Shown: positions 1 through 64,000 of the stretch, one piece after another
Position numbering within the stretch: position 1 is the stretch's first letter
Layout: every line of letters starts with the position of its first letter
NCBI GenBank assembly: GCA_019186965.1
Contig: JABARV010000017.1
Span: 1 to 64,000 of the forward strand
Origin: Turneriella sp.
GTDB taxonomy: Bacteria > Spirochaetota > Leptospiria > Turneriellales > Turneriellaceae
Direction of reading: 5' to 3'
DNA: 64,000 nucleotides
Translations under genes and position numbers: made by a program
Notes under the pieces: model-generated
Seen by the model: the letters and a program-made list of their open reading frames with translations, nothing else
The model's database searches: none
Told to the model about the DNA's origin: nothing

Positions 1-68
1 AATAAATCGGCAAAGTTAAGCGTTACCATTTGATATTGCTCTGTTACGGGTTCTTTATAGCGTGCCAT
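1..68 (-). CDS. Transposase, N-terminal 22 residues only (partial)
   Basis: The minus-strand frame starts ATG at 68 and reads MARYKEPVTEQYQMV followed by TLNFADL up to the window edge without a stop. The MARYK start and a Q-rich segment shortly after it resemble IS1182-type and related DDE transposases, but 22 residues cannot prove it. The support is mostly positional: an open frame that begins a short distance inside a plausible IS inverted repeat, pointing away from the interrupted narH gene. Confidence 0.5.
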   Translation of the reverse strand, partial: MARYKEPVTEQYQMVTLNFADL

Positions 69-124
69 AATATTACCAATACATAGATTCAAAAAAAAGT
101 CAAGTCGGGTTTTTCAACAGGCTC
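1..124 (-). mobile_element. End of an insertion sequence (IS1182-like?)
   Basis: Read on the minus strand, the element starts near position 124 with GAGCCTGTTGAAAAACCC, which resembles the terminal inverted repeats of several transposase-bearing IS families, and runs off the left edge. A start codon lies 57 bases inside. The homology of the neighbouring narH gene begins within three bases of this end, so the element has inserted into, or deleted part of, narH. Family assignment is a guess from the end sequence and the first residues of the transposase; the other end and any target duplication lie outside the window. Confidence 0.65.
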
Positions 125-126
125 AT

Positions 127-1059
127 GGGGTGGTGTTGATCAACCAAGCGGTTTGCCGTGCATGGAGAATGTGCGTAACCGCGTGCCCTTATAAAAAGTC
201 TTATTATAACTGGCATACTGGCAAGTCAGAAAAGTGTATTCTTTGCTATCCGCGCATCGAGGCGGGATACGCTCCCGCATGCATGCATTCCTGCGTTGGG
301 CGGATTCGCTACCTAGGGGTTATACTTTATGACGCCGATCGAATCCACGAAGTTGCCTCAGCCAACGAAAGCGATCTAATCAATCGGCACATGGATATAC
401 TCGTAGATCCGTACGATCCTGAGGTTATTGCTTCTGCGAAAGCAAACGGTATTGCCGATTCAACGCTCCATGCGGCACAAAATTCGCCGACCTATAAATT
501 CGTCAAGGAGTGGGGGCTGGCTTTGCCGCTGCATGCAGAGTTTCGAACACTTCCGATGTTGTTCTACGTACCGCCACTACTGCCCGTGATGGCGTCTGTT
601 AAAGAAACAAGTCGTAAGCAGCAGAGAGAGAAGCTGAACCCTGCCTCCAAAGTGTGGGATGACGATTGGCTCTATAACACGAGTACAGATGAAATTTGGG
701 GCACTATTAGCCAGGCGCGGTTCCCTCTAAAATATATGGCTAATCTTTTCAGCGCTGGCGACGAAGAAAAAGTTAAAGATCGCCTCATGAAATTGATGGC
801 GGTACGTATTTACCGCCGTTGGAAAACGGTGGGAGACATTTCCGAAAAGAAAGCTATCGATGCGCTAAAAGAAGTCGGATATACACCAGATGTGGCTGAT
901 GGCGTTTATTATCTGACATCGCTCGCGAAGTTCGACGATCGTTTTGTGGTGCCTGCAGCGCACCGTGAACAGGCGATTGAGATGCTAGAATTTACAGGGG
1001 ATAAAAAAGGTAGTACCGGTTTTGGGTTTAAAGAAGATACGATGAAACGGGGTTTATAA
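127..1059 (+). pseudogene. narH: narH, respiratory nitrate reductase beta subunit, 5' truncated by IS
   Basis: The product aligns with the C-terminal part of NarH, the iron-sulfur subunit that passes electrons from NarI to the molybdenum subunit NarG. Homology begins at GVVLINQ, directly followed by CRAWRMCVTACPYKK and EKCILCYPRIEAG, which carry Fe-S cluster cysteines, and then the typical YRTLPM-like (here FRTLPM) and VPPL segments. About 310 residues remain of the roughly 500 usual; the N-terminal part with the other cluster cysteines is missing and the upstream frame is IS sequence with a stop at 58-60. A GTG at 130 could start a fragment, but it could not hold all clusters. narJ follows after 6 bases. 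Confidence 0.85.
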
Positions 1060-1065
1060 CTTTTT

Positions 1066-1785
1066 ATGAAGTTAGAGCACTACCGGCAGATTGCTAAATT
1101 ATTTGATTTCCCTGGGCCAGAATACGTGGCTACTGGAGCGGAAGTGCATGCAACTTTACGCGAAGGCTATCCCGATGCGGAGTTTGAATTGAAGCAATTC
1201 TTGGCAGGAATTCCAAGCGAGACTCTGGCACACCAAGAGCTTTTTACGCGGACATTCGATGTTCAGGCAATTACGACACTTGACGTTGGATATGTACTGT
1301 TCGGTGACGACTATAAACGCGCAGAGCTGTTATCGAATCTTACACGCACTCACATTTTGGTGGGTACTGACTGCAAAGGAGAACTGGGAGATCATTTGCC
1401 GAATATTTTGCGATTGATACCAAGCCTACCTGAGGCAGAAGGCGAAGAAATCCTTTTTGAATTGGTATCTGAAATCCTTGTACCGGCGCTTATGTTGATG
1501 GTTCGCGAGTTTGATTCGGGACGTATTGAGAAAAAAAACGCGCTATACGAAAAACACTTTAAAACTGTTATCGACTGTGCGCCGGGTAAAGACGCGACGA
1601 TTTACCAGAAAGCACTCATGGCTCTCCTTCTCGTGCTGAAGAAGGATTTCGAGGTAGGTGAGATAATCACACGGTCAGAAACCTGGCCAAAGCAATCAAA
1701 AACAGTCGACTTTTTAGGAGAAGTTGTTAAAGAACTGGAAATTGAAACAACCGCAAATCCAAGTAATAGCGGTTGCGACTCTTAA
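1066..1785 (+). CDS. narJ: NarJ, nitrate reductase assembly chaperone
   Basis: This 239-residue protein belongs to the NarJ/TorD-like family of cytoplasmic chaperones that help insert the molybdenum cofactor into NarG and deliver the complex to the membrane. Length, an all-helical character and the DDYKRAELLSNL segment near residue 83 fit NarJ, and its place between narH and narI is the classical narGHJI order. The gene starts six bases after the narH stop with no clear ribosome binding site, which suggests translational coupling to narH. With narH broken upstream, its expression may now depend on a promoter inside the insertion element. There is a short variable C-terminal tail. Confidence 0.9.
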   Translation: MKLEHYRQIAKLFDFPGPEYVATGAEVHATLREGYPDAEFELKQFLAGIPSETLAHQELFTRTFDVQAITTLDVGYVLFGDDYKRAELLSNLTRTHILVGTDCKGELGDHLPNILRLIPSLPEAEGEEILFELVSEILVPALMLMVREFDSGRIEKKNALYEKHFKTVIDCAPGKDATIYQKALMALLLVLKKDFEVGEIITRSETWPKQSKTVDFLGEVVKELEIETTANPSNSGCDS

Positions 1786-1801
1786 ATAATGGAGGGGGTA
1801 T

Positions 1802-2530
1802 ATGAATTTCTTAAATAATTTTTTGTTTATTGCATTGCCGTATATTGCAATCGCAATATTTCTTGTCGGTTCAATCCACCGCTACAAAACGCATGGTTTT
1901 AAGTATTCCTCACTGTCCTCACAGTTTCTGGAAGGCAAAAAGCTTTACTTCGGCTCTTTGCTTTTTCATTGGGGAATTTTGGTGGTATTTGTTGGGCATC
2001 TTCTAACTTTTCTTTTTCCCAAAGCAACGCTTATTTGGAACAGCGATCCTATTCGGTTAATTGTACTGGAGTATTTAGCATTTACTTTTGGATTGAGCGT
2101 TTTAGTTGGCATGCTCGCTCTTTTTCTGCGTCGGCTTACCCAGCCACGCATCCGTGCGGTTACCACGCGGATGGACATCGTTATCGAGATTCTGATTGTA
2201 GCACAAGCGGTGTTCGGCTGCTGGATAGCTCTGGGGTACCGTTGGGGATCTTCGTGGTTCGCCTCTGATCTTACGCCCTATCTTTGGTCACTTTTTACTT
2301 TTAATCCCCACATTGAGGCCATTAATGCAATGCCACCCGTTATCAAGATACATATTGTCGGTGCTTTTATTATAATTGCACTGATTCCTTTTACGCGCTT
2401 GGTGCATTTTCTTGTTGCGCCATTCCATTACATCGTACGTCCATACCAGCAAGTGATGTGGTATTGGGACAGGAGGCGGATCCGTGACCCCAACACCGTC
2501 TGGAACAAGCACCCACCAAGGAATAATTAG
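1802..2530 (+). CDS. narI: NarI, nitrate reductase gamma subunit, cytochrome b
   Basis: NarI is the membrane anchor that oxidises quinol and carries two b-type haems. The 242-residue protein has five hydrophobic segments. The four haem-ligand histidines are visible with the spacing of the E. coli protein: two ten residues apart in LLFHWGILVVFVGHLL, and two eighteen residues apart, in the IKIHIVG and RLVHFL segments of the last membrane helix. A strong ribosome binding site, GGAGG, lies eight bases before the ATG. The C-terminal tail is short and basic, as usual. The gene itself appears intact although the neighbouring narH is truncated. Confidence 0.95.
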   Translation: MNFLNNFLFIALPYIAIAIFLVGSIHRYKTHGFKYSSLSSQFLEGKKLYFGSLLFHWGILVVFVGHLLTFLFPKATLIWNSDPIRLIVLEYLAFTFGLSVLVGMLALFLRRLTQPRIRAVTTRMDIVIEILIVAQAVFGCWIALGYRWGSSWFASDLTPYLWSLFTFNPHIEAINAMPPVIKIHIVGAFIIIALIPFTRLVHFLVAPFHYIVRPYQQVMWYWDRRRIRDPNTVWNKHPPRNN

Positions 2531-2550
2531 GCAGCCGAGGCCTGGTAGCA

Positions 2551-3228
2551 ATGCATAAACGTGAAGCACACCAAAGTGATCCTATAAAAAGGCAACCAGA
2601 CAGGGGATACGTGGGGGATGACCTCTCTCCTATGGCGCCCCCAGAAGCGTATGCACCGCCTGCCAAAGATTTAGTTTCTCCCGAGCAAATGCATCCTTTC
2701 TTACGCCGGTTTATCGATGAGCACACCCTTTTTCGCAAAGAGTTAAACATTTTTGAGGAAGCAATCCTCTCTATCCAGAATACTGGTTTTACTAAAGAGT
2801 TGGATCACCGGCTGAAACACTTTTTCCAGTTTTTTGACCATGACTTTATAGTGCATAGCCGCCGAGAGGAGGTCGTCCTGTTTCCATTATTGGATGTGCG
2901 CCTGCGTGCTGCAGGGGAGCATGGCCGTGGCGCAGAGGTAACGACCCCAGTTGATTTAATGGAAGACGATCACGTTAAATCCATGCAACTTGCAGCCGTT
3001 GTGTTAAATTTTCTTGGGCTTGCGTTTCGCTTACCCGACGAAAGATCTCGGTTAATTGTACTCGATGCGGCTCTGGAGCAGGGTAAGAATTTGGTGGAAC
3101 TGCTTCGCCTACATATGTTTAGGGAAGACAATGTTTTATTCTCTTTAGCGCATAGGTTAATCTCCAACACTGAATTTGAAGAAATGGATTCTAAAGGACA
3201 TGAACACTTATATAAATTAAGAAGGTAG
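2551..3228 (+). CDS. Hemerythrin-like HHE domain protein
   Basis: The 225-residue protein has a proline-rich N-terminal tail of about 50 residues followed by a four-helix HHE cation-binding domain. Candidate iron ligands are in HPFLRRFIDEH, in HDFIVHSRREEVVLFPLL, in MEDDHVKSMQ and in LLRLHMFREDNVLF. Proteins of this class bind a di-iron centre and are linked to oxygen sensing, NO handling or repair of iron-sulfur clusters (family knowledge). Here the gene lies between narI and the channel gene, separated by 20 and 3 bases, so it probably shares their transcript and may deal with nitric oxide or nitrosative damage produced during nitrate reduction (inference). Confidence 0.8.
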   Translation: MHKREAHQSDPIKRQPDRGYVGDDLSPMAPPEAYAPPAKDLVSPEQMHPFLRRFIDEHTLFRKELNIFEEAILSIQNTGFTKELDHRLKHFFQFFDHDFIVHSRREEVVLFPLLDVRLRAAGEHGRGAEVTTPVDLMEDDHVKSMQLAAVVLNFLGLAFRLPDERSRLIVLDAALEQGKNLVELLRLHMFREDNVLFSLAHRLISNTEFEEMDSKGHEHLYKLRR

Positions 3229-3231
3229 TTC

Positions 3232-4305
3232 GTGAATTTCGTTAAGAAAGAATCCCTGAACCATTTTATCCATGTAGTAAAACTCGGCACTAAGAATCTA
3301 TTACCCAGTTATTTTGCACTCGTAATGGCAACCGGAATTGTATCCATTGCTGCTTTTCGTTTTCAAATGTGGCTAATTGCAGAAACTCTTTTTATTCTGA
3401 ATTGGTGTTTTTATACAGTTTTAGCGATATTCTTTCTGCTGAGACTTATTTTTTATCGTAAGGAATTTCTATCCGATATTTCTAACCATGCAAAAGGGGC
3501 GGGTTTTTTTACGGTGGTGGCAGGGACGTGTATTATAGGAAGCCAGTTCATTGTTCTAAGGCACGATTTTGGTATCGCGAAAGTTTCCTGGGTTATTGCA
3601 ATCATTTTCTGGTTGGCTCTTGTTTATACTTTTTTTGCTGCGATTACAATTCAACGGCAAAAGCCTACGCTCGAAGAAGGTATAAACGGTATATGGCTTG
3701 TGTCTGTGGTTGCCACGCAAGCAGTCTCGGTACTGGGAACTTTAATCGCCAATCATTTTGGGATTTTAAAAGAAATTATACTCTTTAGTGCATTATGCTT
3801 ATTTCTTATCGGTACTATTTTGTATTTTTTAATCATTACGTTGATATTTTACCGATTGACCTTTTTTAGGATGCAAGCAGATGAGTTCGCACCTCCGTAT
3901 TGGATCAATATGGGGGCACTCGCCGTATCGGTGTTGGCAAATAGCCATCTTGTAATGGTGGCACCACAGTGGCAGTTTCTGGAGGAAATTATTCCCTTTC
4001 TCAAAGGGACTACAATACTTTTTTGGGCGATGGGAACATGGTGGATACCTTTGATTGTAATCCTGAGCGCTTGGAGGCATATTTCTGGGCAACTTCGGCT
4101 CGTCTATCACCCACAGTATTGGGGTATGGTGTTTCCATTGGGGATGTATACTGTGGCTACTTTGCAGATGGTAGAAGCGCTCAAACTTCCATTCCTCACA
4201 ATCGTTCCATCGGTTTTTATCTACATAGCTTTAAGTGCGTGGCTACTTACCTTTGTTGGCCTTCTACGGCAGATTGGGCGTGCGCTTAAACCGTTTGCAG
4301 TTTAG
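3232..4305 (+). CDS. TehA/SLAC1-type (TDT family) membrane channel or transporter
   Basis: The 357-residue protein has about ten hydrophobic segments and, near residue 25, the LLPSYFALVMATGIVSIA segment that is typical of the tellurite-resistance/dicarboxylate transporter family, which also includes the plant anion channel SLAC1. Its start is a GTG at 3232, three bases after the hemerythrin-like gene and preceded by AGAAGG. No narK or nirC gene is seen in the window, and this gene occupies the position such a transporter would have between nar and molybdenum cofactor genes. A role in nitrate or nitrite passage is therefore suggested, as inference only; formate, sulfite or C4-dicarboxylate export are alternatives known in the family. 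Confidence 0.8.
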   Translation: MNFVKKESLNHFIHVVKLGTKNLLPSYFALVMATGIVSIAAFRFQMWLIAETLFILNWCFYTVLAIFFLLRLIFYRKEFLSDISNHAKGAGFFTVVAGTCIIGSQFIVLRHDFGIAKVSWVIAIIFWLALVYTFFAAITIQRQKPTLEEGINGIWLVSVVATQAVSVLGTLIANHFGILKEIILFSALCLFLIGTILYFLIITLIFYRLTFFRMQADEFAPPYWINMGALAVSVLANSHLVMVAPQWQFLEEIIPFLKGTTILFWAMGTWWIPLIVILSAWRHISGQLRLVYHPQYWGMVFPLGMYTVATLQMVEALKLPFLTIVPSVFIYIALSAWLLTFVGLLRQIGRALKPFAV

Positions 4306-4416
4306 GTGGAAAATGGTGAGTAAGTCTAATGGCATTTTCACACAGGAAATAACCTTCTGTTTATCCTTTACGAAGCAAGCGTTGAACAAACTTAGCAGCA
4401 AACTATTGGAAAATAA

Positions 4417-5334
4417 ATGAACAATATAACGCACAAAAATGCCTCCTTACGCACGGCAAGAGCTGTCGCCGAAGTACACTGTAGCGCGACGACATTAGAT
4501 AGTGTACGTGAGAGCAAACTCCCCAAGGGAAACCTCTACGACGTAGCACGTGCAGCAGGCTTTTTGGGGGCAAAGGCGACGCCTTCTCTTATACCACATT
4601 GCCACCCCGTGCCGATAGAACACCTTGCGATTGATTTTGAACCAATACAAGAGAAAGAACGCGGAAAAATTATAATCCGTGTGTATGCACAATCGGTGTA
4701 CAAAACAGGAATTGAAATCGAAGCGATTACAGCGGCGACAATTGCTGCGCTTACAATTTTTGACCTATTAAAACCGGTGGACACAACCCTTGAAATTTCT
4801 GGCATTAAATGTGTCGAGAAAACGGGAGGGAAATCCGATCGCAAAAAATATTCTGGTGCTAACCACACTGCGGCAATCCTTGTCTGCTCCGATTCAGCAT
4901 CGCAAGGCAAGCGAGAAGATAATTCGGGAAAAATTATCCAGGCGGAGCTTGAACGTTACCAAATGTCTATCGTGGAATATAAAATTATTCCCGATGAAAT
5001 TAACGAGATACAAGACAATATAAAAAAGTGGGTTGCCGAAGGCGTGGAGTATATTTTTACGACTGGGGGCACAGGGCTATCCCCCCGCGACCAAGCTGTC
5101 GAGGCAGTAACGCCACTGCTCGAAAAAGTTGCCGACGGCATTGGAGAAAAAATGCGGCAGTACGGTAACGAGCGTACACCCCTGTCGATGTTTTCACGTT
5201 CGCTTGCAGGTTCTATTGGAAAAACCCTTGTGGTGTGTTTACCGGGAAGCTCCGGTGGCGCACGCGAAAGTCTAGAAGCTATACTACCTGCGCTTTTCCA
5301 TGCGCATAAAATGCTACGTGGAGGGGGGCATTAA
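4417..5334 (+). CDS. MoaC-MoaB fusion, molybdenum cofactor biosynthesis
   Basis: Two enzymes are joined in 305 residues. Residues 1-150 are MoaC, which with MoaA converts GTP to cyclic pyranopterin phosphate: KGNLYDVARAAG, LIPHCHP, GIEIEAITAATIAALTI and VEKTGGKSD are all recognisable and carry the conserved lysines. Residues 150-305 are a MoaB/MogA domain, which adenylates molybdopterin: the TTGGTGLSPRD loop and PGSSGGARESLEA are present. A moaC-moaB fusion is known from some other bacteria. An intergenic gap of 111 bases separates it from the channel gene, so a promoter for the cofactor operon may lie here. The gene lacks an obvious strong ribosome binding site. Confidence 0.93.
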   Translation: MNNITHKNASLRTARAVAEVHCSATTLDSVRESKLPKGNLYDVARAAGFLGAKATPSLIPHCHPVPIEHLAIDFEPIQEKERGKIIIRVYAQSVYKTGIEIEAITAATIAALTIFDLLKPVDTTLEISGIKCVEKTGGKSDRKKYSGANHTAAILVCSDSASQGKREDNSGKIIQAELERYQMSIVEYKIIPDEINEIQDNIKKWVAEGVEYIFTTGGTGLSPRDQAVEAVTPLLEKVADGIGEKMRQYGNERTPLSMFSRSLAGSIGKTLVVCLPGSSGGARESLEAILPALFHAHKMLRGGGH

Positions 5335-5372
5335 AATCTTGTCGAAAAGAGTGCACTACATGCGAGGTAAAA

Positions 5373-6581
5373 GTGATTTGCGTAACTGAGGCAATAGCGC
5401 TCATTAATTCCGAGGCACGTAGTTTTGGTGTGGAGCGTATCTTGCTCGACAAAGCATTTGGCCGTGTACTTGCGCAAGATGCCGTTGCCGACAGGGATTA
5501 TCCCCCGTTTAACCGATCGGCAATGGACGGTTTTGCGGTAATTTCTAACCAATTTTCGATACAGCAAAAATACCGCACCCTATCGACAGTATTTGCAGGG
5601 GATAAAATAAAAGCTCTGCATTTTTTACAAGATGGAGATACTATAAAAATTATGACAGGAGCTGCAGTACCTCCGCCATTCGACGCTGTCATACGCCGTG
5701 AAGACGCCATCGACGAAAACGGCATCGTCGAATTTATGCCTAATCCGGTAGACACATGGAAAAATATTTCAAGGCAAGGGGAAGATATAAAGCGGAAAGA
5801 AAAAATCTCCTTGAAAGGCCGCGTTGTTGATAACGCGACGGCAAGCTTGCTTGCTTCTTTTGGAATAGTTAAACCTCAGGTATACCGTCTACCGCGTGTC
5901 GCTATTATTTCTACAGGTAATGAGATTATTCCGCCAGAAAAAAAGCCGAATCCTGTCCAAATACGAAACTCCAATGTTTTTGCATTAAAACAACAATTAC
6001 ATACCTTCGGCATAACTCAGGTTACGCATATCCACGTTTCGGATAACCCCCAAAAACTTCTGGCGGCAATTAACCGTTGCCGCAATGCTGATATACTACT
6101 TATGACAGGTGGCGTTTCTGTGGGAGACTCAGATTATGTGCCAGCGGTACTCGAAAAACAAAAATTTAAAAATATTTTTCATAAAGTAAAAATTAAACCC
6201 GGTAAACCGCTGTGGTTTGGGCGCCGTGGCAAGACGGTAGTATTTGCAATTCCGGGAAATCCTTTTAGCGCACAGGTCATTTTTCGTATCTTCGTTGTCC
6301 CTTATTTACGTAAATGCTTTAACTTACAATCTACGGATGTTTTAGCGTTGCCGCTTTCTTCTGTGCACAGAAAAAAGGACACATTGGAAAATTATTTTCC
6401 CGCCAAGTTGGACACTCCAGCAAATTCTATTTCCACAGTATCTGCAATACCCTTTAATGGTAGCGGCGATATTCGAGCGGCGCTCTTTTCTGACGGTATT
6501 GCCATGCATCCGGCAGAAAAGGCCGAGCTTGGCGTTGGCAGCGTTGTCAATTTTTATCCTTGGGGTAAGTTATGGAACTAA
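5373..6581 (+). CDS. moeA: MoeA, molybdopterin molybdenumtransferase
   Basis: MoeA inserts molybdate into adenylated molybdopterin. The 402-residue protein has the expected DYPPFNRSAMDGFAV segment near residue 47, MTGAAVPPPFDAVIRRED, the TGNEI and LMTGGVSVGDSDYV motifs of the MoaB-like central domain, and KPGKPLWFG followed by AIPGNPFSAQV. A GTG start at 5373 is chosen because GAGGT lies a few bases upstream. It follows the moaC-moaB fusion after 38 bases and overlaps moaA by ten bases, so it is part of the cofactor operon. It works on the product of the MoaB domain of the preceding gene. Confidence 0.94.
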   Translation: MICVTEAIALINSEARSFGVERILLDKAFGRVLAQDAVADRDYPPFNRSAMDGFAVISNQFSIQQKYRTLSTVFAGDKIKALHFLQDGDTIKIMTGAAVPPPFDAVIRREDAIDENGIVEFMPNPVDTWKNISRQGEDIKRKEKISLKGRVVDNATASLLASFGIVKPQVYRLPRVAIISTGNEIIPPEKKPNPVQIRNSNVFALKQQLHTFGITQVTHIHVSDNPQKLLAAINRCRNADILLMTGGVSVGDSDYVPAVLEKQKFKNIFHKVKIKPGKPLWFGRRGKTVVFAIPGNPFSAQVIFRIFVVPYLRKCFNLQSTDVLALPLSSVHRKKDTLENYFPAKLDTPANSISTVSAIPFNGSGDIRAALFSDGIAMHPAEKAELGVGSVVNFYPWGKLWN

Positions 6582-7555
6582 AACCTTACGAAAGTTTGAA
6601 CCTTAAAAACGGGCTTTCAAAGCGAGAGGTTTTACCAACAGCAACTGCGCGGGTGTTTCGTAAATTGCGTGTTAGCCTTACTGCTTCTTGTAACTTCGCG
6701 TGTATTTATTGTACATCCGACGGCAAAGCAAGCATTGATCCAAACACAACGCCTGTGGAAAAATTTATTGGCTGGATTGAAGCCATCGCAAAGGCAACCC
6801 CTATTTCAACGATAAGGCTAACAGGAGGCGAGCCTACTCTCTACCCACACCTTATACCTTTAGTTACGGCATTAAAAAAACAAACAGGTGCAGAAATCCA
6901 TTTGACGACAAATGGGCATCGGTTACCACAGCTCGCTTTGCCTCTTAAAGAAGCTGGGCTTGACGGAGTAAATATTTCACTCGATGCCATTGAACCGGTA
7001 ATTTTTCGAGCAATGGGGGGGCGCAATTACGCTGCGGTAATCCAAGGAGTACACGACGCCGTCGGTGTGGGGTTAAAGGTAAAAATAAATACAGCGCTTA
7101 TGGCAGAGATGAACGACGACCAAATTTTACCCCTTCTCGATTTTGCGTACAGCCAAAATACCATCATACGCTTTCTTGAACTTATGCCAATGGGGCATTT
7201 ATACGGGATAGCCGACCGGCGTCTCGTGACCACTGAGCAAATCCTCCAAATTGTGGGTGTGCGCCATAAATTTAAAGAACTTGGGCGTAAAATATCGGAT
7301 ACAGCATGCCATTACCAACTCGACCGTGGGCAAATATTTGGTATTATTGCAAATAATAGTTCTCCTTTTTGTACGGATTGCGACCGCTTAAGGCTCGATG
7401 CACATGGAAGAATTTACGGTTGCCTCAGTAATCCTCATGGAATATCCTTAGGTACTAGTGTTGGTATGGAGGCGCTTTTAAACGGCGCAATGCAGCTTAA
7501 GCAACAAAAAGGTTTTACGGGAAGTAAACTTCTTATGCGTGAGGTAGGTGGATGA
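6572..7555 (+). CDS. moaA: MoaA, GTP 3',8-cyclase
   Basis: This radical-SAM enzyme starts molybdopterin synthesis from GTP. The 327-residue protein has the N-terminal cluster motif CNFACIYC (cysteines 40, 44, 47), the RLTGGEPTLYP segment that helps bind SAM, and the second cluster motif CTDCDRLRLDAHGRIYGC near residue 270. The C-terminus ends in Gly-Gly, as is needed in the family for GTP cyclisation. The start overlaps moeA by ten bases and the stop overlaps moaD by four (ATGA), signs of tight translational coupling. Partner MoaC is supplied by the fusion gene upstream. Confidence 0.95.
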   Translation: MELKPYESLNLKNGLSKREVLPTATARVFRKLRVSLTASCNFACIYCTSDGKASIDPNTTPVEKFIGWIEAIAKATPISTIRLTGGEPTLYPHLIPLVTALKKQTGAEIHLTTNGHRLPQLALPLKEAGLDGVNISLDAIEPVIFRAMGGRNYAAVIQGVHDAVGVGLKVKINTALMAEMNDDQILPLLDFAYSQNTIIRFLELMPMGHLYGIADRRLVTTEQILQIVGVRHKFKELGRKISDTACHYQLDRGQIFGIIANNSSPFCTDCDRLRLDAHGRIYGCLSNPHGISLGTSVGMEALLNGAMQLKQQKGFTGSKLLMREVGG

Positions 7556-7788
7556 CTAAAATTTATTTTTATGCCCAACTTAAAGATTATTTTGGAGATG
7601 TTGTGGAGCTTGATCTTGCTGCGGGATCTATCGCAGAGGATGTACGTTCGCAATTGTCTTTACAAAACGCGTTGGCAAAAGAGTGGTTAAAGGTTTCGCG
7701 CCTTGCAAGCGAAGATGCTTTCATTGCCGAAGGCGAAGTTCTGCATTCAAAAGAGTACTACTTATTACCTCCTTCAAGCGGGGGATAA
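7552..7788 (+). CDS. moaD: MoaD, molybdopterin synthase sulfur carrier
   Basis: A 78-residue ubiquitin-fold protein ending in LLPPSSGG. The terminal Gly-Gly is adenylated by MoeB and turned into a thiocarboxylate that supplies sulfur for the dithiolene of molybdopterin. It overlaps moaA by four bases and touches moaE with no gap, so the two subunits of molybdopterin synthase are made side by side. The N-terminal IYFYAQLKDYFGD stretch matches the family pattern. Nothing appears to be missing. Confidence 0.93.
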   Translation: MTKIYFYAQLKDYFGDVVELDLAAGSIAEDVRSQLSLQNALAKEWLKVSRLASEDAFIAEGEVLHSKEYYLLPPSSGG

Positions 7789-8253
7789 ATGAGTAGTACT
7801 TTAGAGCACCAAAATTTCTTTACCGCCCTAACAGATAAGCCTATAGACCTTAACCAGTTAGTCGGGAAAGTGGCCAATTTAGCTTCGGCGAACGAAATTG
7901 GGGCGCGTGTCCTCTTTAGCGGCGAGATACGCGCAAGTAGCCACGGGAAAGAAGTTATACGCCTTGAGTACACAGCGCACAAGAGCCTTGCTCAGAAGCA
8001 CATGATAGAAGTTTTGCGTGAGGCACGGGAAAAGTTTCCACTAATTAGCGCAATTTGTATCCACCGCCTTGGTATGCTCGAAGTCTCTGAATGTGCGGTA
8101 GCTGTTTTAACCTGTGGGCGCCACCGCCGCGAAACTTATGCGGCAAACCAATACATTATAAATCGTATAAAATCTGAAACTCCCATTTGGAAACGCGAAT
8201 TTTTTGCGGATGGCACCAATAAGTGGGGTGAAAATTGCGACGAGACGCATTAA
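7789..8253 (+). CDS. moaE: MoaE, molybdopterin synthase catalytic subunit
   Basis: MoaE converts cyclic pyranopterin phosphate to molybdopterin with sulfur from MoaD. The 154-residue protein shows GARVLFSGEIRASSHGKEV, the LEYTAHKSLA segment (equivalent to LEYEAYxxMA), ICIHRLGMLEV and the catalytic-region segment ETPIWKREFFADG with its conserved lysine. It begins immediately after the moaD stop codon and is followed at once by mobA. Confidence 0.93.
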   Translation: MSSTLEHQNFFTALTDKPIDLNQLVGKVANLASANEIGARVLFSGEIRASSHGKEVIRLEYTAHKSLAQKHMIEVLREAREKFPLISAICIHRLGMLEVSECAVAVLTCGRHRRETYAANQYIINRIKSETPIWKREFFADGTNKWGENCDETH

Positions 8254-8256
8254 TTG

Positions 8257-8862
8257 ATGCAAGATTTTACCGCACCCATTGGCGTAGTTTTGTGCGGTGG
8301 CTTAAGTGCTCGAATGGGCACAGATAAGGGGCTTATTTTCTCAGGCTCTCATTTTTGGGCAGAACGCGTTGCATTACTTTTACAAAAATTTTGTTATCGG
8401 ATTATTTACTCGATTAATCCGCGCCAGCGCATAAGTTATAAAAAGAGTATTCCAAGTGCCGAATTTGTGGAGGATTTACCCCATTACCAAAATATGGGAC
8501 CTCTAGGCGGATTACTCTCTGTACACGCCGCGTTTCCCGTGTCGGATATTTTGCTTGTGGCGTGCGATATGCAAGATTTACTTCCTAAAGATATCGAACC
8601 TTTACTCTCTCCAAGGGATGCTATTACGCTTTATCGAATAAATGGAATCTTTGAGCCTCTATGTGCATACTATCCCGTAGAAGCTTTACGTAAAATAGCA
8701 GGTATTCATGCTTCTATCCATGAACGGCAAGGCTTGCAAAAAATTTTAGCATTACCCGAACTTCGCGTAAGAGCTTTTTTCCCCGAAGACCCTTCGCGGC
8801 TTATTAGCCGCAACAGTATTAAAAAATCGCAGTATACCCCAATGGAGAATGATGCTAAATAA
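8257..8862 (+). CDS. mobA: MobA, molybdenum cofactor guanylyltransferase
   Basis: MobA attaches GMP to the molybdenum cofactor, giving the bis-MGD form used by NarG-type reductases. The protein of about 201 residues starts with the nucleotidyltransferase signature VVLCGGLSARMGTDKGLI; MGPLGGLLS and LLVACDMQDLLP, which holds the metal-binding Asp, follow. The start may be the ATG at 8257 or a TTG one codon earlier that abuts the moaE stop. The presence of MobA fits the cofactor block being dedicated to the nitrate reductase next door. It overlaps moeB by 14 bases. Confidence 0.9.
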   Translation: MQDFTAPIGVVLCGGLSARMGTDKGLIFSGSHFWAERVALLLQKFCYRIIYSINPRQRISYKKSIPSAEFVEDLPHYQNMGPLGGLLSVHAAFPVSDILLVACDMQDLLPKDIEPLLSPRDAITLYRINGIFEPLCAYYPVEALRKIAGIHASIHERQGLQKILALPELRVRAFFPEDPSRLISRNSIKKSQYTPMENDAK

Positions 8863-9586
8863 AGATGCACGTTATGTACGGCAAATAGTGCTGCCGCAAA
8901 TAGGTAAATTAGGGCAAGAAAAGCTGGCAGTCGCACGTGTCCTTATTGTAGGTATGGGAGGGCTTGGCTGCCCGGCCGCACAATACCTTGCCGCTGCGGG
9001 GGTTGGGTATCTGGGGCTTGTTGACGATGATACCGTAGAAACCTCAAACCTACACCGCCAAATTCTTTACGGCGACGCAGATATCGGAATAAACAAAGTA
9101 ACTATAGCCCAAAAAAAATTACAACAACTCAATCCGCATCTTCATATCCAGACATTTACAGAAAAATTTTCTGACACCAGCGCTGAGCGCTTAGGGCAAG
9201 AATACGAGATACTTTTGGACTGTACGGATAATTTTGCCGCACGAGACGCGATTAACCGTTACGCTATGCGTGCTAAAAAGCCGAACGTCTTTGCAAGCCT
9301 ATACCGTTTTGAAGGCACATTGACAGTCTTTGGCATAAATGCAGATGCAGGTTGTTACCGTTGCCTCTATAGTGAATCTCCCGAAGCAATCCAAAATTGC
9401 GCAGAAGCAGGGGTTATTGGCGCGTTACCTGGAATTATGGGGACAATGCAGGCGCTTGAAGCTATAAAAATTATTACAGGCGCAGACGAAGTGCTTAGTA
9501 CAAAGGTATTGGTGTATGATGGTTTAAAACAAACACTAAAAAAATTTGTACGAGAAAAAAGGGTTGGCTGCTCTATTTGTAGGTAA
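8849..9586 (+). CDS. moeB: MoeB/ThiF-type adenylyltransferase for MoaD activation
   Basis: The 245-residue protein is an E1-like enzyme that adenylates the C-terminus of MoaD. It has the VGMGGLGCPAAQYLA nucleotide-binding loop near residue 35, the LDCTDNFAARD motif, and two cysteine pairs that bind structural zinc (CYRC near residue 170 and CSIC at the C-terminus). It is the last gene of the cofactor operon. Its TAA stop at 9584-9586 lies inside the 8-bp target duplication of the mobile element that follows, so the element inserted just at the end of the reading frame without changing the protein. Confidence 0.9.
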   Translation: MMLNKDARYVRQIVLPQIGKLGQEKLAVARVLIVGMGGLGCPAAQYLAAAGVGYLGLVDDDTVETSNLHRQILYGDADIGINKVTIAQKKLQQLNPHLHIQTFTEKFSDTSAERLGQEYEILLDCTDNFAARDAINRYAMRAKKPNVFASLYRFEGTLTVFGINADAGCYRCLYSESPEAIQNCAEAGVIGALPGIMGTMQALEAIKIITGADEVLSTKVLVYDGLKQTLKKFVREKRVGCSICR

Positions 9587-9587
9587 C

Positions 9588-9764
9588 GGGCATGCGATAT
9601 ATCAGGTGGGGGCAATAGTTTTTTCTAATACACTCTGATGGGTGTTAATGGCAAAAGCCTCGCAATTTGAAGACAAATGCTGCCAATGGGCAGGCAACGC
9701 CTGCTAAAGCGGTGAAGACACCTGCTTTTGCCATTAACACCCCTACCTGATATATCGCACGCCC
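9588..9764 (+). mobile_element. MITE-like element, 177 bp, with 8-bp target duplication
   Basis: The element begins GGGCATGCGATATATCAGGT at 9588 and ends with its inverted copy (two mismatches over about 25 bp) at 9764. It is flanked on both sides by the same 8 bases, TAGGTAAC, at 9580-9587 and 9765-9772, as expected for a target site duplication. A further inverted pair inside, GTGTTAATGGCAAAAGC at about 9642-9658 and its complement at about 9723-9739, extends the hairpin; the left arm has about 26 extra bases between the two matches. There is no open frame, so the element must have been moved by a transposase coded elsewhere. As RNA it would fold and could act as a terminator or 3' stabiliser of the cofactor operon. 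Confidence 0.85.
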
Positions 9765-9789
9765 TAGGTAACTATTTCTGCTTTACCAC

Positions 9790-10266
9790 ATGTATAATGA
9801 TATTTCTTTATCAATAAGGATGCACGAGAATACTTTGCCAAACGCGCCGGAAAATTTACACACGCATCCGTTCTCTTCATTTTGGGATAAGATAGGAATT
9901 GCCGCCTCTCTATTATGCCTCTTGGATTGCCTTGTACTTCCTTTGGCGTCAATCCTTCTTATGAGCATAGGTTCGGCGTTTGCATGGACAGAAAATATGC
10001 ATACATGGTTATTGCCGCTTATTGCGCTTACGAGCAGCTTCGCATTTTACCATTCATGGAAAGCACACCGTTCGTATAGTATTGTTTCTACGGCGCTTTT
10101 GGGGTTTCTTCTTTTGGTCGCTGGCGAATTTTTAGAAATTATAACCTTTTCAGTTCGCTGGAATTGGCTGAGTTTTTCAGGTTCTCTTCTTATTATTGTA
10201 GCGCATTTACGCAACTTGACGATGCATGCAAAACACCGTATAAGTTGCAAAGTGCATAGTGGCTAA
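9790..10266 (+). CDS. MerC-domain membrane protein
   Basis: A 158-residue protein with four hydrophobic helices and the MerC signature DKIGIAASLLCLLDCLVLP, where the CLLDC pair would bind metal, near residue 35. MerC proteins take up mercuric ion in mer operons, but many solitary homologues exist with unknown metal substrate. No merA or merR is nearby; the convergent neighbour is a Fur-family gene, so a link to zinc or another metal is possible. The start is uncertain: ATG at 9790 has no ribosome binding site, and ATG at 9820 has AAGG directly attached. Confidence 0.75.
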   Translation: MYNDISLSIRMHENTLPNAPENLHTHPFSSFWDKIGIAASLLCLLDCLVLPLASILLMSIGSAFAWTENMHTWLLPLIALTSSFAFYHSWKAHRSYSIVSTALLGFLLLVAGEFLEIITFSVRWNWLSFSGSLLIIVAHLRNLTMHAKHRISCKVHSG

Positions 10267-10294
10267 ATTAAAATCCGCTGGAACAGATTTTATA

Positions 10295-10696
10295 TTAAGC
10301 GCACGAAGCGCAAATTCCGTAAAAGGTAAAGTCGTGCGCGATAAGTTTAAATTTTTTGGGAACAAATTTTTGAAAATCAATACCTTCAGGGCATCCGGGA
10401 AGATCGTACACTTTTTCGCATTTAAAATGGTGGTGGTGGTTAAGGTGTGCTTTCTCGTAAAGCGCGTCGTTTCCGGGAATTTGTACCGATTTAATTTCGC
10501 CTATTTTCAAAAGCGCGTTTACCGTGCGGTACACGGTTGCTTGGCCGATTTTTATATGCTTCTCGTGCGCAAGAGCAACCAGGTTTGCAATCGTAAGTGG
10601 CCGTTCGCTCGTCAAAAAAATTTCACGCAAAGCCTCTCTCTGTTTTGTTTGCCGTTGCCAATCGCGCATCGTATGGATAAAAGGAAATTTTGACAT
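10295..10696 (-). CDS. Fur-family metal- or peroxide-responsive repressor
   Basis: A protein of about 133 residues with an N-terminal winged helix (QREALREIFL, HIKIGQATVYRTVNALLKIG) and the metal-site segment LNHHHHFKCEKVYD that marks Fur, Zur and PerR. A cysteine pair, CASC, closes the protein, whereas the usual first CxxC pair is reduced to one cysteine, so the structural zinc site is unusual. The start at 10696 (MSKFPF) is preferred; 10726 and 10669 are alternatives. It is divergent from tsaE with about 41 bases between starts, and convergent with merC. Which metal or signal it senses cannot be told from sequence. Confidence 0.88.
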   Translation of the reverse strand: MSKFPFIHTMRDWQRQTKQREALREIFLTSERPLTIANLVALAHEKHIKIGQATVYRTVNALLKIGEIKSVQIPGNDALYEKAHLNHHHHFKCEKVYDLPGCPEGIDFQKFVPKKFKLIAHDFTFYGICASCA

Positions 10697-10737
10697 AGAT
10701 GTGCAACGGGATAATTTTCTTTCCACGATATCTTCTA

Positions 10738-11178
10738 ATGCTTTTTTCTCTTGTGGAAAAGGGCATTAATACGCTGCGCAGCTTTAAGCGTGAGGCGCGT
10801 CGTATTGCAAGTAAAATTTCTCCCCCAATGCTGGTTTTAGTCAGCGGCGAATTAGGTGCAGGGAAAACAACGCTCGTTGCAGAAATTTTACTCTCTTGGG
10901 GTATATCGGGTGTAACTTCGCCGACATTTAACATACGCAACGATTATAAAACCGATTCGTTTTTAATCAGCCATTTGGATTTCTATAGGCTCGACGAAAA
11001 GGACAGTGCGTACGACATTTTACCTTTGGATGAAGATTACTTGAGGAGCGTTGTGTTTGTCGAGTGGCCAGAAAAAGCACCCCAGCAAATTTTCGCGCCG
11101 TTTTCACGAAAATTAGAAATCTTTATCGCTATGGGAAAAGACGGTAGTCGCCGTATAATCGAAAAGGAAGATACCTAA
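10738..11178 (+). CDS. tsaE: TsaE, ATPase for tRNA t6A modification
   Basis: TsaE is the ATPase that works with TsaB and TsaD to form threonylcarbamoyladenosine at position 37 of ANN-decoding tRNAs. The protein of about 146 residues has the Walker A motif GELGAGKTT, the SPTFNI segment and the HLDFYRLD segment typical for the family. The ATG at 10738 is chosen since MLFSLVEKG fits the usual N-terminus; an upstream ATG at 10699 would overlap the divergent Fur-family gene. tsaB follows after six bases, which supports the functional assignment. Confidence 0.92.
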   Translation: MLFSLVEKGINTLRSFKREARRIASKISPPMLVLVSGELGAGKTTLVAEILLSWGISGVTSPTFNIRNDYKTDSFLISHLDFYRLDEKDSAYDILPLDEDYLRSVVFVEWPEKAPQQIFAPFSRKLEIFIAMGKDGSRRIIEKEDT

Positions 11179-11184
11179 ATTTTT

Positions 11185-11853
11185 GTGGGTGAACATATTT
11201 TTTCACAAACGAGGTACCCTATCTTCCTCTTGGATACATCTACGCGTTATAGTGTTTTTGCCCGTTTTAATTCGCCGCAAGATGTTACTACAATTGTCGA
11301 ATTATCGGCACATTCGAACGAGGATGGAATTGATAACGCTGTCGAAAAACTTTTTCCAAATCTTAGCGAAATAGGCGCAATTTGGCTTGGAAAAGGGCCT
11401 GGCTCTTTTGTAGGGTTGCGCTCCTCTTTTGCTTACGTACGTATGCTGTCGATGCTCGCCAAAATCCCCACATCGACTTTTTTTTCATCGCGGATGTGGC
11501 GTATTTTTTTTGGCGTCAAAGAAAACGAATGGTTTTTGGCACGCACGAACGCAAAACTTTTTTATGCAGAAAAATTTACTCCTGAAAAAGAAAGCTTGGC
11601 CGTTTCGGTAGATATGGCACGTACACTTACGGGAAAACTTTATTTTTGGGTAGATAGCTGGATGCCGCAAGGGGCAAAGAGTGGGGTAGATATGCCTTTA
11701 GATCGAGTGCTGTATTTGCGTGACGCACACGCCGACGCTTCGCTTTTAACAGAAGAAAATCTTTTACCGCAAAAAGTTGCGTCGCATACGGAGCTTGAAC
11801 CTATTTACGGGCATGCGCTTAACTTTGCCTTAGCGCCCCCTGCACGAACATAG
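11185..11853 (+). CDS. tsaB: TsaB, t6A modification complex subunit
   Basis: The 222-residue protein has the N-terminal LLDTSTRYSVFA segment of the actin-like ATPase fold and the hallmark GKGPGSFVGLRSSFA, which corresponds to GPGSFTGLR in other TsaB proteins. TsaB is the non-catalytic partner of TsaD, which is not in the window. The GTG start at 11185 lies six bases after tsaE. The C-terminal half is divergent, as is common in this family. RNase R follows after twelve bases. Confidence 0.88.
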   Translation: MGEHIFSQTRYPIFLLDTSTRYSVFARFNSPQDVTTIVELSAHSNEDGIDNAVEKLFPNLSEIGAIWLGKGPGSFVGLRSSFAYVRMLSMLAKIPTSTFFSSRMWRIFFGVKENEWFLARTNAKLFYAEKFTPEKESLAVSVDMARTLTGKLYFWVDSWMPQGAKSGVDMPLDRVLYLRDAHADASLLTEENLLPQKVASHTELEPIYGHALNFALAPPART

Positions 11854-11865
11854 AAATATTAAATT

Positions 11866-14067
11866 ATGGATAAAGAAACAGAAAAACTTTTAGACCAATG
11901 GATTTTCCACGCGTATAAATCGGGAAACACAACTTTGCCAATCGCAGAGGAAACGACAAAAGAGGCTAAAGCGCATAAAAATAAAAAAAGAAAGCAGAGA
12001 AGAGTCCAGTATACTACGGATGCCACAATAGAGCACTGCCGCTCGTTTCTCAAAGCGTATTCGCTTATTGAAAAAAAAGAAGCACGGTTTATACTTAAAA
12101 ATGTCCAGAAGGGAATTTTAAGTGTTGCCAAGTCGGGCGTGGCGTTTGTGCAAATACAAAAAGGCCTCGAAGCGCTTGTTCCTTTTAATGCACGCGGTCA
12201 AGCGCTGCACCGCGATAAAGTAGAAATTATACTTACTGGGATTAGCAGGGGCCGTGTTACCGCCAAGGTAAGGCAGGTGTTAGAGCCTTTTTCGACAGAG
12301 TACCTCGCGCATATTTTGGGTTTTACGCAAAGCGTCGGAGGAAAATTCAAAGGAGAAAAACTTGCACTCGCAGAACTTGTCGATTTACCAGACCGGCCGC
12401 AAATACTCCTTAAGACAAAAAATATTACGAAAAAGATCGTCTATGTTATGCGCAGCGCTTTAGATTCGGAGTTTTTAAAAAGCGCCTCGAACGTACTTTC
12501 TGAAAAAAATAATTCTCGTTCCTCGTACCAACGTATTACATCTTCCGTTTTTGAACTTTCAAAGCGTGAAGTGAAAGAAAACCGCAAGGGAGATTTGGAG
12601 CGTTTGCGCCTACGGTTTATGCTCCCAGGAGATTTTGAAAAAAGTATAGTCCCTCCCAAAAAAACGATTGAAGCGCACACCAAGGAAGCGTTAAAAGAAG
12701 AAGTTAAAAAGGGGAAGCGTAAAAAAATATCGAACAGTTTTATATTTACTATCGACGGAGCCGACGCAAAAGATTTTGACGATGCAATTTCTGTAACAGA
12801 AGACGCGTCGGGATTTAATTTGGATGTCCACATAGCGGACGTTGGTTTTTTTATAGCAAAAGATTCTCCACTTTTTGAAGAAGCTTTGCGGCGGGGGAAT
12901 AGTTATTATCTTTCTAATTCGGTTATCCCCATGCTTCCCGAAATTTACTCAAACGAGTATTGCAGTCTAAAGCCTAAGACGACAAGGCTTGCTTTTACCT
13001 CGCGCATGCGATTCGATAGGCAAGGGAAAATGCTCCACTATGAATTTTTTAAGTCAGTAATTTATATCGACAAAAGGTTTACCTACGAGGAGGCACACGA
13101 AAATTTAAAGAGTAAAAAATCTCCGCTTTTAAGCGCTTTAAAGCTTTCAAAGATTTTAATCGAAACGCGCGATAAAGCAGGGCGGGTTGAGCTCAATTTT
13201 AGCGAAGAAAAACCCACGTACGACAAGAACGGCACCTTTACCGGTTTTACAAAAATTGAACGCCTCTCTTCGCATCGCCTTGTCGAGGAGTGCATGTTGA
13301 GCGCAAACCAAGCAGCGGCGTCTTACGCAATTAGGCATAACTTCCCTATTTTACACCGCAACCATGAAAGCATGCCCGTGGAAAAACTTGAGAAATTGAA
13401 CCGCTATTTAGAAAAATATGTACCTCGGTTAAAACTTAGGAGCGCTAAACAAACTGATGTCAATTATGTGCTTAACGATGCGGCTCTTAAAAGCGTAAAA
13501 GAAGTTTTCCAGTTTTTGCTTTTGCGTTCTTTTATGCAGGCAAACTACGCCCCTGAGGCCAAAGGGCACTGGGGGCTTGCGTTTTCGCATTATGCGCATT
13601 TTACCTCACCTATACGCCGCTTTGCAGACCTCGTTACACACCTACAAATAGCGGCGCACCTGGAAAAAAGAAAACTTCCTTTTAGCATGGATGAACTCGA
13701 CTTTTTTGGCCGCGAGGCGTCACGTCTGGAACGTATTGCTTTTGAGGCAGAAAGGGCGGATAAAAAGCTCCTTGCCATCCGTGCCCTACAAAACAGGGTG
13801 GGGGATAGCTTTACGGGGTGGCTCAGTAGCTTTTCAAGCGATAGGCTTTTTGTCACTCTTTACGAGTTTCCCGCAGAAGGAGAAATTGACGCAGCCAATG
13901 TCGATAGGCGTGGTGAAATTTCCATCCGCGACGATTTTAGCGTTTTTGCGGGCAAGCTGCAAAAGACGCTCAGTTTGGGCGATAAGCTCCACATAAGGCT
14001 CATCAAGGCGGATGTACTCTCGCTTGCACTCAAGTTTGAGTTTGTGCAACCTAAATCAGCTAAATAG
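11866..14067 (+). CDS. rnr: RNase R-type 3'-5' exoribonuclease
   Basis: A 733-residue member of the RNB family that degrades structured RNA from the 3' end. The catalytic region reads DGADAKDFDDAISV near residue 300, with the aspartates that bind magnesium; SHYAHFTSPIRRFADLVTH near residue 570 is the second hallmark. An N-terminal extension rich in lysine precedes the cold-shock-like domains and an S1 domain is expected near the C-terminus (around 645-725). Length lies between RNase II (about 640) and E. coli RNase R (about 810). It is in the same direction as tsaB, at a distance of 12 bases. Confidence 0.92.
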   Translation: MDKETEKLLDQWIFHAYKSGNTTLPIAEETTKEAKAHKNKKRKQRRVQYTTDATIEHCRSFLKAYSLIEKKEARFILKNVQKGILSVAKSGVAFVQIQKGLEALVPFNARGQALHRDKVEIILTGISRGRVTAKVRQVLEPFSTEYLAHILGFTQSVGGKFKGEKLALAELVDLPDRPQILLKTKNITKKIVYVMRSALDSEFLKSASNVLSEKNNSRSSYQRITSSVFELSKREVKENRKGDLERLRLRFMLPGDFEKSIVPPKKTIEAHTKEALKEEVKKGKRKKISNSFIFTIDGADAKDFDDAISVTEDASGFNLDVHIADVGFFIAKDSPLFEEALRRGNSYYLSNSVIPMLPEIYSNEYCSLKPKTTRLAFTSRMRFDRQGKMLHYEFFKSVIYIDKRFTYEEAHENLKSKKSPLLSALKLSKILIETRDKAGRVELNFSEEKPTYDKNGTFTGFTKIERLSSHRLVEECMLSANQAAASYAIRHNFPILHRNHESMPVEKLEKLNRYLEKYVPRLKLRSAKQTDVNYVLNDAALKSVKEVFQFLLLRSFMQANYAPEAKGHWGLAFSHYAHFTSPIRRFADLVTHLQIAAHLEKRKLPFSMDELDFFGREASRLERIAFEAERADKKLLAIRALQNRVGDSFTGWLSSFSSDRLFVTLYEFPAEGEIDAANVDRRGEISIRDDFSVFAGKLQKTLSLGDKLHIRLIKADVLSLALKFEFVQPKSAK

Positions 14068-14102
14068 CTTGTACGCGGGTATTTTTTCCCATTTTTGGCT
14101 CA

Positions 14103-15161
14103 GTGTCTTCGTCTCCGCCGCTACGCATTACAGTTCCCGCAAGCACCGCTAACTTAGGCCCCGGGTTTGATATCTGGGGTATTGCGCTCGATTTGCGTAA
14201 CGAATTCATCTGTACAAGAGCGAATCGTTCCGATGGTTCGCTAAAACTTAGCTTCCAAAGCGCAGATACAAAGATTGTACCAGTTGCGTCCTTACCCAAA
14301 AAAATTGATGCAGACAATCTTTTTGTCAAAGCGTATAATTATCTTGTAAAAAAAGCAGGGCAAAAGCCATGCGCGTACGATGTTACCGTGCGCGTGCATG
14401 TCCCTTTTAGCAGGGGGCTTGGTTCATCGAGTACTGCAATTCTCGCAGGGCTAACACTTGCGAACGAAACGCTCCGCCGAGAATACCAACTCGCGTACCG
14501 CATTGACCAAGTTTTGGAATTTGCGCTGGAGTTTGAGCCGCACCCCGACAACTTAACAGCGGCGCTTTTTGGTGGGTGGAATTTATGCCTGCCTAAAATT
14601 AACCTAAACGCTTTAGACAGCACGGGAAAAGAAAAAGAAACTTTAGAAAATAAAGACGGCACCGCTACACCATCCGACTTGGCTGAGGGACCTTCTTTTA
14701 TGCACATTCCGCTAAAAATTCGAGCACCTGTAAAACTTGCAGGTATTATCCCCGACCTTAGACTCGAAACCCGCGATTCGCGCCAACTAATTCCTGTCAC
14801 TGTTTCGCGCACAGACCTTATTTTCCAAACTTCGCGTGTTGCTGCGCTTGTAGCGCTCCTAAACGAAGAAAAGCCATTTGGCGCACAAACGCTTGCGTTT
14901 CGAACAGCAATGGAAGATAGGCTACATACTTCGCAACGTGCACACCTTATCCCCGAGATGTTCCAAATTTTTGAAGACTGGTACCAAGAGGGTGCGTTGG
15001 GATGTTTTCTTTCGGGAGCGGGTTCAACGCTATTGGCTTTTTGGCCGTCGAATATCGACACTACAAAGCTTGATTTATCTAAACGTTTAACTTCTAAAAA
15101 AATAGCGTGCGTGCAGAGAGAATTCCAGATAGATACTAACGGGTTAATGATTCTTTCATGA
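14103..15161 (+). CDS. thrB: Homoserine kinase, GHMP family
   Basis: The 352-residue protein phosphorylates homoserine in threonine synthesis. Its N-terminus, RITVPASTANLGPGFD, is characteristic of ThrB, and the GHMP ATP-binding motif PFSRGLGSSSTAILAG is present near residue 104. The C-terminal LSGAGSTLLAF corresponds to the third GHMP motif. An insertion of about 30 residues rich in K, E and T (around 175-200) is unlike the E. coli enzyme. A GTG at 14103 is taken as start because the conserved segment begins seven residues later. The other threonine genes are not in the window. Confidence 0.92.
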   Translation: MSSSPPLRITVPASTANLGPGFDIWGIALDLRNEFICTRANRSDGSLKLSFQSADTKIVPVASLPKKIDADNLFVKAYNYLVKKAGQKPCAYDVTVRVHVPFSRGLGSSSTAILAGLTLANETLRREYQLAYRIDQVLEFALEFEPHPDNLTAALFGGWNLCLPKINLNALDSTGKEKETLENKDGTATPSDLAEGPSFMHIPLKIRAPVKLAGIIPDLRLETRDSRQLIPVTVSRTDLIFQTSRVAALVALLNEEKPFGAQTLAFRTAMEDRLHTSQRAHLIPEMFQIFEDWYQEGALGCFLSGAGSTLLAFWPSNIDTTKLDLSKRLTSKKIACVQREFQIDTNGLMILS

Positions 15162-15206
15162 AAATAAATTGCTTGAGCCTCGTTGAAATTTACCCGATGT
15201 ACAACC

Positions 15207-15995
15207 ATGCGGCGTAATCTTACTTTAATAAGAGAGCTACGTAGCCGTTTTGTAACGCTTACCCAAGAGAACAACGTTGTCGCGCTTAAAACGGGTACCG
15301 AAGTCGAAGATATGGACATCGACGAAATCGCGCTTTTGCGCGAAATTATTCCTGATTTTTCGCTAACCGTTAAAATAGGCGGACCCGAAGCGCGGCGCGA
15401 CATGCGCGAGTGTTTAAGCGTGGGGGTTAACGTACTCTTGGCTCCCATGGTCGAGTCGGTGTACTCGCTTATCAATTTTGTTGAAACAGCCGAATCGATT
15501 ATGCGCGAGACGGGAAAATTTGCAAGGCTTGCGATGAATTTAGAAACCGCAACTGCGCTCCACCAGCTCGACGCCATGATTGCAACCAAAGCTTTTGCCT
15601 CTTTAAGCCAAGTGACGATTGGCCGAGGCGACTTATCCAAAAGCATGAATTTATGCGTCGACGACGAAGAAGTGCTTACACTCACGCGCAACGTTCTCAT
15701 AAAGCTTGCACGGCAAAATAAGCTTACCTCGGTAGGCGGAGGCCTAAGCGTACATAATATTAGCGTTATGTCGGAAGTTTTGCCTGCGAACCGTTTTAAT
15801 ACACGGCACATTGTTTTTGACAACAACGAACAGTTTGCGCAAAATGCGTCGGTAAATCTTTCCGAAGGCCTCTATTTTGAGCAGGCGCTTTACGAAGCTT
15901 TAGCAGAGATGAATCCTATCCGTACAAGTTTTTATAAAGAACGCAACCGGCAATTGGAAGAAAGGCTTCCCCGTTTGAAAGCGGCACACAAATAG
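15207..15995 (+). CDS. HpcH/HpaI aldolase or citrate-lyase-like protein
   Basis: A TIM-barrel protein of about 262 residues. ALKTGTEVEDMDIDEI, the IGGPEARRDM segment, LLAPMVES and MNLETATALHQLDAM match the aldolase/citrate lyase superfamily, in which a Glu and an Asp bind magnesium and cleave or form CoA thioesters or 2-keto acids. The true substrate cannot be named. The ATG at 15207 is preferred to a TTG eight codons earlier. The gene follows thrB after 45 bases. Downstream, from 16025, is the 59-bp repeat. Confidence 0.78.
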   Translation: MRRNLTLIRELRSRFVTLTQENNVVALKTGTEVEDMDIDEIALLREIIPDFSLTVKIGGPEARRDMRECLSVGVNVLLAPMVESVYSLINFVETAESIMRETGKFARLAMNLETATALHQLDAMIATKAFASLSQVTIGRGDLSKSMNLCVDDEEVLTLTRNVLIKLARQNKLTSVGGGLSVHNISVMSEVLPANRFNTRHIVFDNNEQFAQNASVNLSEGLYFEQALYEALAEMNPIRTSFYKERNRQLEERLPRLKAAHK

Positions 15996-16024
15996 ACTTC
16001 GTGGGCGTGCGCTGCGCATACAAA

Positions 16025-16181
16025 GGACATCCGTGTCCGTAGAAAACCAAAGCACCTCGTGTGGTATAGGTTTTCTACATGGAGGACATCCGTGTCCGTA
16101 GAAAACCAAAGCACCTCGTGTGGTATAGGTTTTCTACACGGAGGACATCCGTGTCCGTAGAAAACCAAAGCACCTCGTGTG
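16025..16181 (+). repeat. 59-bp tandem repeat carrying a ribosome binding site and GTG start
   Basis: Two complete copies (16025-16083, 16084-16142) and a third partial copy (16143-16181) are nearly identical. Each copy contains GGACATCCGTG, and the second and third are preceded by GGA, so that GGAGGA stands five bases before a GTG. The third copy is the real translation start of the downstream oxidoreductase. Each complete copy also holds the inverted pair GTAGAAAACC and GGTTTTCTAC, spaced by about 20 bases, so it can fold into a hairpin. The unit length is not a multiple of three, so starts in different copies lie in different frames. Confidence 0.95.
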
Positions 16182-17224
16182 CTATTGCAGGTGGGGGGTA
16201 CGCTGGGCTTGCAACCGCGATTGAACTCCACAGGTATGCGCCGCATATACGTGTAACACTTTTTGATAAAAGAAAAAACCACCAAAAATTAACACAGTGG
16301 CATAAACTTGCACGGGGGAAAAATATAAAAGATTTTGAAGTCCCTTTCCAAAGCCTCGCACAACGCTTTAAGTTTACTTTTGTCCAACAAGATATCGATT
16401 TGGATAAACTTCTCCAAAAACCGCACGAGACACTCTTACGAAAATTCGACGCTGTTGTCGTTGCACAAGGCTCCCTTTCGCCACACACGATGCCTGGGGT
16501 GGTGACTCTCGATATGCTAAGAGACGACCCAAATGCCATCGCTAAGGTGCGTACAATCGAAAAAGAACATATTGCAGTTGTTGGCGCAGGCCCCACGGGA
16601 GTTCAATTTGCGTTCGAGCTTGCCGCACGAGGGAATAAGGTTGAGCTCATCGAAGCACAAGATAGGGTATTGCCTTCTTTTGACGCTTCTGTGGGGGAGT
16701 GCGCGGTTAAAGAAGCGCAAAAACAAAATATTACATTGCACTTAAATACAGAATTTATCCGGTTTGAAAAGCCAGAACTTATTTTGCGCAAAGGAAACGA
16801 AACAGCGCGCAGCACAGCAGATTACGTACTTTTTGTTCCTGGTGTGCGTGCAAATCCCGCTTTTAATTGTGATCTTTACGGGCGTATTACTGAAATTTCT
16901 GGAGAAAGGCCAGAGTGTCTTTTTTATGCAGCAGGGGACAATAGCTATTTTAGTGGGCGTGGACTTAACGCCAAAAGCGCTCAGGCAGCAGTGCGAAAAG
17001 GGCAAGCTGTCGCTCGAACTTTAGCCGCTGATTTATCGGGAAAAGCCGCACCAGAATACGTATACCAAGAGCTGGGGTATTTCGTATCGTTAGGCCCTAA
17101 AAATGCTGTAGGGTATTTACTCTCGCAAAAAAGCGCATTTTCGGGTAGGGGCGCCCTTTTTATGAAAGAAGCTGTAGAAAAACAATACGACCTTTATTTA
17201 AACGGTTTACCTGTTTACTTATAA
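16151..17224 (+). CDS. FAD-dependent pyridine nucleotide-disulfide-type oxidoreductase (NDH-2/FSP1-like)
   Basis: The 357-residue protein has two dinucleotide-binding motifs: AIAGGGYAGLATAIELHR at the N-terminus for FAD and AVVGAGPTGVQFAFELAARG near residue 140 for NAD(P)H. LFYAAGDN near residue 258 binds the FAD ribityl chain. There is no CxxC redox pair, which fits type II NADH:quinone dehydrogenase or FSP1-like enzymes rather than disulfide reductases. The GTG at 16151 is chosen because GGAGGA lies five bases ahead; an ATG at 16079 in the same frame would add a tail coded by the tandem repeat. The 3' end overlaps the convergent gene by ten bases. Confidence 0.85.
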   Translation: MSVENQSTSCAIAGGGYAGLATAIELHRYAPHIRVTLFDKRKNHQKLTQWHKLARGKNIKDFEVPFQSLAQRFKFTFVQQDIDLDKLLQKPHETLLRKFDAVVVAQGSLSPHTMPGVVTLDMLRDDPNAIAKVRTIEKEHIAVVGAGPTGVQFAFELAARGNKVELIEAQDRVLPSFDASVGECAVKEAQKQNITLHLNTEFIRFEKPELILRKGNETARSTADYVLFVPGVRANPAFNCDLYGRITEISGERPECLFYAAGDNSYFSGRGLNAKSAQAAVRKGQAVARTLAADLSGKAAPEYVYQELGYFVSLGPKNAVGYLLSQKSAFSGRGALFMKEAVEKQYDLYLNGLPVYL

Positions 17225-18129
17225 ATTCCTTGGAGGACTTTTTTACCCAGCATTGCGTTAACTTGTTCTGGAAGTTCTGCGCGGTTTTTAAGTATAGAAA
17301 GGTGTACTTTTTCCTTGTTTCCCATAATGTGGTTTAAAAAAATATCGTGAGTTTGCTTTAACGCTTTTTTATACACCCCGACAGAAAGCTCCTCCGCTTC
17401 TTTTTCGTTTCCCGAAAGTAAAATATCGGCAAACCCAAAACGGTTAAACCCGTGCGTAAAAAAATATACAGTTGAGTTTTTTTCAAAAAAGTTAAATCCA
17501 GTAACTAGATGTGTATTAAGTAGACGGTTTGCGGATAAAAAATTTGCTAATCCTGCACGGATAGGGTTTGCTGGAACAAAAAGAAAAATGTCGGGATCGA
17601 CAATTCCGGCAAAGCGCTTTTTATCGAGAGATGCGGCAATACTCATTGCGACAAGCATCGCTTCTATTTTTTGCAATGGAAAAAGTCTTTCAAAGAAAAA
17701 AACAAAACGGATAAAATATTTTTGAGAAAGTGCGCGCGATTTTTCATCGTTGCTAAAGGAAGTAAAAGCAATAGGTTCGCGTGTAGCATCGCTAATATTT
17801 CCAGCATATCCTTCGAAGAAAATTTTTATTTCTTTGTTTTCACCCAAAAGGTGTAAACAAAATCCACGGGGAGAAGAATTTTTATCGGAACGCGGACCAA
17901 TTCTTAATTGCAAATGGATTCCCCATAGCGTGCGCAAATCGCGTAACAAATCGATACCGTTGTAATTTGGCGTAGTATCGTAAAGCGCCCAAAATTCTAC
18001 TTTATCCGCAACGCTTGCATTTGAAGGAATTTTTTTTCCAGAAGGATAGAGGTTATGCAAAAATATATTTTCGTATTCGCGTTCGTTAAATTCTGCATCT
18101 AAAGCGATGTTTTTCTTTTTCTTGAACAT
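17215..18129 (-). CDS. Protein of unknown function, 304 residues
   Basis: No family is recognised. The protein begins MFKKKKN and shows no signal peptide or membrane helix. It is rich in Phe, Lys and Asn, with segments such as KVEFWALYDTTPNYNGID and RIGPRSDKNSSPRGF, and a long helical part around residues 125-175. The start lies three bases after the permease gene on the same strand (18133), which points to co-transcription with it. The C-terminus overlaps the convergent oxidoreductase by ten bases. A cytoplasmic protein linked to the permease is possible but not shown. Confidence 0.75.
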   Translation of the reverse strand: MFKKKKNIALDAEFNEREYENIFLHNLYPSGKKIPSNASVADKVEFWALYDTTPNYNGIDLLRDLRTLWGIHLQLRIGPRSDKNSSPRGFCLHLLGENKEIKIFFEGYAGNISDATREPIAFTSFSNDEKSRALSQKYFIRFVFFFERLFPLQKIEAMLVAMSIAASLDKKRFAGIVDPDIFLFVPANPIRAGLANFLSANRLLNTHLVTGFNFFEKNSTVYFFTHGFNRFGFADILLSGNEKEAEELSVGVYKKALKQTHDIFLNHIMGNKEKVHLSILKNRAELPEQVNAMLGKKVLQGIYK

Positions 18130-18132
18130 AAG

Positions 18133-20808
18133 TTATTTTTTGGGTTGAACCTTCTTTTTGTTTTTGGAAGAAGTTTTTTTCTTTACTGGGCTTGATTTTG
18201 TAGATAAACGCGTAGCATAATTTATTTTTTTTCTTTGTGTGATTGCTTTTTTATTTTGTGTACGATTATCTGCAATTAAGGGTTGAGCTTCTGTTCTTTT
18301 GTCTGCACGGCGTGCAAGGTACGCTGTCATAAAAACCATTGCGAAAATTAAGCAGCTTATTTCGCCAATGACAGCCATAAGACCAAAAGAGGCCATTGCT
18401 TGGTTGCGTGCGCCGAGCATACTTCCGTAACCAATAATTGTCGTCCATGAACAGAGGAAAACCGCCGAGCCAGTCGATGCTAAAGCATTTTGGATAGATT
18501 TTTCTCCATCGACTTTATAGCGGTAGTAGATATTAATCGCGTAATCTACGCCTATGCCGATGGTTATCGGGATTGTAATAAAATTAAAGAAGTTGAGTTT
18601 AACTGAAAAAACGTAAAGTGCAGCAATAAAAGAGAGCAATCCAAACGTCAAAAATATGTACACAAAGAAAAATTCTTTTATGCGCCGAAATCCAATCCAA
18701 ATAAAAGCGCCCACCGCTAAAAAACATATAAACGTAACAAGGGGACCCTCGCGTGAAACGTCGCGGAGGATATCTGTAAAAATCATCGACTCGCTTGCAA
18801 GAAGCACCTCTTCTGCGCCGATTTCTTTTCCTGGAGCAAGTTTTACTGCGTTGCTAATTTCGCTACCAATTTGTATAACGTCTTTGATGTTAGAAAGTAC
18901 AGCCTTGTCGCTTGCGGTTACGTATAAAATACGGCCTAAAGTGCCATCGGTTTCACGAAAATTACGTAAAAGCATTTCGGGTAAATCGTGAGTCGTGAAA
19001 GGGTTTGCTTTAAGCGCATTGAGCGCAATGTATCCCCATTTACGGTCTTTAGGTTGAAGAAGGTTTATATATTTTGGAAGAAACAGTTTTCGCAAATCGC
19101 GGATAATTAAAAATTTTTCGTGCTGTTCTTTGGGATAAAATTGGTCTAGCCAACGCACGGTACTGATAAGCATGGGCTTGCCTTCTTTACGCGCATTACG
19201 TATTTTTTCTTCAAGAAGAAGCCCAATTTTGTTTGCGTCTTCGCGGGTGTGCGCCAAAAGCATCGATGGATTGTTTCCATTGCCTAAAACTTTGTCGATG
19301 CGTTTATTAAAATAGCTTTCCGTACCTTTTTCTTCCGTAACCCGTAAGCTTAATTTTTTTAAGTCGTATTCAAAGCGGTCTTGGCTAAAATAAACTCCTG
19401 TTGCAACAATTGACAAAGGGACGATTATGTAGAGTGCATAAGTGAGGATGCGCCGCCTCTTTTGGATAAACGATGCAAAAAGACGTGCGCGGTCATTTTC
19501 GATAAACTTATGGATTTTTTCTTCTCTTTGTGGCCTCCACCTTTCAAAAAGGACGATAAAACAGGGGAGGGTAAGGGTGAGAGAAATCCAACATATAAGC
19601 ATTCCCACGCCACCAATAAACCCAAACTGCGAAAATCCTTTGAATGTCGTAACCGACATAATACCATACGAAATAGAAGTTGCAATAGCAGCCATCAGCG
19701 TTGCAGATGCGGTGTAAAAAATTCCGCGGTAAAGGGCGCGGCGTAGTTTTAAGCCTTTGGCACGTTCTTCGACGTAGCGCGCCAAAAGAATTAGCCCAAA
19801 GTTAATCCCGTTACCGACGATAATCGATGCAAGAAACGCTGTTTGTTGGTTTAAATAGCCAATTTTAAAATACGTGAACATAAACGTTACAAGAATACCC
19901 ACAAAAATTCCCGTGCATAGCATAACGACCATGCGCACCGAACGGTAAAAAAACCAAATCGAAAAAAGTACAAGAAAAATTGTAATTCCGGCTGTTTGTA
20001 AACTTTCTTGGATTATACTCGAAAAATTTTCGAGAAGAGAAGCGTACGTTCCCGAAAGCCCAACTTCCATGCTACTGTGGAATTTTTTTGGGTCAAGCCG
20101 GCGGATGTCCTCGTTGAGCCGGTCTACAATCTTGCGCGTAAATGCAATATCCGCCGCGTCTCCCGCTGGGCGTATAATAAGCGCGAGGGACTCACCCGTA
20201 TCGTCCGTGAAATATCCTTCTTTATTAGTACCAAAGGGATTTTGTGAACGGTATTTATCGTAGAATTTTTTAAGGAGTTTCTCAAGATCTTTATTTGGAT
20301 TTTCTTCTTCAAGATCTAAACCCAAAACACCTAAACGTGTCTTTTGAAACCTTTTCTGTAGGGCACTTCGTAGCTCTTTAAGTTCAGCGACTGTTAAGTA
20401 ATAGAAAAGCCTATCTTTTAAAAACTGTGTCGCTACGTTTGTATGGTATTCAAAAAATTTAATTAAATCCGTTGGGTATTTTTCCAGAATACGCGCAAAA
20501 GCCTCGACAAATTTTTTATTTGCTCTAAAATCGGGAGAATCGATGGAAACAAAAATGTTTCCTGTACCCCCAATGCGCAGAGTTACTTCTTTTGCATGTA
20601 CGACGCTGCGGTCGTTTTCGGGAAGCAAGGTGGCAAAATCGGTGCGTACGTCGTGGAATAGTTTTACGGTATAAAATCCAGCAACAAGAGACAATAAAAG
20701 TACGCCTAAAAGAATTTTTCCTGGACTTTTGTAAATGCGATTAACAAGCTTGAGTTTAAGCGTGTCGAATCTTTTGGCGATCTTCGATCTTTTCGCCTTA
20801 ATTTGCAT
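18133..20808 (-). CDS. RND/MMPL-family membrane transporter, 12 TM
   Basis: The protein of about 891 residues has one membrane helix near residue 30, a long extracytoplasmic loop, a group of five helices (about 270-440), another helix near 460, a second large loop and a final group of helices (about 690-830): the duplicated architecture of RND permeases. FHDVRTDFATLLPENDRSV after the first helix is typical of MMPL/HpnN-type proteins, which move lipids or other hydrophobic molecules to the outer envelope. Its tail of about 50 residues is very rich in Lys. The ATG at 20808 is preferred because the upstream acyl-CoA dehydrogenase gene ends at 20810; no adaptor protein is next to it. Confidence 0.88.
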   Translation of the reverse strand: MQIKAKRSKIAKRFDTLKLKLVNRIYKSPGKILLGVLLLSLVAGFYTVKLFHDVRTDFATLLPENDRSVVHAKEVTLRIGGTGNIFVSIDSPDFRANKKFVEAFARILEKYPTDLIKFFEYHTNVATQFLKDRLFYYLTVAELKELRSALQKRFQKTRLGVLGLDLEEENPNKDLEKLLKKFYDKYRSQNPFGTNKEGYFTDDTGESLALIIRPAGDAADIAFTRKIVDRLNEDIRRLDPKKFHSSMEVGLSGTYASLLENFSSIIQESLQTAGITIFLVLFSIWFFYRSVRMVVMLCTGIFVGILVTFMFTYFKIGYLNQQTAFLASIIVGNGINFGLILLARYVEERAKGLKLRRALYRGIFYTASATLMAAIATSISYGIMSVTTFKGFSQFGFIGGVGMLICWISLTLTLPCFIVLFERWRPQREEKIHKFIENDRARLFASFIQKRRRILTYALYIIVPLSIVATGVYFSQDRFEYDLKKLSLRVTEEKGTESYFNKRIDKVLGNGNNPSMLLAHTREDANKIGLLLEEKIRNARKEGKPMLISTVRWLDQFYPKEQHEKFLIIRDLRKLFLPKYINLLQPKDRKWGYIALNALKANPFTTHDLPEMLLRNFRETDGTLGRILYVTASDKAVLSNIKDVIQIGSEISNAVKLAPGKEIGAEEVLLASESMIFTDILRDVSREGPLVTFICFLAVGAFIWIGFRRIKEFFFVYIFLTFGLLSFIAALYVFSVKLNFFNFITIPITIGIGVDYAINIYYRYKVDGEKSIQNALASTGSAVFLCSWTTIIGYGSMLGARNQAMASFGLMAVIGEISCLIFAMVFMTAYLARRADKRTEAQPLIADNRTQNKKAITQRKKINYATRLSTKSSPVKKKTSSKNKKKVQPKK

Positions 20809-20809
20809 T

Positions 20810-23164
20810 TTATACTTTTTTAGATTCAGACCGTGCGACAATCGATTTCATTATTTCCGATGTGCCGCCGCCAATTTCTGCAAGCTTAACGTCGCGAAAA
20901 AGCCGTGCAACGGGGTAATCTTCAATGTATCCTGCACCACCAAAAATTTGTACCGCCAAGTTTGTTACTTCCCGTGCGTACGTTGACGCCATTAGCTTTA
21001 AAGAAGCTGTGCGTGCGGTAAGCTCAATTTTTTCACCGTTATGCTCGTAGTGTGTTTCGCCTTTTGCTTCGTCTAAAATCCATGCGGTTTCGTGGAGGTA
21101 CTGCCGAGCGGCTTCGTACTTTGTAATCATGTCAGAGAGCATAAAAGCAACGGCTTGGTGTTTGATGATTACTTTACCAAATGTTTTTCTCTCTTTTGCG
21201 TACTTGCGGGCGTGTTGTATTGCAGCGGCCATAACGCCTACCGAGTACGCAGCAAGCGCGAGGCGTTCTCTGTTAAATGCTGACATTATAATTTGGAATC
21301 CCCTGCCTGCACGTCCTAAAATATTATCTTGAGTTACTTCAACTGCATCGAAAAAAAGCTCTCCTGTAGGGGAGCCTTTAAGTCCTAGCTTTTCCATAGG
21401 CTTTCCCCGCGAAACGCCTTTTAAATTTGCGTCGACGATAAACACTGTTTGTCCCGACCGTACAATGCTATCTTTTTCTTCGGGTGCGACAGTAACATTT
21501 GCGAGTACAAGGATGTAATCACAAACAGGTGCATTTGTGATATATGTTTTTGATCCGCTGATGTAATATTTTCCTTTTTTATACTCCGCCTTTGTTTGTA
21601 TATTGGCAACATCGGAACCTGCACCAGGTTCTGTAACTGCCAAAGCGCCAATCTTTTTTCCTTGGATAATATCGGGAAGGTATTTCGCTTTTTGTGCGTC
21701 TGTTCCGTGTTCACGTATGGGGAGGCCAAAAAGTCCAACGGATGCACCTACAGAAAAAAAAGTTGATCCGCAAGCTTCGGCGAGGGCCTCTTGAAAATGT
21801 ACTGCAAAAAAATGGGTGCTGTTGGTACCACCAAACTCTTCTTCGTGTGCAAGGCCGGTAAAGCCACTTTGGTAGAGTTTCTCAAAATGCGAGCGTGGCA
21901 CTTCGCCTGTCTTGTCCAATTGTGCTGTGTACGGAGCTATTTCCTTTTGGCAAAAATTACGAAAGTTGTGGAAGAGCTCTTTTTGTTCTTCATCTAAATC
22001 AGCGTCAATCCATAGCTCTTTCATGTTTGCTGCAATAATAGAACGCATTACCTCTGAAGTACCTGCGCCTAAGGTTGAAAGCCTGCCGTCTCGGTATGCC
22101 CGTTCGACGGGGTATTCGTGGATAAAGCAATAGCCTCCAAAAATTTGCCCCATGTCGTAAGTTACTTCAATGCTACTTTCGGTGGTGTAGAGTTTTGCAA
22201 TCGAAGATTCTATTGGTGCGGGTAGGTCGCGGTCTTTTTTCATCGCGCTTTGGTAGATAAGTAGACGGGATGCATCTAACTTGTAACGGCTACGCGCAAT
22301 TTTTTCCTGGATTGCTTGGAAGCGGATAATGGGTTCGCCAAACTGCACGCGCTGTTTTGCATAGCGCGTACCTTCGCGGATGAGTCCGTTCATCGAACCC
22401 AAGCCCGAGGCGACAAGGACTGTCCTTTCCCATTCAAGAGTTGCACGGCCTACGCGCAAAAATCCTGAGTTTTCTTCGCTAATCCTATTTTCAATAGGAA
22501 CTTCCATGTCTTCGAAGATGAGTTCGGATGTAGTCGAGGTTTTCATCCCCATTTTATTGAGTTTTTTTCCGACAGAAAATCCCTTGAAGCCTTTTTCGAC
22601 GATAAAAACAGAAACACCAAACGCCCCGCGCTTTTTATCGGTAACAGCCATGCACACGAATACGTCGCCAATGGGACCATTTGTAATAAACATTTTGCTT
22701 CCATTGATGATATACCTATCCCCTTTGCGTACTGCAGTCGTGCGCATACTTCCTGCGGCATCCGAGCCAGAGCCGGGTTCTGTAAGCCCCAAACCTGCGG
22801 TCCATTCGCCAGAGGTTAACTTGGGGAGGTATTTCTTTTTCTGTTCGCCTGAACCCAAAAGGGCAATCGGCATTGTACCGATAATCGCGTGTGCTCCCAA
22901 CGCCAAGGTCAATCCGCCGTCTAAAGAGCCTTCTGCAAAAGCTTCGTGTGCTACCGTTGTCATAAGGCACGACGCACCGCTACCGCCGTACTCTTCGCTT
23001 ACCGAGAGCCCCAAAAGGCCTATCTCCGCCATTTTTTTCCAGAGTTTGGGATCCCAATCGCCTTTAAGATCCCTTTCTTCGGCAGAGGGGCGGATTTCAC
23101 GTTTAGCAAAATCGTATACTTGTTCACGGAATTCAAGCACGTCGTCCGGGAGGCGGTATTTCAT
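20810..23164 (-). CDS. Double acyl-CoA dehydrogenase, two fused ACAD domains
   Basis: The protein of about 784 residues holds two complete acyl-CoA dehydrogenase domains in a row (about 1-385 and 395-784), each with its own FAD-binding segments (GLTEPGSGSDAAGS and AVTEPGAGSDVANI) and C-terminal GTSE motif. In the usual catalytic-base position before GTSE the first domain has Ala (LGAGTSE) and the second Gly (IGGGTSE); both carry a Glu in the alternative site used by isovaleryl-CoA dehydrogenase (LEWERTVL and FNRERLAL). Both halves may therefore be active. ATG at 23164 (MKYRLPDD) is taken as start. The permease gene follows at once. Confidence 0.9.
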   Translation of the reverse strand: MKYRLPDDVLEFREQVYDFAKREIRPSAEERDLKGDWDPKLWKKMAEIGLLGLSVSEEYGGSGASCLMTTVAHEAFAEGSLDGGLTLALGAHAIIGTMPIALLGSGEQKKKYLPKLTSGEWTAGLGLTEPGSGSDAAGSMRTTAVRKGDRYIINGSKMFITNGPIGDVFVCMAVTDKKRGAFGVSVFIVEKGFKGFSVGKKLNKMGMKTSTTSELIFEDMEVPIENRISEENSGFLRVGRATLEWERTVLVASGLGSMNGLIREGTRYAKQRVQFGEPIIRFQAIQEKIARSRYKLDASRLLIYQSAMKKDRDLPAPIESSIAKLYTTESSIEVTYDMGQIFGGYCFIHEYPVERAYRDGRLSTLGAGTSEVMRSIIAANMKELWIDADLDEEQKELFHNFRNFCQKEIAPYTAQLDKTGEVPRSHFEKLYQSGFTGLAHEEEFGGTNSTHFFAVHFQEALAEACGSTFFSVGASVGLFGLPIREHGTDAQKAKYLPDIIQGKKIGALAVTEPGAGSDVANIQTKAEYKKGKYYISGSKTYITNAPVCDYILVLANVTVAPEEKDSIVRSGQTVFIVDANLKGVSRGKPMEKLGLKGSPTGELFFDAVEVTQDNILGRAGRGFQIIMSAFNRERLALAAYSVGVMAAAIQHARKYAKERKTFGKVIIKHQAVAFMLSDMITKYEAARQYLHETAWILDEAKGETHYEHNGEKIELTARTASLKLMASTYAREVTNLAVQIFGGAGYIEDYPVARLFRDVKLAEIGGGTSEIMKSIVARSESKKV

Positions 23165-23199
23165 GTTCGCCAAAACGGGAGAAAGACAGGATGGGACAA

Positions 23200-23964
23200 T
23201 CAAAATGAGGTTCTTTTTGCAGCTTCGTTGAGCGTAAGAAGAATTAGCAAAATACAGACTACGGGGGCAAGGCTAAGTAGTGGGTATAAGAAAATGTAAT
23301 CCTTATAAAGCGCGATTTGCATGCCAAGCGAAAGCTCTGCCGAACCTGTTTGCACTCCCAAAAATTCCAAACTTGCAAGAGAAAGGACTATCGATGGGAA
23401 TGTAATAAGAAAAAGATAGCCAGCATCGCGAACGAGTCTGGGAAGAATGTGGTTTTTGGCTTGGTAAAAAAGCGATGCACCCATAACGCGAGAAGCGCGG
23501 AGGAATTCTACCTGTTGGGTATCTTGCATGCGCTGTAAAAAAAATTTTTGTAGAGCGGCAAATTCAGAAAGGACAAGAGCGATAAAAACAGAAAGGAAAC
23601 TTTGCGGCAAAAAATACCCAATGGAAAGCGCAATAAATATACTGGGGATAGATAAAAGGGCGTCGATGAAAAACGCAAATGCGTTTTGTACGCTTTTAGG
23701 TAATTGGAAAAGAAAAACAGCAAAGAAAAGGCTTACCGCTAAACACACAATAAGCGCAAGAGCCGAAAGGGTAAGGGTAGTTTTTGCGCCTAAAATTATT
23801 TCTGTTAAAATAGATTCGCCTAAAGGGGTCGCTCCTAAAGGGAATTTCCATGAAATGCCATGGAATGCATCGCCAAGGCTGATTGTTCCTTTTTCTAAAA
23901 AAATGGGAGTGCATAAAAAAAAGAGCACAAGTAGAAGTGCGGTATAAACCCGAAAAAATTTCAT
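23200..23964 (-). CDS. ABC transporter permease, DppC/OppC type
   Basis: A membrane protein of about 254 residues with six hydrophobic segments. The ATPase-contacting EAA-like loop RASRVMGASLFYQAKNHILP lies near residue 158, and GESILTEIILGAKTTLTLS corresponds to the conserved segment before the second helix in DppC-type permeases. The ATG at 23964 overlaps the upstream permease by four bases. Its C-terminal half is short and unlike the standard proteins of about 290-300 residues. No ATPase or binding protein gene is nearby, so these must be encoded elsewhere. Confidence 0.82.
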   Translation of the reverse strand: MKFFRVYTALLLVLFFLCTPIFLEKGTISLGDAFHGISWKFPLGATPLGESILTEIILGAKTTLTLSALALIVCLAVSLFFAVFLFQLPKSVQNAFAFFIDALLSIPSIFIALSIGYFLPQSFLSVFIALVLSEFAALQKFFLQRMQDTQQVEFLRASRVMGASLFYQAKNHILPRLVRDAGYLFLITFPSIVLSLASLEFLGVQTGSAELSLGMQIALYKDYIFLYPLLSLAPVVCILLILLTLNEAAKRTSF

Positions 23965-24854
23965 ATACGCCCCGTATGTTGCCACTTACCCAACTCTTTT
24001 TGTAAAAGCGATGTAATGTACACAATCGTTGCAATAACAGTAAGGTTTACAAAAAGAAGGTGAATATCGTATTGGAGTAAAGAAAAAATAAGTAAAGACC
24101 CAAGCCCGTGTATAGAGAAAAGAGTTTCCACAATTACCGCACCAGAAAAAAGGGATGCTGTTTCAATGAGCCAAAAAATAATAAAAGGCATTACACAGTT
24201 TGCAAGTTTATGAAAAAAAATACGCTGAGAAGGAAGCGCGTACGCACGTGCGCGTAGGATAAAAACTTTTGTGTCAAGCTCGCGCATATACTGGCTTAAA
24301 AGAAGAAAAAGACGGCTGCCGAATTTTAGCGCAATCGAAAGTGCGGGTAAAATAAAATCACGCGTGCTTTGGTCACCTCCGGCGGGAAAAAGCCTTAGCG
24401 CGAACGCAAAAAGCCAAATAAGAAAAATACCTAAAAGAAAAATAGGGGTTGTGTTGATACCGTTCGCGAGCCTATCTAGAAAAATTTGTGTTTTTGGGTA
24501 GATTTCAGCGGTAAAAAGAAAAAGAAAACCAATAAGAAGAGACAACGCAAGGCTTATCGTGGTAAGTAGCGCGGTATTTTTTAGCGCTTCGTGTACCTGT
24601 GGAAAAACAGGAGTTCCGCGCAAAGACTTCCACGAAAAAATACCAGAAAGCTCTCGCGTAAACTCTAATAATTTTGTTGTAAAAGGTCTTTCTTGTATTT
24701 TTTCAAGAGCTGCTTTTGTTGCGCGTTGCCCCATCAAAACTTCTTCTGCAGAACCTTTCCGCAAATGTTGTAAAAATACTGTCAGTAAAACGACAATACC
24801 CAAGACGGCAACGAAGCCGCCTACGGTGTAAATTAGGGATTTAATGAAATTCAA
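23961..24854 (-). CDS. ABC transporter permease, DppB/OppB type
   Basis: The 297-residue protein has six hydrophobic segments, a periplasmic domain after the first one, and the loop ILRARAYALPSQRIFFHKLA that contacts the ATPase near residue 205. SLFSGAVIVETLFSIHGLGSL is a clear match to the last part of DppB-type permeases. It forms the second half of the import pore with the DppC-type protein, whose start it overlaps by four bases. The same ATGA overlap links it to the PilZ gene upstream. Substrate (peptide, nickel or other) is unknown. Confidence 0.85.
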   Translation of the reverse strand: MNFIKSLIYTVGGFVAVLGIVVLLTVFLQHLRKGSAEEVLMGQRATKAALEKIQERPFTTKLLEFTRELSGIFSWKSLRGTPVFPQVHEALKNTALLTTISLALSLLIGFLFLFTAEIYPKTQIFLDRLANGINTTPIFLLGIFLIWLFAFALRLFPAGGDQSTRDFILPALSIALKFGSRLFLLLSQYMRELDTKVFILRARAYALPSQRIFFHKLANCVMPFIIFWLIETASLFSGAVIVETLFSIHGLGSLLIFSLLQYDIHLLFVNLTVIATIVYITSLLQKELGKWQHTGRI

Positions 24855-25216
24855 AGGTCGTGATCGGCCATTAGGAGTGCATAAATTTGTCCCGGCAATT
24901 CTACATCGGGATTAAAGCGAATTCCCAAGGCGACAAATTTGCGGGAACGCATTTCACGAGGCTGAATCCAAGCGACAGAGCCTGCGAAAGGAAAATTAAA
25001 TTTCGTACGGTCGTGGATAATTTCTCCGTTAATGGGATCGTTAATTTTTAATTCACGCCCTACGTCGGCTTCTTCTGCGAGAAGCATCAAGCCACCTTCG
25101 GAAATGTCGCTCATAATTGCATCTTTTACTTGCGTCGAATTAATGGCAACTCGATATTCGATGTATGCCCCTGCGGGGACGCGGTGCTCTCTACGGCGTT
25201 CGTTAGTGTTGGACAT
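24851..25216 (-). CDS. PilZ-domain protein, candidate cyclic di-GMP receptor
   Basis: The 121-residue protein is one PilZ domain. The two parts of the cyclic di-GMP binding motif are visible: RRREHR near residue 7 (RxxxR) and DISEGG near residue 38 (D/NxSxxG). The domain has no partner region, so it would act by binding other proteins. Its place in a minus-strand run with flgI and a rod-binding protein suggests a link to motility, although it is translationally coupled by a four-base overlap to the ABC permease gene. Confidence 0.88.
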   Translation of the reverse strand: MSNTNERRREHRVPAGAYIEYRVAINSTQVKDAIMSDISEGGLMLLAEEADVGRELKINDPINGEIIHDRTKFNFPFAGSVAWIQPREMRSRKFVALGIRFNPDVELPGQIYALLMADHDL

Positions 25217-25226
25217 AGCCCGTTTT

Positions 25227-25967
25227 TTAGTTTAAAGCGTCGTCGTCGAGTAGTTCTTTACTATCGTTTTTTTCCTTTGCGCTTTCGTGGCCAGCTCCTT
25301 TATCTTCGGCAGGTTTGGTTTCAGCAGGGCCGTGTGCTCCTCCAATAAGGAGGGCTTCTTCGAGCGAAATAGGACTATTTTTATCGGGGAGTACAAAATT
25401 GGGGTCGTTTAGGTATTTAAGAACTGTCGCTACTTTTTCTCGTTGCGGATCGCGTACTGCTTCGTCGACAAATTTTTGCCAATACTCTATTGTCTTCTTT
25501 TTGTTCCGTTCGAGGCTTAAATAGACAAACCCTACCATAAAGAGGGATTCTTTCATTTTATCATCGATTTCGTAAGCGCGTAAAAACGACTGTGTGGCTT
25601 CTTTGGGCTTGTTGAGTTTTATATAAACTTGTCCTAGGCGAAAAAAATCATTGGCGCTATTTTCGTTGAGTTCGCTTGCACGGAGGAGATGGCTTAGCGC
25701 CTTATCGTATTTTCCCTGTATATAAAAGATGTCCCCTAAAAGAGAATTTGCGCGGCCATTAGTGGGATCTTTCTCAAGAATTTTTTTTAAAAGCGCGGCA
25801 GAAGTTTCGTATTTTTTGGAAAAATAGAATCGCTCAGCGCGTTTTAGCTCCGTGCTTGTGTGCGTATTTTGTGGATGACTTGGTGTTGAAAGAAAAATGA
25901 AAGCGAGAGTAAAACTAAATAAAGAACTCCCAATTTGTAATGCTTTGCCGTAGGCAAAAAGATGCAT
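25227..25967 (-). CDS. TPR-repeat protein, membrane-anchored or exported
   Basis: A protein of about 246 residues with a hydrophobic N-terminal segment (about 12-28, SSLFSFTLAFIFLSTP) followed by at least three or four tetratricopeptide repeats between residues 40 and 165 (for example GRANSLLGDIFYIQGKYDKA and ANDFFRLGQVYIKLNKPKEA). The C-terminal 45 residues are acidic and Lys/Glu rich. An ATG at 25967 lies four bases after the rod-binding gene and fits a signal-like N-terminus; an upstream ATG at 26030 would overlap that gene. Partner-binding scaffold in the envelope is the best guess. Confidence 0.8.
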   Translation of the reverse strand: MHLFAYGKALQIGSSLFSFTLAFIFLSTPSHPQNTHTSTELKRAERFYFSKKYETSAALLKKILEKDPTNGRANSLLGDIFYIQGKYDKALSHLLRASELNENSANDFFRLGQVYIKLNKPKEATQSFLRAYEIDDKMKESLFMVGFVYLSLERNKKKTIEYWQKFVDEAVRDPQREKVATVLKYLNDPNFVLPDKNSPISLEEALLIGGAHGPAETKPAEDKGAGHESAKEKNDSKELLDDDALN

Positions 25968-25971
25968 ACTG

Positions 25972-26415
25972 TTATGTAGTACTCCTTTGCATCTGTGTAT
26001 AAATTTGTTCGGCAAGGCCAAGAGTCGCACTTTGCGTTAGTTTATTAACGCGTTCGGTAAGGAGCATGTCTTGAAAAATATTTTCTGCAGAGCCGCCGTG
26101 CAAAATATCATTTTTGCCCATATCTTTACGCATTTCACGGAACATTTTTTCTAAAAAAAAGTTTTCAAACTGCCGTGCCGCTTCAAACATTTTTTGCCTT
26201 TCGGGGTTATCGCCAATGTGCGCAATAATTTTATCGCGTTGAGGGGTGCGGCTAAAAACTTCTGATGATGTTTTTGCGTTTAAATCTTTTGGTACAAGAG
26301 CGTTGAGCAATTCTTGGAAAGAGACTTTTGAATTTTTATCTGCACGCGGCGTTGTACTCAGCCTTTTTTCGTTATGCGGAAATAAAAAAGGATCGATGCT
26401 ATTTGTATCTAACAT
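25972..26415 (-). CDS. FlgJ-like flagellar rod-binding protein, without peptidoglycan hydrolase domain
   Basis: The 147-residue protein has a rod-binding domain of about 60 residues in its C-terminal half: AARQFENFFLEKMFREMRKD and GGSAENIFQDMLLTE are typical. In E. coli, FlgJ carries a second muramidase domain which is absent here, as in many other bacteria. The N-terminal 70 residues are polar and poorly conserved. It lies 23 bases downstream of flgI on the same strand, the standard pairing, and would act in the periplasm during rod assembly. Confidence 0.88.
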   Translation of the reverse strand: MLDTNSIDPFLFPHNEKRLSTTPRADKNSKVSFQELLNALVPKDLNAKTSSEVFSRTPQRDKIIAHIGDNPERQKMFEAARQFENFFLEKMFREMRKDMGKNDILHGGSAENIFQDMLLTERVNKLTQSATLGLAEQIYTQMQRSTT

Positions 26416-26438
26416 AAAATCTCCTCAAGTAAAATAAA

Positions 26439-27545
26439 TCATAAAACTGTTAACTCGCCGTGTAGCGCTCCAGCGGCGTGGATTGCTTTAATTACGTCGA
26501 TAATTTCTGCAGAGGTAAGGCCAAGTTTATTCAAATTATCGACGAGTTCTTTAACTGTAGCGCCTTCTTTAAGTTCAGCATTTGCGGGAGACTTTTCGTC
26601 GCCGTATGCATATTGGCTTTTATTTTTCACTTCAATTTGCATTCCGTTGTGCGTTACCATTACGCTGGATATAGCAACGCTACCGCCAGAAACGATTGTC
26701 CCTGTACGCGTATCAAGTACCACGCGGGTTCTTTCTGGCACGTCGACTTTTACTTGTAAAATTTTACTTAGGTAGTCGACATGGTCGCTTGTATAAGGGA
26801 TTTTAAGTTCAATTGTTCCGTCACTAACAAGTTCGGCCGTGTTGGGGAATTTTTTGTTGATTGCTTGTACGGTATTGCGTGCAGTCATAAAATCAAAATT
26901 GTAGAGAGAGAGCTTAGACAATTTTGTTTTTTTTGTGTCGTCGATAAGTACCGTAGGTTGTGAAATCCCCTTTTCGATAATGCCCCCCCCTGGTATATAC
27001 GCGGAGTTGTGCCTTTCTTGGTCGAGACGGTCATTAGGGGGAATGCGGCGGTTGTAAACAGAGAAGTTGTAAAGTTGCAAGTTATTATTTTCTGTTGGCC
27101 TGGGTAGTGGCGCAGAAATAGGCCCCTGGGCAACTGCATACACGGAACCATCTGCACCTGTAAGGGCAGTTTGTAAAAGCATACCGTTATCGAGTGCACG
27201 GGCATCCCCAATTGACGATACCCACACATCCACGGGATCTCCTGGGCGTGCGTGTGTGGGCAAAATTGCCGTTACCATGACAGCGGCAATGTTGCGTGCG
27301 GTGAGATTTTTTTCTCCGGTATCAATTCCACGGTTGTATAAATTTTTTTTAAGCGTTTCCAACGCAAGCTCGGAACGTGAATCTCCGCTTCCTTTAAGGC
27401 CAATGACAACCCCGTAACCGGAAACCTGGTTTGTTCTATGCCAGCTAATACGCGCTATATCACGCACGGTAAGGTTAAGTGTGTAGTGTGGTGTGGAACT
27501 AAGAAGGAATAAAATAGGTAAAATTTTAAATGCCTGTAATTTCAT
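26439..27545 (-). CDS. flgI: FlgI, flagellar P-ring protein
   Basis: The protein of about 368 residues has an N-terminal signal peptide (about 1-22) and then VRDIARISWHRTNQVSGYGV, the mark of FlgI. GLKGSGDSR, VMVTAILPTHARPGDPVDV and the C-terminal LGLTSAEIIDVIKAIHAAGAL are further hallmarks. FlgI forms the P ring around the distal rod in the periplasm or peptidoglycan. The ATG at 27545 is chosen since it starts the signal peptide; the frame is open further upstream. flgH and flgA are not visible in the window. Confidence 0.95.
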   Translation of the reverse strand: MKLQAFKILPILFLLSSTPHYTLNLTVRDIARISWHRTNQVSGYGVVIGLKGSGDSRSELALETLKKNLYNRGIDTGEKNLTARNIAAVMVTAILPTHARPGDPVDVWVSSIGDARALDNGMLLQTALTGADGSVYAVAQGPISAPLPRPTENNNLQLYNFSVYNRRIPPNDRLDQERHNSAYIPGGGIIEKGISQPTVLIDDTKKTKLSKLSLYNFDFMTARNTVQAINKKFPNTAELVSDGTIELKIPYTSDHVDYLSKILQVKVDVPERTRVVLDTRTGTIVSGGSVAISSVMVTHNGMQIEVKNKSQYAYGDEKSPANAELKEGATVKELVDNLNKLGLTSAEIIDVIKAIHAAGALHGELTVL

Positions 27546-27629
27546 AGCTGTATGTGTTTTGGCACACTTTTCCACTTTAATTTTCGGCATAATTTGATGA
27601 ATGGAAGAGGCAAATTTTATCCCCACTTT

Positions 27630-27658
27630 ATTATAGACCGCCTCTTTAGAATTATAAA
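27630..27658 (-). promoter_or_regulatory. Candidate promoter for flgI and the following minus-strand genes
   Basis: On the minus strand TATAAT lies at 27635-27630, preceded after 17 bases by TTTATA (27658-27653), four of six matches to the -35 consensus. Transcription would begin near 27623 and leave a leader of about 78 bases before the flgI ATG. A clear flagellar-sigma promoter was not found in this intergenic region. Assignment by eye only. Confidence 0.4.
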
Positions 27659-27666
27659 ATTGCTTT

Positions 27667-28074
27667 ATGCCGGTTAATTCCCAATTCCCCAACGGTGACA
27701 AGGCGTTAATCGTCGATGTCGATGAAAATGATGCATTGCAGCTATCTTCGTCTTTAGAGTTGAGTGGATATTCCGTACGCCGCGCAGGTGACCTTGTTGA
27801 GGCGCTACAAAAGTTTAGCGAGTTTTCTCCTGGGATTGTACTTATCGACGCAAGTTTGCCGGCAAAAAGCTGGTTAGAACTAATAAAGAATATTAGATCC
27901 CACGAAATTGAAAAAGATAGCGATTACCGCTCTATAATTTTAGTCACAACATCGCGTTTTTCAAGTGAAATAGACCAAAAAGCAAAAAAAGCAGGGGCAA
28001 GCGATGTTGTAGGAAAGCCGATTGCGTTGAATGCACTCATCGATAAAATTACGGAATTTACTGTTCAGTATTAA
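27667..28074 (+). CDS. Single-domain response regulator (receiver domain)
   Basis: A 135-residue CheY-like receiver without an output domain. Acidic residues D17 and D19/E20, the phospho-acceptor D61 in VLIDASLP, T94/T95 and K117 in GKPI make a complete phosphorylation site. No sensor kinase is nearby. It is divergent from flgI with 121 bases in between, so a link to motility control is possible but unproven. Its end is immediately followed by the exported protein gene at 28076. Confidence 0.9.
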   Translation: MPVNSQFPNGDKALIVDVDENDALQLSSSLELSGYSVRRAGDLVEALQKFSEFSPGIVLIDASLPAKSWLELIKNIRSHEIEKDSDYRSIILVTTSRFSSEIDQKAKKAGASDVVGKPIALNALIDKITEFTVQY

Positions 28075-28075
28075 T

Positions 28076-29107
28076 ATGCGGTGGGTGCAGCATGTTTTGG
28101 GCGCACTAATTTTAACCTGTAGCATAAACGCAGCCAAAAAATCTTCCCCAAAAAAAGAAGAAGGTGCTGCTGTAGATCCAATTGCTATTTATTTTAAGTA
28201 CGGGTTACCCGGAGTCGCGCACGACACCAAAGAGCGGCGCGTATACTGGCTTTATGGGCTCGATGCCTATTACTCGTACGGAAGCATGGTGATAAATTTT
28301 ACCGACAAGCCAATGCAAGATTTGGGTGAAGACAGCGAATTAAAAATTTATGAAAATTTATTTGTTTCACCGTTTTCTCCGCCACGCTACGCGCTCCTTG
28401 AATTAAGTGTTTATCCGTTACCTATTGCCGGCGTTGCCGTGCGAAGCGAAGCTTACGATTTTTACCAAAGGGCACAGGTGGGTGGAGAAGGTTTTAACCT
28501 TATCCGCTCAGCAACTAGAGGCTACCAAGAACCGTACGCGGTTTCGCTTTTTTTAGGCAATATGGCGCGTTACCGTCCGCTCTCGCGTACTCCAGAAGAG
28601 CGTGAAATTAATAAACAGTCAGGATACCAAAATTCGATTGGGTATACGGGTTATTTGATAAGCTACGGTTCGCACCATATCAAAGACAACGAACTTTTTC
28701 GCGATAATTGGGTTGAAGCCGCATGGAAAATTAAAGGAGACCAGCTATTTACTTTGCAAACCTTCCAGTGGGATTACGGGGTTGGGGTAAAAATCCACGA
28801 GCATCCACTCATTTCCAACATTGCTTTTTTGAGCGTTAAACGCAACCGTCTCGATTATTCCGCCGACTCGTGGGATTTTCTCGCCAACAGCGGTTTTGAA
28901 CTCCGCGTCGATTTTAAAATTTCTTCGTTGCGCCCAGTGCGTACCTACTTTGAGGTGAATAAAAAATGGCCGATAAAAAAAGCCACCGCGTTTGTTCTTG
29001 TTCTGGGTTTTACATGGGAATCGGATTATTTATACGATGGCATTCTCAATAACTACCCAGGGGGACAAAATTTTCAAGTGTTGTTGCGGCCGAATATTAC
29101 GTTTTAA
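28076..29107 (+). CDS. Exported, probably outer-membrane protein of unknown function
   Basis: The protein of about 343 residues starts with a short signal peptide (about 1-20, cleavage near SINAA) and a Lys-rich linker. The rest alternates polar and aromatic residues, with many Tyr, Trp and Phe, and ends in LLRPNITF: a C-terminal phenylalanine, as in outer-membrane beta-barrels. No enzyme motif is recognised. ATG at 28076 lies one base after the receiver gene stop and fits the signal peptide. The close spacing suggests co-transcription with that regulator. Functional assignment is not possible. Confidence 0.7.
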   Translation: MRWVQHVLGALILTCSINAAKKSSPKKEEGAAVDPIAIYFKYGLPGVAHDTKERRVYWLYGLDAYYSYGSMVINFTDKPMQDLGEDSELKIYENLFVSPFSPPRYALLELSVYPLPIAGVAVRSEAYDFYQRAQVGGEGFNLIRSATRGYQEPYAVSLFLGNMARYRPLSRTPEEREINKQSGYQNSIGYTGYLISYGSHHIKDNELFRDNWVEAAWKIKGDQLFTLQTFQWDYGVGVKIHEHPLISNIAFLSVKRNRLDYSADSWDFLANSGFELRVDFKISSLRPVRTYFEVNKKWPIKKATAFVLVLGFTWESDYLYDGILNNYPGGQNFQVLLRPNITF

Positions 29108-29164
29108 AGCTATAGAATGTTTGTAAAGCTGTTGACAAAGTCCGCACGAGTCTAAGGTTAACGT

Positions 29165-29560
29165 ATGAGTTATAAATTAAAAATGCATAAATCTTTACTT
29201 ACTTATTTTTTGTTTTTGGGATTTAACGCGGTATTTATTTTAGGTTGCGTATCCGCGGAAGATGAAGAAAAAGGGGATGTGTGTATCCACTTACGCCAAA
29301 AAGTAACGTATACCGATAATACGTGTACGACAGAAGACACGGGAAATCCACCAACGCCTGCGTATTTTTGTGAAGAAGACGTCAAAGAAGCAGACTGCGG
29401 GCAAATGCCAACCCCGTGTCCTACTTCAGCGCCTTATGTTATATATAACGACGATGCAAAGTTTTACAAAAAGAAGGAGTGCAAAGACGACAACTATACT
29501 TTGTCTTGCCCGGGTAATTCCAAGTATAAAGTCGCTGGAAATACAGCATTTTGTCCCTAA
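29165..29560 (+). CDS. Small cysteine-rich lipoprotein
   Basis: The 131-residue protein has a basic N-terminus, a hydrophobic stretch and a lipobox FILGC ending at Cys28, a form common in spirochaete lipoproteins. Eight further cysteines in the mature part of about 100 residues could form four disulfide bonds. The sequence has Pro/Thr-rich pieces (GNPPTPAYFC, QMPTPCPTSAPY) and no known domain. Possible TTGACA at 29132-29137 lies upstream without a good -10 element. The gene product is expected on the periplasmic side or the cell surface. Confidence 0.72.
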   Translation: MSYKLKMHKSLLTYFLFLGFNAVFILGCVSAEDEEKGDVCIHLRQKVTYTDNTCTTEDTGNPPTPAYFCEEDVKEADCGQMPTPCPTSAPYVIYNDDAKFYKKKECKDDNYTLSCPGNSKYKVAGNTAFCP

Positions 29561-29566
29561 GCCAAA

Positions 29567-30853
29567 TTGAAAAGCCTTGTTGCGCAGTTAAAAAAGACGC
29601 CCAACCTTAAAGGTTGGCAGGTACACCGCTTACGCAAAGATTCGAGCGAGGTTTACTTTGTCCACGATGTTCTCGAAACGGTACGCTGTAATACTGTAAA
29701 TAATTACACGTTGCACATCCAAACCCCTGCTGAAGCGGATTTTATGGGGGAGTCGACGGCGCGTTTCCAAGGAAAAATAGGTTCGCTTAAAGAACTTGTT
29801 GCGGAAACTATCCAGAGGGCGCATTTAGTAAAAAACCCAGCATACAATTTTGCAGCGCCTTACGAAAAATCGCAAACTACAACCGAATACATCCACGATA
29901 TGGATGTTGCGGATGCTGAACTTGAAGAGTTGATTGGATTTGCGCAAAAAATGGTTGCGTATAGAAAAGCACACCTTCGTAATTATCCTTTAAACAGTAT
30001 GGAGATTTTTTTTGAGGAATATAATTACGCCATTGAAAACCATTTAGGATTATCTGTTGAAAAACCATCGACGCGCATTGTGTGCGACTACGTACTAACA
30101 AGTCCCGATAACCAACACGAAATTATGGGTATAAAAAAAAGGCGGTATTTATCCGATTTAACTTTGGAAGAAGAATGGGAAAATGACGCATCTATACTTT
30201 CCGACTTAACGCGTGCAGTTTTGCCTCCTACAGGAAATTTTCCAGTGGTGCTTTCGGGAGAAGCGCTCGATTCTCTTTTCGATTTTTTTATTGCACAGCT
30301 TGACGGGCACGCGCTTTTTAATCGGTATTCGCTTTTCCAAAAAGACGACGAAGTGGTGCGCGATGCCAAAGAACCTTTGGCGATTTTTTCAGAAGCAAAA
30401 CTTGCTGGCGGTATGCGCTCCTACGTGTACGACGGTTTGGGGTATCCGATGAAAAGCATTGCACTTATTCAAGATACACGTGTTGCAAACTTTTTACTCG
30501 ATGGGCGTTATGCAGATTTGTTAAAGTTGCCACAAACGAGTTCTCTTGCAAATACTCGTGTTGTGTGCGGCGGTACGCCGTATGCGGATTTCTTAAGCGG
30601 CACAGTTTTGGAGTTGAGTAAGTTTTCCACATTCCAACCCAATACAATTTCGGGCGCATTTTCGGGTGAGATACGCTTAGGGTATCTTTATAAAGGAGGA
30701 AAAAAGATTCCCATTAAAGGCGGCTCTGTTTCTGGAACGACGCAGAAGGCTTTCCAAAGAGCGTTTAAATCAAAAGAAGAGGTTAAACGCGCTTCGTACA
30801 TTGGCCCTAAGGGCGTCTTTTTTGAAAATTTGACTATCGCAGGGGCAGTCTAA
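29567..30853 (+). CDS. TldD/PmbA (TldE) family metalloprotease homologue
   Basis: The 428-residue protein belongs to the family first known as modulator of DNA gyrase, whose TldD and TldE subunits form a protease. Segments such as LVAETIQRAHLVK, FSEAKLAGGMRSYVYDGLGYPM and FSGEIRLGYLYKGGKKIPIKGGSVSGT fit the family. I do not see the HExxxH metal-binding motif of TldD, so this is more like the PmbA/TldE half or a degenerate member. The start is a TTG at 29567, with no clear ribosome binding site; an internal start is possible. A TldD partner is not in the window. Confidence 0.7.
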   Translation: MKSLVAQLKKTPNLKGWQVHRLRKDSSEVYFVHDVLETVRCNTVNNYTLHIQTPAEADFMGESTARFQGKIGSLKELVAETIQRAHLVKNPAYNFAAPYEKSQTTTEYIHDMDVADAELEELIGFAQKMVAYRKAHLRNYPLNSMEIFFEEYNYAIENHLGLSVEKPSTRIVCDYVLTSPDNQHEIMGIKKRRYLSDLTLEEEWENDASILSDLTRAVLPPTGNFPVVLSGEALDSLFDFFIAQLDGHALFNRYSLFQKDDEVVRDAKEPLAIFSEAKLAGGMRSYVYDGLGYPMKSIALIQDTRVANFLLDGRYADLLKLPQTSSLANTRVVCGGTPYADFLSGTVLELSKFSTFQPNTISGAFSGEIRLGYLYKGGKKIPIKGGSVSGTTQKAFQRAFKSKEEVKRASYIGPKGVFFENLTIAGAV

Positions 30854-30940
30854 AAAGTTGGCGAATGAGCGAAAATGCCGCGGCTTGGCGCACAGGCTCA
30901 ATATCGGTCGACACTCTGTAGGAAATTTTGTTTTGGATTT

Positions 30941-32833
30941 ATGCGCCATTTGCCTGATGTCTTCGCGTTTGCATCTACAAATTTTCCCGAACAGGGGTTT
31001 TATTCAAAAGACTCGCATAAATTTTTCAAGAAAACACTGTTTAGTACCCTCCACGAAACAGCAGAGCGTTTTGCTAATTACCTTATCCAAAATGCTGCTT
31101 TAAAGCGTGGTGAGAATGTAGCACTTTTTGGAGACAATTCTGCCGAATGGCTCATTGCAGACATGGCAATCCAAAACGCGGGAGCTGTCGTTGTTCCGCG
31201 GGGTTCGGATTCTACACCACAGGAACTCGAATTTATTTTAGAACATTCAGAGGCTAAAATTGTATTTATTGAGCACCTAAGGCTTTACAAAAAAATTAGC
31301 GCACTTCTTAAAAAACGTGGCGCACGTGTTTTTGTACTCGATCCCTTGTTTCCGGAAAAAATTGCACAGGAAGATAATTTTCAAATACTTCCACACCTAC
31401 TCAAGTCGATTCCAGCCTTAAAGGTCGAAGAGCTACAAAACCTAAAAAAAATTCGAGAGGACATTAAACCATCAGACCTTTTTACAATAATTTATACATC
31501 GGGAACAACGGGAGAACCTAAAGGCGTTATGCTTTCGCATTCAAACATGATGTACCAGCTTGAAGTTGTTCCTAAGGCGCTTTCGATGGCCACGCAAGAC
31601 CGCATTCTTTCGATTTTACCTGTGTGGCATATTTTTGAACGCTTTATGCTCTATAGCGCTATTCGTGCAGGGGCGCATTACTACTATTCGTCGAAGAAAG
31701 ATTTAATGGAAGACTTTATCCGCATAAAGCCCACGCTTATGGCCTCCGCGCCGCGCCTTTGGGAGCAAATTTACCAAAAGTTGCGCGAACAAATTGACAA
31801 GACAGAAGCGTTTAACCGTGAACTCTTTGATCTCTCGTACAACATAAAACAGCGGCTTTCGCGGGCGCAAAATTTACTCCATGGCCAAAGTGACGCAGTC
31901 GGTGCAAAAAATTTTTTCCAAAACACTTGGGATTTTTTTAAAGCAGGATGGACGGTGTTTTCTCTCAAATTACCCGATATTTACATGGATTCCATTTTCT
32001 TGACGCGTGTGCGTGCGATGTTGGGCGGCGAGCTACGTGGAACAATTTCGGGCGGTGGAGCTCTTCCTTTCCATATTGACGAATTTTACAACGCGATTGG
32101 TATACCCGTTTACGAAGGTTATGGAATGACCGAAACTTCACCCCTTATCGCAATGCGCACCGAAGGAAAAATTGTTATGGGCACAGTAGGAGAAGTCCCT
32201 TTAGGCACGCATGTTGAAATTCGTGACGAAGACGGTAAGCGTGTGCTTCCTTCGGGGGAGCAAGGAGTAATTTTTGTAAAGGGTCCTGGGGTAATGCAAG
32301 GATATTTCAAGAACGAAGAAGCGACGCGTAAAATTTTACAAAACGGTTGGCTCAATACGGGCGATATTGGCGTTTTTACGCAGAGTGGACAACTTGCTAT
32401 CCGTGGCCGTGCAAAAGACACTATTGTACTTCGCTCGGGAGAAAATTTAGAACCTGTACCTATAGAGACCTTGCTTTCACAACACCCACTTATAGAACAA
32501 GCGGTTGTGGTTGGCCAAGACCAAAAAAATTTAGGAGTCCTTATTTGGCCAGACTACGACAAGCTTGTAGATGCAGGATACGATGTGCGCGAATTTGATT
32601 TAGCAAACGATTTAAATAAAATCCCAGAGTTAATCCAAGTTTTTAAAGAAATAGCAGGTACACTAGTTAAGGAAGAAAATGGTTTTAAAAGTTACGAGCG
32701 TATTTCGCATGTGCGTTTTTTGCCGCAGAAAATGCTTGTAGGCGATGAACTCACCGCGCTCATTAAAATTAAGCGCAATGTTGTATATAAAAAATACAAA
32801 GCACTCATCGAAGATATGTTTAAAGGAACGTAG
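30941..32833 (+). CDS. AMP-binding acyl-CoA synthetase (long-chain type)
   Basis: The protein of about 630 residues activates a fatty acid with ATP and CoA. The AMP-binding signature TIIYTSGTTGEPKGVMLSH lies near residue 184, VYEGYGMTETSPLIA near residue 390 and LNTGDIGVFTQSGQLAIRGR near residue 473, all in the expected order, and a Lys-containing C-terminal domain follows. The ATG at 30941 fits the family N-terminus (LPDVFAFA); one at 30875 would add 22 residues. The enzyme is membrane associated by analogy with FadD-type proteins. The gene precedes the biotin cluster and may be part of the same transcript. Confidence 0.88.
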   Translation: MRHLPDVFAFASTNFPEQGFYSKDSHKFFKKTLFSTLHETAERFANYLIQNAALKRGENVALFGDNSAEWLIADMAIQNAGAVVVPRGSDSTPQELEFILEHSEAKIVFIEHLRLYKKISALLKKRGARVFVLDPLFPEKIAQEDNFQILPHLLKSIPALKVEELQNLKKIREDIKPSDLFTIIYTSGTTGEPKGVMLSHSNMMYQLEVVPKALSMATQDRILSILPVWHIFERFMLYSAIRAGAHYYYSSKKDLMEDFIRIKPTLMASAPRLWEQIYQKLREQIDKTEAFNRELFDLSYNIKQRLSRAQNLLHGQSDAVGAKNFFQNTWDFFKAGWTVFSLKLPDIYMDSIFLTRVRAMLGGELRGTISGGGALPFHIDEFYNAIGIPVYEGYGMTETSPLIAMRTEGKIVMGTVGEVPLGTHVEIRDEDGKRVLPSGEQGVIFVKGPGVMQGYFKNEEATRKILQNGWLNTGDIGVFTQSGQLAIRGRAKDTIVLRSGENLEPVPIETLLSQHPLIEQAVVVGQDQKNLGVLIWPDYDKLVDAGYDVREFDLANDLNKIPELIQVFKEIAGTLVKEENGFKSYERISHVRFLPQKMLVGDELTALIKIKRNVVYKKYKALIEDMFKGT

Positions 32834-32864
32834 AAAATACTATAGGGAAGAAGCAGGACTATTT

Positions 32865-34088
32865 ATGGTAATTGAGAGAAAAAAAGTTTTAGTAGAAACT
32901 CCCGACCATTGGAAAATTGCATTGTATAAGTATACTTCGGCTACGCTCAGTACAAGTACTTCGGCTACGCACTCGAAGCGAGAGAGCAATGCTCACGATA
33001 CAAGTCCCTCGGCTGCGCACTCGAAGCGAGAGAGCAATGCTCACGGTACAAGTACTTCGGCTACGCACTCGAAGCGAGAGAGCAATGTTCACGGTACAAG
33101 TACCTCGACTGTGCACTCGAAGCGAGAGAGCAATGTTCACGGTACAAGTATTTCGGCTACACTTAATACAGCTGGAGAACGTGGTACAGCCGCGAAACAT
33201 AAATATCCTGTTTTGCTCTTACACGGCATTGCCTCAAACCACAGGGTGTGGGATTTTGGTATTCCCGAATTTAGCTTTGCGCACTATTTAGTCCAAAACG
33301 GCTACTTGGTGTATTCCCTCGATTTGCGTGGCCGTGCAGGAAGCGATGGCCCCCACACGGGCAGGGGAAATAAGTGGTCGGTAGACGATTATCTTTTATG
33401 CGATTTACCTACCGCTTGTGAATATATTTTAGAAGATAGTGGCGCACAAAAGTTGCATTGGGTGGGGCACAGTATGGGAGGAATTTTAGGCTTCTTCTAC
33501 CAAATTCGGCATAAAGCGGCAAACCTGCAAAGTTTTACGACGTTTGCTTCTGCGCTTAATTACACCTATTCTACAATTAACCATTTTCGCACTTGGCTCG
33601 ATTACATGAGCGCGTTACAGTATTTTCCTATTAAAGAATTTTGGAGTCCAATGCAACCTTTTGCAGGGCTTAATACCGTGTGGAATAGATTTTTGTGGAA
33701 TCCAGAGAATATGCGGGAAGATATCGGAAAAAAAATTATTGGAGAAATGATTGAGCCTATCGCTGTAAACGAGTGGAACCAAATAAAACTTATTTCTGCT
33801 GCAGAGGGAATGCCGCGTCTTTCGGGAGGCTTTCCACACCTTGCAAGCGACCGCCGTATCCAAGTACCGGTACTTATGCTCGCAGGCGATCGTGATTGGC
33901 TTTGCGCGTTAGATGGGGTAGAATGGACAATGGATGAACTTTCGTGTGAAAAAAAATTGATGGTTTTTGGTAAGGAATACGGTAGTAAGTCGCACTATGG
34001 ACACATGGATCTTGTGTGTGGAATAACCGCACCGAGAGAGGTGTGGCCCAAGGCGCTTACTTGGATAGACAGGTTCGACAGGGTTTAA
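32865..34088 (+). CDS. Alpha/beta hydrolase with in-frame tandem repeats, upstream of bioF
   Basis: A protein of about 407 residues. Residues 1-29 and from about 100 onwards form an alpha/beta hydrolase: LLLHGIASNHRVWD, the nucleophile elbow GHSMGG, the acid segment MLAGDRDWL and a C-terminal HYGHMD histidine. Between them about 70 residues are coded by a 16-residue repeat (TSTSATHSKRESNAHG) in four copies, which must form a flexible surface loop before the first strand. Start ATG 32865 has AGGA upstream. It ends 18 bases before bioF, and could be the esterase that frees pimeloyl-ACP in biotin synthesis (BioH-type role), which is otherwise not seen; this is inference. Confidence 0.8.
   Translation: MVIERKKVLVETPDHWKIALYKYTSATLSTSTSATHSKRESNAHDTSPSAAHSKRESNAHGTSTSATHSKRESNVHGTSTSTVHSKRESNVHGTSISATLNTAGERGTAAKHKYPVLLLHGIASNHRVWDFGIPEFSFAHYLVQNGYLVYSLDLRGRAGSDGPHTGRGNKWSVDDYLLCDLPTACEYILEDSGAQKLHWVGHSMGGILGFFYQIRHKAANLQSFTTFASALNYTYSTINHFRTWLDYMSALQYFPIKEFWSPMQPFAGLNTVWNRFLWNPENMREDIGKKIIGEMIEPIAVNEWNQIKLISAAEGMPRLSGGFPHLASDRRIQVPVLMLAGDRDWLCALDGVEWTMDELSCEKKLMVFGKEYGSKSHYGHMDLVCGITAPREVWPKALTWIDRFDRV
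32930..33163 (+). repeat. 48-bp tandem repeat inside the hydrolase gene
   Basis: Four complete 48-bp copies (32952-32999, 33000-33047, 33048-33095, 33096-33143) and partial copies on both sides (from about 32930, and 33144-33163). The unit is a multiple of three and stays in frame, coding TSTSATHSKRESNAHG with few substitutions. Each copy includes the imperfect palindrome CTTCGGCTACGCACTCGAAG. The partial copy at the left has CTTCGGCTACGCTCAGTAC, a slightly different end, which suggests expansion of a mobile short palindromic repeat. Confidence 0.95.
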
Positions 34089-34106
34089 TTTTGCTCAGTC
34101 CCTTTA

Positions 34107-35201
34107 ATGGAATTTTTTGATAGCACAGTAAATTCCTTTCTTGCGCTCGTCCAAAAAACAAACCGCGAAAGAAATCTTGAAGTTCCTGATAAAACTTTTA
34201 TAGACTTATGTTCGAACGACTATCTTAATCTTTCCGAAAGTAAAGGGCTTATTGCAGCTTTGCACGAAGGGATTGGTATCTACGGGTTAGGTTCAACCGC
34301 AAGCCGCCTAATACGGGGACACCGTACAGTATTCGAATTTTTAGAAAAAAAATACGCAGAATGGGTAAACGCCGAATCTGCGCTTTTTTTTGCGAATGGT
34401 TACGCAGCAAATTTAGGAAGCATCTCTGTAATTGCAGATGCATCGTACGAAGTTTTTATCGATCGTTTAGCGCATGCATCTCTTGTCGATGGTGTAAGGC
34501 TTTCAGGCGCACACAAAACCTATTTTAGGCACAACGATATACGGCATTTGGAAGAACTACTCAAAAAGAGTAAAACAACAAAGAAGCTCATCATTACCGA
34601 ATCTATCTTTAGTATGGATGGTGATTTGGCGCCTTTAGAAGAAATTTCAACGCTTGCCAAAAAATATGGAGCGCTTACCTATGTAGACGATGCGCATGCG
34701 TTGGGGGTATATGGAAATACGGGGAAGGGGCTTGCACTATCTTCTACAGATTTTCGTATGGGTACTTTTGGGAAAGCGCTTGGTTTAGAAGGCGCTATGG
34801 TCGCACTAGCATCCAATGCACGTAAATACCTTCTACATAAAGCACGGACTTTTGTATTTTCAACAGCACCTTTACCAGCGATTGCGCACGCAGCGCTTTT
34901 TGCAGTCGATCTTGTAAAGTCGATGGACGTAGAGCGCAAAGGCATCCAAAATATAGCAGCGTATTTACGCAAAGAGTTAGAGGAGCGTAATTTTTCAACA
35001 CTTACATCGGCGACGCACATTGTTCCCATTGTTTGTGGAAGCGAGAGAGGTGCTTTGGCGCTTGCCAAAAAACTGGAAGAGCGCAAATTCCACACCAAAG
35101 CAATCCGACCGCCAACGGCAAATCCTTCGCGGTTACGTGTGTCGATAAACGCAAAAATTACCGAAGGCACAATAGATGCTTTTTTAGAGGCAATGGAATA
35201 A
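34107..35201 (+). CDS. bioF: BioF, 8-amino-7-oxononanoate synthase
   Basis: BioF condenses pimeloyl-thioester with alanine, a PLP-dependent step of biotin synthesis. The 364-residue protein has the typical LCSNDYLNLS near the start, GLGSTASRLIRGH, FANGYAANLG, the PLP-pocket segment VDDAHALGVYGNTGKG and the lysine loop MGTFGKALGLEGA, where Lys forms the Schiff base. The segment IRPPTANPSRLRVSINA near the end is also as expected. It lies 18 bases downstream of the hydrolase and overlaps bioD by one base. Confidence 0.95.
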   Translation: MEFFDSTVNSFLALVQKTNRERNLEVPDKTFIDLCSNDYLNLSESKGLIAALHEGIGIYGLGSTASRLIRGHRTVFEFLEKKYAEWVNAESALFFANGYAANLGSISVIADASYEVFIDRLAHASLVDGVRLSGAHKTYFRHNDIRHLEELLKKSKTTKKLIITESIFSMDGDLAPLEEISTLAKKYGALTYVDDAHALGVYGNTGKGLALSSTDFRMGTFGKALGLEGAMVALASNARKYLLHKARTFVFSTAPLPAIAHAALFAVDLVKSMDVERKGIQNIAAYLRKELEERNFSTLTSATHIVPIVCGSERGALALAKKLEERKFHTKAIRPPTANPSRLRVSINAKITEGTIDAFLEAME

Positions 35202-35905
35202 TGGCGATTTTTGTCGTAGGTTCGGGAACAAATGTGGGCAAAACAATTTTTTCCGCTGCAACTATGCTGCTTTATGCACACGAAAAAAAAATCTTGTATT
35301 TAAAGCCAATCCAAACAGGAATAGAAAGCGATACCGAAACGGTAAAGTCTTTGAGTATGTTAGAAGATTCTTTTTTTTTGCATCCACTCTACCGTTTTTC
35401 ATTTGCCGCATCGCCACACTTAGCGGCAGAAAAAGAGAATAAAAAAATTAGCACAGAGTACCTTGTAAAAGAACTATGCACAAAAAAAAAGACACATACC
35501 ATAATTGAGCTTGCCGGAGGACTTATGGTCCCATTAACTCGGACGCCGTATTTTACTAATCTGGATCTTATTTTGCAAGTTAAGGCTCCCTGTGTGCTTG
35601 TTGCTGGTACAAGCCTTGGAACAATTAACCACACCCTACTTACGTACAATACTCTTTTAGAGCGTGGCGTTATATGTAGAGGGATTTTTTTTGTAACTAA
35701 AAAAGAAAAAAATGAAAATACTGATGGGCTTAAAATACGCGAAGATAATATTGCAACAATTATGGAAATAGTCACCTCCATCTCTCCCGAAATTAGAAAA
35801 CCATTAGGGCATTTAGTCCTTCCGTACAAAAAAATAAGTGCACACGACTTTAAGTCTTTAGTTATCCCTTTACACAGTAAGTTATTGCAAAATAGTCTTC
35901 TTTAA
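35201..35905 (+). CDS. bioD: BioD, dethiobiotin synthetase
   Basis: The protein of about 234 residues closes the ureido ring in an ATP- and CO2-dependent reaction. The N-terminus IFVVGSGTNVGKTIFSAA is the P-loop typical for BioD (GTxxGKT form) and LKPIQTGIE follows near residue 35. ELAGGLMVPLT near residue 106 matches the ExAGG motif. The start ATG shares its first base with the bioF stop codon. The C-terminal third is less conserved. Confidence 0.93.
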   Translation: MAIFVVGSGTNVGKTIFSAATMLLYAHEKKILYLKPIQTGIESDTETVKSLSMLEDSFFLHPLYRFSFAASPHLAAEKENKKISTEYLVKELCTKKKTHTIIELAGGLMVPLTRTPYFTNLDLILQVKAPCVLVAGTSLGTINHTLLTYNTLLERGVICRGIFFVTKKEKNENTDGLKIREDNIATIMEIVTSISPEIRKPLGHLVLPYKKISAHDFKSLVIPLHSKLLQNSLL

Positions 35906-35945
35906 AAATGCACAATCCTGTCCTGTTTAAATCTTCTGGGTATTC

Positions 35946-37232
35946 ATGATTTGGTATCCATTTACAAACCAAGAAGATGCACCTCCTCCTATCCATATCG
36001 AGCGCGGAAATGCAGAATTTGTTTTTGATAAAAACGGCAAAAGGTACATTGATGCAATCTCTTCGTGGTGGACGATGGTACATGGACACAACCATCCGCA
36101 TATAAAAGATAAAATTATAGCGCAGCTTAACCTTTTAGACCATGTAATGCTCGCCGATTTTACACATACCCCCGCGGCAGAGTTAGCAGAAAAACTTATA
36201 GCGGTAAACAATGGTTATTTTAAAAAGGTTTTTTATTCTGATAACGGTTCAACCGCAGTTGAGGTGATGCTAAAGCTTGCAGTCCAGTACTGGCATAATA
36301 TTGGACAAAAAGATAAAAATATTTTTATAAAATTTGATACCGCGTACCATGGCGACACTATAGGTTCTATGTCAGTGGCTGCGAGTTCAATCTTTACTCA
36401 GCCTTTTACGCCGCTACTTTTTGAAACTAAAACCTTTTTTTATCCACGGCAAGGTGAAGATGAAGCAAACGGCATAAACGAAAAAATTTTAGAAGATATC
36501 GAATTATACCTCAAAGAGAACCATAGGCGTATAGCGGGAATTGTTCTTGAACCTTTGGTTGCTGCTGCGGGGGGAATGGTTTTTGGCGCACAAACTGCAC
36601 TAAAGCGTATTTATAGTTTGTCGCGTAAATACGATGTACTCCTTCTTTTTGATGAAGTTTTTACAGGAATGGGGCGCACAGGAAAAATGTTTGCGTACCA
36701 AAAAGTGGATGTTTTTCCTGATATAATCGCGCTTTCAAAAGGACTTACCGGCGGAGTGCTCCCCCTTGCGGCAACTTTGGTTACAGAGCGTATCCATAAA
36801 GCGTTTATTTCTAAAGATCCCTCTAAAACATTTTACCATGGCCACACGATGACGGGAAATCCATTAGCTTCAAGTGCAGCACTGGCATCTTTGGAAATTT
36901 TTGAAAAAGATAATGTTCTAGAAAAAGTGGCTCTTCTTGAGAAATACTTAAAAGACGCTCTACAAAATTTACAGACGAAATATCCATCTAAAATTACAAA
37001 TACTCGTGCTTTAGGCTCTGTTGCTGCGTTTGATTTACTCCGCAGCGAAGGCAAAACAGGGTATGTATTTTCACAGACACAGAGTATTAAAGCCAAGGCC
37101 GTCGAGGCGGGGATTATTTTGCGGCCTTTGGGAAACGTAATCTACGTGACGCCGCCGTATTTAATCCAAGATAGCTCGTTGGATAAAATTTTTTCCGTTA
37201 TAGATTATATTGTGGAGACGTATGAAAGTTAA
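35946..37232 (+). CDS. bioA: BioA, adenosylmethionine--8-amino-7-oxononanoate aminotransferase
   Basis: A PLP enzyme of 428 residues that transfers the amino group from SAM to make diaminopelargonate. The start IWYPFTNQ is a BioA hallmark, and YIDAISSWWTMVHGH, FYSDNGSTAVEVMLK, KFDTAYHGDTIGSMS, LLFDEVFTGMGRTGKMFA and the PLP lysine in ALSKGLTGG follow in order. It overlaps bioB by 11 bases, and 40 bases separate it from bioD. Confidence 0.95.
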   Translation: MIWYPFTNQEDAPPPIHIERGNAEFVFDKNGKRYIDAISSWWTMVHGHNHPHIKDKIIAQLNLLDHVMLADFTHTPAAELAEKLIAVNNGYFKKVFYSDNGSTAVEVMLKLAVQYWHNIGQKDKNIFIKFDTAYHGDTIGSMSVAASSIFTQPFTPLLFETKTFFYPRQGEDEANGINEKILEDIELYLKENHRRIAGIVLEPLVAAAGGMVFGAQTALKRIYSLSRKYDVLLLFDEVFTGMGRTGKMFAYQKVDVFPDIIALSKGLTGGVLPLAATLVTERIHKAFISKDPSKTFYHGHTMTGNPLASSAALASLEIFEKDNVLEKVALLEKYLKDALQNLQTKYPSKITNTRALGSVAAFDLLRSEGKTGYVFSQTQSIKAKAVEAGIILRPLGNVIYVTPPYLIQDSSLDKIFSVIDYIVETYES

Positions 37233-38280
37233 AGAAAAAAGTGCAATTACCCGAGAAGAGGCACAAAAAATCCTTGAAGGTAAGGTTTCTTATTACGATG
37301 CTCTTGCGCGTGCAGCGGCGTTACGTGAAAAATTTTTTGGCAAAAAAGTGCGCATTCAAGTTTTAGACAATATAAAAAACGGGAATTGCGCAGAAAATTG
37401 TTGCTATTGCGCACAACGCAAAGAAGGCGCTTCTCCTATCGAAACATACCTACTAAAAAGTGACGAAGAGATTTTTGCCGATGCACAAAAAGCTAAAGAA
37501 AATGGGGCGTACCGTTTTTGCATGGTTACATCGGGCACAGGACTTTCTTCAAACACAGCAAAGCGCCTCTCGCATATTATACGCCGTATCCATGACGAAC
37601 TTGGTATTAAGGTCTGCCTTTCTGCAGGGTTTGTCGACAAAGAAAAGGCGACGCTTTTACGCGATGCAGGGCTCGACAGGTATAACCATAACCTTAATAC
37701 ATCAGAAAAATTTTATCCTCAAATTTGTACAACGCATACGTACGAAGACCGCATAAAAACTGTCGAAGCAGTAAAGAGTGTTGGCGTTTCACTTTGTTCG
37801 GGGGTTATTATTGGAATGGGCGAAACGGTAACAGATATCGTAGACGTTGCTTTTATGCTTAAAGAGCTTGGTATCGAATCGATTCCTGTTAATTTTTTTA
37901 TTCCCGTACCCGGGCACGTGGTAAAAAATCCTACAGCGCTAAATCCCGAATTTTGCCTGCGCGTGCTTATCGTGTTTCGGCTTATAAACCCCGACGCAGA
38001 AATCCGGATGGCTGCAGGGCGCGAAGGGCATTTGCGTTCTTTACAGGCAACCGCTCTTTTGGTGGCAAATTCCCTTTTCGCTTCGGGGTATTTAAACGTA
38101 AAAGGTTCTTCAATGCAAGAGACTCTCGCTCTGATAAAAGACATTGGGTACGTTAGCGAAGTAGAAAGTGGTGGTGCTGATTTTTTTAAAAACGAAGGAG
38201 AGCTAACTATCAACTCTTATAAAGCTACAAATTTTCCAGAGTTATTAAAGTTTCCTAAAAAAACTAAAGCGTTGAAATAA
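37222..38280 (+). CDS. bioB: BioB, biotin synthase
   Basis: A radical-SAM enzyme that inserts sulfur into dethiobiotin. The 352-residue protein has the cluster motif C56-x3-C60-x2-C63 (in NCAENCCYC) and further BioB hallmarks: YNHNLNTSEKFYPQI, CSGVIIGMGET and NFFIPVPGH. The length is close to that of E. coli BioB (346). The ATG at 37222 has GGAG upstream within bioA. The 3' end overlaps the convergent aminotransferase gene by 17 bases, so there is no room for a conventional terminator. Confidence 0.95.
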   Translation: MKVKEKSAITREEAQKILEGKVSYYDALARAAALREKFFGKKVRIQVLDNIKNGNCAENCCYCAQRKEGASPIETYLLKSDEEIFADAQKAKENGAYRFCMVTSGTGLSSNTAKRLSHIIRRIHDELGIKVCLSAGFVDKEKATLLRDAGLDRYNHNLNTSEKFYPQICTTHTYEDRIKTVEAVKSVGVSLCSGVIIGMGETVTDIVDVAFMLKELGIESIPVNFFIPVPGHVVKNPTALNPEFCLRVLIVFRLINPDAEIRMAAGREGHLRSLQATALLVANSLFASGYLNVKGSSMQETLALIKDIGYVSEVESGGADFFKNEGELTINSYKATNFPELLKFPKKTKALK

Positions 38281-39400
38281 TTTTTACAAGTTTGTCAATG
38301 TCGTCTTCGGTTGTGTTTAGGTGTGGAGCAAACCGTAAACTCCCTTCACGGAGCGCACAAACGACTCCTTTTTGCGTTAGTTTTGCGTGGAGTGAAGCTG
38401 TGTCCTCGCCGTCGCGTTTACCTACGACAATTGCAGATTTCCCTGCGGATAAAGAATCGCTAAAGAGGGTAAATCCGCGCTCGTGCAAACGCGCACGCAA
38501 ATATTCGGCTAATGAAAAAAGCCGTTTTTGGACATTTTCAAAACCCACAGCGTCTAAAAAAGAAAGCGTACTTTCTAAAAATACCCAGTTGAGGTATGGT
38601 GCTGTCGAAAGCATAAAGCGCTCCGCCGTCTCTTTATATTCTTCACGGTGCGGCAAATAGACTTCGTCATTTTTCACAGAAGAAGTTCCCGCTACTTGGA
38701 TATCGAGCTCTTTTAAAAAATTTGTATCAACATAAAGAGCGCCAGAACCTAAAGGACCTAAGAGCCACTTCCATCCCGAAAACGCCATTGCGTCGACACC
38801 CAAATCTTTAACACGAATGGGAACGTGCCCCGCACCTTGCGCAGCATCAAGAATAAACGCCGCGCCGTGCTTTTTAAGGAGCGCTGAGATTTCTTTCAGG
38901 TTGAAAACGAGTCCCGTAAGCCAATCAACTGCGGAAAGCGACATCGCTTTAACATTGGGCGTTAAGGACTTTTCGATATTTTCTAAAAAGGTTTTGTTTG
39001 AGTTTCCAGTCTCGATAAATTCAACTTGGATTCCTTTATGTTTAAGCTGTAGAAAAGGATATACATTGCTAGGGTACTCACGGTTAACAAGGAGTATTTT
39101 ATCTCCTGGTTTCACCCGAAGGCTTTGTGCGATAAAAGTCATCCCTTCGGCGGTATTGTTGAGGAGCGCGTACTCTGTTGGATTTCCGCCAAAAAGTTTT
39201 ACAAAGTAGTTTTGGATATTCTGTAGAGTTTTCCCGTGTGGCCTAAAAGTTTGCTTAACTCCATGCGTAGCGTACGCGTCTAAATACTCTTTTGTTACTT
39301 CGGCAGCAACTTTGGGAGGGAGGCTAATGCCACAATTATTTAACCAAATCAAGTTTTCATCCAATGCAAACTCGGTACGGAGTTTTTTAAAATCTGCCAT
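38264..39400 (-). CDS. Aminotransferase class V (cysteine desulfurase-like)
   Basis: The 378-residue PLP enzyme has IWLNNCGISLPP at the start, ALLNNTAEGMTFIAQ near residue 79, FILDAAQGAGHVPIRVKDLG near 187 with the PLP-nitrogen Asp, and MAFSGWKWLLGPLGSGALY near 215 with the Schiff-base lysine. The family includes cysteine desulfurases, kynureninase-like and isopenicillin epimerase-like enzymes, and no residue lets me choose. An active-site cysteine loop typical for IscS is not obvious. Convergent with bioB, whose last 17 bases it overlaps; a sulfur role for BioB is tempting but unsupported. Confidence 0.85.
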   Translation of the reverse strand: MADFKKLRTEFALDENLIWLNNCGISLPPKVAAEVTKEYLDAYATHGVKQTFRPHGKTLQNIQNYFVKLFGGNPTEYALLNNTAEGMTFIAQSLRVKPGDKILLVNREYPSNVYPFLQLKHKGIQVEFIETGNSNKTFLENIEKSLTPNVKAMSLSAVDWLTGLVFNLKEISALLKKHGAAFILDAAQGAGHVPIRVKDLGVDAMAFSGWKWLLGPLGSGALYVDTNFLKELDIQVAGTSSVKNDEVYLPHREEYKETAERFMLSTAPYLNWVFLESTLSFLDAVGFENVQKRLFSLAEYLRARLHERGFTLFSDSLSAGKSAIVVGKRDGEDTASLHAKLTQKGVVCALREGSLRFAPHLNTTEDDIDKLVKIISTL

Positions 39401-39414
39401 ATTGCTTATTAGCG

Positions 39415-40164
39415 TTATTTATTTTTTCGATGCGGTGTCACACGCGATTTTGTTTTTTTGGCTACAGCTTTTTTCTTTTTTTTCTCAGGCTTAATTTTCA
39501 TTGCATGGACTAAATAAATGAGCCCTTGCATTTTTTGCGCTTTAAGTTTTTTAGTGAGGCGTAAAACTTCTGCTTCGCCTAAGTAGTCGATAAGTTGTAA
39601 AATATTTTTAGCGCCAATACTTTTAATGAGTACCGCCAAATTTTCCGCCTTGTCGCATGCGATAAGGCGGCGCAAAAAATCCATTCTTAGGCGTGTCGTT
39701 AGCGTCGTTAAATCGTTCATTGGTGCGCGTTGTACAAGAATAATTAAATTATCTGTGGGGAGCGCACGCGCTAACATAAGGGCTCGCTCAGGTCCCATCG
39801 AAGTAAGAAGTTCGGTAAGACGCAAAACGCCAACTCCCTGGGCAATTTTAGCAAGCTTTGGTGCATCTAAATGCGAAAGGAAAAGTACAATAGTATCCAA
39901 GTCAATTCTAGTAAGAAGTTCAATCATTATTGGAACGGGAAGGGCGTTCATCACTTGCACGAGTGGTGCGACGTCTGTTTTTTTTACGATCGCAGAAACA
40001 TGGCGCACCGACGAAGCGCGTAAAACTCCAAGAATCTTTTTATGTTCAATATGCCGCGAAAGGTAAGTTAATTTTTCGATAGGCATTGTCGACAAAAGGA
40101 TGATTACCTTTCCAGGACCAAGCACAGTCAAGTACTCAAGCCCCTTTGTAAGTTCATTAGCCAT
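39415..40164 (-). CDS. Helical-repeat protein of unknown function with a basic tail
   Basis: The 249-residue protein is built of repeated helical pairs about 22-30 residues long, with recurring short motifs like LLSTMPIEKLTYLSRHI, VLRASSVRHVSAIVKK, LLTRIDLDTIVLFLSHL and LLTSMGPERALMLARAL. The pattern recalls FliG-like or MgtE-N-like right-handed superhelices. The last 25 residues are almost all Lys, Arg and Ala, suggesting contact with nucleic acid or membrane phospholipids. No signal peptide. The gene is 14 bases upstream of the class V aminotransferase on the same strand. Confidence 0.7.
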   Translation of the reverse strand: MANELTKGLEYLTVLGPGKVIILLSTMPIEKLTYLSRHIEHKKILGVLRASSVRHVSAIVKKTDVAPLVQVMNALPVPIMIELLTRIDLDTIVLFLSHLDAPKLAKIAQGVGVLRLTELLTSMGPERALMLARALPTDNLIILVQRAPMNDLTTLTTRLRMDFLRRLIACDKAENLAVLIKSIGAKNILQLIDYLGEAEVLRLTKKLKAQKMQGLIYLVHAMKIKPEKKKKKAVAKKTKSRVTPHRKNK

Positions 40165-40280
40165 GTGGCATAAGGTTAGAGTATAGATGCTACGGAAAGT
40201 TACATTTTTTCTAAATTTATTTAAATGCTAAATAAAAAAAAGCGCACCCGAAGTTATGGATGCACTCCTAAAGGGTACTC

Positions 40281-40782
40281 TTAATATGTTGCTTCAGTAT
40301 AACCCGGGAACCAGTCTTGTTTTATACGAAATCCATTTTTTAGCAAATCTTTGCCTACTGATTCGACCATAGGTTCTGGGCCAGATATGTAAATAGTTTT
40401 GTTTTTTTGCCGTCCTTTCAAGAATCATGCTACGGTACGGAGTAACACCGATTCCTCCTGCAACCAATATAACGGGTGCGTCGTCTTCCCAAAAAAATTC
40501 GCCGTCAATACCATCGGCTTCGATGGCATCTCCTGCTTTTAATGCGTTAAGAGCTTTTTTAAACGCGCTATTGCTTATGCGTGTAGTTATATGGATTTCG
40601 CCTTCCGATGGCGCTGAGGCAAAAGTGAAATAGCGGATACGCTCTTTCTCGTCGCTTCCCGCTTTTTTAAGTTCATAAGCCTGATACTATCCAGGCTTCC
40701 AAGATTTTCCCGTATTTTCAAAAATAAATGTTTTAATATTTTCAACTTCATCGTATTTGCGAATAAATTTAAATTGTGCCAT
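40281..40782 (-). pseudogene. Decayed FAD/NAD(P)-binding oxidoreductase (ferredoxin-NADP reductase-like)
   Basis: On the minus strand an ATG at 40782, with GGAGGA upstream, opens a frame with an FAD-binding segment: a TAG (40689-40687) stands where PGQY is expected (KPG-stop-YQAYEL), then RIRYFTFASAPSEGEI and APVILVAGGIGVTPYRSMI follow. After this about 70 codons of the NAD-binding domain are missing, and the frame resumes, shifted, as TIYISGPEPMVESVGKDLLK to the stop at 40283-40281. A premature stop plus a deletion with frameshift means a pseudogene. Original role would have been flavin-dependent electron transfer between NAD(P)H and an iron-sulfur protein or flavohaem-like domain. Confidence 0.82.
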
Positions 40783-40955
40783 TTGGACTCCTCCTTATAA
40801 AATACAATGTTAGCATATCGAAAATAGATAAAGCCGTCCATAATTATTTGGGTTGTAGGTCGAATACACAAACACCCTTCGCGAAGCTGCACGTTGAGTG
40901 GGATACTTAAAAACTTTTAAACCGGGCTGAGTACGAGGCGCGGCCGTTAAGCACC

Positions 40956-40980
40956 GTAGGGGACTTTTCTATTCCCCTAC
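40956..40980. other. Stem-loop in the gap between the pseudogene and fabG
   Basis: GTAGGGGA (40956-40963) and its exact complement TCCCCTAC (40973-40980) can form an eight-base-pair stem with a nine-base loop. There is no run of T on either side, so it is not a standard terminator. The rest of the 241-base gap (40783-41023) holds no gene I can support. Confidence 0.45.
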
Positions 40981-41023
40981 AGTAACTATCCTTTAGAGAC
41001 CCTTTGAAGGAAATTTTTGAGAA

Positions 41024-41776
41024 CTATAAGCCAATCGCTGCGCCGCCGTCTACACGGAGTACAACTCCAGTAATAAAATCAGCTTCGGGCGATGCAAGAA
41101 AGCGCACTGCACGTGCGATGTCCGCAGGAGTCCCTGGGCGTGGTAATGGCGCCATTTTTGCAAGTTCTTCCTTGATTTTGTCGGGAAGTACTCCTGTCAT
41201 TCCTGTGTGTATGTATCCGGGGGCGATGGCGTTTATGCAAATGTTACGCGAAGCGTATTCACGCGCCGCTGTTTTGGTAAGCGCGATAACTCCTGCTTTA
41301 GCAGAGGCGTAGTTTGCTTGTCCTGGGCTACCTACAAGGCCTGCGACAGAAGCGATATTTACGACTTTGCCATACTTCGCTTTCATCATTACCTTTGTTG
41401 CTGCTTGGATTCCAAAAAACACGCCTTTAAGGCACACGCTTTGGACAAGGTCCCAAGCTTCTTCGGACATGCGCATAAAAAGATCGTCTCGCAGTACACC
41501 TGCGTTGTTGACCCAAATGTCGAGGCGGCCAAGCTTTTCGACAGCGGCAGTTGCAAGAGCAGTGTTGTCCGCTTTTACCGTCACGTTTGCAGCGACGCCG
41601 ATTGCCTTTACGCCATACTTGTCTGCAATCATTTTAGCTGTTTTGTCGCAATTCTCTTGGTTTATGTCCGAGATGACAACGTTACAGCCTTTTTCTGCGA
41701 GCGCTTCCGCAGTCGCACAACCTAGGCCTTGAGGAGAGGCCGACCCCGTAATTACGGCTACTTTATCTTTAAACAT
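41024..41776 (-). CDS. fabG: 3-oxoacyl-ACP reductase-like short-chain dehydrogenase
   Basis: A 250-residue SDR enzyme. The nucleotide-binding motif TGSASPQGLG (TGxxxGxG form), NNAGVL near residue 90, the catalytic Ser and YxxxK in IASVAGLVGSPGQANYASAK, and FITGVVLRVDGG near the end fit FabG. FabG reduces 3-ketoacyl-ACP with NADPH in fatty acid synthesis. Since no other fab gene is nearby and FabG-like SDRs have many roles (for example acetoacetyl-CoA reductase), the exact substrate is not certain. A palindrome upstream may bind a regulator. Confidence 0.88.
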   Translation of the reverse strand: MFKDKVAVITGSASPQGLGCATAEALAEKGCNVVISDINQENCDKTAKMIADKYGVKAIGVAANVTVKADNTALATAAVEKLGRLDIWVNNAGVLRDDLFMRMSEEAWDLVQSVCLKGVFFGIQAATKVMMKAKYGKVVNIASVAGLVGSPGQANYASAKAGVIALTKTAAREYASRNICINAIAPGYIHTGMTGVLPDKIKEELAKMAPLPRPGTPADIARAVRFLASPEADFITGVVLRVDGGAAIGL

Positions 41777-41816
41777 CGTTACAAAAAGTAATTCTGGAAC
41801 AGAGCGTCAAATTCTT

Positions 41817-41839
41817 TGTTACACCTTTTTTGTGTAGCA
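41817..41839. promoter_or_regulatory. Inverted repeat upstream of fabG, candidate operator
   Basis: TGTTACAC (41817-41824) and GTGTAGCA (41832-41839) form an eight-base inverted repeat with one mismatch and a seven-base spacer, located 40 bases before the fabG start on the minus strand. More TGTAAC boxes occur on both sides of it. The arrangement is as expected for a dimeric repressor, TetR-type for example, but no regulator gene is adjacent. Confidence 0.3.
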
Positions 41840-41856
41840 TTTGTTACAGTAGGGAG

Positions 41857-41990
41857 CCTCATGCGCCAACTCGTGTAGTGCTTATGAAGAGGCAATTTTT
41901 TTGAGGATTTTTGTACGCGGTTCGCTTAAAAGTGCGAAATAGCGTACAAAAATTTGTAAAAAAAATTCTCTAACGAGCTGGCGCATGAGG
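41857..41990. repeat. 134-bp imperfect palindrome between fabG and mazEF
   Basis: The outer arms CCTCATGCGCCAACTCGT (41857-41874) and ACGAGCTGGCGCATGAGG (41973-41990) match over 18 bases with one mismatch. Inside, ATTTTTGTACGC (41907-41918) and GCGTACAAAAAT (41942-41953) match perfectly, and TTCGC/GCGAA continues to a small loop; the sequence in between pairs partly through A and T runs. The whole piece could fold into one long hairpin in DNA or RNA. No flanking duplication is visible. It may be a short non-autonomous mobile element or an unusual terminator or regulatory RNA. Confidence 0.75.
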
Positions 41991-42035
41991 TCGAAAAAAC
42001 CTTGACAGCGTAACTACAATGTAATCACATCGGTT

Positions 42036-42284
42036 GTGCTTCTACAAATTGTAAAGGTCGGTAATTCAAAGGGATTGAGAATTCCCAAAAATATTTTAGA
42101 GCAATACCACATTGAAGAGGAAGTCGAACTTTCTCCAACAAAGAATGGGCTGTTGATAAAACCAGTAAAAAGTAAAGCCCGCGCTGGATGGTCAAAGAAA
42201 TTTAAAGAAATGGCTGCCAATCGGGATGATAAGTTGCTTATGGGAGATTTTGGAAATTCTGATGATAAAGAATGGCAATGGTAG
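42036..42284 (+). CDS. mazE: MazE/AbrB-type antitoxin
   Basis: The 82-residue protein starts with an AbrB-like DNA-binding domain (QIVKVGNSKGLRIPKNILEQ, then VELSPTKNGLLIKP). The tail of about 30 residues is acidic and Trp-rich (DKEWQW), the part that in MazE-type antitoxins wraps the toxin. A GTG at 42036 is the start, with TTGACA at 42002-42007 upstream. It overlaps the toxin by 13 bases, the classic antitoxin-toxin order, and is expected to repress its own promoter. Confidence 0.88.
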   Translation: MLLQIVKVGNSKGLRIPKNILEQYHIEEEVELSPTKNGLLIKPVKSKARAGWSKKFKEMAANRDDKLLMGDFGNSDDKEWQW

Positions 42285-42601
42285 TCGAGCAGTATGATGT
42301 ATTTCTGGTCAATCTCGATCCAACTATTGGGCATGAGATTAAGAAAACCCGTCCGTGTCTCGTGATTTCGCCTGACGAAATGAATTTCAATATTTCAACG
42401 GTGATTATTGCACCCATGACAACCACCTCTCGAAGTTATCCCAGTCGAGTGAAGACTACTTTTTTGAAAAAAAGCGGCTATGTTGTTTTGGACCAAATTC
42501 GGACGGTCGACAAGATTCGTCTGGTTAAAAGGCTTGGTAAAATCAATATAGACGCCATCACGTCTATAAAATCGGTTATTCGCGAAATGCTTGTGGATTA
42601 G
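42272..42601 (+). CDS. mazF: MazF/PemK-type mRNA interferase toxin
   Basis: A 109-residue endoribonuclease toxin. VEQYDVFLVNLDPTIGHEIK with KTRPCLVISPDEM behind it is the PemK/MazF core; STVIIAPMTTTSRSYPSRV, VVLDQIRTVDKIRLVK follow in the expected order and hold the catalytic Arg and Ser/Thr residues. Toxins of this kind cut mRNA at short sequence motifs and halt growth. The ATG at 42272 (or a second at 42278) lies inside the antitoxin gene. A compound terminator follows at 42669-42717. Confidence 0.92.
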   Translation: MAMVVEQYDVFLVNLDPTIGHEIKKTRPCLVISPDEMNFNISTVIIAPMTTTSRSYPSRVKTTFLKKSGYVVLDQIRTVDKIRLVKRLGKINIDAITSIKSVIREMLVD

Positions 42602-42668
42602 CCCCGCAAATTTTAGACGACGTTAGATTTACAAGACGTCCCCAGCATCTTCGGGCATTGGCTTTGTG

Positions 42669-42717
42669 GCCACTGGCCTAACAGGTGCACGCACCCCAAG
42701 TGGCGTCTAATTTTTTT
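42669..42717 (+). terminator. Intrinsic terminator after mazF
   Basis: GCCACT and AGTGGC at 42699-42704 pair around a loop that itself contains GGTGCACGCACC, a second small hairpin. A run of seven T follows (42711-42717). TTAGACG at about 42613-42619 and CGTCTAA at 42704-42710 could extend the structure. The position 70-115 bases behind the toxin stop and 41 before nadE fits the end of the mazEF transcript. Confidence 0.55.
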
Positions 42718-42757
42718 GGTTTGCTCGACGTGTTGAAAGTACTCTATAAAATGTGCC

Positions 42758-43543
42758 ATGCCTCAACTTCCCGAATTTGACACAGTTACGTGTGCAAAAA
42801 ATCTTGTTACAAATCTTAAAGGTATGTTCCAAAAATTAGGGTTTTCGCGTACAGTTTTGGGGCTTTCGGGCGGGGTTGATTCTGCGCTTTCTTTGCGTCT
42901 TGCGTTAGAGGCTTTGGGGCGTGAAAATGTGCTCGCAGTAATTATGCCATACAAGACAGGAAATCCTAATTCAGAAAAGGATGCCCGCGAGCTTTGTGAA
43001 AAATTTAACGTTACGTACGAGGTGCATTCCATAACCCCCATGGCAGATGCCTACTTTGCAACAGATACGAATATAAACGCTGCGCGTAAAGGGAATGTTA
43101 TGGCAAGGTTACGGATGGTAATTTTGTACGATTTATCCGCACGTAATTCTGCATTGGTCTTGGGTACAAGTAATAGGACAGAAACTCTTTTAGGATATGC
43201 GACGATGTGGGGCGATATGGCGTGTGCTTTAAATCCGCTGGGAAATTTATTTAAATACCAGGTGTATTCTCTTGCACAGTATTTTGGTGTTACCGAAGCG
43301 ATTTTAAAAAAGGCGCCCAGCGCCGATTTATGGACAGGCCAAAGCGACGAGGGTGAGCTTGGTTTTACTTATGCTATTGCCGATTTAGTTTTATACTACT
43401 ACAGCGAAAAAAAATATTCGCGTGCCCAACTTGAAAATCTTGTTGTCGAACATGGAGAGGATGCTGGAGTTGTTGAAAAAATTTTATCGCGTATCGAGAA
43501 ATTTGCATACAAACGTAGCATGCCTCCTATTGTTCCGCTTTAA
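42758..43543 (+). CDS. nadE: NAD synthetase, ammonia-dependent type
   Basis: The 261-residue protein makes NAD from deamido-NAD, ATP and ammonia. The ATP pyrophosphatase signature is SGGVDS at residues 37-42, followed by TSNRTETLLGYATMWGDMACALNPLGN and KKAPSADLWTGQSDEGELGF, both typical for NadE. No glutaminase domain is present, so ammonia must come from another source. ATG at 42758 is at the start of the conserved region. A flavoprotein gene follows after 12 bases. Confidence 0.95.
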   Translation: MPQLPEFDTVTCAKNLVTNLKGMFQKLGFSRTVLGLSGGVDSALSLRLALEALGRENVLAVIMPYKTGNPNSEKDARELCEKFNVTYEVHSITPMADAYFATDTNINAARKGNVMARLRMVILYDLSARNSALVLGTSNRTETLLGYATMWGDMACALNPLGNLFKYQVYSLAQYFGVTEAILKKAPSADLWTGQSDEGELGFTYAIADLVLYYYSEKKYSRAQLENLVVEHGEDAGVVEKILSRIEKFAYKRSMPPIVPL

Positions 43544-43555
43544 TCGAAAGCGTAG

Positions 43556-45157
43556 ATGAAAGAAAATTTAGAAGAAGAAAATATAGATCATAAAAATACC
43601 GACATAAGCCGCAAGGGTTTTATTTCTATACTTGCCTCGTTATTTTTAATTTTTTCAGGAGTTTTGTGGTTTAAGTGGCGGCGTAAAGAAATCCCAACAA
43701 AGTTTATAGGCCCTACGGTCGAAAGAGGCCATGCTATACGTGAAAATTTTTTAATTCCTGAAGGTCTAACTCCAAGCAGCGTGGAAACGGCAATTATTGG
43801 CGGCGGGATTAGCGGGCTTTCCGCTGCATGGTATTTACGAAAGCACGGGTATGCAAATTTCCAGCTTTTCGAGTTAGAAGACAAAACAGGAGGAAATTCT
43901 ATATCAGGAGAAAACCGTTTAGGTAAATACCCGTGGGGAGCACATTATTTACCAACCCCCGGCGAGAATGCGCATTACGTAAAAGAATTGCTGGAGGAAG
44001 TGGGTGCTCTAAAAAATGGAAAGTACGATGAACGCTATTTGGTACACGAAGTAGAGGAGCGCCTTTTCATTTATGGAATTTGGCAAGCAGGGCTTAAGCC
44101 CCTTATGGGTGCACGTGCAGAAGAAAGGCGCGAGTTTGAATACTTCAAGGACTTGATTGTGTCGTACATGCACGCGAAAGGGCGTGATGGAAAAAGTGCA
44201 TTTACAATCCCTGTGAGTAAATCATCGCGTGACCCTAAATTCCTCGCGTTTGATCGTATGCTTGCGTCGGAGTTTCTCGCATCGCATAATTTAAAATCGC
44301 GACGATTTTTATGGTATATCGACTATTGCTTACGCGACGAGTTTGGGTCAAACCACACAAATACAAGCGCATGGGCTCTTTTACACTATTTTGCCTCTCG
44401 CGAACACGCGCACAATTTGGTTTGGCCAGAAGGAAACGGCTTTTTGGCGGATTACTTAAGAGGCCAGGTAAATTCGCATGTACTAACAGGATACACGCTG
44501 CGCAGTATTGTAAAAGAAAAAACGGGATATAAACTTTATTTTACTAACTACCTACAAGAAAAGCCTGTTTGTATTCGTGCAAAAAATATCGTTTTTTCTG
44601 CGCCTAAATTTATCCTCCCTTACGTTTATCCAGAACTTAAGAAAGATAAAAAAGAGGCGTTACATTCTTTCGCGTACTCTCCATGGATGACAGCAAACAT
44701 TTTGGTTAACCATTTTGCTGAAGAAGAACCTGCATGGGATAACGTTACGTTTGCGTCTAAATCTTTAGGGTATGTTGTAGCGGAACACCAAAAAATTGGG
44801 AAATTACCGCATGCACGTACGCTAACATTTTTCCACGCCTTCGACGAGGACGACACCTTGCATAGCCGTAGAAAACTTTTGTCGATGCGAGAAGGTGAAG
44901 CTATAGAATTTATCCTTCGCGAACTTGAAGTGCCGCATCCCAATATTCGTGAAAATATTGAAGAGGTGGGAGTTTACCGTTGGGCGCATGCAATGGTGCG
45001 TCCAGTACCAGGTTTTATTTCAGGGGAAGGGGTGAGGCTTTTGGATAAGATTGATACTAATTTTTTCGCTGCACATTCCGACCTTTCGGGTATGAGCAAC
45101 TTTGAAGAAGCGCAATACCGTGGCGTAATTGCCGCAAAAAAGGTTTTGAATACTTAA
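43556..45157 (+). CDS. FAD-dependent amine-oxidase-like protein with N-terminal membrane or Tat segment
   Basis: A 533-residue protein. The N-terminal SRKGFISILASLFLIFSGV is a hydrophobic segment preceded by an RK pair, similar to a Tat signal (SRRxF, here SRKGF) or a simple membrane anchor. The FAD-binding motif IIGGGISGLSAAWYLRKHG lies near residue 79, with the ELEDKTGGNS segment behind it. The C-terminal FFAAHSDLSGMSNFEEAQYRG matches the last FAD contact of flavin amine oxidases. The folding flavoprotein would act outside the cytoplasm. Substrate is unknown; it lies between nadE and a sugar transporter gene. Confidence 0.78.
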   Translation: MKENLEEENIDHKNTDISRKGFISILASLFLIFSGVLWFKWRRKEIPTKFIGPTVERGHAIRENFLIPEGLTPSSVETAIIGGGISGLSAAWYLRKHGYANFQLFELEDKTGGNSISGENRLGKYPWGAHYLPTPGENAHYVKELLEEVGALKNGKYDERYLVHEVEERLFIYGIWQAGLKPLMGARAEERREFEYFKDLIVSYMHAKGRDGKSAFTIPVSKSSRDPKFLAFDRMLASEFLASHNLKSRRFLWYIDYCLRDEFGSNHTNTSAWALLHYFASREHAHNLVWPEGNGFLADYLRGQVNSHVLTGYTLRSIVKEKTGYKLYFTNYLQEKPVCIRAKNIVFSAPKFILPYVYPELKKDKKEALHSFAYSPWMTANILVNHFAEEEPAWDNVTFASKSLGYVVAEHQKIGKLPHARTLTFFHAFDEDDTLHSRRKLLSMREGEAIEFILRELEVPHPNIRENIEEVGVYRWAHAMVRPVPGFISGEGVRLLDKIDTNFFAAHSDLSGMSNFEEAQYRGVIAAKKVLNT

Positions 45158-45166
45158 GGATAGGTT

Positions 45167-45418
45167 ATGGATTATCTTGGCTTCGTTGCTGGTGTTTTGA
45201 CAACATTTTCTTTTGTACCGCAGGTAATACGTATTTACCAAACAAAATCGGGGCGCGATATTTCGTTTTGGATGATGTTTCTTTTTAGCGTTGGCGTAAG
45301 TCTGTGGCTCTTTTACGGAATTCTTCTGAGGAGTGCGCCCATTATTTTTTCCAACGCAGTAACGCTTATGTTGGTTCTTATAATTATTGTTATGAAGTTA
45401 TTTTATAAAAGCCGTTAG
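45167..45418 (+). CDS. SemiSWEET-type sugar transporter
   Basis: An 83-residue protein with three membrane helices. The first carries the PQ-loop motif FVPQ (residues 16-19), followed by VIRIYQTKSGRDISFWMMFL, which is very typical of bacterial SemiSWEETs. Two such subunits form one sugar pore. Known members include a structurally solved Leptospira protein, which supports the spirochaete guess. It follows the flavoprotein after nine bases and is convergent with the next gene (4 bases apart). Confidence 0.9.
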   Translation: MDYLGFVAGVLTTFSFVPQVIRIYQTKSGRDISFWMMFLFSVGVSLWLFYGILLRSAPIIFSNAVTLMLVLIIIVMKLFYKSR

Positions 45419-45422
45419 TTCT

Positions 45423-46127
45423 TTATTGAAAAAAATAGCCACGGTAAAGAGCAACGGATGCAAACGCACACGAAGCGTAAATTTTAAGAAGCCAAGGTTC
45501 CCTTTTGCGCAGTAGCCAATCTATAAGGCCAGTAGCCATCGCGCTTATAAGAAGGGTAAATCCAGTATTTAAGAAATCGAAATTATAAGAAAAGGCTGCG
45601 TAAGAAGCGGCGCTAATAAGTACCATATCAAAAAAATCTGCCCAGCGCATAGAGCGCGAATACGATTTAAACGTGCGGCCATAATTACGAAAAAAACGGA
45701 GTATATTAGGGATAATATTTTTCAAAAAATTACGGAATCTTTTTCCAAAAGTTTTTTTATCGAGAACAATGCGTTCCGCCGTCCCCAAAAATTCGGTTTG
45801 TATACGGTAATTACCGCCAATAAGTTCAAGAACAGGAGTGTCGGGAAGCGAACTAAAATCCTTGTGGTAAATACTTAAAATGTCGGTTAAGTCTGTAAGT
45901 GCTCCTGTTTTGAGATCTTTTTCGCGTAAAACGACGCCATTTTTTATTATACTTTCAAAGTGCTCTCCCCGCAGAGTTTTTACTTCGAGGCGTACTTGGC
46001 CGGTACTGCGGTTTACTTCAACCTTGATTTGGTCGTAATGCGGTGTAACGGTGTTAAAAATTTCAGGATATTCCCATTGCCCAGGATGGGTTACAGGTTG
46101 TTTGATATTTGACCATTGGTACCGCAT
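45423..46127 (-). CDS. Membrane protein of unknown function, 234 residues
   Basis: The N-terminal 130 residues are soluble, with beta-type pattern (IKVEVNRSTGQVRLEVKTLRG, PVLELIGGNYRIQTEFLG). They are followed by an amphipathic and basic region (FGKRFRNFLKNIIP) and three membrane helices between about 165 and 232. No family is recognised. The gene is divergent from the sulfatase-fold gene, with 80 bases in between, and convergent with SemiSWEET. An envelope role is all that can be inferred. Confidence 0.72.
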   Translation of the reverse strand: MRYQWSNIKQPVTHPGQWEYPEIFNTVTPHYDQIKVEVNRSTGQVRLEVKTLRGEHFESIIKNGVVLREKDLKTGALTDLTDILSIYHKDFSSLPDTPVLELIGGNYRIQTEFLGTAERIVLDKKTFGKRFRNFLKNIIPNILRFFRNYGRTFKSYSRSMRWADFFDMVLISAASYAAFSYNFDFLNTGFTLLISAMATGLIDWLLRKREPWLLKIYASCAFASVALYRGYFFQ

Positions 46128-46207
46128 ACTTATTTATCGGTTTACTTCATTAAATGGATTATAGTGTAAGAAGTGACGGTAAGTTTTAAGTTTAGGAATA
46201 TCCGCAA

Positions 46208-48061
46208 ATGATTGCTTTTTTCGCTGTTTTTATTTCTATTTTTTTTGTACACCACCTATTTGTTCTCTTTTTTGTCGAAACTTCGGCGTTTGGCCTTGTC
46301 GATTTACTATCGCTCTTAAGCGCAGATATAGGCGTGTCTCTATTTTTGGGAATGGCGTATATTTATTTTTATAACTTAGGTACAAATAGCGGAAAAAAAA
46401 TACTATATGGAATAAGTTTTACTTTAACTTTATTTCTTGTACTATCATTTGGTTTTTCGCGTCTTTACCAGCGCCCGTTTACTTGGTCCTTTGTACGGCT
46501 TGATTCTACATCTATCTGGAAAGAGAATTTTGTTTCTGCTTTTTATGAATTTGGATTTGTCGATTTAATCTTTTTTATTATACTTTTACGCCTCTTTAGG
46601 CTTGCATTTAAATATACGCAAAAAGTAACATTTTACAATTCGCGTACAAAATTTTTAGTTTTAGGAATATCTCTTTTTTTAGCGGTAAGCGGCTATTTTC
46701 TTTCGTGGAAAAAACCCAATGTCCTTACAAACCCTATTATAACATCTTTAATTAAGAAGCCCCACCGTGCAATTTTAGGCGAAAGCGTGGCGCCAGAGGA
46801 CACAATTCCCGAACTCGATAGCCTTCAAGGCGGCTTCGTAAAATCTCCAAAAATTGAACGAGGGGTAGAGAAAAATATAATTCTATATTTTTTGGAATCG
46901 ACACCTGCTTCAGTTATCGACAAAAAAGTAAACGGTAAAGACGTTACTCCAAATTTAAATAGATTTAAGAAAAAATCGCTTTATTTCAATAGGCACTACG
47001 CCAATTTCCCGCTGAGCATTAACGCGTTTTACAATGCGTTTTGTGGCGCTTACGCCCTTCCCGATGGCGCTTGGGTTTCTTTGAAAATTCCCGATTTTAA
47101 AATTAAATGCCTATCACAAATTTTGAAAAAACACGGCTATCGGAATATTGCGCTCCACGCGGGGTATTTAGGGTATGCGAAACAAAAACGGTTTATCGAG
47201 AAACGCAATTTTGATTTCATGGCGGATGCACAAACGCTCAAAGTGCCGCCGTACGAAAAGGGGATGGGGCCTTGGGGGGCAGCGGACGAACGGGCGTTAA
47301 TTAAACCCCTTGTCGATTTCGCCAACGCGGATAAAAAAAAGCCTTTTTTCGCGGTTGTTTTTGCGTTTGCTCCGCACCACCCGTATAACATTCCAGAAGG
47401 TTTTCCTCCATTTGCTACAGGGAAAGAGGCGTTAAAAAAGCAACAGCGAGATTACTTTAATTCCCTTCATTTCGCAGACACTGCGTTTGAGGCAATTCGG
47501 GCGGCCTTAGAAAAAGAAGATATTTTAGAAGATACCGTCCTCATTGTATTTGGCGACCACGGCGAAGCTTTTTACGAGCACAAAGGAAATTATAACCACC
47601 CGTTTTACATTTACGAAGAAAACGTACACGTACCTTTTTTCTTATGGTATAAAGGAGTCTCTCCTGCGGTAAGCGAGCGCGTAACAAGCCACGTCGATAT
47701 CTTGCCGACAGTCTTAGATATTTTAGGTTTATCAAAAGAAATAACGCCGTACCACGTTGGCCGCTCTATGCTTAAAGGCGGTCCACAAACAATGGCGTAC
47801 CTACAAGCGTTTTGGAACGAGGAGTTCTCTGGTATTGTCGATAGCCGTTTTAAATTTATTCGCAGCGAAGCGGGGGACTTGGAACTTTACGACCTTATAG
47901 AAGACGCTGGCGAAAAAAATAACCTTGCGCAAAGGCTTCCCGAAATAACAAAACAGTACGATGTACGTACGCGGCATGCCTTCCAGCAAAAAGCGGCGTA
48001 TTATAAAAAATTTGCAAACTACGATTTAGTACGCTTTTCGCCGTCGAGCCAAGATAGGTAA
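46208..48061 (+). CDS. LtaS-like sulfatase-fold membrane enzyme
   Basis: A 617-residue protein with four or five N-terminal membrane helices (about 1-185) and an extracytoplasmic sulfatase/alkaline phosphatase-type domain. NIILYFLESTPASVIDKKV holds the first metal ligand, NRHYANFPLSINAFYNAFCG the nucleophile region (Ser or Thr as in LtaS-type enzymes rather than Cys of true sulfatases), APHHPYNIP and IVFGDHGEAFYEHKGNYNHP the other metal ligands. Enzymes of this architecture transfer phosphoglycerol or phosphoethanolamine to envelope polymers and lipids. The likely substrate here would be lipid A or a glycan (inference). Confidence 0.85.
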   Translation: MIAFFAVFISIFFVHHLFVLFFVETSAFGLVDLLSLLSADIGVSLFLGMAYIYFYNLGTNSGKKILYGISFTLTLFLVLSFGFSRLYQRPFTWSFVRLDSTSIWKENFVSAFYEFGFVDLIFFIILLRLFRLAFKYTQKVTFYNSRTKFLVLGISLFLAVSGYFLSWKKPNVLTNPIITSLIKKPHRAILGESVAPEDTIPELDSLQGGFVKSPKIERGVEKNIILYFLESTPASVIDKKVNGKDVTPNLNRFKKKSLYFNRHYANFPLSINAFYNAFCGAYALPDGAWVSLKIPDFKIKCLSQILKKHGYRNIALHAGYLGYAKQKRFIEKRNFDFMADAQTLKVPPYEKGMGPWGAADERALIKPLVDFANADKKKPFFAVVFAFAPHHPYNIPEGFPPFATGKEALKKQQRDYFNSLHFADTAFEAIRAALEKEDILEDTVLIVFGDHGEAFYEHKGNYNHPFYIYEENVHVPFFLWYKGVSPAVSERVTSHVDILPTVLDILGLSKEITPYHVGRSMLKGGPQTMAYLQAFWNEEFSGIVDSRFKFIRSEAGDLELYDLIEDAGEKNNLAQRLPEITKQYDVRTRHAFQQKAAYYKKFANYDLVRFSPSSQDR

Positions 48062-48066
48062 AATTA

Positions 48067-49416
48067 TCATTTATTCTTTTGGCCGGCAAGCCACTGTGGT
48101 TGGTTGCGGACGCGCCTTTTTGACCATTTTATTTCTTTAAATTTTTCACGTAGCGCTTCTTCTTTGTATGCAACGTGTTGTTTGGGAGCGTCTTTCTCTA
48201 TTTCATTTTGGTAATTGCGGTACCACGTTGCTTCTTCTTTTGTGAGATAATTTTCGAGTTTAAGGTATGGTAGTTTTACTTTAAGCTGGTTTAACGCCGC
48301 ACGGGCAAGAGGAGTAAGATTTTCTAAATTTTGTACGTTGTTCGAGTTGGGAAATGCGGCCTTAATTTCTTTAAGAGCGTCTCGAACTTCGTCTTGCCAC
48401 GATGTGTAGAGGAGGACATCCGCGCCGGCTTTTAATGCCGCTACAGGCGGGGCCAATTTTTTATAGTGGATAGATACAGCGTTCATCTCCATTGCGTCGG
48501 TAAATATTAGTCCTTTAAACTTAAGTTCAGTACGCAAAATATCCGAAAGCCATTTTTTTGAAAGCGTTGCTGGATAGTTTGCATCAATTTGTGGATAAAG
48601 GATGTGTGCCGTCATTACTGCACGGGCACCCAGGCGGATTGACTCACGAAAAGGAACAAGCTCTCCTTTACGGAGTTCGTCCAAACTCTTGTCGATAACA
48701 GGGAGCGCCCAATGGCTGTCGACACGAGTGTCGCCGTGTCCGGGAAAATGTTTGATAACAGGTAACGCTCCGCCTTCACGAAAAGCGGCACGAGCGCCTT
48801 GTTCAAAAGGTAGCGCACACGCTAAAACCGCCTTCAGCGTATCACCGAATGCGCGAATCCCAATAACTGGATTTTCAGGATTGTTATTTATATCGAGAAC
48901 CGGCGCAAAAAAAACTTGGATGCCTTGTTTAGAAAGGCCACGCGATACGTGGTACCCTGTTGCAAAGCAAAGTTGGCTGTCTCCCGTTTTTCCTAAATCC
49001 GCAGCCGGAGGCGTTTGCAAAACCCCATCAACGGCACGTTTCACATAGCCGCCTTCTTGATCGGTGGAAATAAGAAGGGGTGGAAGTCCTATAGATTCGG
49101 TATAATTTTGGAGGTCATTTGTAAAACGCTGCGTCTTTTCTGCGTTCTCGAAATTAAATCCAAAAAAGATAATCCCCCCCGGTTTTATTGTAGCGATTAA
49201 TTTTTTGTTTTGTTCATTCAGCTCTGTGCCCGGAATAGCAATGTGGAGTACTTGGCCTGCCAAAGCTGTTTCATCGAGTAAGTTGAGCGAACGCACCAAA
49301 ATTTTCTGGGTTAAACTTTCGAAACGTTTTAAACGGTAGATATGGTAGTAAAAAAGAAATCCGATTAAACATAGAAGCATGGTAACAATAATCCAAAATG
49401 TGGGCTTTTTTTTCAT
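48067..49416 (-). CDS. Glycoside hydrolase family 3, NagZ-like beta-N-acetylglucosaminidase
   Basis: The 449-residue protein has a membrane anchor or signal (about 6-26) and a GH3 domain. LISTDQEGGYVKRA, the KHFPGHGDTRVDSHWALP loop with the catalytic Asp-His pair of NagZ enzymes, and LIFTDAMEMNAV with the nucleophile Asp are all present. NagZ removes GlcNAc from muropeptides during peptidoglycan recycling and is usually cytoplasmic; the N-terminal helix points to the periplasm. A C-terminal tail of about 80 residues is Lys-rich. It overlaps the next minus-strand gene by four bases. Confidence 0.9.
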   Translation of the reverse strand: MKKKPTFWIIVTMLLCLIGFLFYYHIYRLKRFESLTQKILVRSLNLLDETALAGQVLHIAIPGTELNEQNKKLIATIKPGGIIFFGFNFENAEKTQRFTNDLQNYTESIGLPPLLISTDQEGGYVKRAVDGVLQTPPAADLGKTGDSQLCFATGYHVSRGLSKQGIQVFFAPVLDINNNPENPVIGIRAFGDTLKAVLACALPFEQGARAAFREGGALPVIKHFPGHGDTRVDSHWALPVIDKSLDELRKGELVPFRESIRLGARAVMTAHILYPQIDANYPATLSKKWLSDILRTELKFKGLIFTDAMEMNAVSIHYKKLAPPVAALKAGADVLLYTSWQDEVRDALKEIKAAFPNSNNVQNLENLTPLARAALNQLKVKLPYLKLENYLTKEEATWYRNYQNEIEKDAPKQHVAYKEEALREKFKEIKWSKRRVRNQPQWLAGQKNK

Positions 49417-50420
49417 AAATTTGTTCCAACTCCAAGAGAAAACAGTGCGTAGTAATAAGGAATTTTTTGTGAAGCGATATAGCCTAAAGAAAGCGTTGAA
49501 GCTAAATTTAAATTTTGTGAAATTTTATAAACGGCAATAACCCCTGTTTCGGCAATTGGCAAGTAGAACGCTTGCGCTTCACGCCCCGAAAGGGTTCCTG
49601 TAACGACGCCTCCCGTAAGAAATAAAGAAACGCTCCAGTTTTGGCGCGCTAAAAGCTCTGAACGGATTCCTAATTGTGCAAAGTAAAAATAGCCGCTTAC
49701 AATATCCTGTTTGCCCGCTTGGTTCCACGCCCCCATTTGTGCAAACGGGATAAGGCGTGGTATAAAAAGGTTTGCGCTCAGCGCGAACTTGATTCCTCCG
49801 CCTGCCTTAAAGTATTGTCCTGCTTTACCAAAAGGATAAATAAAAAGCGGCTCCAGCGAAGCATTCCATTGGGAGTGGGTTGTGGTCGTAGGTATAACTT
49901 TTGCGACGGTAGGGGTAGGGGATTCTTTTATGAATGTTCGCGCTAAATCGACAAGTTTTTTGGCAAAGTCTTCAGCGGAAGGCTCCATGCCGCCCATGAG
50001 GGGGTAAGTAATATGTAGTTTTTCATCGCCCGAAATAGGCTCTATTACATTTAATTCTATAGAAGGCTTTTCTCCTTGCGTTATTTTTCCCATAACGAGT
50101 AGCCGTGCGTTTTGTTCAAGCGCGACGCGGAGTGCGAGCAAAGTGTCGCCGTAACCCGAATAGACGCCGAGTTCAATTTCGCGCTCGGTTTGTTTTGCCC
50201 ATGTATCTTCTTGTATAAAGGTGAGTTCTGGACGTTCCCCAATTTTTTTTGCAAATGTCTTGTAGAGTAATTCCCGCGAGAGTGGTTTTTCGATGGCAGC
50301 TTTGGGTTCAAAATAAAGTAACAAAATGCGGCTTTTGGTTGTGTTTTGTGCCGCAAGCGGAAAAAGGGTTATAAGCAAATAAAGAGTAAGTAATACATGC
50401 AAAAGGAAGTAGCCTTTCAT
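49413..50420 (-). CDS. Exported protein, probable C-terminal beta-barrel
   Basis: The 335-residue protein has a signal peptide (about 1-25, LLITLFPLAAQ), a soluble region of about 140 residues with RILLLYFEPKAAIEKPLSREL and a Tyr-rich segment, a Thr/Pro linker near residue 180, and a C-terminal part of alternating residues (SLEPLFIYPFGKAGQYFKAG, LFLTGGVVTGTLSGRE) typical of an outer membrane barrel. The soluble part might resemble CsgG/LpoB-like or TolB-type domains but I cannot confirm it. It is coupled by a four-base overlap to the GH3 gene and by one base to the gene upstream. Confidence 0.72.
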   Translation of the reverse strand: MKGYFLLHVLLTLYLLITLFPLAAQNTTKSRILLLYFEPKAAIEKPLSRELLYKTFAKKIGERPELTFIQEDTWAKQTEREIELGVYSGYGDTLLALRVALEQNARLLVMGKITQGEKPSIELNVIEPISGDEKLHITYPLMGGMEPSAEDFAKKLVDLARTFIKESPTPTVAKVIPTTTTHSQWNASLEPLFIYPFGKAGQYFKAGGGIKFALSANLFIPRLIPFAQMGAWNQAGKQDIVSGYFYFAQLGIRSELLARQNWSVSLFLTGGVVTGTLSGREAQAFYLPIAETGVIAVYKISQNLNLASTLSLGYIASQKIPYYYALFSLGVGTNL

Positions 50421-50932
50421 TACGGTTCTTTACCTTGAAGCTGCATTACGCGTTTTTGTTGCAAGCTGCGGTAAAGCGCCTTGCGGGATTCAATTTTTGC
50501 GCCCAGTGCTTTTTCTTCTTGGAGGAGCGATACACTTGGAACTTCTACAATTTGAGCAAGTGACCATGGCCCCGCTTTCTGCTTGCGGTTTATCCCCCGA
50601 ATTTCTATTTTATAGTTCCCTTTAGAAAAAAGTTCGCTTAAACTTGGTTTGTCGCTTGTTGTGGTTCGCATTTTTTGTGTATTTGTCTCTGTAATGCGGA
50701 TTTCGTATCCCACAGCGTTTTCGTCGCTTTGCCACTCCATTTCAACACGCCAGCTTTCGCGTTGGTAGCGGTGCAATTTTTGCTCAAGTTGTGCAATTTC
50801 GTCGAGAGATTTACTGTACGCGTTTCGCGGCATTTCATGGGCGGGGGACGATTTAAGATTTACAGTTACGAAGAAAAAAACACAATAGATAATCAGCCAT
50901 TTGGGCTTTACTTGGCATACCACCTTTTGCAT
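50420..50932 (-). CDS. Exported protein with fibronectin type III-like domain
   Basis: A protein of about 170 residues. A hydrophobic N-terminal stretch (WLIIYCVFFFVTVNLKSS) would be a signal or anchor. Residues 55-130 look like a fibronectin type III domain: WRVEMEWQSDENAVGYEIRI, GNYKIEIRGINRKQKAGPWS. It is followed by a short coiled coil rich in Glu, Lys and Gln. The ATG at 50932 is preferred because upstream starts would overlap the divergent cyclase. It may work with the exported barrel protein that starts at the shared base 50420. Confidence 0.68.
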   Translation of the reverse strand: MQKVVCQVKPKWLIIYCVFFFVTVNLKSSPAHEMPRNAYSKSLDEIAQLEQKLHRYQRESWRVEMEWQSDENAVGYEIRITETNTQKMRTTTSDKPSLSELFSKGNYKIEIRGINRKQKAGPWSLAQIVEVPSVSLLQEEKALGAKIESRKALYRSLQQKRVMQLQGKEP

Positions 50933-51007
50933 ATTTATATAGTATCGGCTATAAATTTTGCAATGGGTATACGTCGGCAATGCTTTTTTGGCCGATAATA
51001 AAACGCT

Positions 51008-52768
51008 ATGGAAATTTCTAAACTCCGCTTGATACACGCTTTACGCTCGGGACGTTTTACAATCCGCGCAAAACTGTTGGTTATTACCCTTTCCATAGCC
51101 TTGGTGAGTATAACCGGACTTTCGTACGCAATCCTCAACGTCCTTTCCATACGCACACAAAGCCTTATACAAGGTCTTGTCAACAACACCAACCGCTCGC
51201 TGAAAAGTAGCTTAGAAAACGAAATAAGTTTACTTCGGCAAAAAGCGGATATGGTCGACATGCTAATGGTTTCAAACAAAAACGTCGCTTCAAAAATACT
51301 ACAGAGCGAAACAGAGATTTTTTACGCATCTGCATACGAAAAATTGCAAAAACGCGGGTTAAACCAAATTTATGAAGTAAGCCAAGTAGACCGCTTCCAA
51401 ATCCAAGAAACTGGCCTCCAAAATGCAGTCAAAGCACAATTAGCGCATTTTGAGGGCCTTTTTAGTATCAATACAACAGTCTTCAACATTAGCCACGAAG
51501 TAAAAAAACCGGCTTTGCTACTTGTACATCCCATTGTTGTAGGTAAAAAAGCGCGTAGGATTGTTCTTATAGGCGTTGCGGGGCAAAAACTTGATACCTT
51601 TTTCGAGGTCGATAAATTCACGACTTCGTTTTTACTCGATAAACAAAACCAGTTAATTTTACACAAGAATAGCAAGTTGATGCTTGACCCCCCAAAGGCG
51701 GTTTCGCTACCAAAAGAGTTTTCCGACCACGAAAACATGGTGGGAAAATTTATGAAGGTCAACTACAAAGGAGAGGAGGTTTTTCTTTCCGCACAAAAGC
51801 TCTCCGATGCAGAGCTGCTACTCATAACGACAATCCCCGTACGTATTGCTTTGGAAACACTAACGGTAATCCGCGTGCGTTCCATTCTTATTACTATTAT
51901 GATCTTAATTGTGACGGCGGTGATTGTCTATTTTTTTGCGCGTTCGCTTTCAAAACCCATGGTGACTCTTGCGAGGGCAACCGATAAAATTATCGAGGGC
52001 GATTTTGGGATAAGGCTAAAGCCGCGGGGAAACGATGAAGTTACCGATTTAACCACCGCGTTTAATATCATGGCGCATGGGCTTGAGGAACGCGAAAAGC
52101 TAAAAGGTGCCCTGGCAAAATTTGTAAATCCCGAAATTGCCGCAAAGGCATTGCGCGGTGAAATTCAACTCGGGGGAGAGCGCAAAAATGCAACGATTTT
52201 TTTCTCCGATATACGGTCGTTCACCAGTATTTCTGAAAAATTAGAACCCGAACAAATCGTGGAGTTCTTAAACGAATACATGACAATTATGGTGAAAATT
52301 ATAAACCGGCATGGCGGCATGGTGGATAAATTTATCGGCGACGCAATTATGGCGTTGTGGGGGCTTCCCGACGGTAAACCCAACGATTTAGAAAATTGTC
52401 TGCGCGCGTGCCTTCAAATGCGTAAAGAACTCGCTGTTTTTAATAAAGGCCGTGGAACAAAAGATAAACCTACAATCGACATTGGTATTGGCGTCAATTA
52501 CGGGGGCGTTCTTGCGGGACAAATTGGGAGCGACGACCGCTTGGAGTACACAGTTATTGGCGATGCGGTCAATTTGGCGTCACGCATCGAAGGGCTCAAT
52601 AAAGATTTTAAAACCGATATTCTTGTTTCCGAATCCGTGTACGAGAAAACAAATACCCTTTTTAACTTTGAGGCAAAGGGCGGAGTAAAGGTCAAAGGAA
52701 AAAGCGTCGAAGCAAAAATTTTTGCGCTTATCGACGAGAAAACAAATGGGACTTACTCGAAACGATAA
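51008..52768 (+). CDS. Membrane-bound class III adenylate/guanylate cyclase with HAMP domain
   Basis: The 586-residue protein has a membrane helix near 24-46, a periplasmic sensor region of about 250 residues, a second helix (about 295-315), a HAMP domain (RSLSKPMVTLARATDKIIEGD) and a class III nucleotide cyclase domain. TIFFSDIRSFTSISEKLEPE holds the first metal Asp, MVDKFIGDAIMALWG the second, and GVNYGGVLAGQIGSDDRLEYTVIGDAVNLASR the substrate-binding residues. It would make cAMP or cGMP after an outside signal. Its stop overlaps the FecR gene by 23 bases, so the two are closely linked. Confidence 0.93.
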   Translation: MEISKLRLIHALRSGRFTIRAKLLVITLSIALVSITGLSYAILNVLSIRTQSLIQGLVNNTNRSLKSSLENEISLLRQKADMVDMLMVSNKNVASKILQSETEIFYASAYEKLQKRGLNQIYEVSQVDRFQIQETGLQNAVKAQLAHFEGLFSINTTVFNISHEVKKPALLLVHPIVVGKKARRIVLIGVAGQKLDTFFEVDKFTTSFLLDKQNQLILHKNSKLMLDPPKAVSLPKEFSDHENMVGKFMKVNYKGEEVFLSAQKLSDAELLLITTIPVRIALETLTVIRVRSILITIMILIVTAVIVYFFARSLSKPMVTLARATDKIIEGDFGIRLKPRGNDEVTDLTTAFNIMAHGLEEREKLKGALAKFVNPEIAAKALRGEIQLGGERKNATIFFSDIRSFTSISEKLEPEQIVEFLNEYMTIMVKIINRHGGMVDKFIGDAIMALWGLPDGKPNDLENCLRACLQMRKELAVFNKGRGTKDKPTIDIGIGVNYGGVLAGQIGSDDRLEYTVIGDAVNLASRIEGLNKDFKTDILVSESVYEKTNTLFNFEAKGGVKVKGKSVEAKIFALIDEKTNGTYSKR

Positions 52769-54272
52769 AATATTCGTTTTAGTCGCCGTTTTTCTTTTCA
52801 CGGTAACAGCTGCAGTTTACAACTGGTATGCACGTTTTTCGCTAAAACCAGCTCTCGACGAGAAGGTTGTCGGTAAACTAGTCATCCGCAATAATATTGC
52901 GATGCGGCGTTTTTCTGGCCGCCTTGCATGGGACGACGTTGTCGAAAAAGATACTCTTTATGGAAACGATGCAATCCTTACGGGAGAAAATTCTCTGGCA
53001 GATTTATACTTAGGCGATGGCTTTAAACTGGAGCTGCTTTCCAACTCGATGGTAGAGCTCGAAATGGTAAATGGGGAGTTACTCATACGGCTTAATTCGG
53101 GGCAGCTCCGCTTTGACGGCGCGGGGAAAGCGCCGGTTAAAATTATCACTCCATCAAAAAAAGAGCTTAAACTCGACGGTGCAGTAGGCGAGGTGAACGG
53201 CGACTCCAAAGATTTTGCGCTACGTATCGATTCGGGAAAAGCGCAACTGGGCGAAAAAGAAATAAAAGCCAACGAAACGGTAAAACAGGTTGGGGATAAA
53301 ACACAAATTTTACAAAATACCATTACCGCATGGCAAAACCCACCGCAAACCCTCTTTACTACAGAAACTACACAAGAGATGGTATTTGGTTCGGATAACT
53401 TAAAAACGGGAAGTTTACTCTTAAAACAGAAAATGTCGAACCCCGCGCAAAGCTATCCGCTTGTCGATGGGAAAAAAAGTGTAACGCTTCCCCAAGGGGT
53501 GTGGTACTGGTGTTTAAGCCAAGACACAAAAAATTGCGTTACTCCGCTTAAATCGTTCAATATTGTCTCTAATGTACGGCCGCAAACGGCAGCCCCTCCA
53601 GAGCAGGTACTTATAGGGGAAGAGGATAAAATTTTTCTCATAGAGCCCTCGGACGGGAAAATTTTTTTCCCCGAAAGTTTAACACACAATGCGTCTTTAC
53701 TCCGCTGGCGTTACGCGTTGGGGAAAACGGTACGTATAGAAATTGCGCACGATACTTCTTTCAAAAACGCGTCTGTTTTGACAGCGAAGGGAACATCTGA
53801 AATCCCATTACCTAAACTCGCTTCAGGGATTTACTATTGGCGCGTTCGTGCGGGTGAAAAAAAGGTGAGCGACACACGTATGTTGCAAATTGCGAAAAAA
53901 CTTCTTCCTCCATCGGGACTTACTCCGCCAAAAGACGCACAAATTGAAATAGATGAGGAACCAAGCCTCAAACTAAGTTGGCATAGAGTCGATGGGGCGG
54001 ATTACTACCGCGTGCGTGTATGGACACAAAAAGAAAATAAAACCGTAACTTTACTTAACCAAAATACAAAGCACAACGGTATTTTACTCTCCCATGTAGA
54101 AAAAATGGGCACAGGCGAAGTTTTTTGGCAAGTGAGCGCTCGCCAAAAAATTGGCGATAACAAATGGCGCGAAAGTGCGCCGGCACGGGCACAAATGAAT
54201 TTTACAAGTTTACCTGTGCCTGCGCAAATTAAAATTAAATCTATACGCGTACTGCTTCCCGACGAAGATTAG
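52746..54272 (+). CDS. FecR-domain membrane protein
   Basis: A protein of about 508 residues. It has an N-terminal membrane helix (FVLVAVFLFTVTAAVYNWY), a FecR-type beta domain around residues 55-170 (DTLYGNDAILTGENSLADLYL, GELLIRLNSGQLRFDG), and C-terminal beta-sandwich repeats like fibronectin type III (ASGIYYWRVRAGEKKVSDT; DYYRVRVWTQKENK). FecR-domain proteins pass signals in the envelope. The ATG at 52746 lies in the end of the cyclase gene, which suggests a joint sensory role. Confidence 0.82.
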   Translation: MGLTRNDKIFVLVAVFLFTVTAAVYNWYARFSLKPALDEKVVGKLVIRNNIAMRRFSGRLAWDDVVEKDTLYGNDAILTGENSLADLYLGDGFKLELLSNSMVELEMVNGELLIRLNSGQLRFDGAGKAPVKIITPSKKELKLDGAVGEVNGDSKDFALRIDSGKAQLGEKEIKANETVKQVGDKTQILQNTITAWQNPPQTLFTTETTQEMVFGSDNLKTGSLLLKQKMSNPAQSYPLVDGKKSVTLPQGVWYWCLSQDTKNCVTPLKSFNIVSNVRPQTAAPPEQVLIGEEDKIFLIEPSDGKIFFPESLTHNASLLRWRYALGKTVRIEIAHDTSFKNASVLTAKGTSEIPLPKLASGIYYWRVRAGEKKVSDTRMLQIAKKLLPPSGLTPPKDAQIEIDEEPSLKLSWHRVDGADYYRVRVWTQKENKTVTLLNQNTKHNGILLSHVEKMGTGEVFWQVSARQKIGDNKWRESAPARAQMNFTSLPVPAQIKIKSIRVLLPDED

Positions 54273-54276
54273 CAAT

Positions 54277-56388
54277 TCAATGTTCGTACGCGCCAATATC
54301 CCACGCGGGCCCCTGCGGGCGTGCCCTATTATCTTTGTCGGTGTCGACAATGCCTGCAAGGTTCTTGCCCACATCGATAGCAGGCGAGCCTGGTTTGAGG
54401 TGGAAGTTAGAGCCACCAGGATTAACAAAAACCTGCATTATGTTTTGAGCGCCGCAAAGCGTGCGGTTGCCGGCCACAGTACCTCCGACTAAATCTAGTT
54501 CATTATTGGGCGCACCGTCGAGAAGGCAGTCGGAACCGATGTCGTTTATTGCTATCGAGTTTTCGTCCCAATAAAGCGCGGTAGAAAAACCGAATATAAG
54601 ATTATTCTCTATGCTTATGGGCTCAGAAGTTGAAGTAAGTTCTGCAATACCATACTGTTGCGATGGAATAATATCGGTACTAAAGATAATATTATTTTGG
54701 ATAGTCATTTTAGCGCTATTATCCAAAGTAATTCCGTGTGCCTGAGCGGTGGCCATCCCGCTACCGCTAGCGAGAGTGTTGTTGCGGACAAACGCACTGC
54801 ATGTATTGCAATAAATTGCTGAGGCATAAACCGTTGCAGGCGGTGTCCCTATTAGCGTTCCAGAGTGGATAACATTGTTAAAGATACGCGGAGCCCCACC
54901 GTCTATTTTTATACCAAAAACGTGTGCACTTCCCGTGCAGCCAGCAGTGTTTGCGGTGGAACCATAAATGGTATTCCCTTGTACCGTTATCTCAACACTC
55001 GTGACAATCCCTGCACTATAGATAGCAGCACATCCCATTGAATTACTGCTTCCCCCTTCAATAACGCTGTCTTTGATAATGGCTGCTCCCCCCGAAACGC
55101 TTATCCCTGCTGAATGCCCCCCCCCCTTCTGTGTTCCCCCATAGATAGTGACTTTTTCAATAGTGGGAGCGCCACCCGTTATTCGTATTCCTACAGCAGA
55201 GGTTGCACTTAGCTGTATAGTAGTTCCAGGGTATATAATATTACCTAAAATTGTGGGGCTACCGTTGGAAACAAGAATCCCGTTTGTGGCACTACCGCCC
55301 GATGCAGCTTTAAGGATAAAACCATTCAACATGGTTAAATTTGTAATTGCAGCGTTGTTAAACGTGACAGCAGCCATGCCCGGGGATGTTGCCTCAATAG
55401 TAGTCGGGTTTAAGTCGATATCGCGTGTCCAGCCAGCTTGTGCGTCGAAACCACCGTAAAGCGACACATTGGGCGCCATTGTCACGGTTTCATTATACGT
55501 TCCTTTGCTTACCAAAACAGGTCTACCCAAACCTTCGCTTTGGCTTGCATTCACCGCATTTTGGATGGTTAGTTTGGGTTGGAGAGCAGTTCCCGGGTTG
55601 CTATCGTTTCCTGTTACTGCATCAACAAAAATTGCATTTGCGTTTCGCTCTATGGTATTTGTGTCACGGTTACCTGCTTGGTCGCGTGCGCGTACGACAA
55701 AGTAGTATTTTGTGCCAGCGGTAATAGTAACTGCATAACTTGTCGCGCCCGGAGAAGTAGAATATGTCGGCGTTGCATAATCTTCCGCACCCGCTGTGGT
55801 GGCTTGGTAAATATCGTACACAATGTCGGCCTGTGCGCTTGCGTTGTCGACCGCTGCCAGCCATCCCAACGTAATTTGTGTGCTTGAGTTAAGTTCAACA
55901 CTTTTAAGCCCCGCAAAAAGGGGTGCTGTGTCGTCGCGGGTAAGGGTAAGTTGTGCAAAGCCGACGGAATTTCCCACCGGAACGACACAAATCCAGATGG
56001 AGTTACTTCCCGCCGAAAGCTGTGTTGCAAGAAGCGTTGTTGTAATAGCGGCACCGCTTGTTGCGCTGCCCGTTTTAAGCACTGTGCCCGTTGAGCAATT
56101 GGCTGCGCCCAAACGGATGCTATAATCGCCGTCTCTATCGGCATGCCACACAATTATCGATTGCAGAACGCCACCTGCGTTTACCGTAACAAACTCTGCC
56201 GACACCGATTCAACGGTAATGCCGCCGCTAGAAAGAACACCCATTACAGGGTCAGAAAAATCGCGGCAACTAAAGCTACTTACACAGGAAAAAATGATTC
56301 CCGCAGCATAGAGTGTGCGTTTAAAAATACGAAAGGACTTATCCGCAAAGTTTTTTGGGAATAGCAGAATTTGCCCCATGGATGCCAC
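54277..56388 (-). CDS. Lipoprotein with FN3-like and right-handed beta-helix domains
   Basis: The 703-residue protein has a long N-terminal signal with a lipobox-like FSC ending at Cys41. A beta-sandwich and a fibronectin type III-like domain (SVELNSSTQITLGWLAAVDN; TAGTKYYFVVRARDQAGNRDTN) follow. Then DUF1565-type NANAIFVDAVTGNDSNPGT starts a right-handed parallel beta-helix of about 400 residues, which ends in PGSPAIDVGKN and DIGAYEH, as in other members. Such proteins are surface-exposed adhesins or polysaccharide-binding proteins. It is divergent from the second beta-helix gene with 177 bases in between. Confidence 0.85.
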   Translation of the reverse strand: MASMGQILLFPKNFADKSFRIFKRTLYAAGIIFSCVSSFSCRDFSDPVMGVLSSGGITVESVSAEFVTVNAGGVLQSIIVWHADRDGDYSIRLGAANCSTGTVLKTGSATSGAAITTTLLATQLSAGSNSIWICVVPVGNSVGFAQLTLTRDDTAPLFAGLKSVELNSSTQITLGWLAAVDNASAQADIVYDIYQATTAGAEDYATPTYSTSPGATSYAVTITAGTKYYFVVRARDQAGNRDTNTIERNANAIFVDAVTGNDSNPGTALQPKLTIQNAVNASQSEGLGRPVLVSKGTYNETVTMAPNVSLYGGFDAQAGWTRDIDLNPTTIEATSPGMAAVTFNNAAITNLTMLNGFILKAASGGSATNGILVSNGSPTILGNIIYPGTTIQLSATSAVGIRITGGAPTIEKVTIYGGTQKGGGHSAGISVSGGAAIIKDSVIEGGSSNSMGCAAIYSAGIVTSVEITVQGNTIYGSTANTAGCTGSAHVFGIKIDGGAPRIFNNVIHSGTLIGTPPATVYASAIYCNTCSAFVRNNTLASGSGMATAQAHGITLDNSAKMTIQNNIIFSTDIIPSQQYGIAELTSTSEPISIENNLIFGFSTALYWDENSIAINDIGSDCLLDGAPNNELDLVGGTVAGNRTLCGAQNIMQVFVNPGGSNFHLKPGSPAIDVGKNLAGIVDTDKDNRARPQGPAWDIGAYEH

Positions 56389-56565
56389 CTGGGCCGTAAA
56401 TTCTCCCTTGTAAAGCCAGATTTTGTTTTTAAAATTTTAAATCCCACTCTACCTTCGCAATCTTCAATGTACCATAATATTTTAAGAAAATAGTCGATGG
56501 ACAAAATATAAAATGCTGAATCAAAAAAATATCGACAATATATGTGCCATACTCTCAAATAGGAT

Positions 56566-59412
56566 ATGAGGGTAATCAAATTCATTGCGATTGCTGCCGT
56601 CTTATTTTTCTTATCTTGTTCTAAAATGTCGACGCAGCAGGTTCTCGATACCGATTTTTTGCCGCCTTCGTCGCGCTATTTTCAAATTCAAGCCGATTCG
56701 CTCATCTATGCGGGTAAGCCTTTCTACGCGACCGTTTTTGCTCTCGATACCGCGACCAGCCAAGTACTGAAATCGTATAATGGTACGCTCAACTGGTCTG
56801 TCGTCGGTGCGGGCACACTTACTGTACTTTCTAACGACGGCTGGGCAGACGGCAAAAATACGTTTACGCTTTCTTATTCGGATAATCTTTCTCCCGGGCA
56901 AAGCGCTGTGATTGCGCTTTCGGCAAGCGATGCAAGCGACAAGAAAATTCGCGGCACGAGCAATAACATTACCGCAAAAGCTCCGGTTATATTTTCGACG
57001 TATAGAATTACCGTGCCCGCACAAACGTATATGTATTCGCCTTTTACGCTCAAAGTCGAAGCCATGGGTTCTGACGGCGAAGTATTTCAGAATTACACGG
57101 GCACAGCGCTCTTGACGGCGCTCAACAGCAGCGGTATATTCATGCAAACGGATGGAGTCACACAAATCACCGGACTCAATAATTTCGTAAACGGTGTCAG
57201 CACCAATTCTGTCGAGTTCACACAGCCACACCCGACACTACAAATCAAACTGACCGACAGCGCCGATAGCTCGCACTTTGCGATTTCAAGCCCGGTACAA
57301 GTCGCTATCGATCAATTGGGTTTTTCCGCCATACCGATAAGCAATGCGAATACATTGAGGCTGTTTTGGAATAGCGTTTCGAATGCAACTTCTTATTATG
57401 TCTATGAAAAGCAAGCCGGTAATTGGATTGCGCTCGGTACAGTCTCGCCGCCCGCTACCTCGTATCTACGCAATTCGCTGGCGGCGGGAACTGAATATGA
57501 ATATCGCCTCGAAGCGCGCGATGCGAGTAATACAGTTCTCTTTGCTTCACAAACAAAAGCGACTCCGGCGCCTTGCACGACAATCTCTGCCGGTATGGCG
57601 AATAATAACATTATCAGCACGGCATCTTGGACATACGCCGCAAGCCCTTATTGCGTGCAAGACAACGTCACGATTAGCGCACAATTAACGATCGAACCCG
57701 GCGTCGCCGTGCGGGTCGCTGCGGGCAAAAAAATCACCGTCGCATCGGGAGGCACGCTCGTGGCGCAAGGCTCGAGCGCGCGCGCTATCATATTTACCGC
57801 CGATAATGCGTTGGCCACGCCCGGCTATTGGGGCGGCATCGAATGGCTTTCGGGTTCGGTAGGCTCGGCGATTTCGGGCGGTTATGGCGGAGGCAGCATC
57901 TTATCGTATTCTCTCGTCGAGTTTGCTGGGCCGGGAGTGGCTGCAATCCAAACTCCGCTATGGATAGAATATTCACTCTTTCGCTCGAACAAGTCTACAA
58001 ACGCTGCGCGCGCAGGCGGGGGGTTTTACGCCGATCTAGGCGGTAGCGGCACGAATGCAGTTTTTGTCCGCTACAGCGGTTTTTCAACGAATGAATCGAC
58101 GGTGGGCGGCGGCGGAGCGCTTCGCATCGACGGTAGCGGCACCGTGACGATTCAGTATTCTTCGTTGACTACAAATTTAGTCTCAGGCGGCGCCGAATAC
58201 GCGGCGGCGGCTTACATTGTACCCTCTTCGGCGCAAATTCTTTCGAGTTATTTCGGCTCTAACAAAGCTGTTGTCTCTGCCGACGGTGGCCTCAATTTGA
58301 CTTACATGAGCGGTGCGCTTCTCTTAAAAGGAAATAACAACACGATAAGCGCGGTTACATTCGAAAAGAATCAGCAGACTTCAAGTTTTAAGAATACCAA
58401 CAACGGAACGTGGACAACGCACTATTCTTCGGGATCTCTGTTACTCACAGGCAGCGGAAACACGATCCAAAATTCAACTTTCAGCAACAATTCGGGCTCC
58501 GCAAGCCTCACCGCGACCGATGGCGGTAATTCGCTCAACGTCTATAACGCCGGTGCGCTCATGGCGGCGGCGGGTTCTCTCACGTTAACGCAATCGCTAC
58601 TTTCGAATAATTCGGCGCATAGCGATGCGACGGTCGGCCACAAATATGCGTATGCGGGCGGAGCACTTTTAGTCGCAGCGGGAAGTAGTAGCGCAATGAC
58701 CGACAACCGCTTTGTTTCAAATAGCGCATCGGCAAGTACAGAAGCCTCGTGGGATTGCACGCAGCGCATCGCTTATGCAAGCGGGGCAATTAACCTCTTG
58801 AACGCTAGCAATGACGTAAGACGAAATACTTTTCAAAATAATTCTAGCACTGCTTCTTCTGTACAAGCTTCGTGTGGCAGTAGCCCCACCGGAAAAGCCG
58901 CAGGTGCGATTCTCGCGCATGCACAAAATAATACGATTAATTACAATACGTTTAGCGGCAATACTGCCGACGGCAACCAGGCCGCGGGCGGCGCGCTACT
59001 CTATCGCTTCTTTTCAGGAAATAATTTTTCGTATAACTCCATCACGGGTAACAAATCCGATCAATCCGGCGCGGTTTATTTGTTGGGGGATATTTCGTTG
59101 GGTAATCTCATCGCTTCGCACAATAACATCACGGCGAATGGACGCCTGAATATCACTGGGCAAGATCGTAGTCTTTTTCTGAACGCGAGCACGACGGCGT
59201 ATTTTCAAAATACCCATTGGGGTGGTCAGACGGCGACCGGCGACGGCAGCGCGAGCGAGAAGTGTAGCATGCTCATTTTCGACTCTGAAACGAACGGCGG
59301 TAGTTCGTGCACGGGCTCGACTTCAGGAACAATCGACGTAACCGGCGCAGTTGCCACCGCGTGGCCTCTGTGTTCGGCGTCGTCTTCGCTCGACTGCGTG
59401 GGCGCGCCTTAA
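56566..59412 (+). CDS. Lipoprotein with FN3-like and beta-helix domains, atypical base composition
   Basis: The 948-residue protein begins with a short signal and lipobox FFLSC (Cys18). Ig-like beta sandwiches fill residues 40-250, a fibronectin type III-like part lies near 255-330 (LRLFWNSVSNATSYYVYEKQ), and a right-handed beta-helix region continues to the end with repeated NNT/SN-rich turns (NTIQNSTFSNNSG, NTITYN-like rungs). The gene is visibly richer in G and C and prefers codons ending in C, unlike its neighbours, so recent horizontal transfer is likely. Cysteines are few and mostly C-terminal. Surface adhesin or glycan-binding function is an inference. Confidence 0.85.
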   Translation: MRVIKFIAIAAVLFFLSCSKMSTQQVLDTDFLPPSSRYFQIQADSLIYAGKPFYATVFALDTATSQVLKSYNGTLNWSVVGAGTLTVLSNDGWADGKNTFTLSYSDNLSPGQSAVIALSASDASDKKIRGTSNNITAKAPVIFSTYRITVPAQTYMYSPFTLKVEAMGSDGEVFQNYTGTALLTALNSSGIFMQTDGVTQITGLNNFVNGVSTNSVEFTQPHPTLQIKLTDSADSSHFAISSPVQVAIDQLGFSAIPISNANTLRLFWNSVSNATSYYVYEKQAGNWIALGTVSPPATSYLRNSLAAGTEYEYRLEARDASNTVLFASQTKATPAPCTTISAGMANNNIISTASWTYAASPYCVQDNVTISAQLTIEPGVAVRVAAGKKITVASGGTLVAQGSSARAIIFTADNALATPGYWGGIEWLSGSVGSAISGGYGGGSILSYSLVEFAGPGVAAIQTPLWIEYSLFRSNKSTNAARAGGGFYADLGGSGTNAVFVRYSGFSTNESTVGGGGALRIDGSGTVTIQYSSLTTNLVSGGAEYAAAAYIVPSSAQILSSYFGSNKAVVSADGGLNLTYMSGALLLKGNNNTISAVTFEKNQQTSSFKNTNNGTWTTHYSSGSLLLTGSGNTIQNSTFSNNSGSASLTATDGGNSLNVYNAGALMAAAGSLTLTQSLLSNNSAHSDATVGHKYAYAGGALLVAAGSSSAMTDNRFVSNSASASTEASWDCTQRIAYASGAINLLNASNDVRRNTFQNNSSTASSVQASCGSSPTGKAAGAILAHAQNNTINYNTFSGNTADGNQAAGGALLYRFFSGNNFSYNSITGNKSDQSGAVYLLGDISLGNLIASHNNITANGRLNITGQDRSLFLNASTTAYFQNTHWGGQTATGDGSASEKCSMLIFDSETNGGSSCTGSTSGTIDVTGAVATAWPLCSASSSLDCVGAP

Positions 59413-59494
59413 AAGCTTAAGCAATTGCCGTTATCTGCCGCATCTTTAATTCATTATTATACGCTTTTTTTAAAATTATTACGATATTAAGTAT

Positions 59495-60172
59495 ATGCTA
59501 AAGCGTATCTTCGGCAGTATTATTCCCGGCATAGACCGGCTTATTGAAAAAATTCCGCCGCATATCCGTGATATTATCCAAAAGGCGTCTTTGGCGTTTG
59601 CCGCCCTTATTGCCCTCTTGGTGGTTATCGCCGGAATCAACAAAGGGCTCCGCGATGCAAAACCTAAAGGGTTTCAAGCAATCCAATCGAACCGCGATAT
59701 TTTTTATTTACAAGAGATGCGCGAAGAATACGCTAAAAAGCGTAAACTTGTAGAAGACGTCGAAGTCGACCCTCTTGAGTTTCCCTCGCGGCAGGCGCCT
59801 AAAGAAGATACAAATTTTGTACCCATGGGTCGCGATACAATAAACCACCTCATGGGTGAAAAGGACGATTTACTTAAACACGACGATTCTTTACGCCCCC
59901 GAGAAAAATCCCCCGGTTACTTGGGGGATAGCTTGCCCATTCCACAACGCACTCCCGACAAGAAAACAATCGAAGAAGACGAGCATTTAAAACTACCCAA
60001 AGCGCAAGTAAACCCTGCGGGCGCAAATTTACCAAAAGATTCTACAGCTTCGGCGAAACCTAAAGAACGCGATATTTTTGATGAACCCAACTTACCCCAA
60101 GCGCCTAAAACCAAAGAACCTATAAAGGCGCCACAAAAACCTGCAAAAGAAAAAATGGATTTTATTGAATGA
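59495..60172 (+). CDS. Membrane-anchored proline- and lysine-rich protein, unknown
   Basis: The 225-residue protein has one membrane helix near residues 32-50 (ASLAFAALIALLVVIAGI) after an amphipathic N-terminus, then a charged, disordered tail with many Pro, Lys, Asp and Glu (QRTPDKKTIEEDEHLKLPK, EPNLPQAPKTKEPIK). No domain is recognised. It overlaps the next gene by four bases (ATGA). The tail could span the periplasm or serve as a scaffold. Confidence 0.72.
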   Translation: MLKRIFGSIIPGIDRLIEKIPPHIRDIIQKASLAFAALIALLVVIAGINKGLRDAKPKGFQAIQSNRDIFYLQEMREEYAKKRKLVEDVEVDPLEFPSRQAPKEDTNFVPMGRDTINHLMGEKDDLLKHDDSLRPREKSPGYLGDSLPIPQRTPDKKTIEEDEHLKLPKAQVNPAGANLPKDSTASAKPKERDIFDEPNLPQAPKTKEPIKAPQKPAKEKMDFIE

Positions 60173-61053
60173 TAGTTTTGCGTATTTTTATAATCTCAGC
60201 TATTTTTATTTTTCCGCTTGCGGCAAAAGAAAAGATTGTTTTTGACGAAAGGGGAAATATTGTAAAAGATGCTAAGGGTATAGAAGAAAAAGGAATTCCA
60301 AGCCCACAAAAAAATTCTTCTACTCCCAGTGTAAATCCGGCAGAGAGCGCTCCTCCTAAAAACGAAAATACACCTACAGACGAGGAGCAAGCAGCGTTAA
60401 GCGCACAAAAAAGACCTTTAACGAAAGTTTATTTGGAAAATGCGCGGCTTTATTTGCGTTCGCGTGATTTGAACAAAGCTTTGGATTTCCTCAAAAAATC
60501 ACAAGAAGCGGGGGAAGATGAATTTAGCCGTGAAGCCAGATTAACTTCTCTATATTTACGCGCACGGCGTGGTGACAAAAACCTCGATACCGAAGCCGAA
60601 ACGCAAGAAGAGGCATCAAAAGCCGAAGCGCTTTTGCGTATCGCAGACGGTTACAGTGCATGCGCTCGGATAACAACTGTTAAAAATAGCTGCGCCGAAG
60701 ACGCTGTGCGCCTTTATGCATATTTGGGCGAGTGGACTCCCAATTCAAAAGAAGGTGTTTTGTCGCGCCTGCGCTTGGCAGCAGGTCTCATTGAGAAAGG
60801 TGATTTTTCTTCTGCGCTTCCTATTCTGACGCGTACACTTTTAGACGAACCCCAAGTAGGCGGTGAAATTCCGTACGACCGTGCATGGTTTAATTTGGGA
60901 GAGCTTTACGAGAAACCGTGGCTTAACCACGATGCGCATAAAGCGCGTACTGCGTACCAGCAGGTGTTGCGGTACAAGGAAAGTCCGTACCGTCAAAAGG
61001 CGCTGGAGCGCATCCGTTATTTAGAGCGTTTTGGTGTAGGGTATGCGCGGTAA
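60169..61053 (+). CDS. Exported TPR-like protein
   Basis: A 294-residue protein with a signal peptide (about 1-20, FIISAIFIFPLAAK), a Pro/Ser/Asn-rich linker to residue 80, and helical tetratricopeptide-like repeats: KVYLENARLYLRSRDLNKALDFL, LLRIADGYSACARI, RAWFNLGELYEKPWLNHDAHKA. Similar to periplasmic TPR proteins that organise envelope machinery. It is coupled to the preceding membrane-anchored gene, and gmk follows after 59 bases. Confidence 0.78.
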   Translation: MIVLRIFIISAIFIFPLAAKEKIVFDERGNIVKDAKGIEEKGIPSPQKNSSTPSVNPAESAPPKNENTPTDEEQAALSAQKRPLTKVYLENARLYLRSRDLNKALDFLKKSQEAGEDEFSREARLTSLYLRARRGDKNLDTEAETQEEASKAEALLRIADGYSACARITTVKNSCAEDAVRLYAYLGEWTPNSKEGVLSRLRLAAGLIEKGDFSSALPILTRTLLDEPQVGGEIPYDRAWFNLGELYEKPWLNHDAHKARTAYQQVLRYKESPYRQKALERIRYLERFGVGYAR

Positions 61054-61112
61054 AAATATTTAAAGCCTCTAATTGTTATTTACGTGCAGTTCGAAATTTG
61101 TAAGGGCTTACC

Positions 61113-61673
61113 ATGTTTGAGAGGCCAATTTTTGTCCTGTCTGCGCCTTCGGGTGGGGGAAAAAATAGCCTTATCAATATCTTACTAAAAGAGGAGCCGC
61201 GGTTAATCCACTCGGTATCGTCGACAACGCGCAAAATGCGTGTGAACGAGGTAGATGGCGTAAGTTACCATTTTTTAACGCATGAGGAATTTGAAAAACG
61301 TATAGCAGAAAATAAATTTTTGGAGTATGCACGCGTTTTAGATAATTATTACGGAACGGAGTTACGCGAAATCGAGAGGATTTTTAACGCGAATGGATAC
61401 CCAATTTTAGATATTGACGTGCAAGGTGCGGCCAAATTGCGTGAAAAAAAAATTCCTTTAGTGACCATTTTTATCGTGCCCCCATCGATTGAAGAATTGG
61501 GACGGCGTTTGAGGATACGCGCCTCGGAAAGCGAAATTGAAATTGCCCAAAGGATTAATTTGGCGCGTTTAGAGATGGAACGCAAGGCAGAGTTTGATTA
61601 TACCGTAATTAACGGTGATCTGCAAAAAGCTGCCGACGAACTTATTACAATTGTGCGGCGCCATCTTAAGTAG
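61113..61673 (+). CDS. gmk: Guanylate kinase
   Basis: The 186-residue protein phosphorylates GMP. The substrate-binding segments STTRKMRVNEVDGVSYHFLT and YYGTELREIE and the ILDIDVQGAAKLR motif are typical. The Walker A loop reads SAPSGGGKNSL (residues 10-20), with Asn18 where nearly all homologues have Ser or Thr; a Ser follows at 19. Start ATG at 61113 fits the N-terminus. miaA follows with an intervening base of 1. Confidence 0.93.
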   Translation: MFERPIFVLSAPSGGGKNSLINILLKEEPRLIHSVSSTTRKMRVNEVDGVSYHFLTHEEFEKRIAENKFLEYARVLDNYYGTELREIERIFNANGYPILDIDVQGAAKLREKKIPLVTIFIVPPSIEELGRRLRIRASESEIEIAQRINLARLEMERKAEFDYTVINGDLQKAADELITIVRRHLK

Positions 61674-61674
61674 T

Positions 61675-62661
61675 GTGGAAGTAAAACCTCGGCTTATTAT
61701 TTTAACAGGCGCTACCGCATCGGGCAAATCGGCGTTTGTTTACGAAAAACTTAAAGAATTACCGCTTGCCGTTATAAACGCCGATTCGCGCCAAGTTTAC
61801 GAAGATATTATAATTGCTTCCGCTTCACCGACAAAAACGGAGAAGAGCATTTTCCCACACGCACTTTTTAACTTCCTTTCTTTAGAGAAATCTTTTTCTG
61901 CAGGCGAATTTGTCCGTAAAGCAAAAGGGGAAATTGAAAAAGCGCATCGCGAAAATCTAATGCCTCTTATCTGCGGGGGAACGTATTTTTATCTCAATGC
62001 GCTACTTTATGGACTTTTGCCTTCTATTGAAATTAGCGAAGAGGTTTTTGAACGGGTAGACGCTTTAAAGGATAGCGAAGTCTATGCCGAGTTAACCCGA
62101 ATAGATGCACACGCGGCTTTACAAAACCATCCGCACAACGTAGTGCGGATACGCCGCGCATTGGCGCTGTGCTTGGCGCAAGGGGAAAAGCCTATTAGCC
62201 AGTTAAAGAAGGAAGGTGGGATAATCGACGACTTTAAAATCCAGATGCTCATTTTTGATTCCCCTCGGGACGTTTTACGTAAACGTATCCAAGCGCGTGT
62301 CGCAAAGATGTTACACGAAGGGCTTGTAGATGAAATACAAAATGTATTTGATAAAATCCAGATTAATAGCAGGATGGTAGAATGGAAAAAAATTCCTGCC
62401 CTTACAGGGATTGGTATCCGCGAGTTTTTTGGAGTGTACGATAAGACAAGAAAAACGCCTAAGGAACTTAGCAGTGTAGAGCTTCAAGAAGTTGTTAAGG
62501 AGATAGAGCATAACTCCGCACGCTTGGTGAAGAGGCAACAGACATGGTTTAGGAATGCACAGCCAAAACCAAAAGATACAAAAACAGTTGACCCGTCTTA
62601 TGAAAATGAACTAATTGCCGCGCTTCACGAGGTAATTGACCCAAGGCTCTACTATGACTAA
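61675..62661 (+). CDS. miaA: MiaA, tRNA dimethylallyltransferase
   Basis: MiaA adds a dimethylallyl group to A37 of tRNAs that read codons starting with U. The protein of about 328 residues has the P-loop [12 protein letters not shown] near the N-terminus, [10 protein letters not shown] near 35 and [17 protein letters not shown] near 98, all typical, and the C-terminal [11 protein letters not shown] segment. GTG at 61675 is chosen because it opens directly after the gmk stop; a TTG at 61648 is possible. The stop overlaps hfq by eight bases. Confidence 0.94.
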
Positions 62662-62899
62662 GAACAATTTACAAGATTACATTTTAAACCAAATACGCAA
62701 AGAAAAAATGGGAATCACCATTTACCTTTCGAATGGAGTTCCCATAAAGGGTAGGGTTGTCAGTTTTGATAATTTTACGATTGTGCTCGAACACGACCAT
62801 AAACAGACATTGGTTTATAAGCATGCAGTAACAACAATATCTCCCGAAAAACCTATACGAATGCATGCACCCGAAGGCGCCGATGCCGACGAATCATAA
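62654..62899 (+). CDS. hfq: Hfq, RNA chaperone
   Basis: An 81-residue Sm-like protein that helps small RNAs pair with m[23 protein letters not shown], then [19 protein letters not shown] (Sm1), and [15 protein letters not shown] (Sm2 with the YKHA pattern) are all as expected. The short tail is acidic and rich in Ala and Asp. ATG at 62654 lies within miaA, so miaA-hfq are coupled as in many bacteria. An SPFH gene follows. Confidence 0.95.
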
Positions 62900-62914
62900 A
62901 CCTTTTTAATCCCC

Positions 62915-63880
62915 GTGGTTACCGATTTTTTTAGACGCCTAATCCAAATTATTGCGATTGCCTCAATCGCAGCGGTGCTTTATTTCAATTTTTTATCGGT
63001 ACCTTCGGGATACACAGCGTTCCTCGTTTCACAGGTTTCCTCCGAAGGGGGGCTTGAAAATCGCGGAGTATACCAATATGGTTCTGGAGTTACTTTTGTA
63101 CCAACGCTTTTTGTGCCCAACCGTTGGCAAAAATTCCAAATAGAGACGCGTACAAAAGTACAGGAAATTAAAATAAAGCTTCCTTTGCGTTATAGCGCAT
63201 ACTTGCGGCTAAACGACCTTTTTTATGTACAACTTAAAATAAAAATCGATGGAAAAATTCCGGAAAATGAAGCGTACAACGCTATAAAGGCTCTAGCGTG
63301 GAAGCCTACCGAACGTGAAAAATATATCGAAGAACAGTTTCATCTTTTAGCGTCTGAGTTTTTTATGGAAGTTAAAGAAGACGAAAAAAATTTAGAGAGA
63401 GCAAAGGCTCAGCTAATTACCTTTTTTAATCGCACAAATTTAGCCGAAGTGCAAAAAAGGCTCCAAACGCAATTAAACTCCACTTGGTTTACCCTTCAAG
63501 ATATTGAACTCAAAGAAATTTATGTTCCCGATAGCGCTCTTTACGCAGCGCAAATACGTGATTTGGGCGATGTTGCAAAGGCAGACCGTGCTGCACTTTT
63601 GGCACAAATTTCTAAAGAGGCAGATCTTGCGCTTGAACGTAAAAGAAACTTAGAAGAAATTGCCAAAGCAGAGCGTATGGGTGAAATGATCCGTGAAAAT
63701 CCTGCAATACTGGAATACTATAAAATTGAAAAAATTGCCCCCCGTGCAGGGAGTGTAATACTCGACGTGGCATCGGGGCTTAAGGGAGAGAAAAATCTTC
63801 CATTAGATTTTAAAACAAAAAGAGGGTTGGATGGCAAAAGCGAAAACAGCGAAGGCGGAGAGATCGGTAGAGCAAACTAA
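62915..63880 (+). CDS. SPFH/prohibitin-domain membrane protein (HflC-like)
   Basis: The 321-residue protein has a membrane helix near residues 9-27 (LIQIIAIASIAAVLYFNFL) and an SPFH domain (VPSGYTAFLVSQVSSEGGLEN; RLQTQLNSTWFTLQDIELKE), then a helical coiled region rich in Arg, Lys and Glu (DLALERKRNLEEIAKAERM). The GTG start at 62915 follows hfq after 15 bases. HflC-type proteins modulate membrane proteases; hfq-hfl order is common in bacteria, though this one is only distantly similar. The last 50 bases overlap the start of manC in another frame. Confidence 0.8.
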   Translation: MVTDFFRRLIQIIAIASIAAVLYFNFLSVPSGYTAFLVSQVSSEGGLENRGVYQYGSGVTFVPTLFVPNRWQKFQIETRTKVQEIKIKLPLRYSAYLRLNDLFYVQLKIKIDGKIPENEAYNAIKALAWKPTEREKYIEEQFHLLASEFFMEVKEDEKNLERAKAQLITFFNRTNLAEVQKRLQTQLNSTWFTLQDIELKEIYVPDSALYAAQIRDLGDVAKADRAALLAQISKEADLALERKRNLEEIAKAERMGEMIRENPAILEYYKIEKIAPRAGSVILDVASGLKGEKNLPLDFKTKRGLDGKSENSEGGEIGRAN

Positions 63881-64000
63881 ACCAGTAAAGACCGCCAAAC
63901 AATTCCAGAACAACGGTAAACCTTTCGTGATGATTATGGCGGGTGGCTCTGGCACGCGCTTGTGGCCATTAAGCCGTATAAGTCGACCAAAGCAGTTAAT
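63831..64000 (+). CDS. manC: Mannose-1-phosphate guanylyltransferase, N-terminal part (runs off window)
   Basis: The reading frame from ATG 63831 gives a Lys-rich, low-complexity stretch of about 30 residues and then VMIMAGGSGTRLWPLSR, the signature of ManC-type sugar nucleotidyltransferases, followed by RPKQL at the window end. GAGGG lies five bases before the ATG. The enzyme joins mannose-1-phosphate and GTP to GDP-mannose for polysaccharide or glycoprotein synthesis. Overlap with the SPFH gene is 50 bases in another frame; a later ATG in the same frame would leave a more usual N-terminus. Confidence 0.88.
   Translation, partial: MAKAKTAKAERSVEQTKPVKTAKQFQNNGKPFVMIMAGGSGTRLWPLSRISRPKQL

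Follow-up and report, generated by a model that had tools for sequence, protein, structure and literature searches.

Palindromic elements occur at many loci in Rickettsia and Wolbachia, where they lie between genes as well as in frame inside them, and their orthologous sites have been compared (PMC2229807, PMC3767692). Other small bacterial repeats, Correia/NEMIS, ERIC and RUP, are sequence-conserved, about 100–200 bp long, and in most cases flanked by target duplications and bounded by terminal inverted repeats (PMC2229807). Hairpins of a different kind are the RNA sites of CsrA, which have the consensus RUACARGGAUGU with GGA in the hairpin loop (PMC8668096).

The window analyzed here is a 64,000-nucleotide stretch of DNA from Turneriella sp., a spirochaete. 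At positions 16024–16185 it holds a tandem array with a period of 59 bp, 2.7 copies and a 98% match (TRF). Repeat copies begin at 16024, 16083 and 16142 in a repeat search of the window. Copies 1 (16024–16082) and 2 (16083–16141) are full and differ by a single base, the first ending in ACATGG and the second in ACACGG. Copy 3 (16142–16185) is partial; its first 40 bases are identical, after which it runs into an oxidoreductase gene. Each unit contains GGA(GGA)CATCC-GTG. This confirms an earlier note on this DNA, which had described a 59-bp tandem repeat that multiplies a ribosome binding site (RBS) and a GTG start codon.

Viewed on the minus strand, each unit forms a pair of small hairpins whose loops are of the A(N)GGA type, and a stem of 7–10 bp encloses one of the pair. 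From sequence and folding, hairpin A (GGAC-ACGGAT-GTCC, minus strand) lies at 16025–16038, with GGA in its minus-strand loop, and recurs at 16084–16097 and 16143–16156. In the plus-strand reading, these bases make up the GGACATCC-GTG start signal. The outer stem arms, GTAGAAAACC and GGTTTTCTAC, span 16039–16078 in copy 1 and 16098–16137 in copy 2, and a lone arm is found at 16157–16166. Hairpin B (CAC-ACGAG-GTG, minus strand) has a weak 3-bp stem, lies at 16053–16063 by the same evidence, and recurs at 16112–16122 and 16171–16181. The pattern GTAGAAAACC-N20-GGTTTTCTAC is found at the two paired positions and at no other site in the 3.08-Mb genome, and the pattern read backwards gave 0 matches. 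The RNA of 15996–16200 folds at −77.1 kcal/mol (z = −3.55 against shuffles), which bears out the earlier proposal that the units form hairpins. A promoter and terminator scan placed the only promoter-like site of the plus strand at 15817, upstream of the array, and two terminator-like matches on the minus strand overlap the array.

The array carries GTGs at 16033, 16092 and 16151, and among these three only 16151 opens the oxidoreductase gene (16151–17224, plus strand). Its 357-aa product is an NDH-2-like pyridine-nucleotide oxidoreductase (Pfam Pyr_redox_2, 6e-29). The likely start, GGAGGA, a spacer and GTG, comes from copy 3 (16140–16153, plus strand), as judged from the sequence and the N-termini of orthologues. 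The other two GTGs open plus-strand upstream ORFs of 22 codons, which encode the same peptide (VSVENQSTSCGIGFLHGGHPCP). ORF 1 (16033–16101) extends beyond the GTG at 16092 and ORF 2 (16092–16160) beyond that at 16151, so that their TAG stops (16099–16101 and 16158–16160) overlap the start region of the next unit. Alternative in-frame starts of the oxidoreductase are an ATG at 16079, unique because of the one-base difference between the full copies, and a GTG at 16118. The claim of a unit length indivisible by three, with upstream GTGs that open other frames, therefore holds for the 59-bp length and for 16033 and 16092, but not for 16118 and 16079, which are in frame. Gene calls were made with a simple in-house ORF caller.

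Upstream lies an HpcH/HpaI-like protein gene (15183–15995, plus strand). The order of this gene and the oxidoreductase is kept in five congeners, with gaps of about 0–80 nt, and no array is found at the oxidoreductase orthologues of these five. Deleting both full copies would shrink the intergenic gap to about 38 nt in the window's species, which is represented by one genome. The conserved protein core (AIAGGGYAG...) starts at the end of copy 3. Therefore, both the start signal and about 10 N-terminal codons come from the array.

A previously unnamed family of hairpin inserts is present throughout the genome of this spirochaete. TRF was run on 1.57 Mb of the 3.08-Mb genome and on 400 kb from the congener G005. 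It returned 19 arrays with periods of 49–62 bp, and folding, read by eye, gave about 16 of the 19 a common architecture. Hairpin A has a stem of 4–6 bp and a loop such as AGGAT, ACGGAT or ACGAT. It is followed by a linker of 5–7 nt, often TCTTTG, and then by an outer stem of 7–10 bp around hairpin B, whose loop is ATGGAT, AGGAG, ACGAG or similar. Elsewhere in the genome, about 18 loci, most of them tandem, have the same architecture with other stems, as do many loci in each of the six congeners. Two counts are model-free. GGA/TCC loops occur in 26 of 44 array hairpins, against 1.9 expected and a maximum of 6 in 300 shuffles, and both GGA-type loops lie on one strand in 10 of the 11 arrays that have two.

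In a plain MAFFT alignment of five gap-free 57-bp units, compensatory changes are seen in 13 of 17 pairs. A larger alignment of 24 units, among them those of the window's array, was fitted with the model, to which it is biased; it shows double changes in 15 of 17 pairs and 95.5% of cells paired (0/500 shuffles; 30–47% paired in slid controls). Covariation in this alignment is confined to the stems, and the loops do not covary. Stems differ between loci yet stay paired. Neutral decay after insertion does not account for this, which counts against an insertion reading unless the structure is under some selection or numerous lineages are active.

A covariance model built without the window's array (R1) matches that array on the minus strand with 25.4 bits (E of 0.13 over 2 Mb and 0.022 over 0.34 Mb). 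A second model, R2, was built from the 24 rows; since the array is among these rows, its minus-strand matches at 16130–16182 (47.5 bits), 16071–16123 (38 bits) and, weakly, 16012–16064 (20.2 bits) are self-including. R2 has 35 matches in the window's own genome, 32 in G005 and 10–34 in the other congeners, six congeners in all, with best E-values of 1e-5 to 1e-12. Outside the genus, in a sample of the phylum, matches are scarce and weak. Three of these loci are true tandem arrays of the same plan, with units of 51 bp (G012), 55 bp (G016) and 60 bp (G057). Single matches in other Spirochaetota (L162–L174) have convincing stems but are not claimed here because they were selected by the model. 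Single double-hairpin matches among them include L163, L164, L166, L170, L171 and L174; the last four have the outer stem TGCCGC...GCGGC in common and differ in their hairpin stems.

As a sequence, the 59-bp unit has no other site in its own genome. It was found in none of the six congeners, none of 84,980 species genomes (from which records of or near the window's genome were possibly left out) and nowhere in a plasmid collection. Rfam gave no family above threshold for the window region, two other loci of the same genome and nine related loci, and a protein-level scan for related loci gave no relative. No identical element copies were seen at two loci. Likeness between loci at the sequence level is weak yet present, and the translation of a PEP carboxylase element has matches, in three genomes, among elements of other loci.

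Arrays are found between genes, between tRNA genes, at gene starts, at gene ends and inside genes. They show no strand preference: among 21 cases within genes or overlapping a start, 10 have GGA on the sense strand and 11 on the antisense strand, the latter including the window's array, which is antisense to its operon. Placement inside genes is in frame. The period is divisible by three (57 or 54) in every one of the 12 in-gene arrays for which it was measured, compared with 3 of the 13 arrays in other positions (Fisher p = 1e-4). One array between two tRNA genes (G000:C2:1494-1810, L062; G000 is the window's species) has six 53-bp units with the GGA loops on the tRNA strand. Repeats of other kinds are also present in this genome. 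At 32950–33160 of the window, a 48-bp unit is repeated 4.4 times inside an ORF (32745–34088) that is alpha/beta-hydrolase-like by motifs, where it encodes HSKRESNAHGTSTSAT repeats. This array is palindromic, has no GGA loops and is perhaps a second type of in-frame insert. At G000:C1:192305-193315 (L044), several tandem repeats of other kinds are clustered, including a 142/279-bp unit.

Two sites vary between relatives. The PEP carboxylase gene of G005 (G005:C1:152803-155553; L083, L175) contains a 114-bp insert made of two 57-bp units, with NIGSRPAKRR on one side and the IDALRAIPWIFAWTQ motif on the other. The gene of G003 (L176) has one 57-bp unit at the same spot, with a changed stem that still pairs. 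The site is empty in G001 (L177) and in the window's species (L178), and the E. coli enzyme, whose structure is solved, has no insert. At the start of an MtaB-like gene, the window's species has an array of about 2.4 units, which is shorter or rearranged in G002, G004, G005 and G006 and absent in G001 and G003. At the MtaB-like starts (L202–L208), five species have the strongly conserved piece GTCCATCCAAGGACT.

Taken together, the array at the oxidoreductase gene is probably a member of a genus-wide family of small (53–62 bp) palindromic insertion elements that supplies a start signal incidentally. It is probably not a repeat with a purpose-built role as an expression switch at this gene. We propose that units would be inserted or inherited at gene boundaries and in frame within genes, in either orientation, and would expand or contract in tandem. 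A minus-orientation array lies at the 5′ end of the oxidoreductase gene, and because the complement of hairpin A is by chance a strong RBS and GTG, the last copy supplies these two and about the first 10 codons. The RBS appears to be a side effect of the hairpin sequence, and the signal would be repeated because the family is tandem by nature. The remaining copies would be passengers that create the overlapping 22-codon upstream ORFs, and any effect on translation of the oxidoreductase would be incidental. For the elements themselves, neither a transposase nor insertion chemistry was found, and there is no clear target duplication; that they move or are copied, and how, is inferred. Also counting against this reading is the window's hairpin B, which is weak (3 bp, with an ACGAG loop).

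A more specific form of this reading is tentative, and we would sooner doubt it than adopt it. Here the family would be a mobile repeat defined by structure, a double hairpin of about 57 bp in which the loops and not the stems are recognized, by CsrA or by an enzyme that processes single-stranded DNA or RNA. It would have spread in tandem and in frame through spirochaete genes while its stems diversified by compensatory change. If so, the 51-, 55- and 60-bp arrays outside the genus would be members as well.

The array could instead be a translation tuner specific to this locus, with unit number setting oxidoreductase output through the RBS/GTG units, the upstream ORFs and the hairpins. The good RBS and GTG in every unit fit such a role, as do the upstream ORFs, whose ends reach a few bases past the next start in the manner of translationally coupled genes, and unit number does differ between species at related loci. 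Against this, the same type of array occurs in both orientations at many loci where neither a start codon nor an RBS is involved, and the orthologues of five congeners do without it. The ORF from the GTG at 16151 lies downstream of the full copies, and its frame is independent of unit number. Therefore, on/off switching by frame is impossible, and the anatomy of the array excludes it at this gene. Nor does folding give a regular trend in exposure of the start site. The unpaired probability of the Shine-Dalgarno sequence is 0.36, 0.32–0.51 and 0.59 for 1, 2 and 3 units, that of the start codon is 0.40, 0.05–0.09 and 0.13, and across 1–4 units the predicted accessibility of the last RBS has no consistent trend. 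We thus regard a locus-specific tuner as improbable, and the dedicated, phase-variation-like control suggested by the earlier note is unsupported, given units at unrelated loci, a frame independent of copy number and irregular accessibility. Tuning by copy number is possible, since the overlapping upstream ORFs could couple or compete in translation, but unsupported.

Tandem hairpins with A(N)GGA loops could also be CsrA-binding RNA elements, acting as sponges or as sites in mRNA. The published consensus accommodates loops such as ACAGGATGT and ANGGAN, the genome encodes one CsrA, and the stems covary while the loops do not. Like CsrA/RsmA hairpins and the CsrB/RsmZ sponges, the elements combine an A(N)GGA loop with a short variable stem, several to a molecule. 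They differ in lying inside genes and without strand preference, the antisense array at the window's locus being included in the near-even sense and antisense counts, and in having several loops (ACGAG, ACGAT) that lack GGA. The lack of strand preference disfavors a role as RNA at most loci. Regulation by CsrA, our initial reading of the loops, was dropped because orientation is random, and we now hold it to be quite unlikely; by loop sequence, CsrA may still be an attractive candidate for the loop reader. A simple minisatellite, in which the gene start was duplicated locally by chance with the help of a quasi-palindrome, fits the genome-unique unit and its absence from the orthologous place in congeners, but is very hard to credit when the architecture, loops and covariation are common to many other arrays and R1 already matches the array. 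An integron attC origin was rejected on inspection, with neither fixed core sites nor gene cassettes present.

Among described systems, the insertion-element family most resembles the palindromic elements of Rickettsia and Wolbachia (RPE, WPE), with stable palindromic hairpins, many dispersed copies and in-frame sites in conserved protein genes. RPE, however, are about 100–150 bp, defined by sequence and found in alphaproteobacteria, whereas the units here are 53–62 bp, usually tandem, keep their loops while changing their stems, and belong to spirochaetes. By analogy the elements may work like RPE, but they are not classed as RPE since they have no sequence-conserved unit of 100–150 bp. Correia/NEMIS, ERIC and RUP are likewise small hairpin-folding repeats between and sometimes inside genes, and BOX is a further MITE-like bacterial repeat that is small and folds into hairpins. 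The sequence conservation, terminal repeats and duplications of Correia/NEMIS, ERIC and RUP have no counterpart in our family. The MIRU minisatellites of mycobacteria are tandem units of 50–100 bp in operon gaps, with small ORFs that overlap neighboring starts and stops; unlike the present family, their sequence is common to their loci. REP elements are also small dispersed hairpins, with a conserved foot in place of a conserved loop. Of the 7 genomes of the genus, 5 encode Y1 transposases, and two element-rich sister genomes, only 82–83% complete, show none. No R2 match was found around the Y1 transposase genes examined (L156–L161, L201), and with no element flanking these genes a REP/RAYT system was rejected.

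The locus carries a caution, as a tandemly repeated RBS can be a side effect of an insert rather than a switch. Bacteria rarely have translated insertions in conserved enzymes, and the best-known cases are those of Rickettsia and Wolbachia. This spirochaete lineage, in which each genome has many and orthologous sites are empty, single or double, is a clean system in which to study how such inserts originate, why their stems covary, and how they are absorbed by proteins and gene starts.
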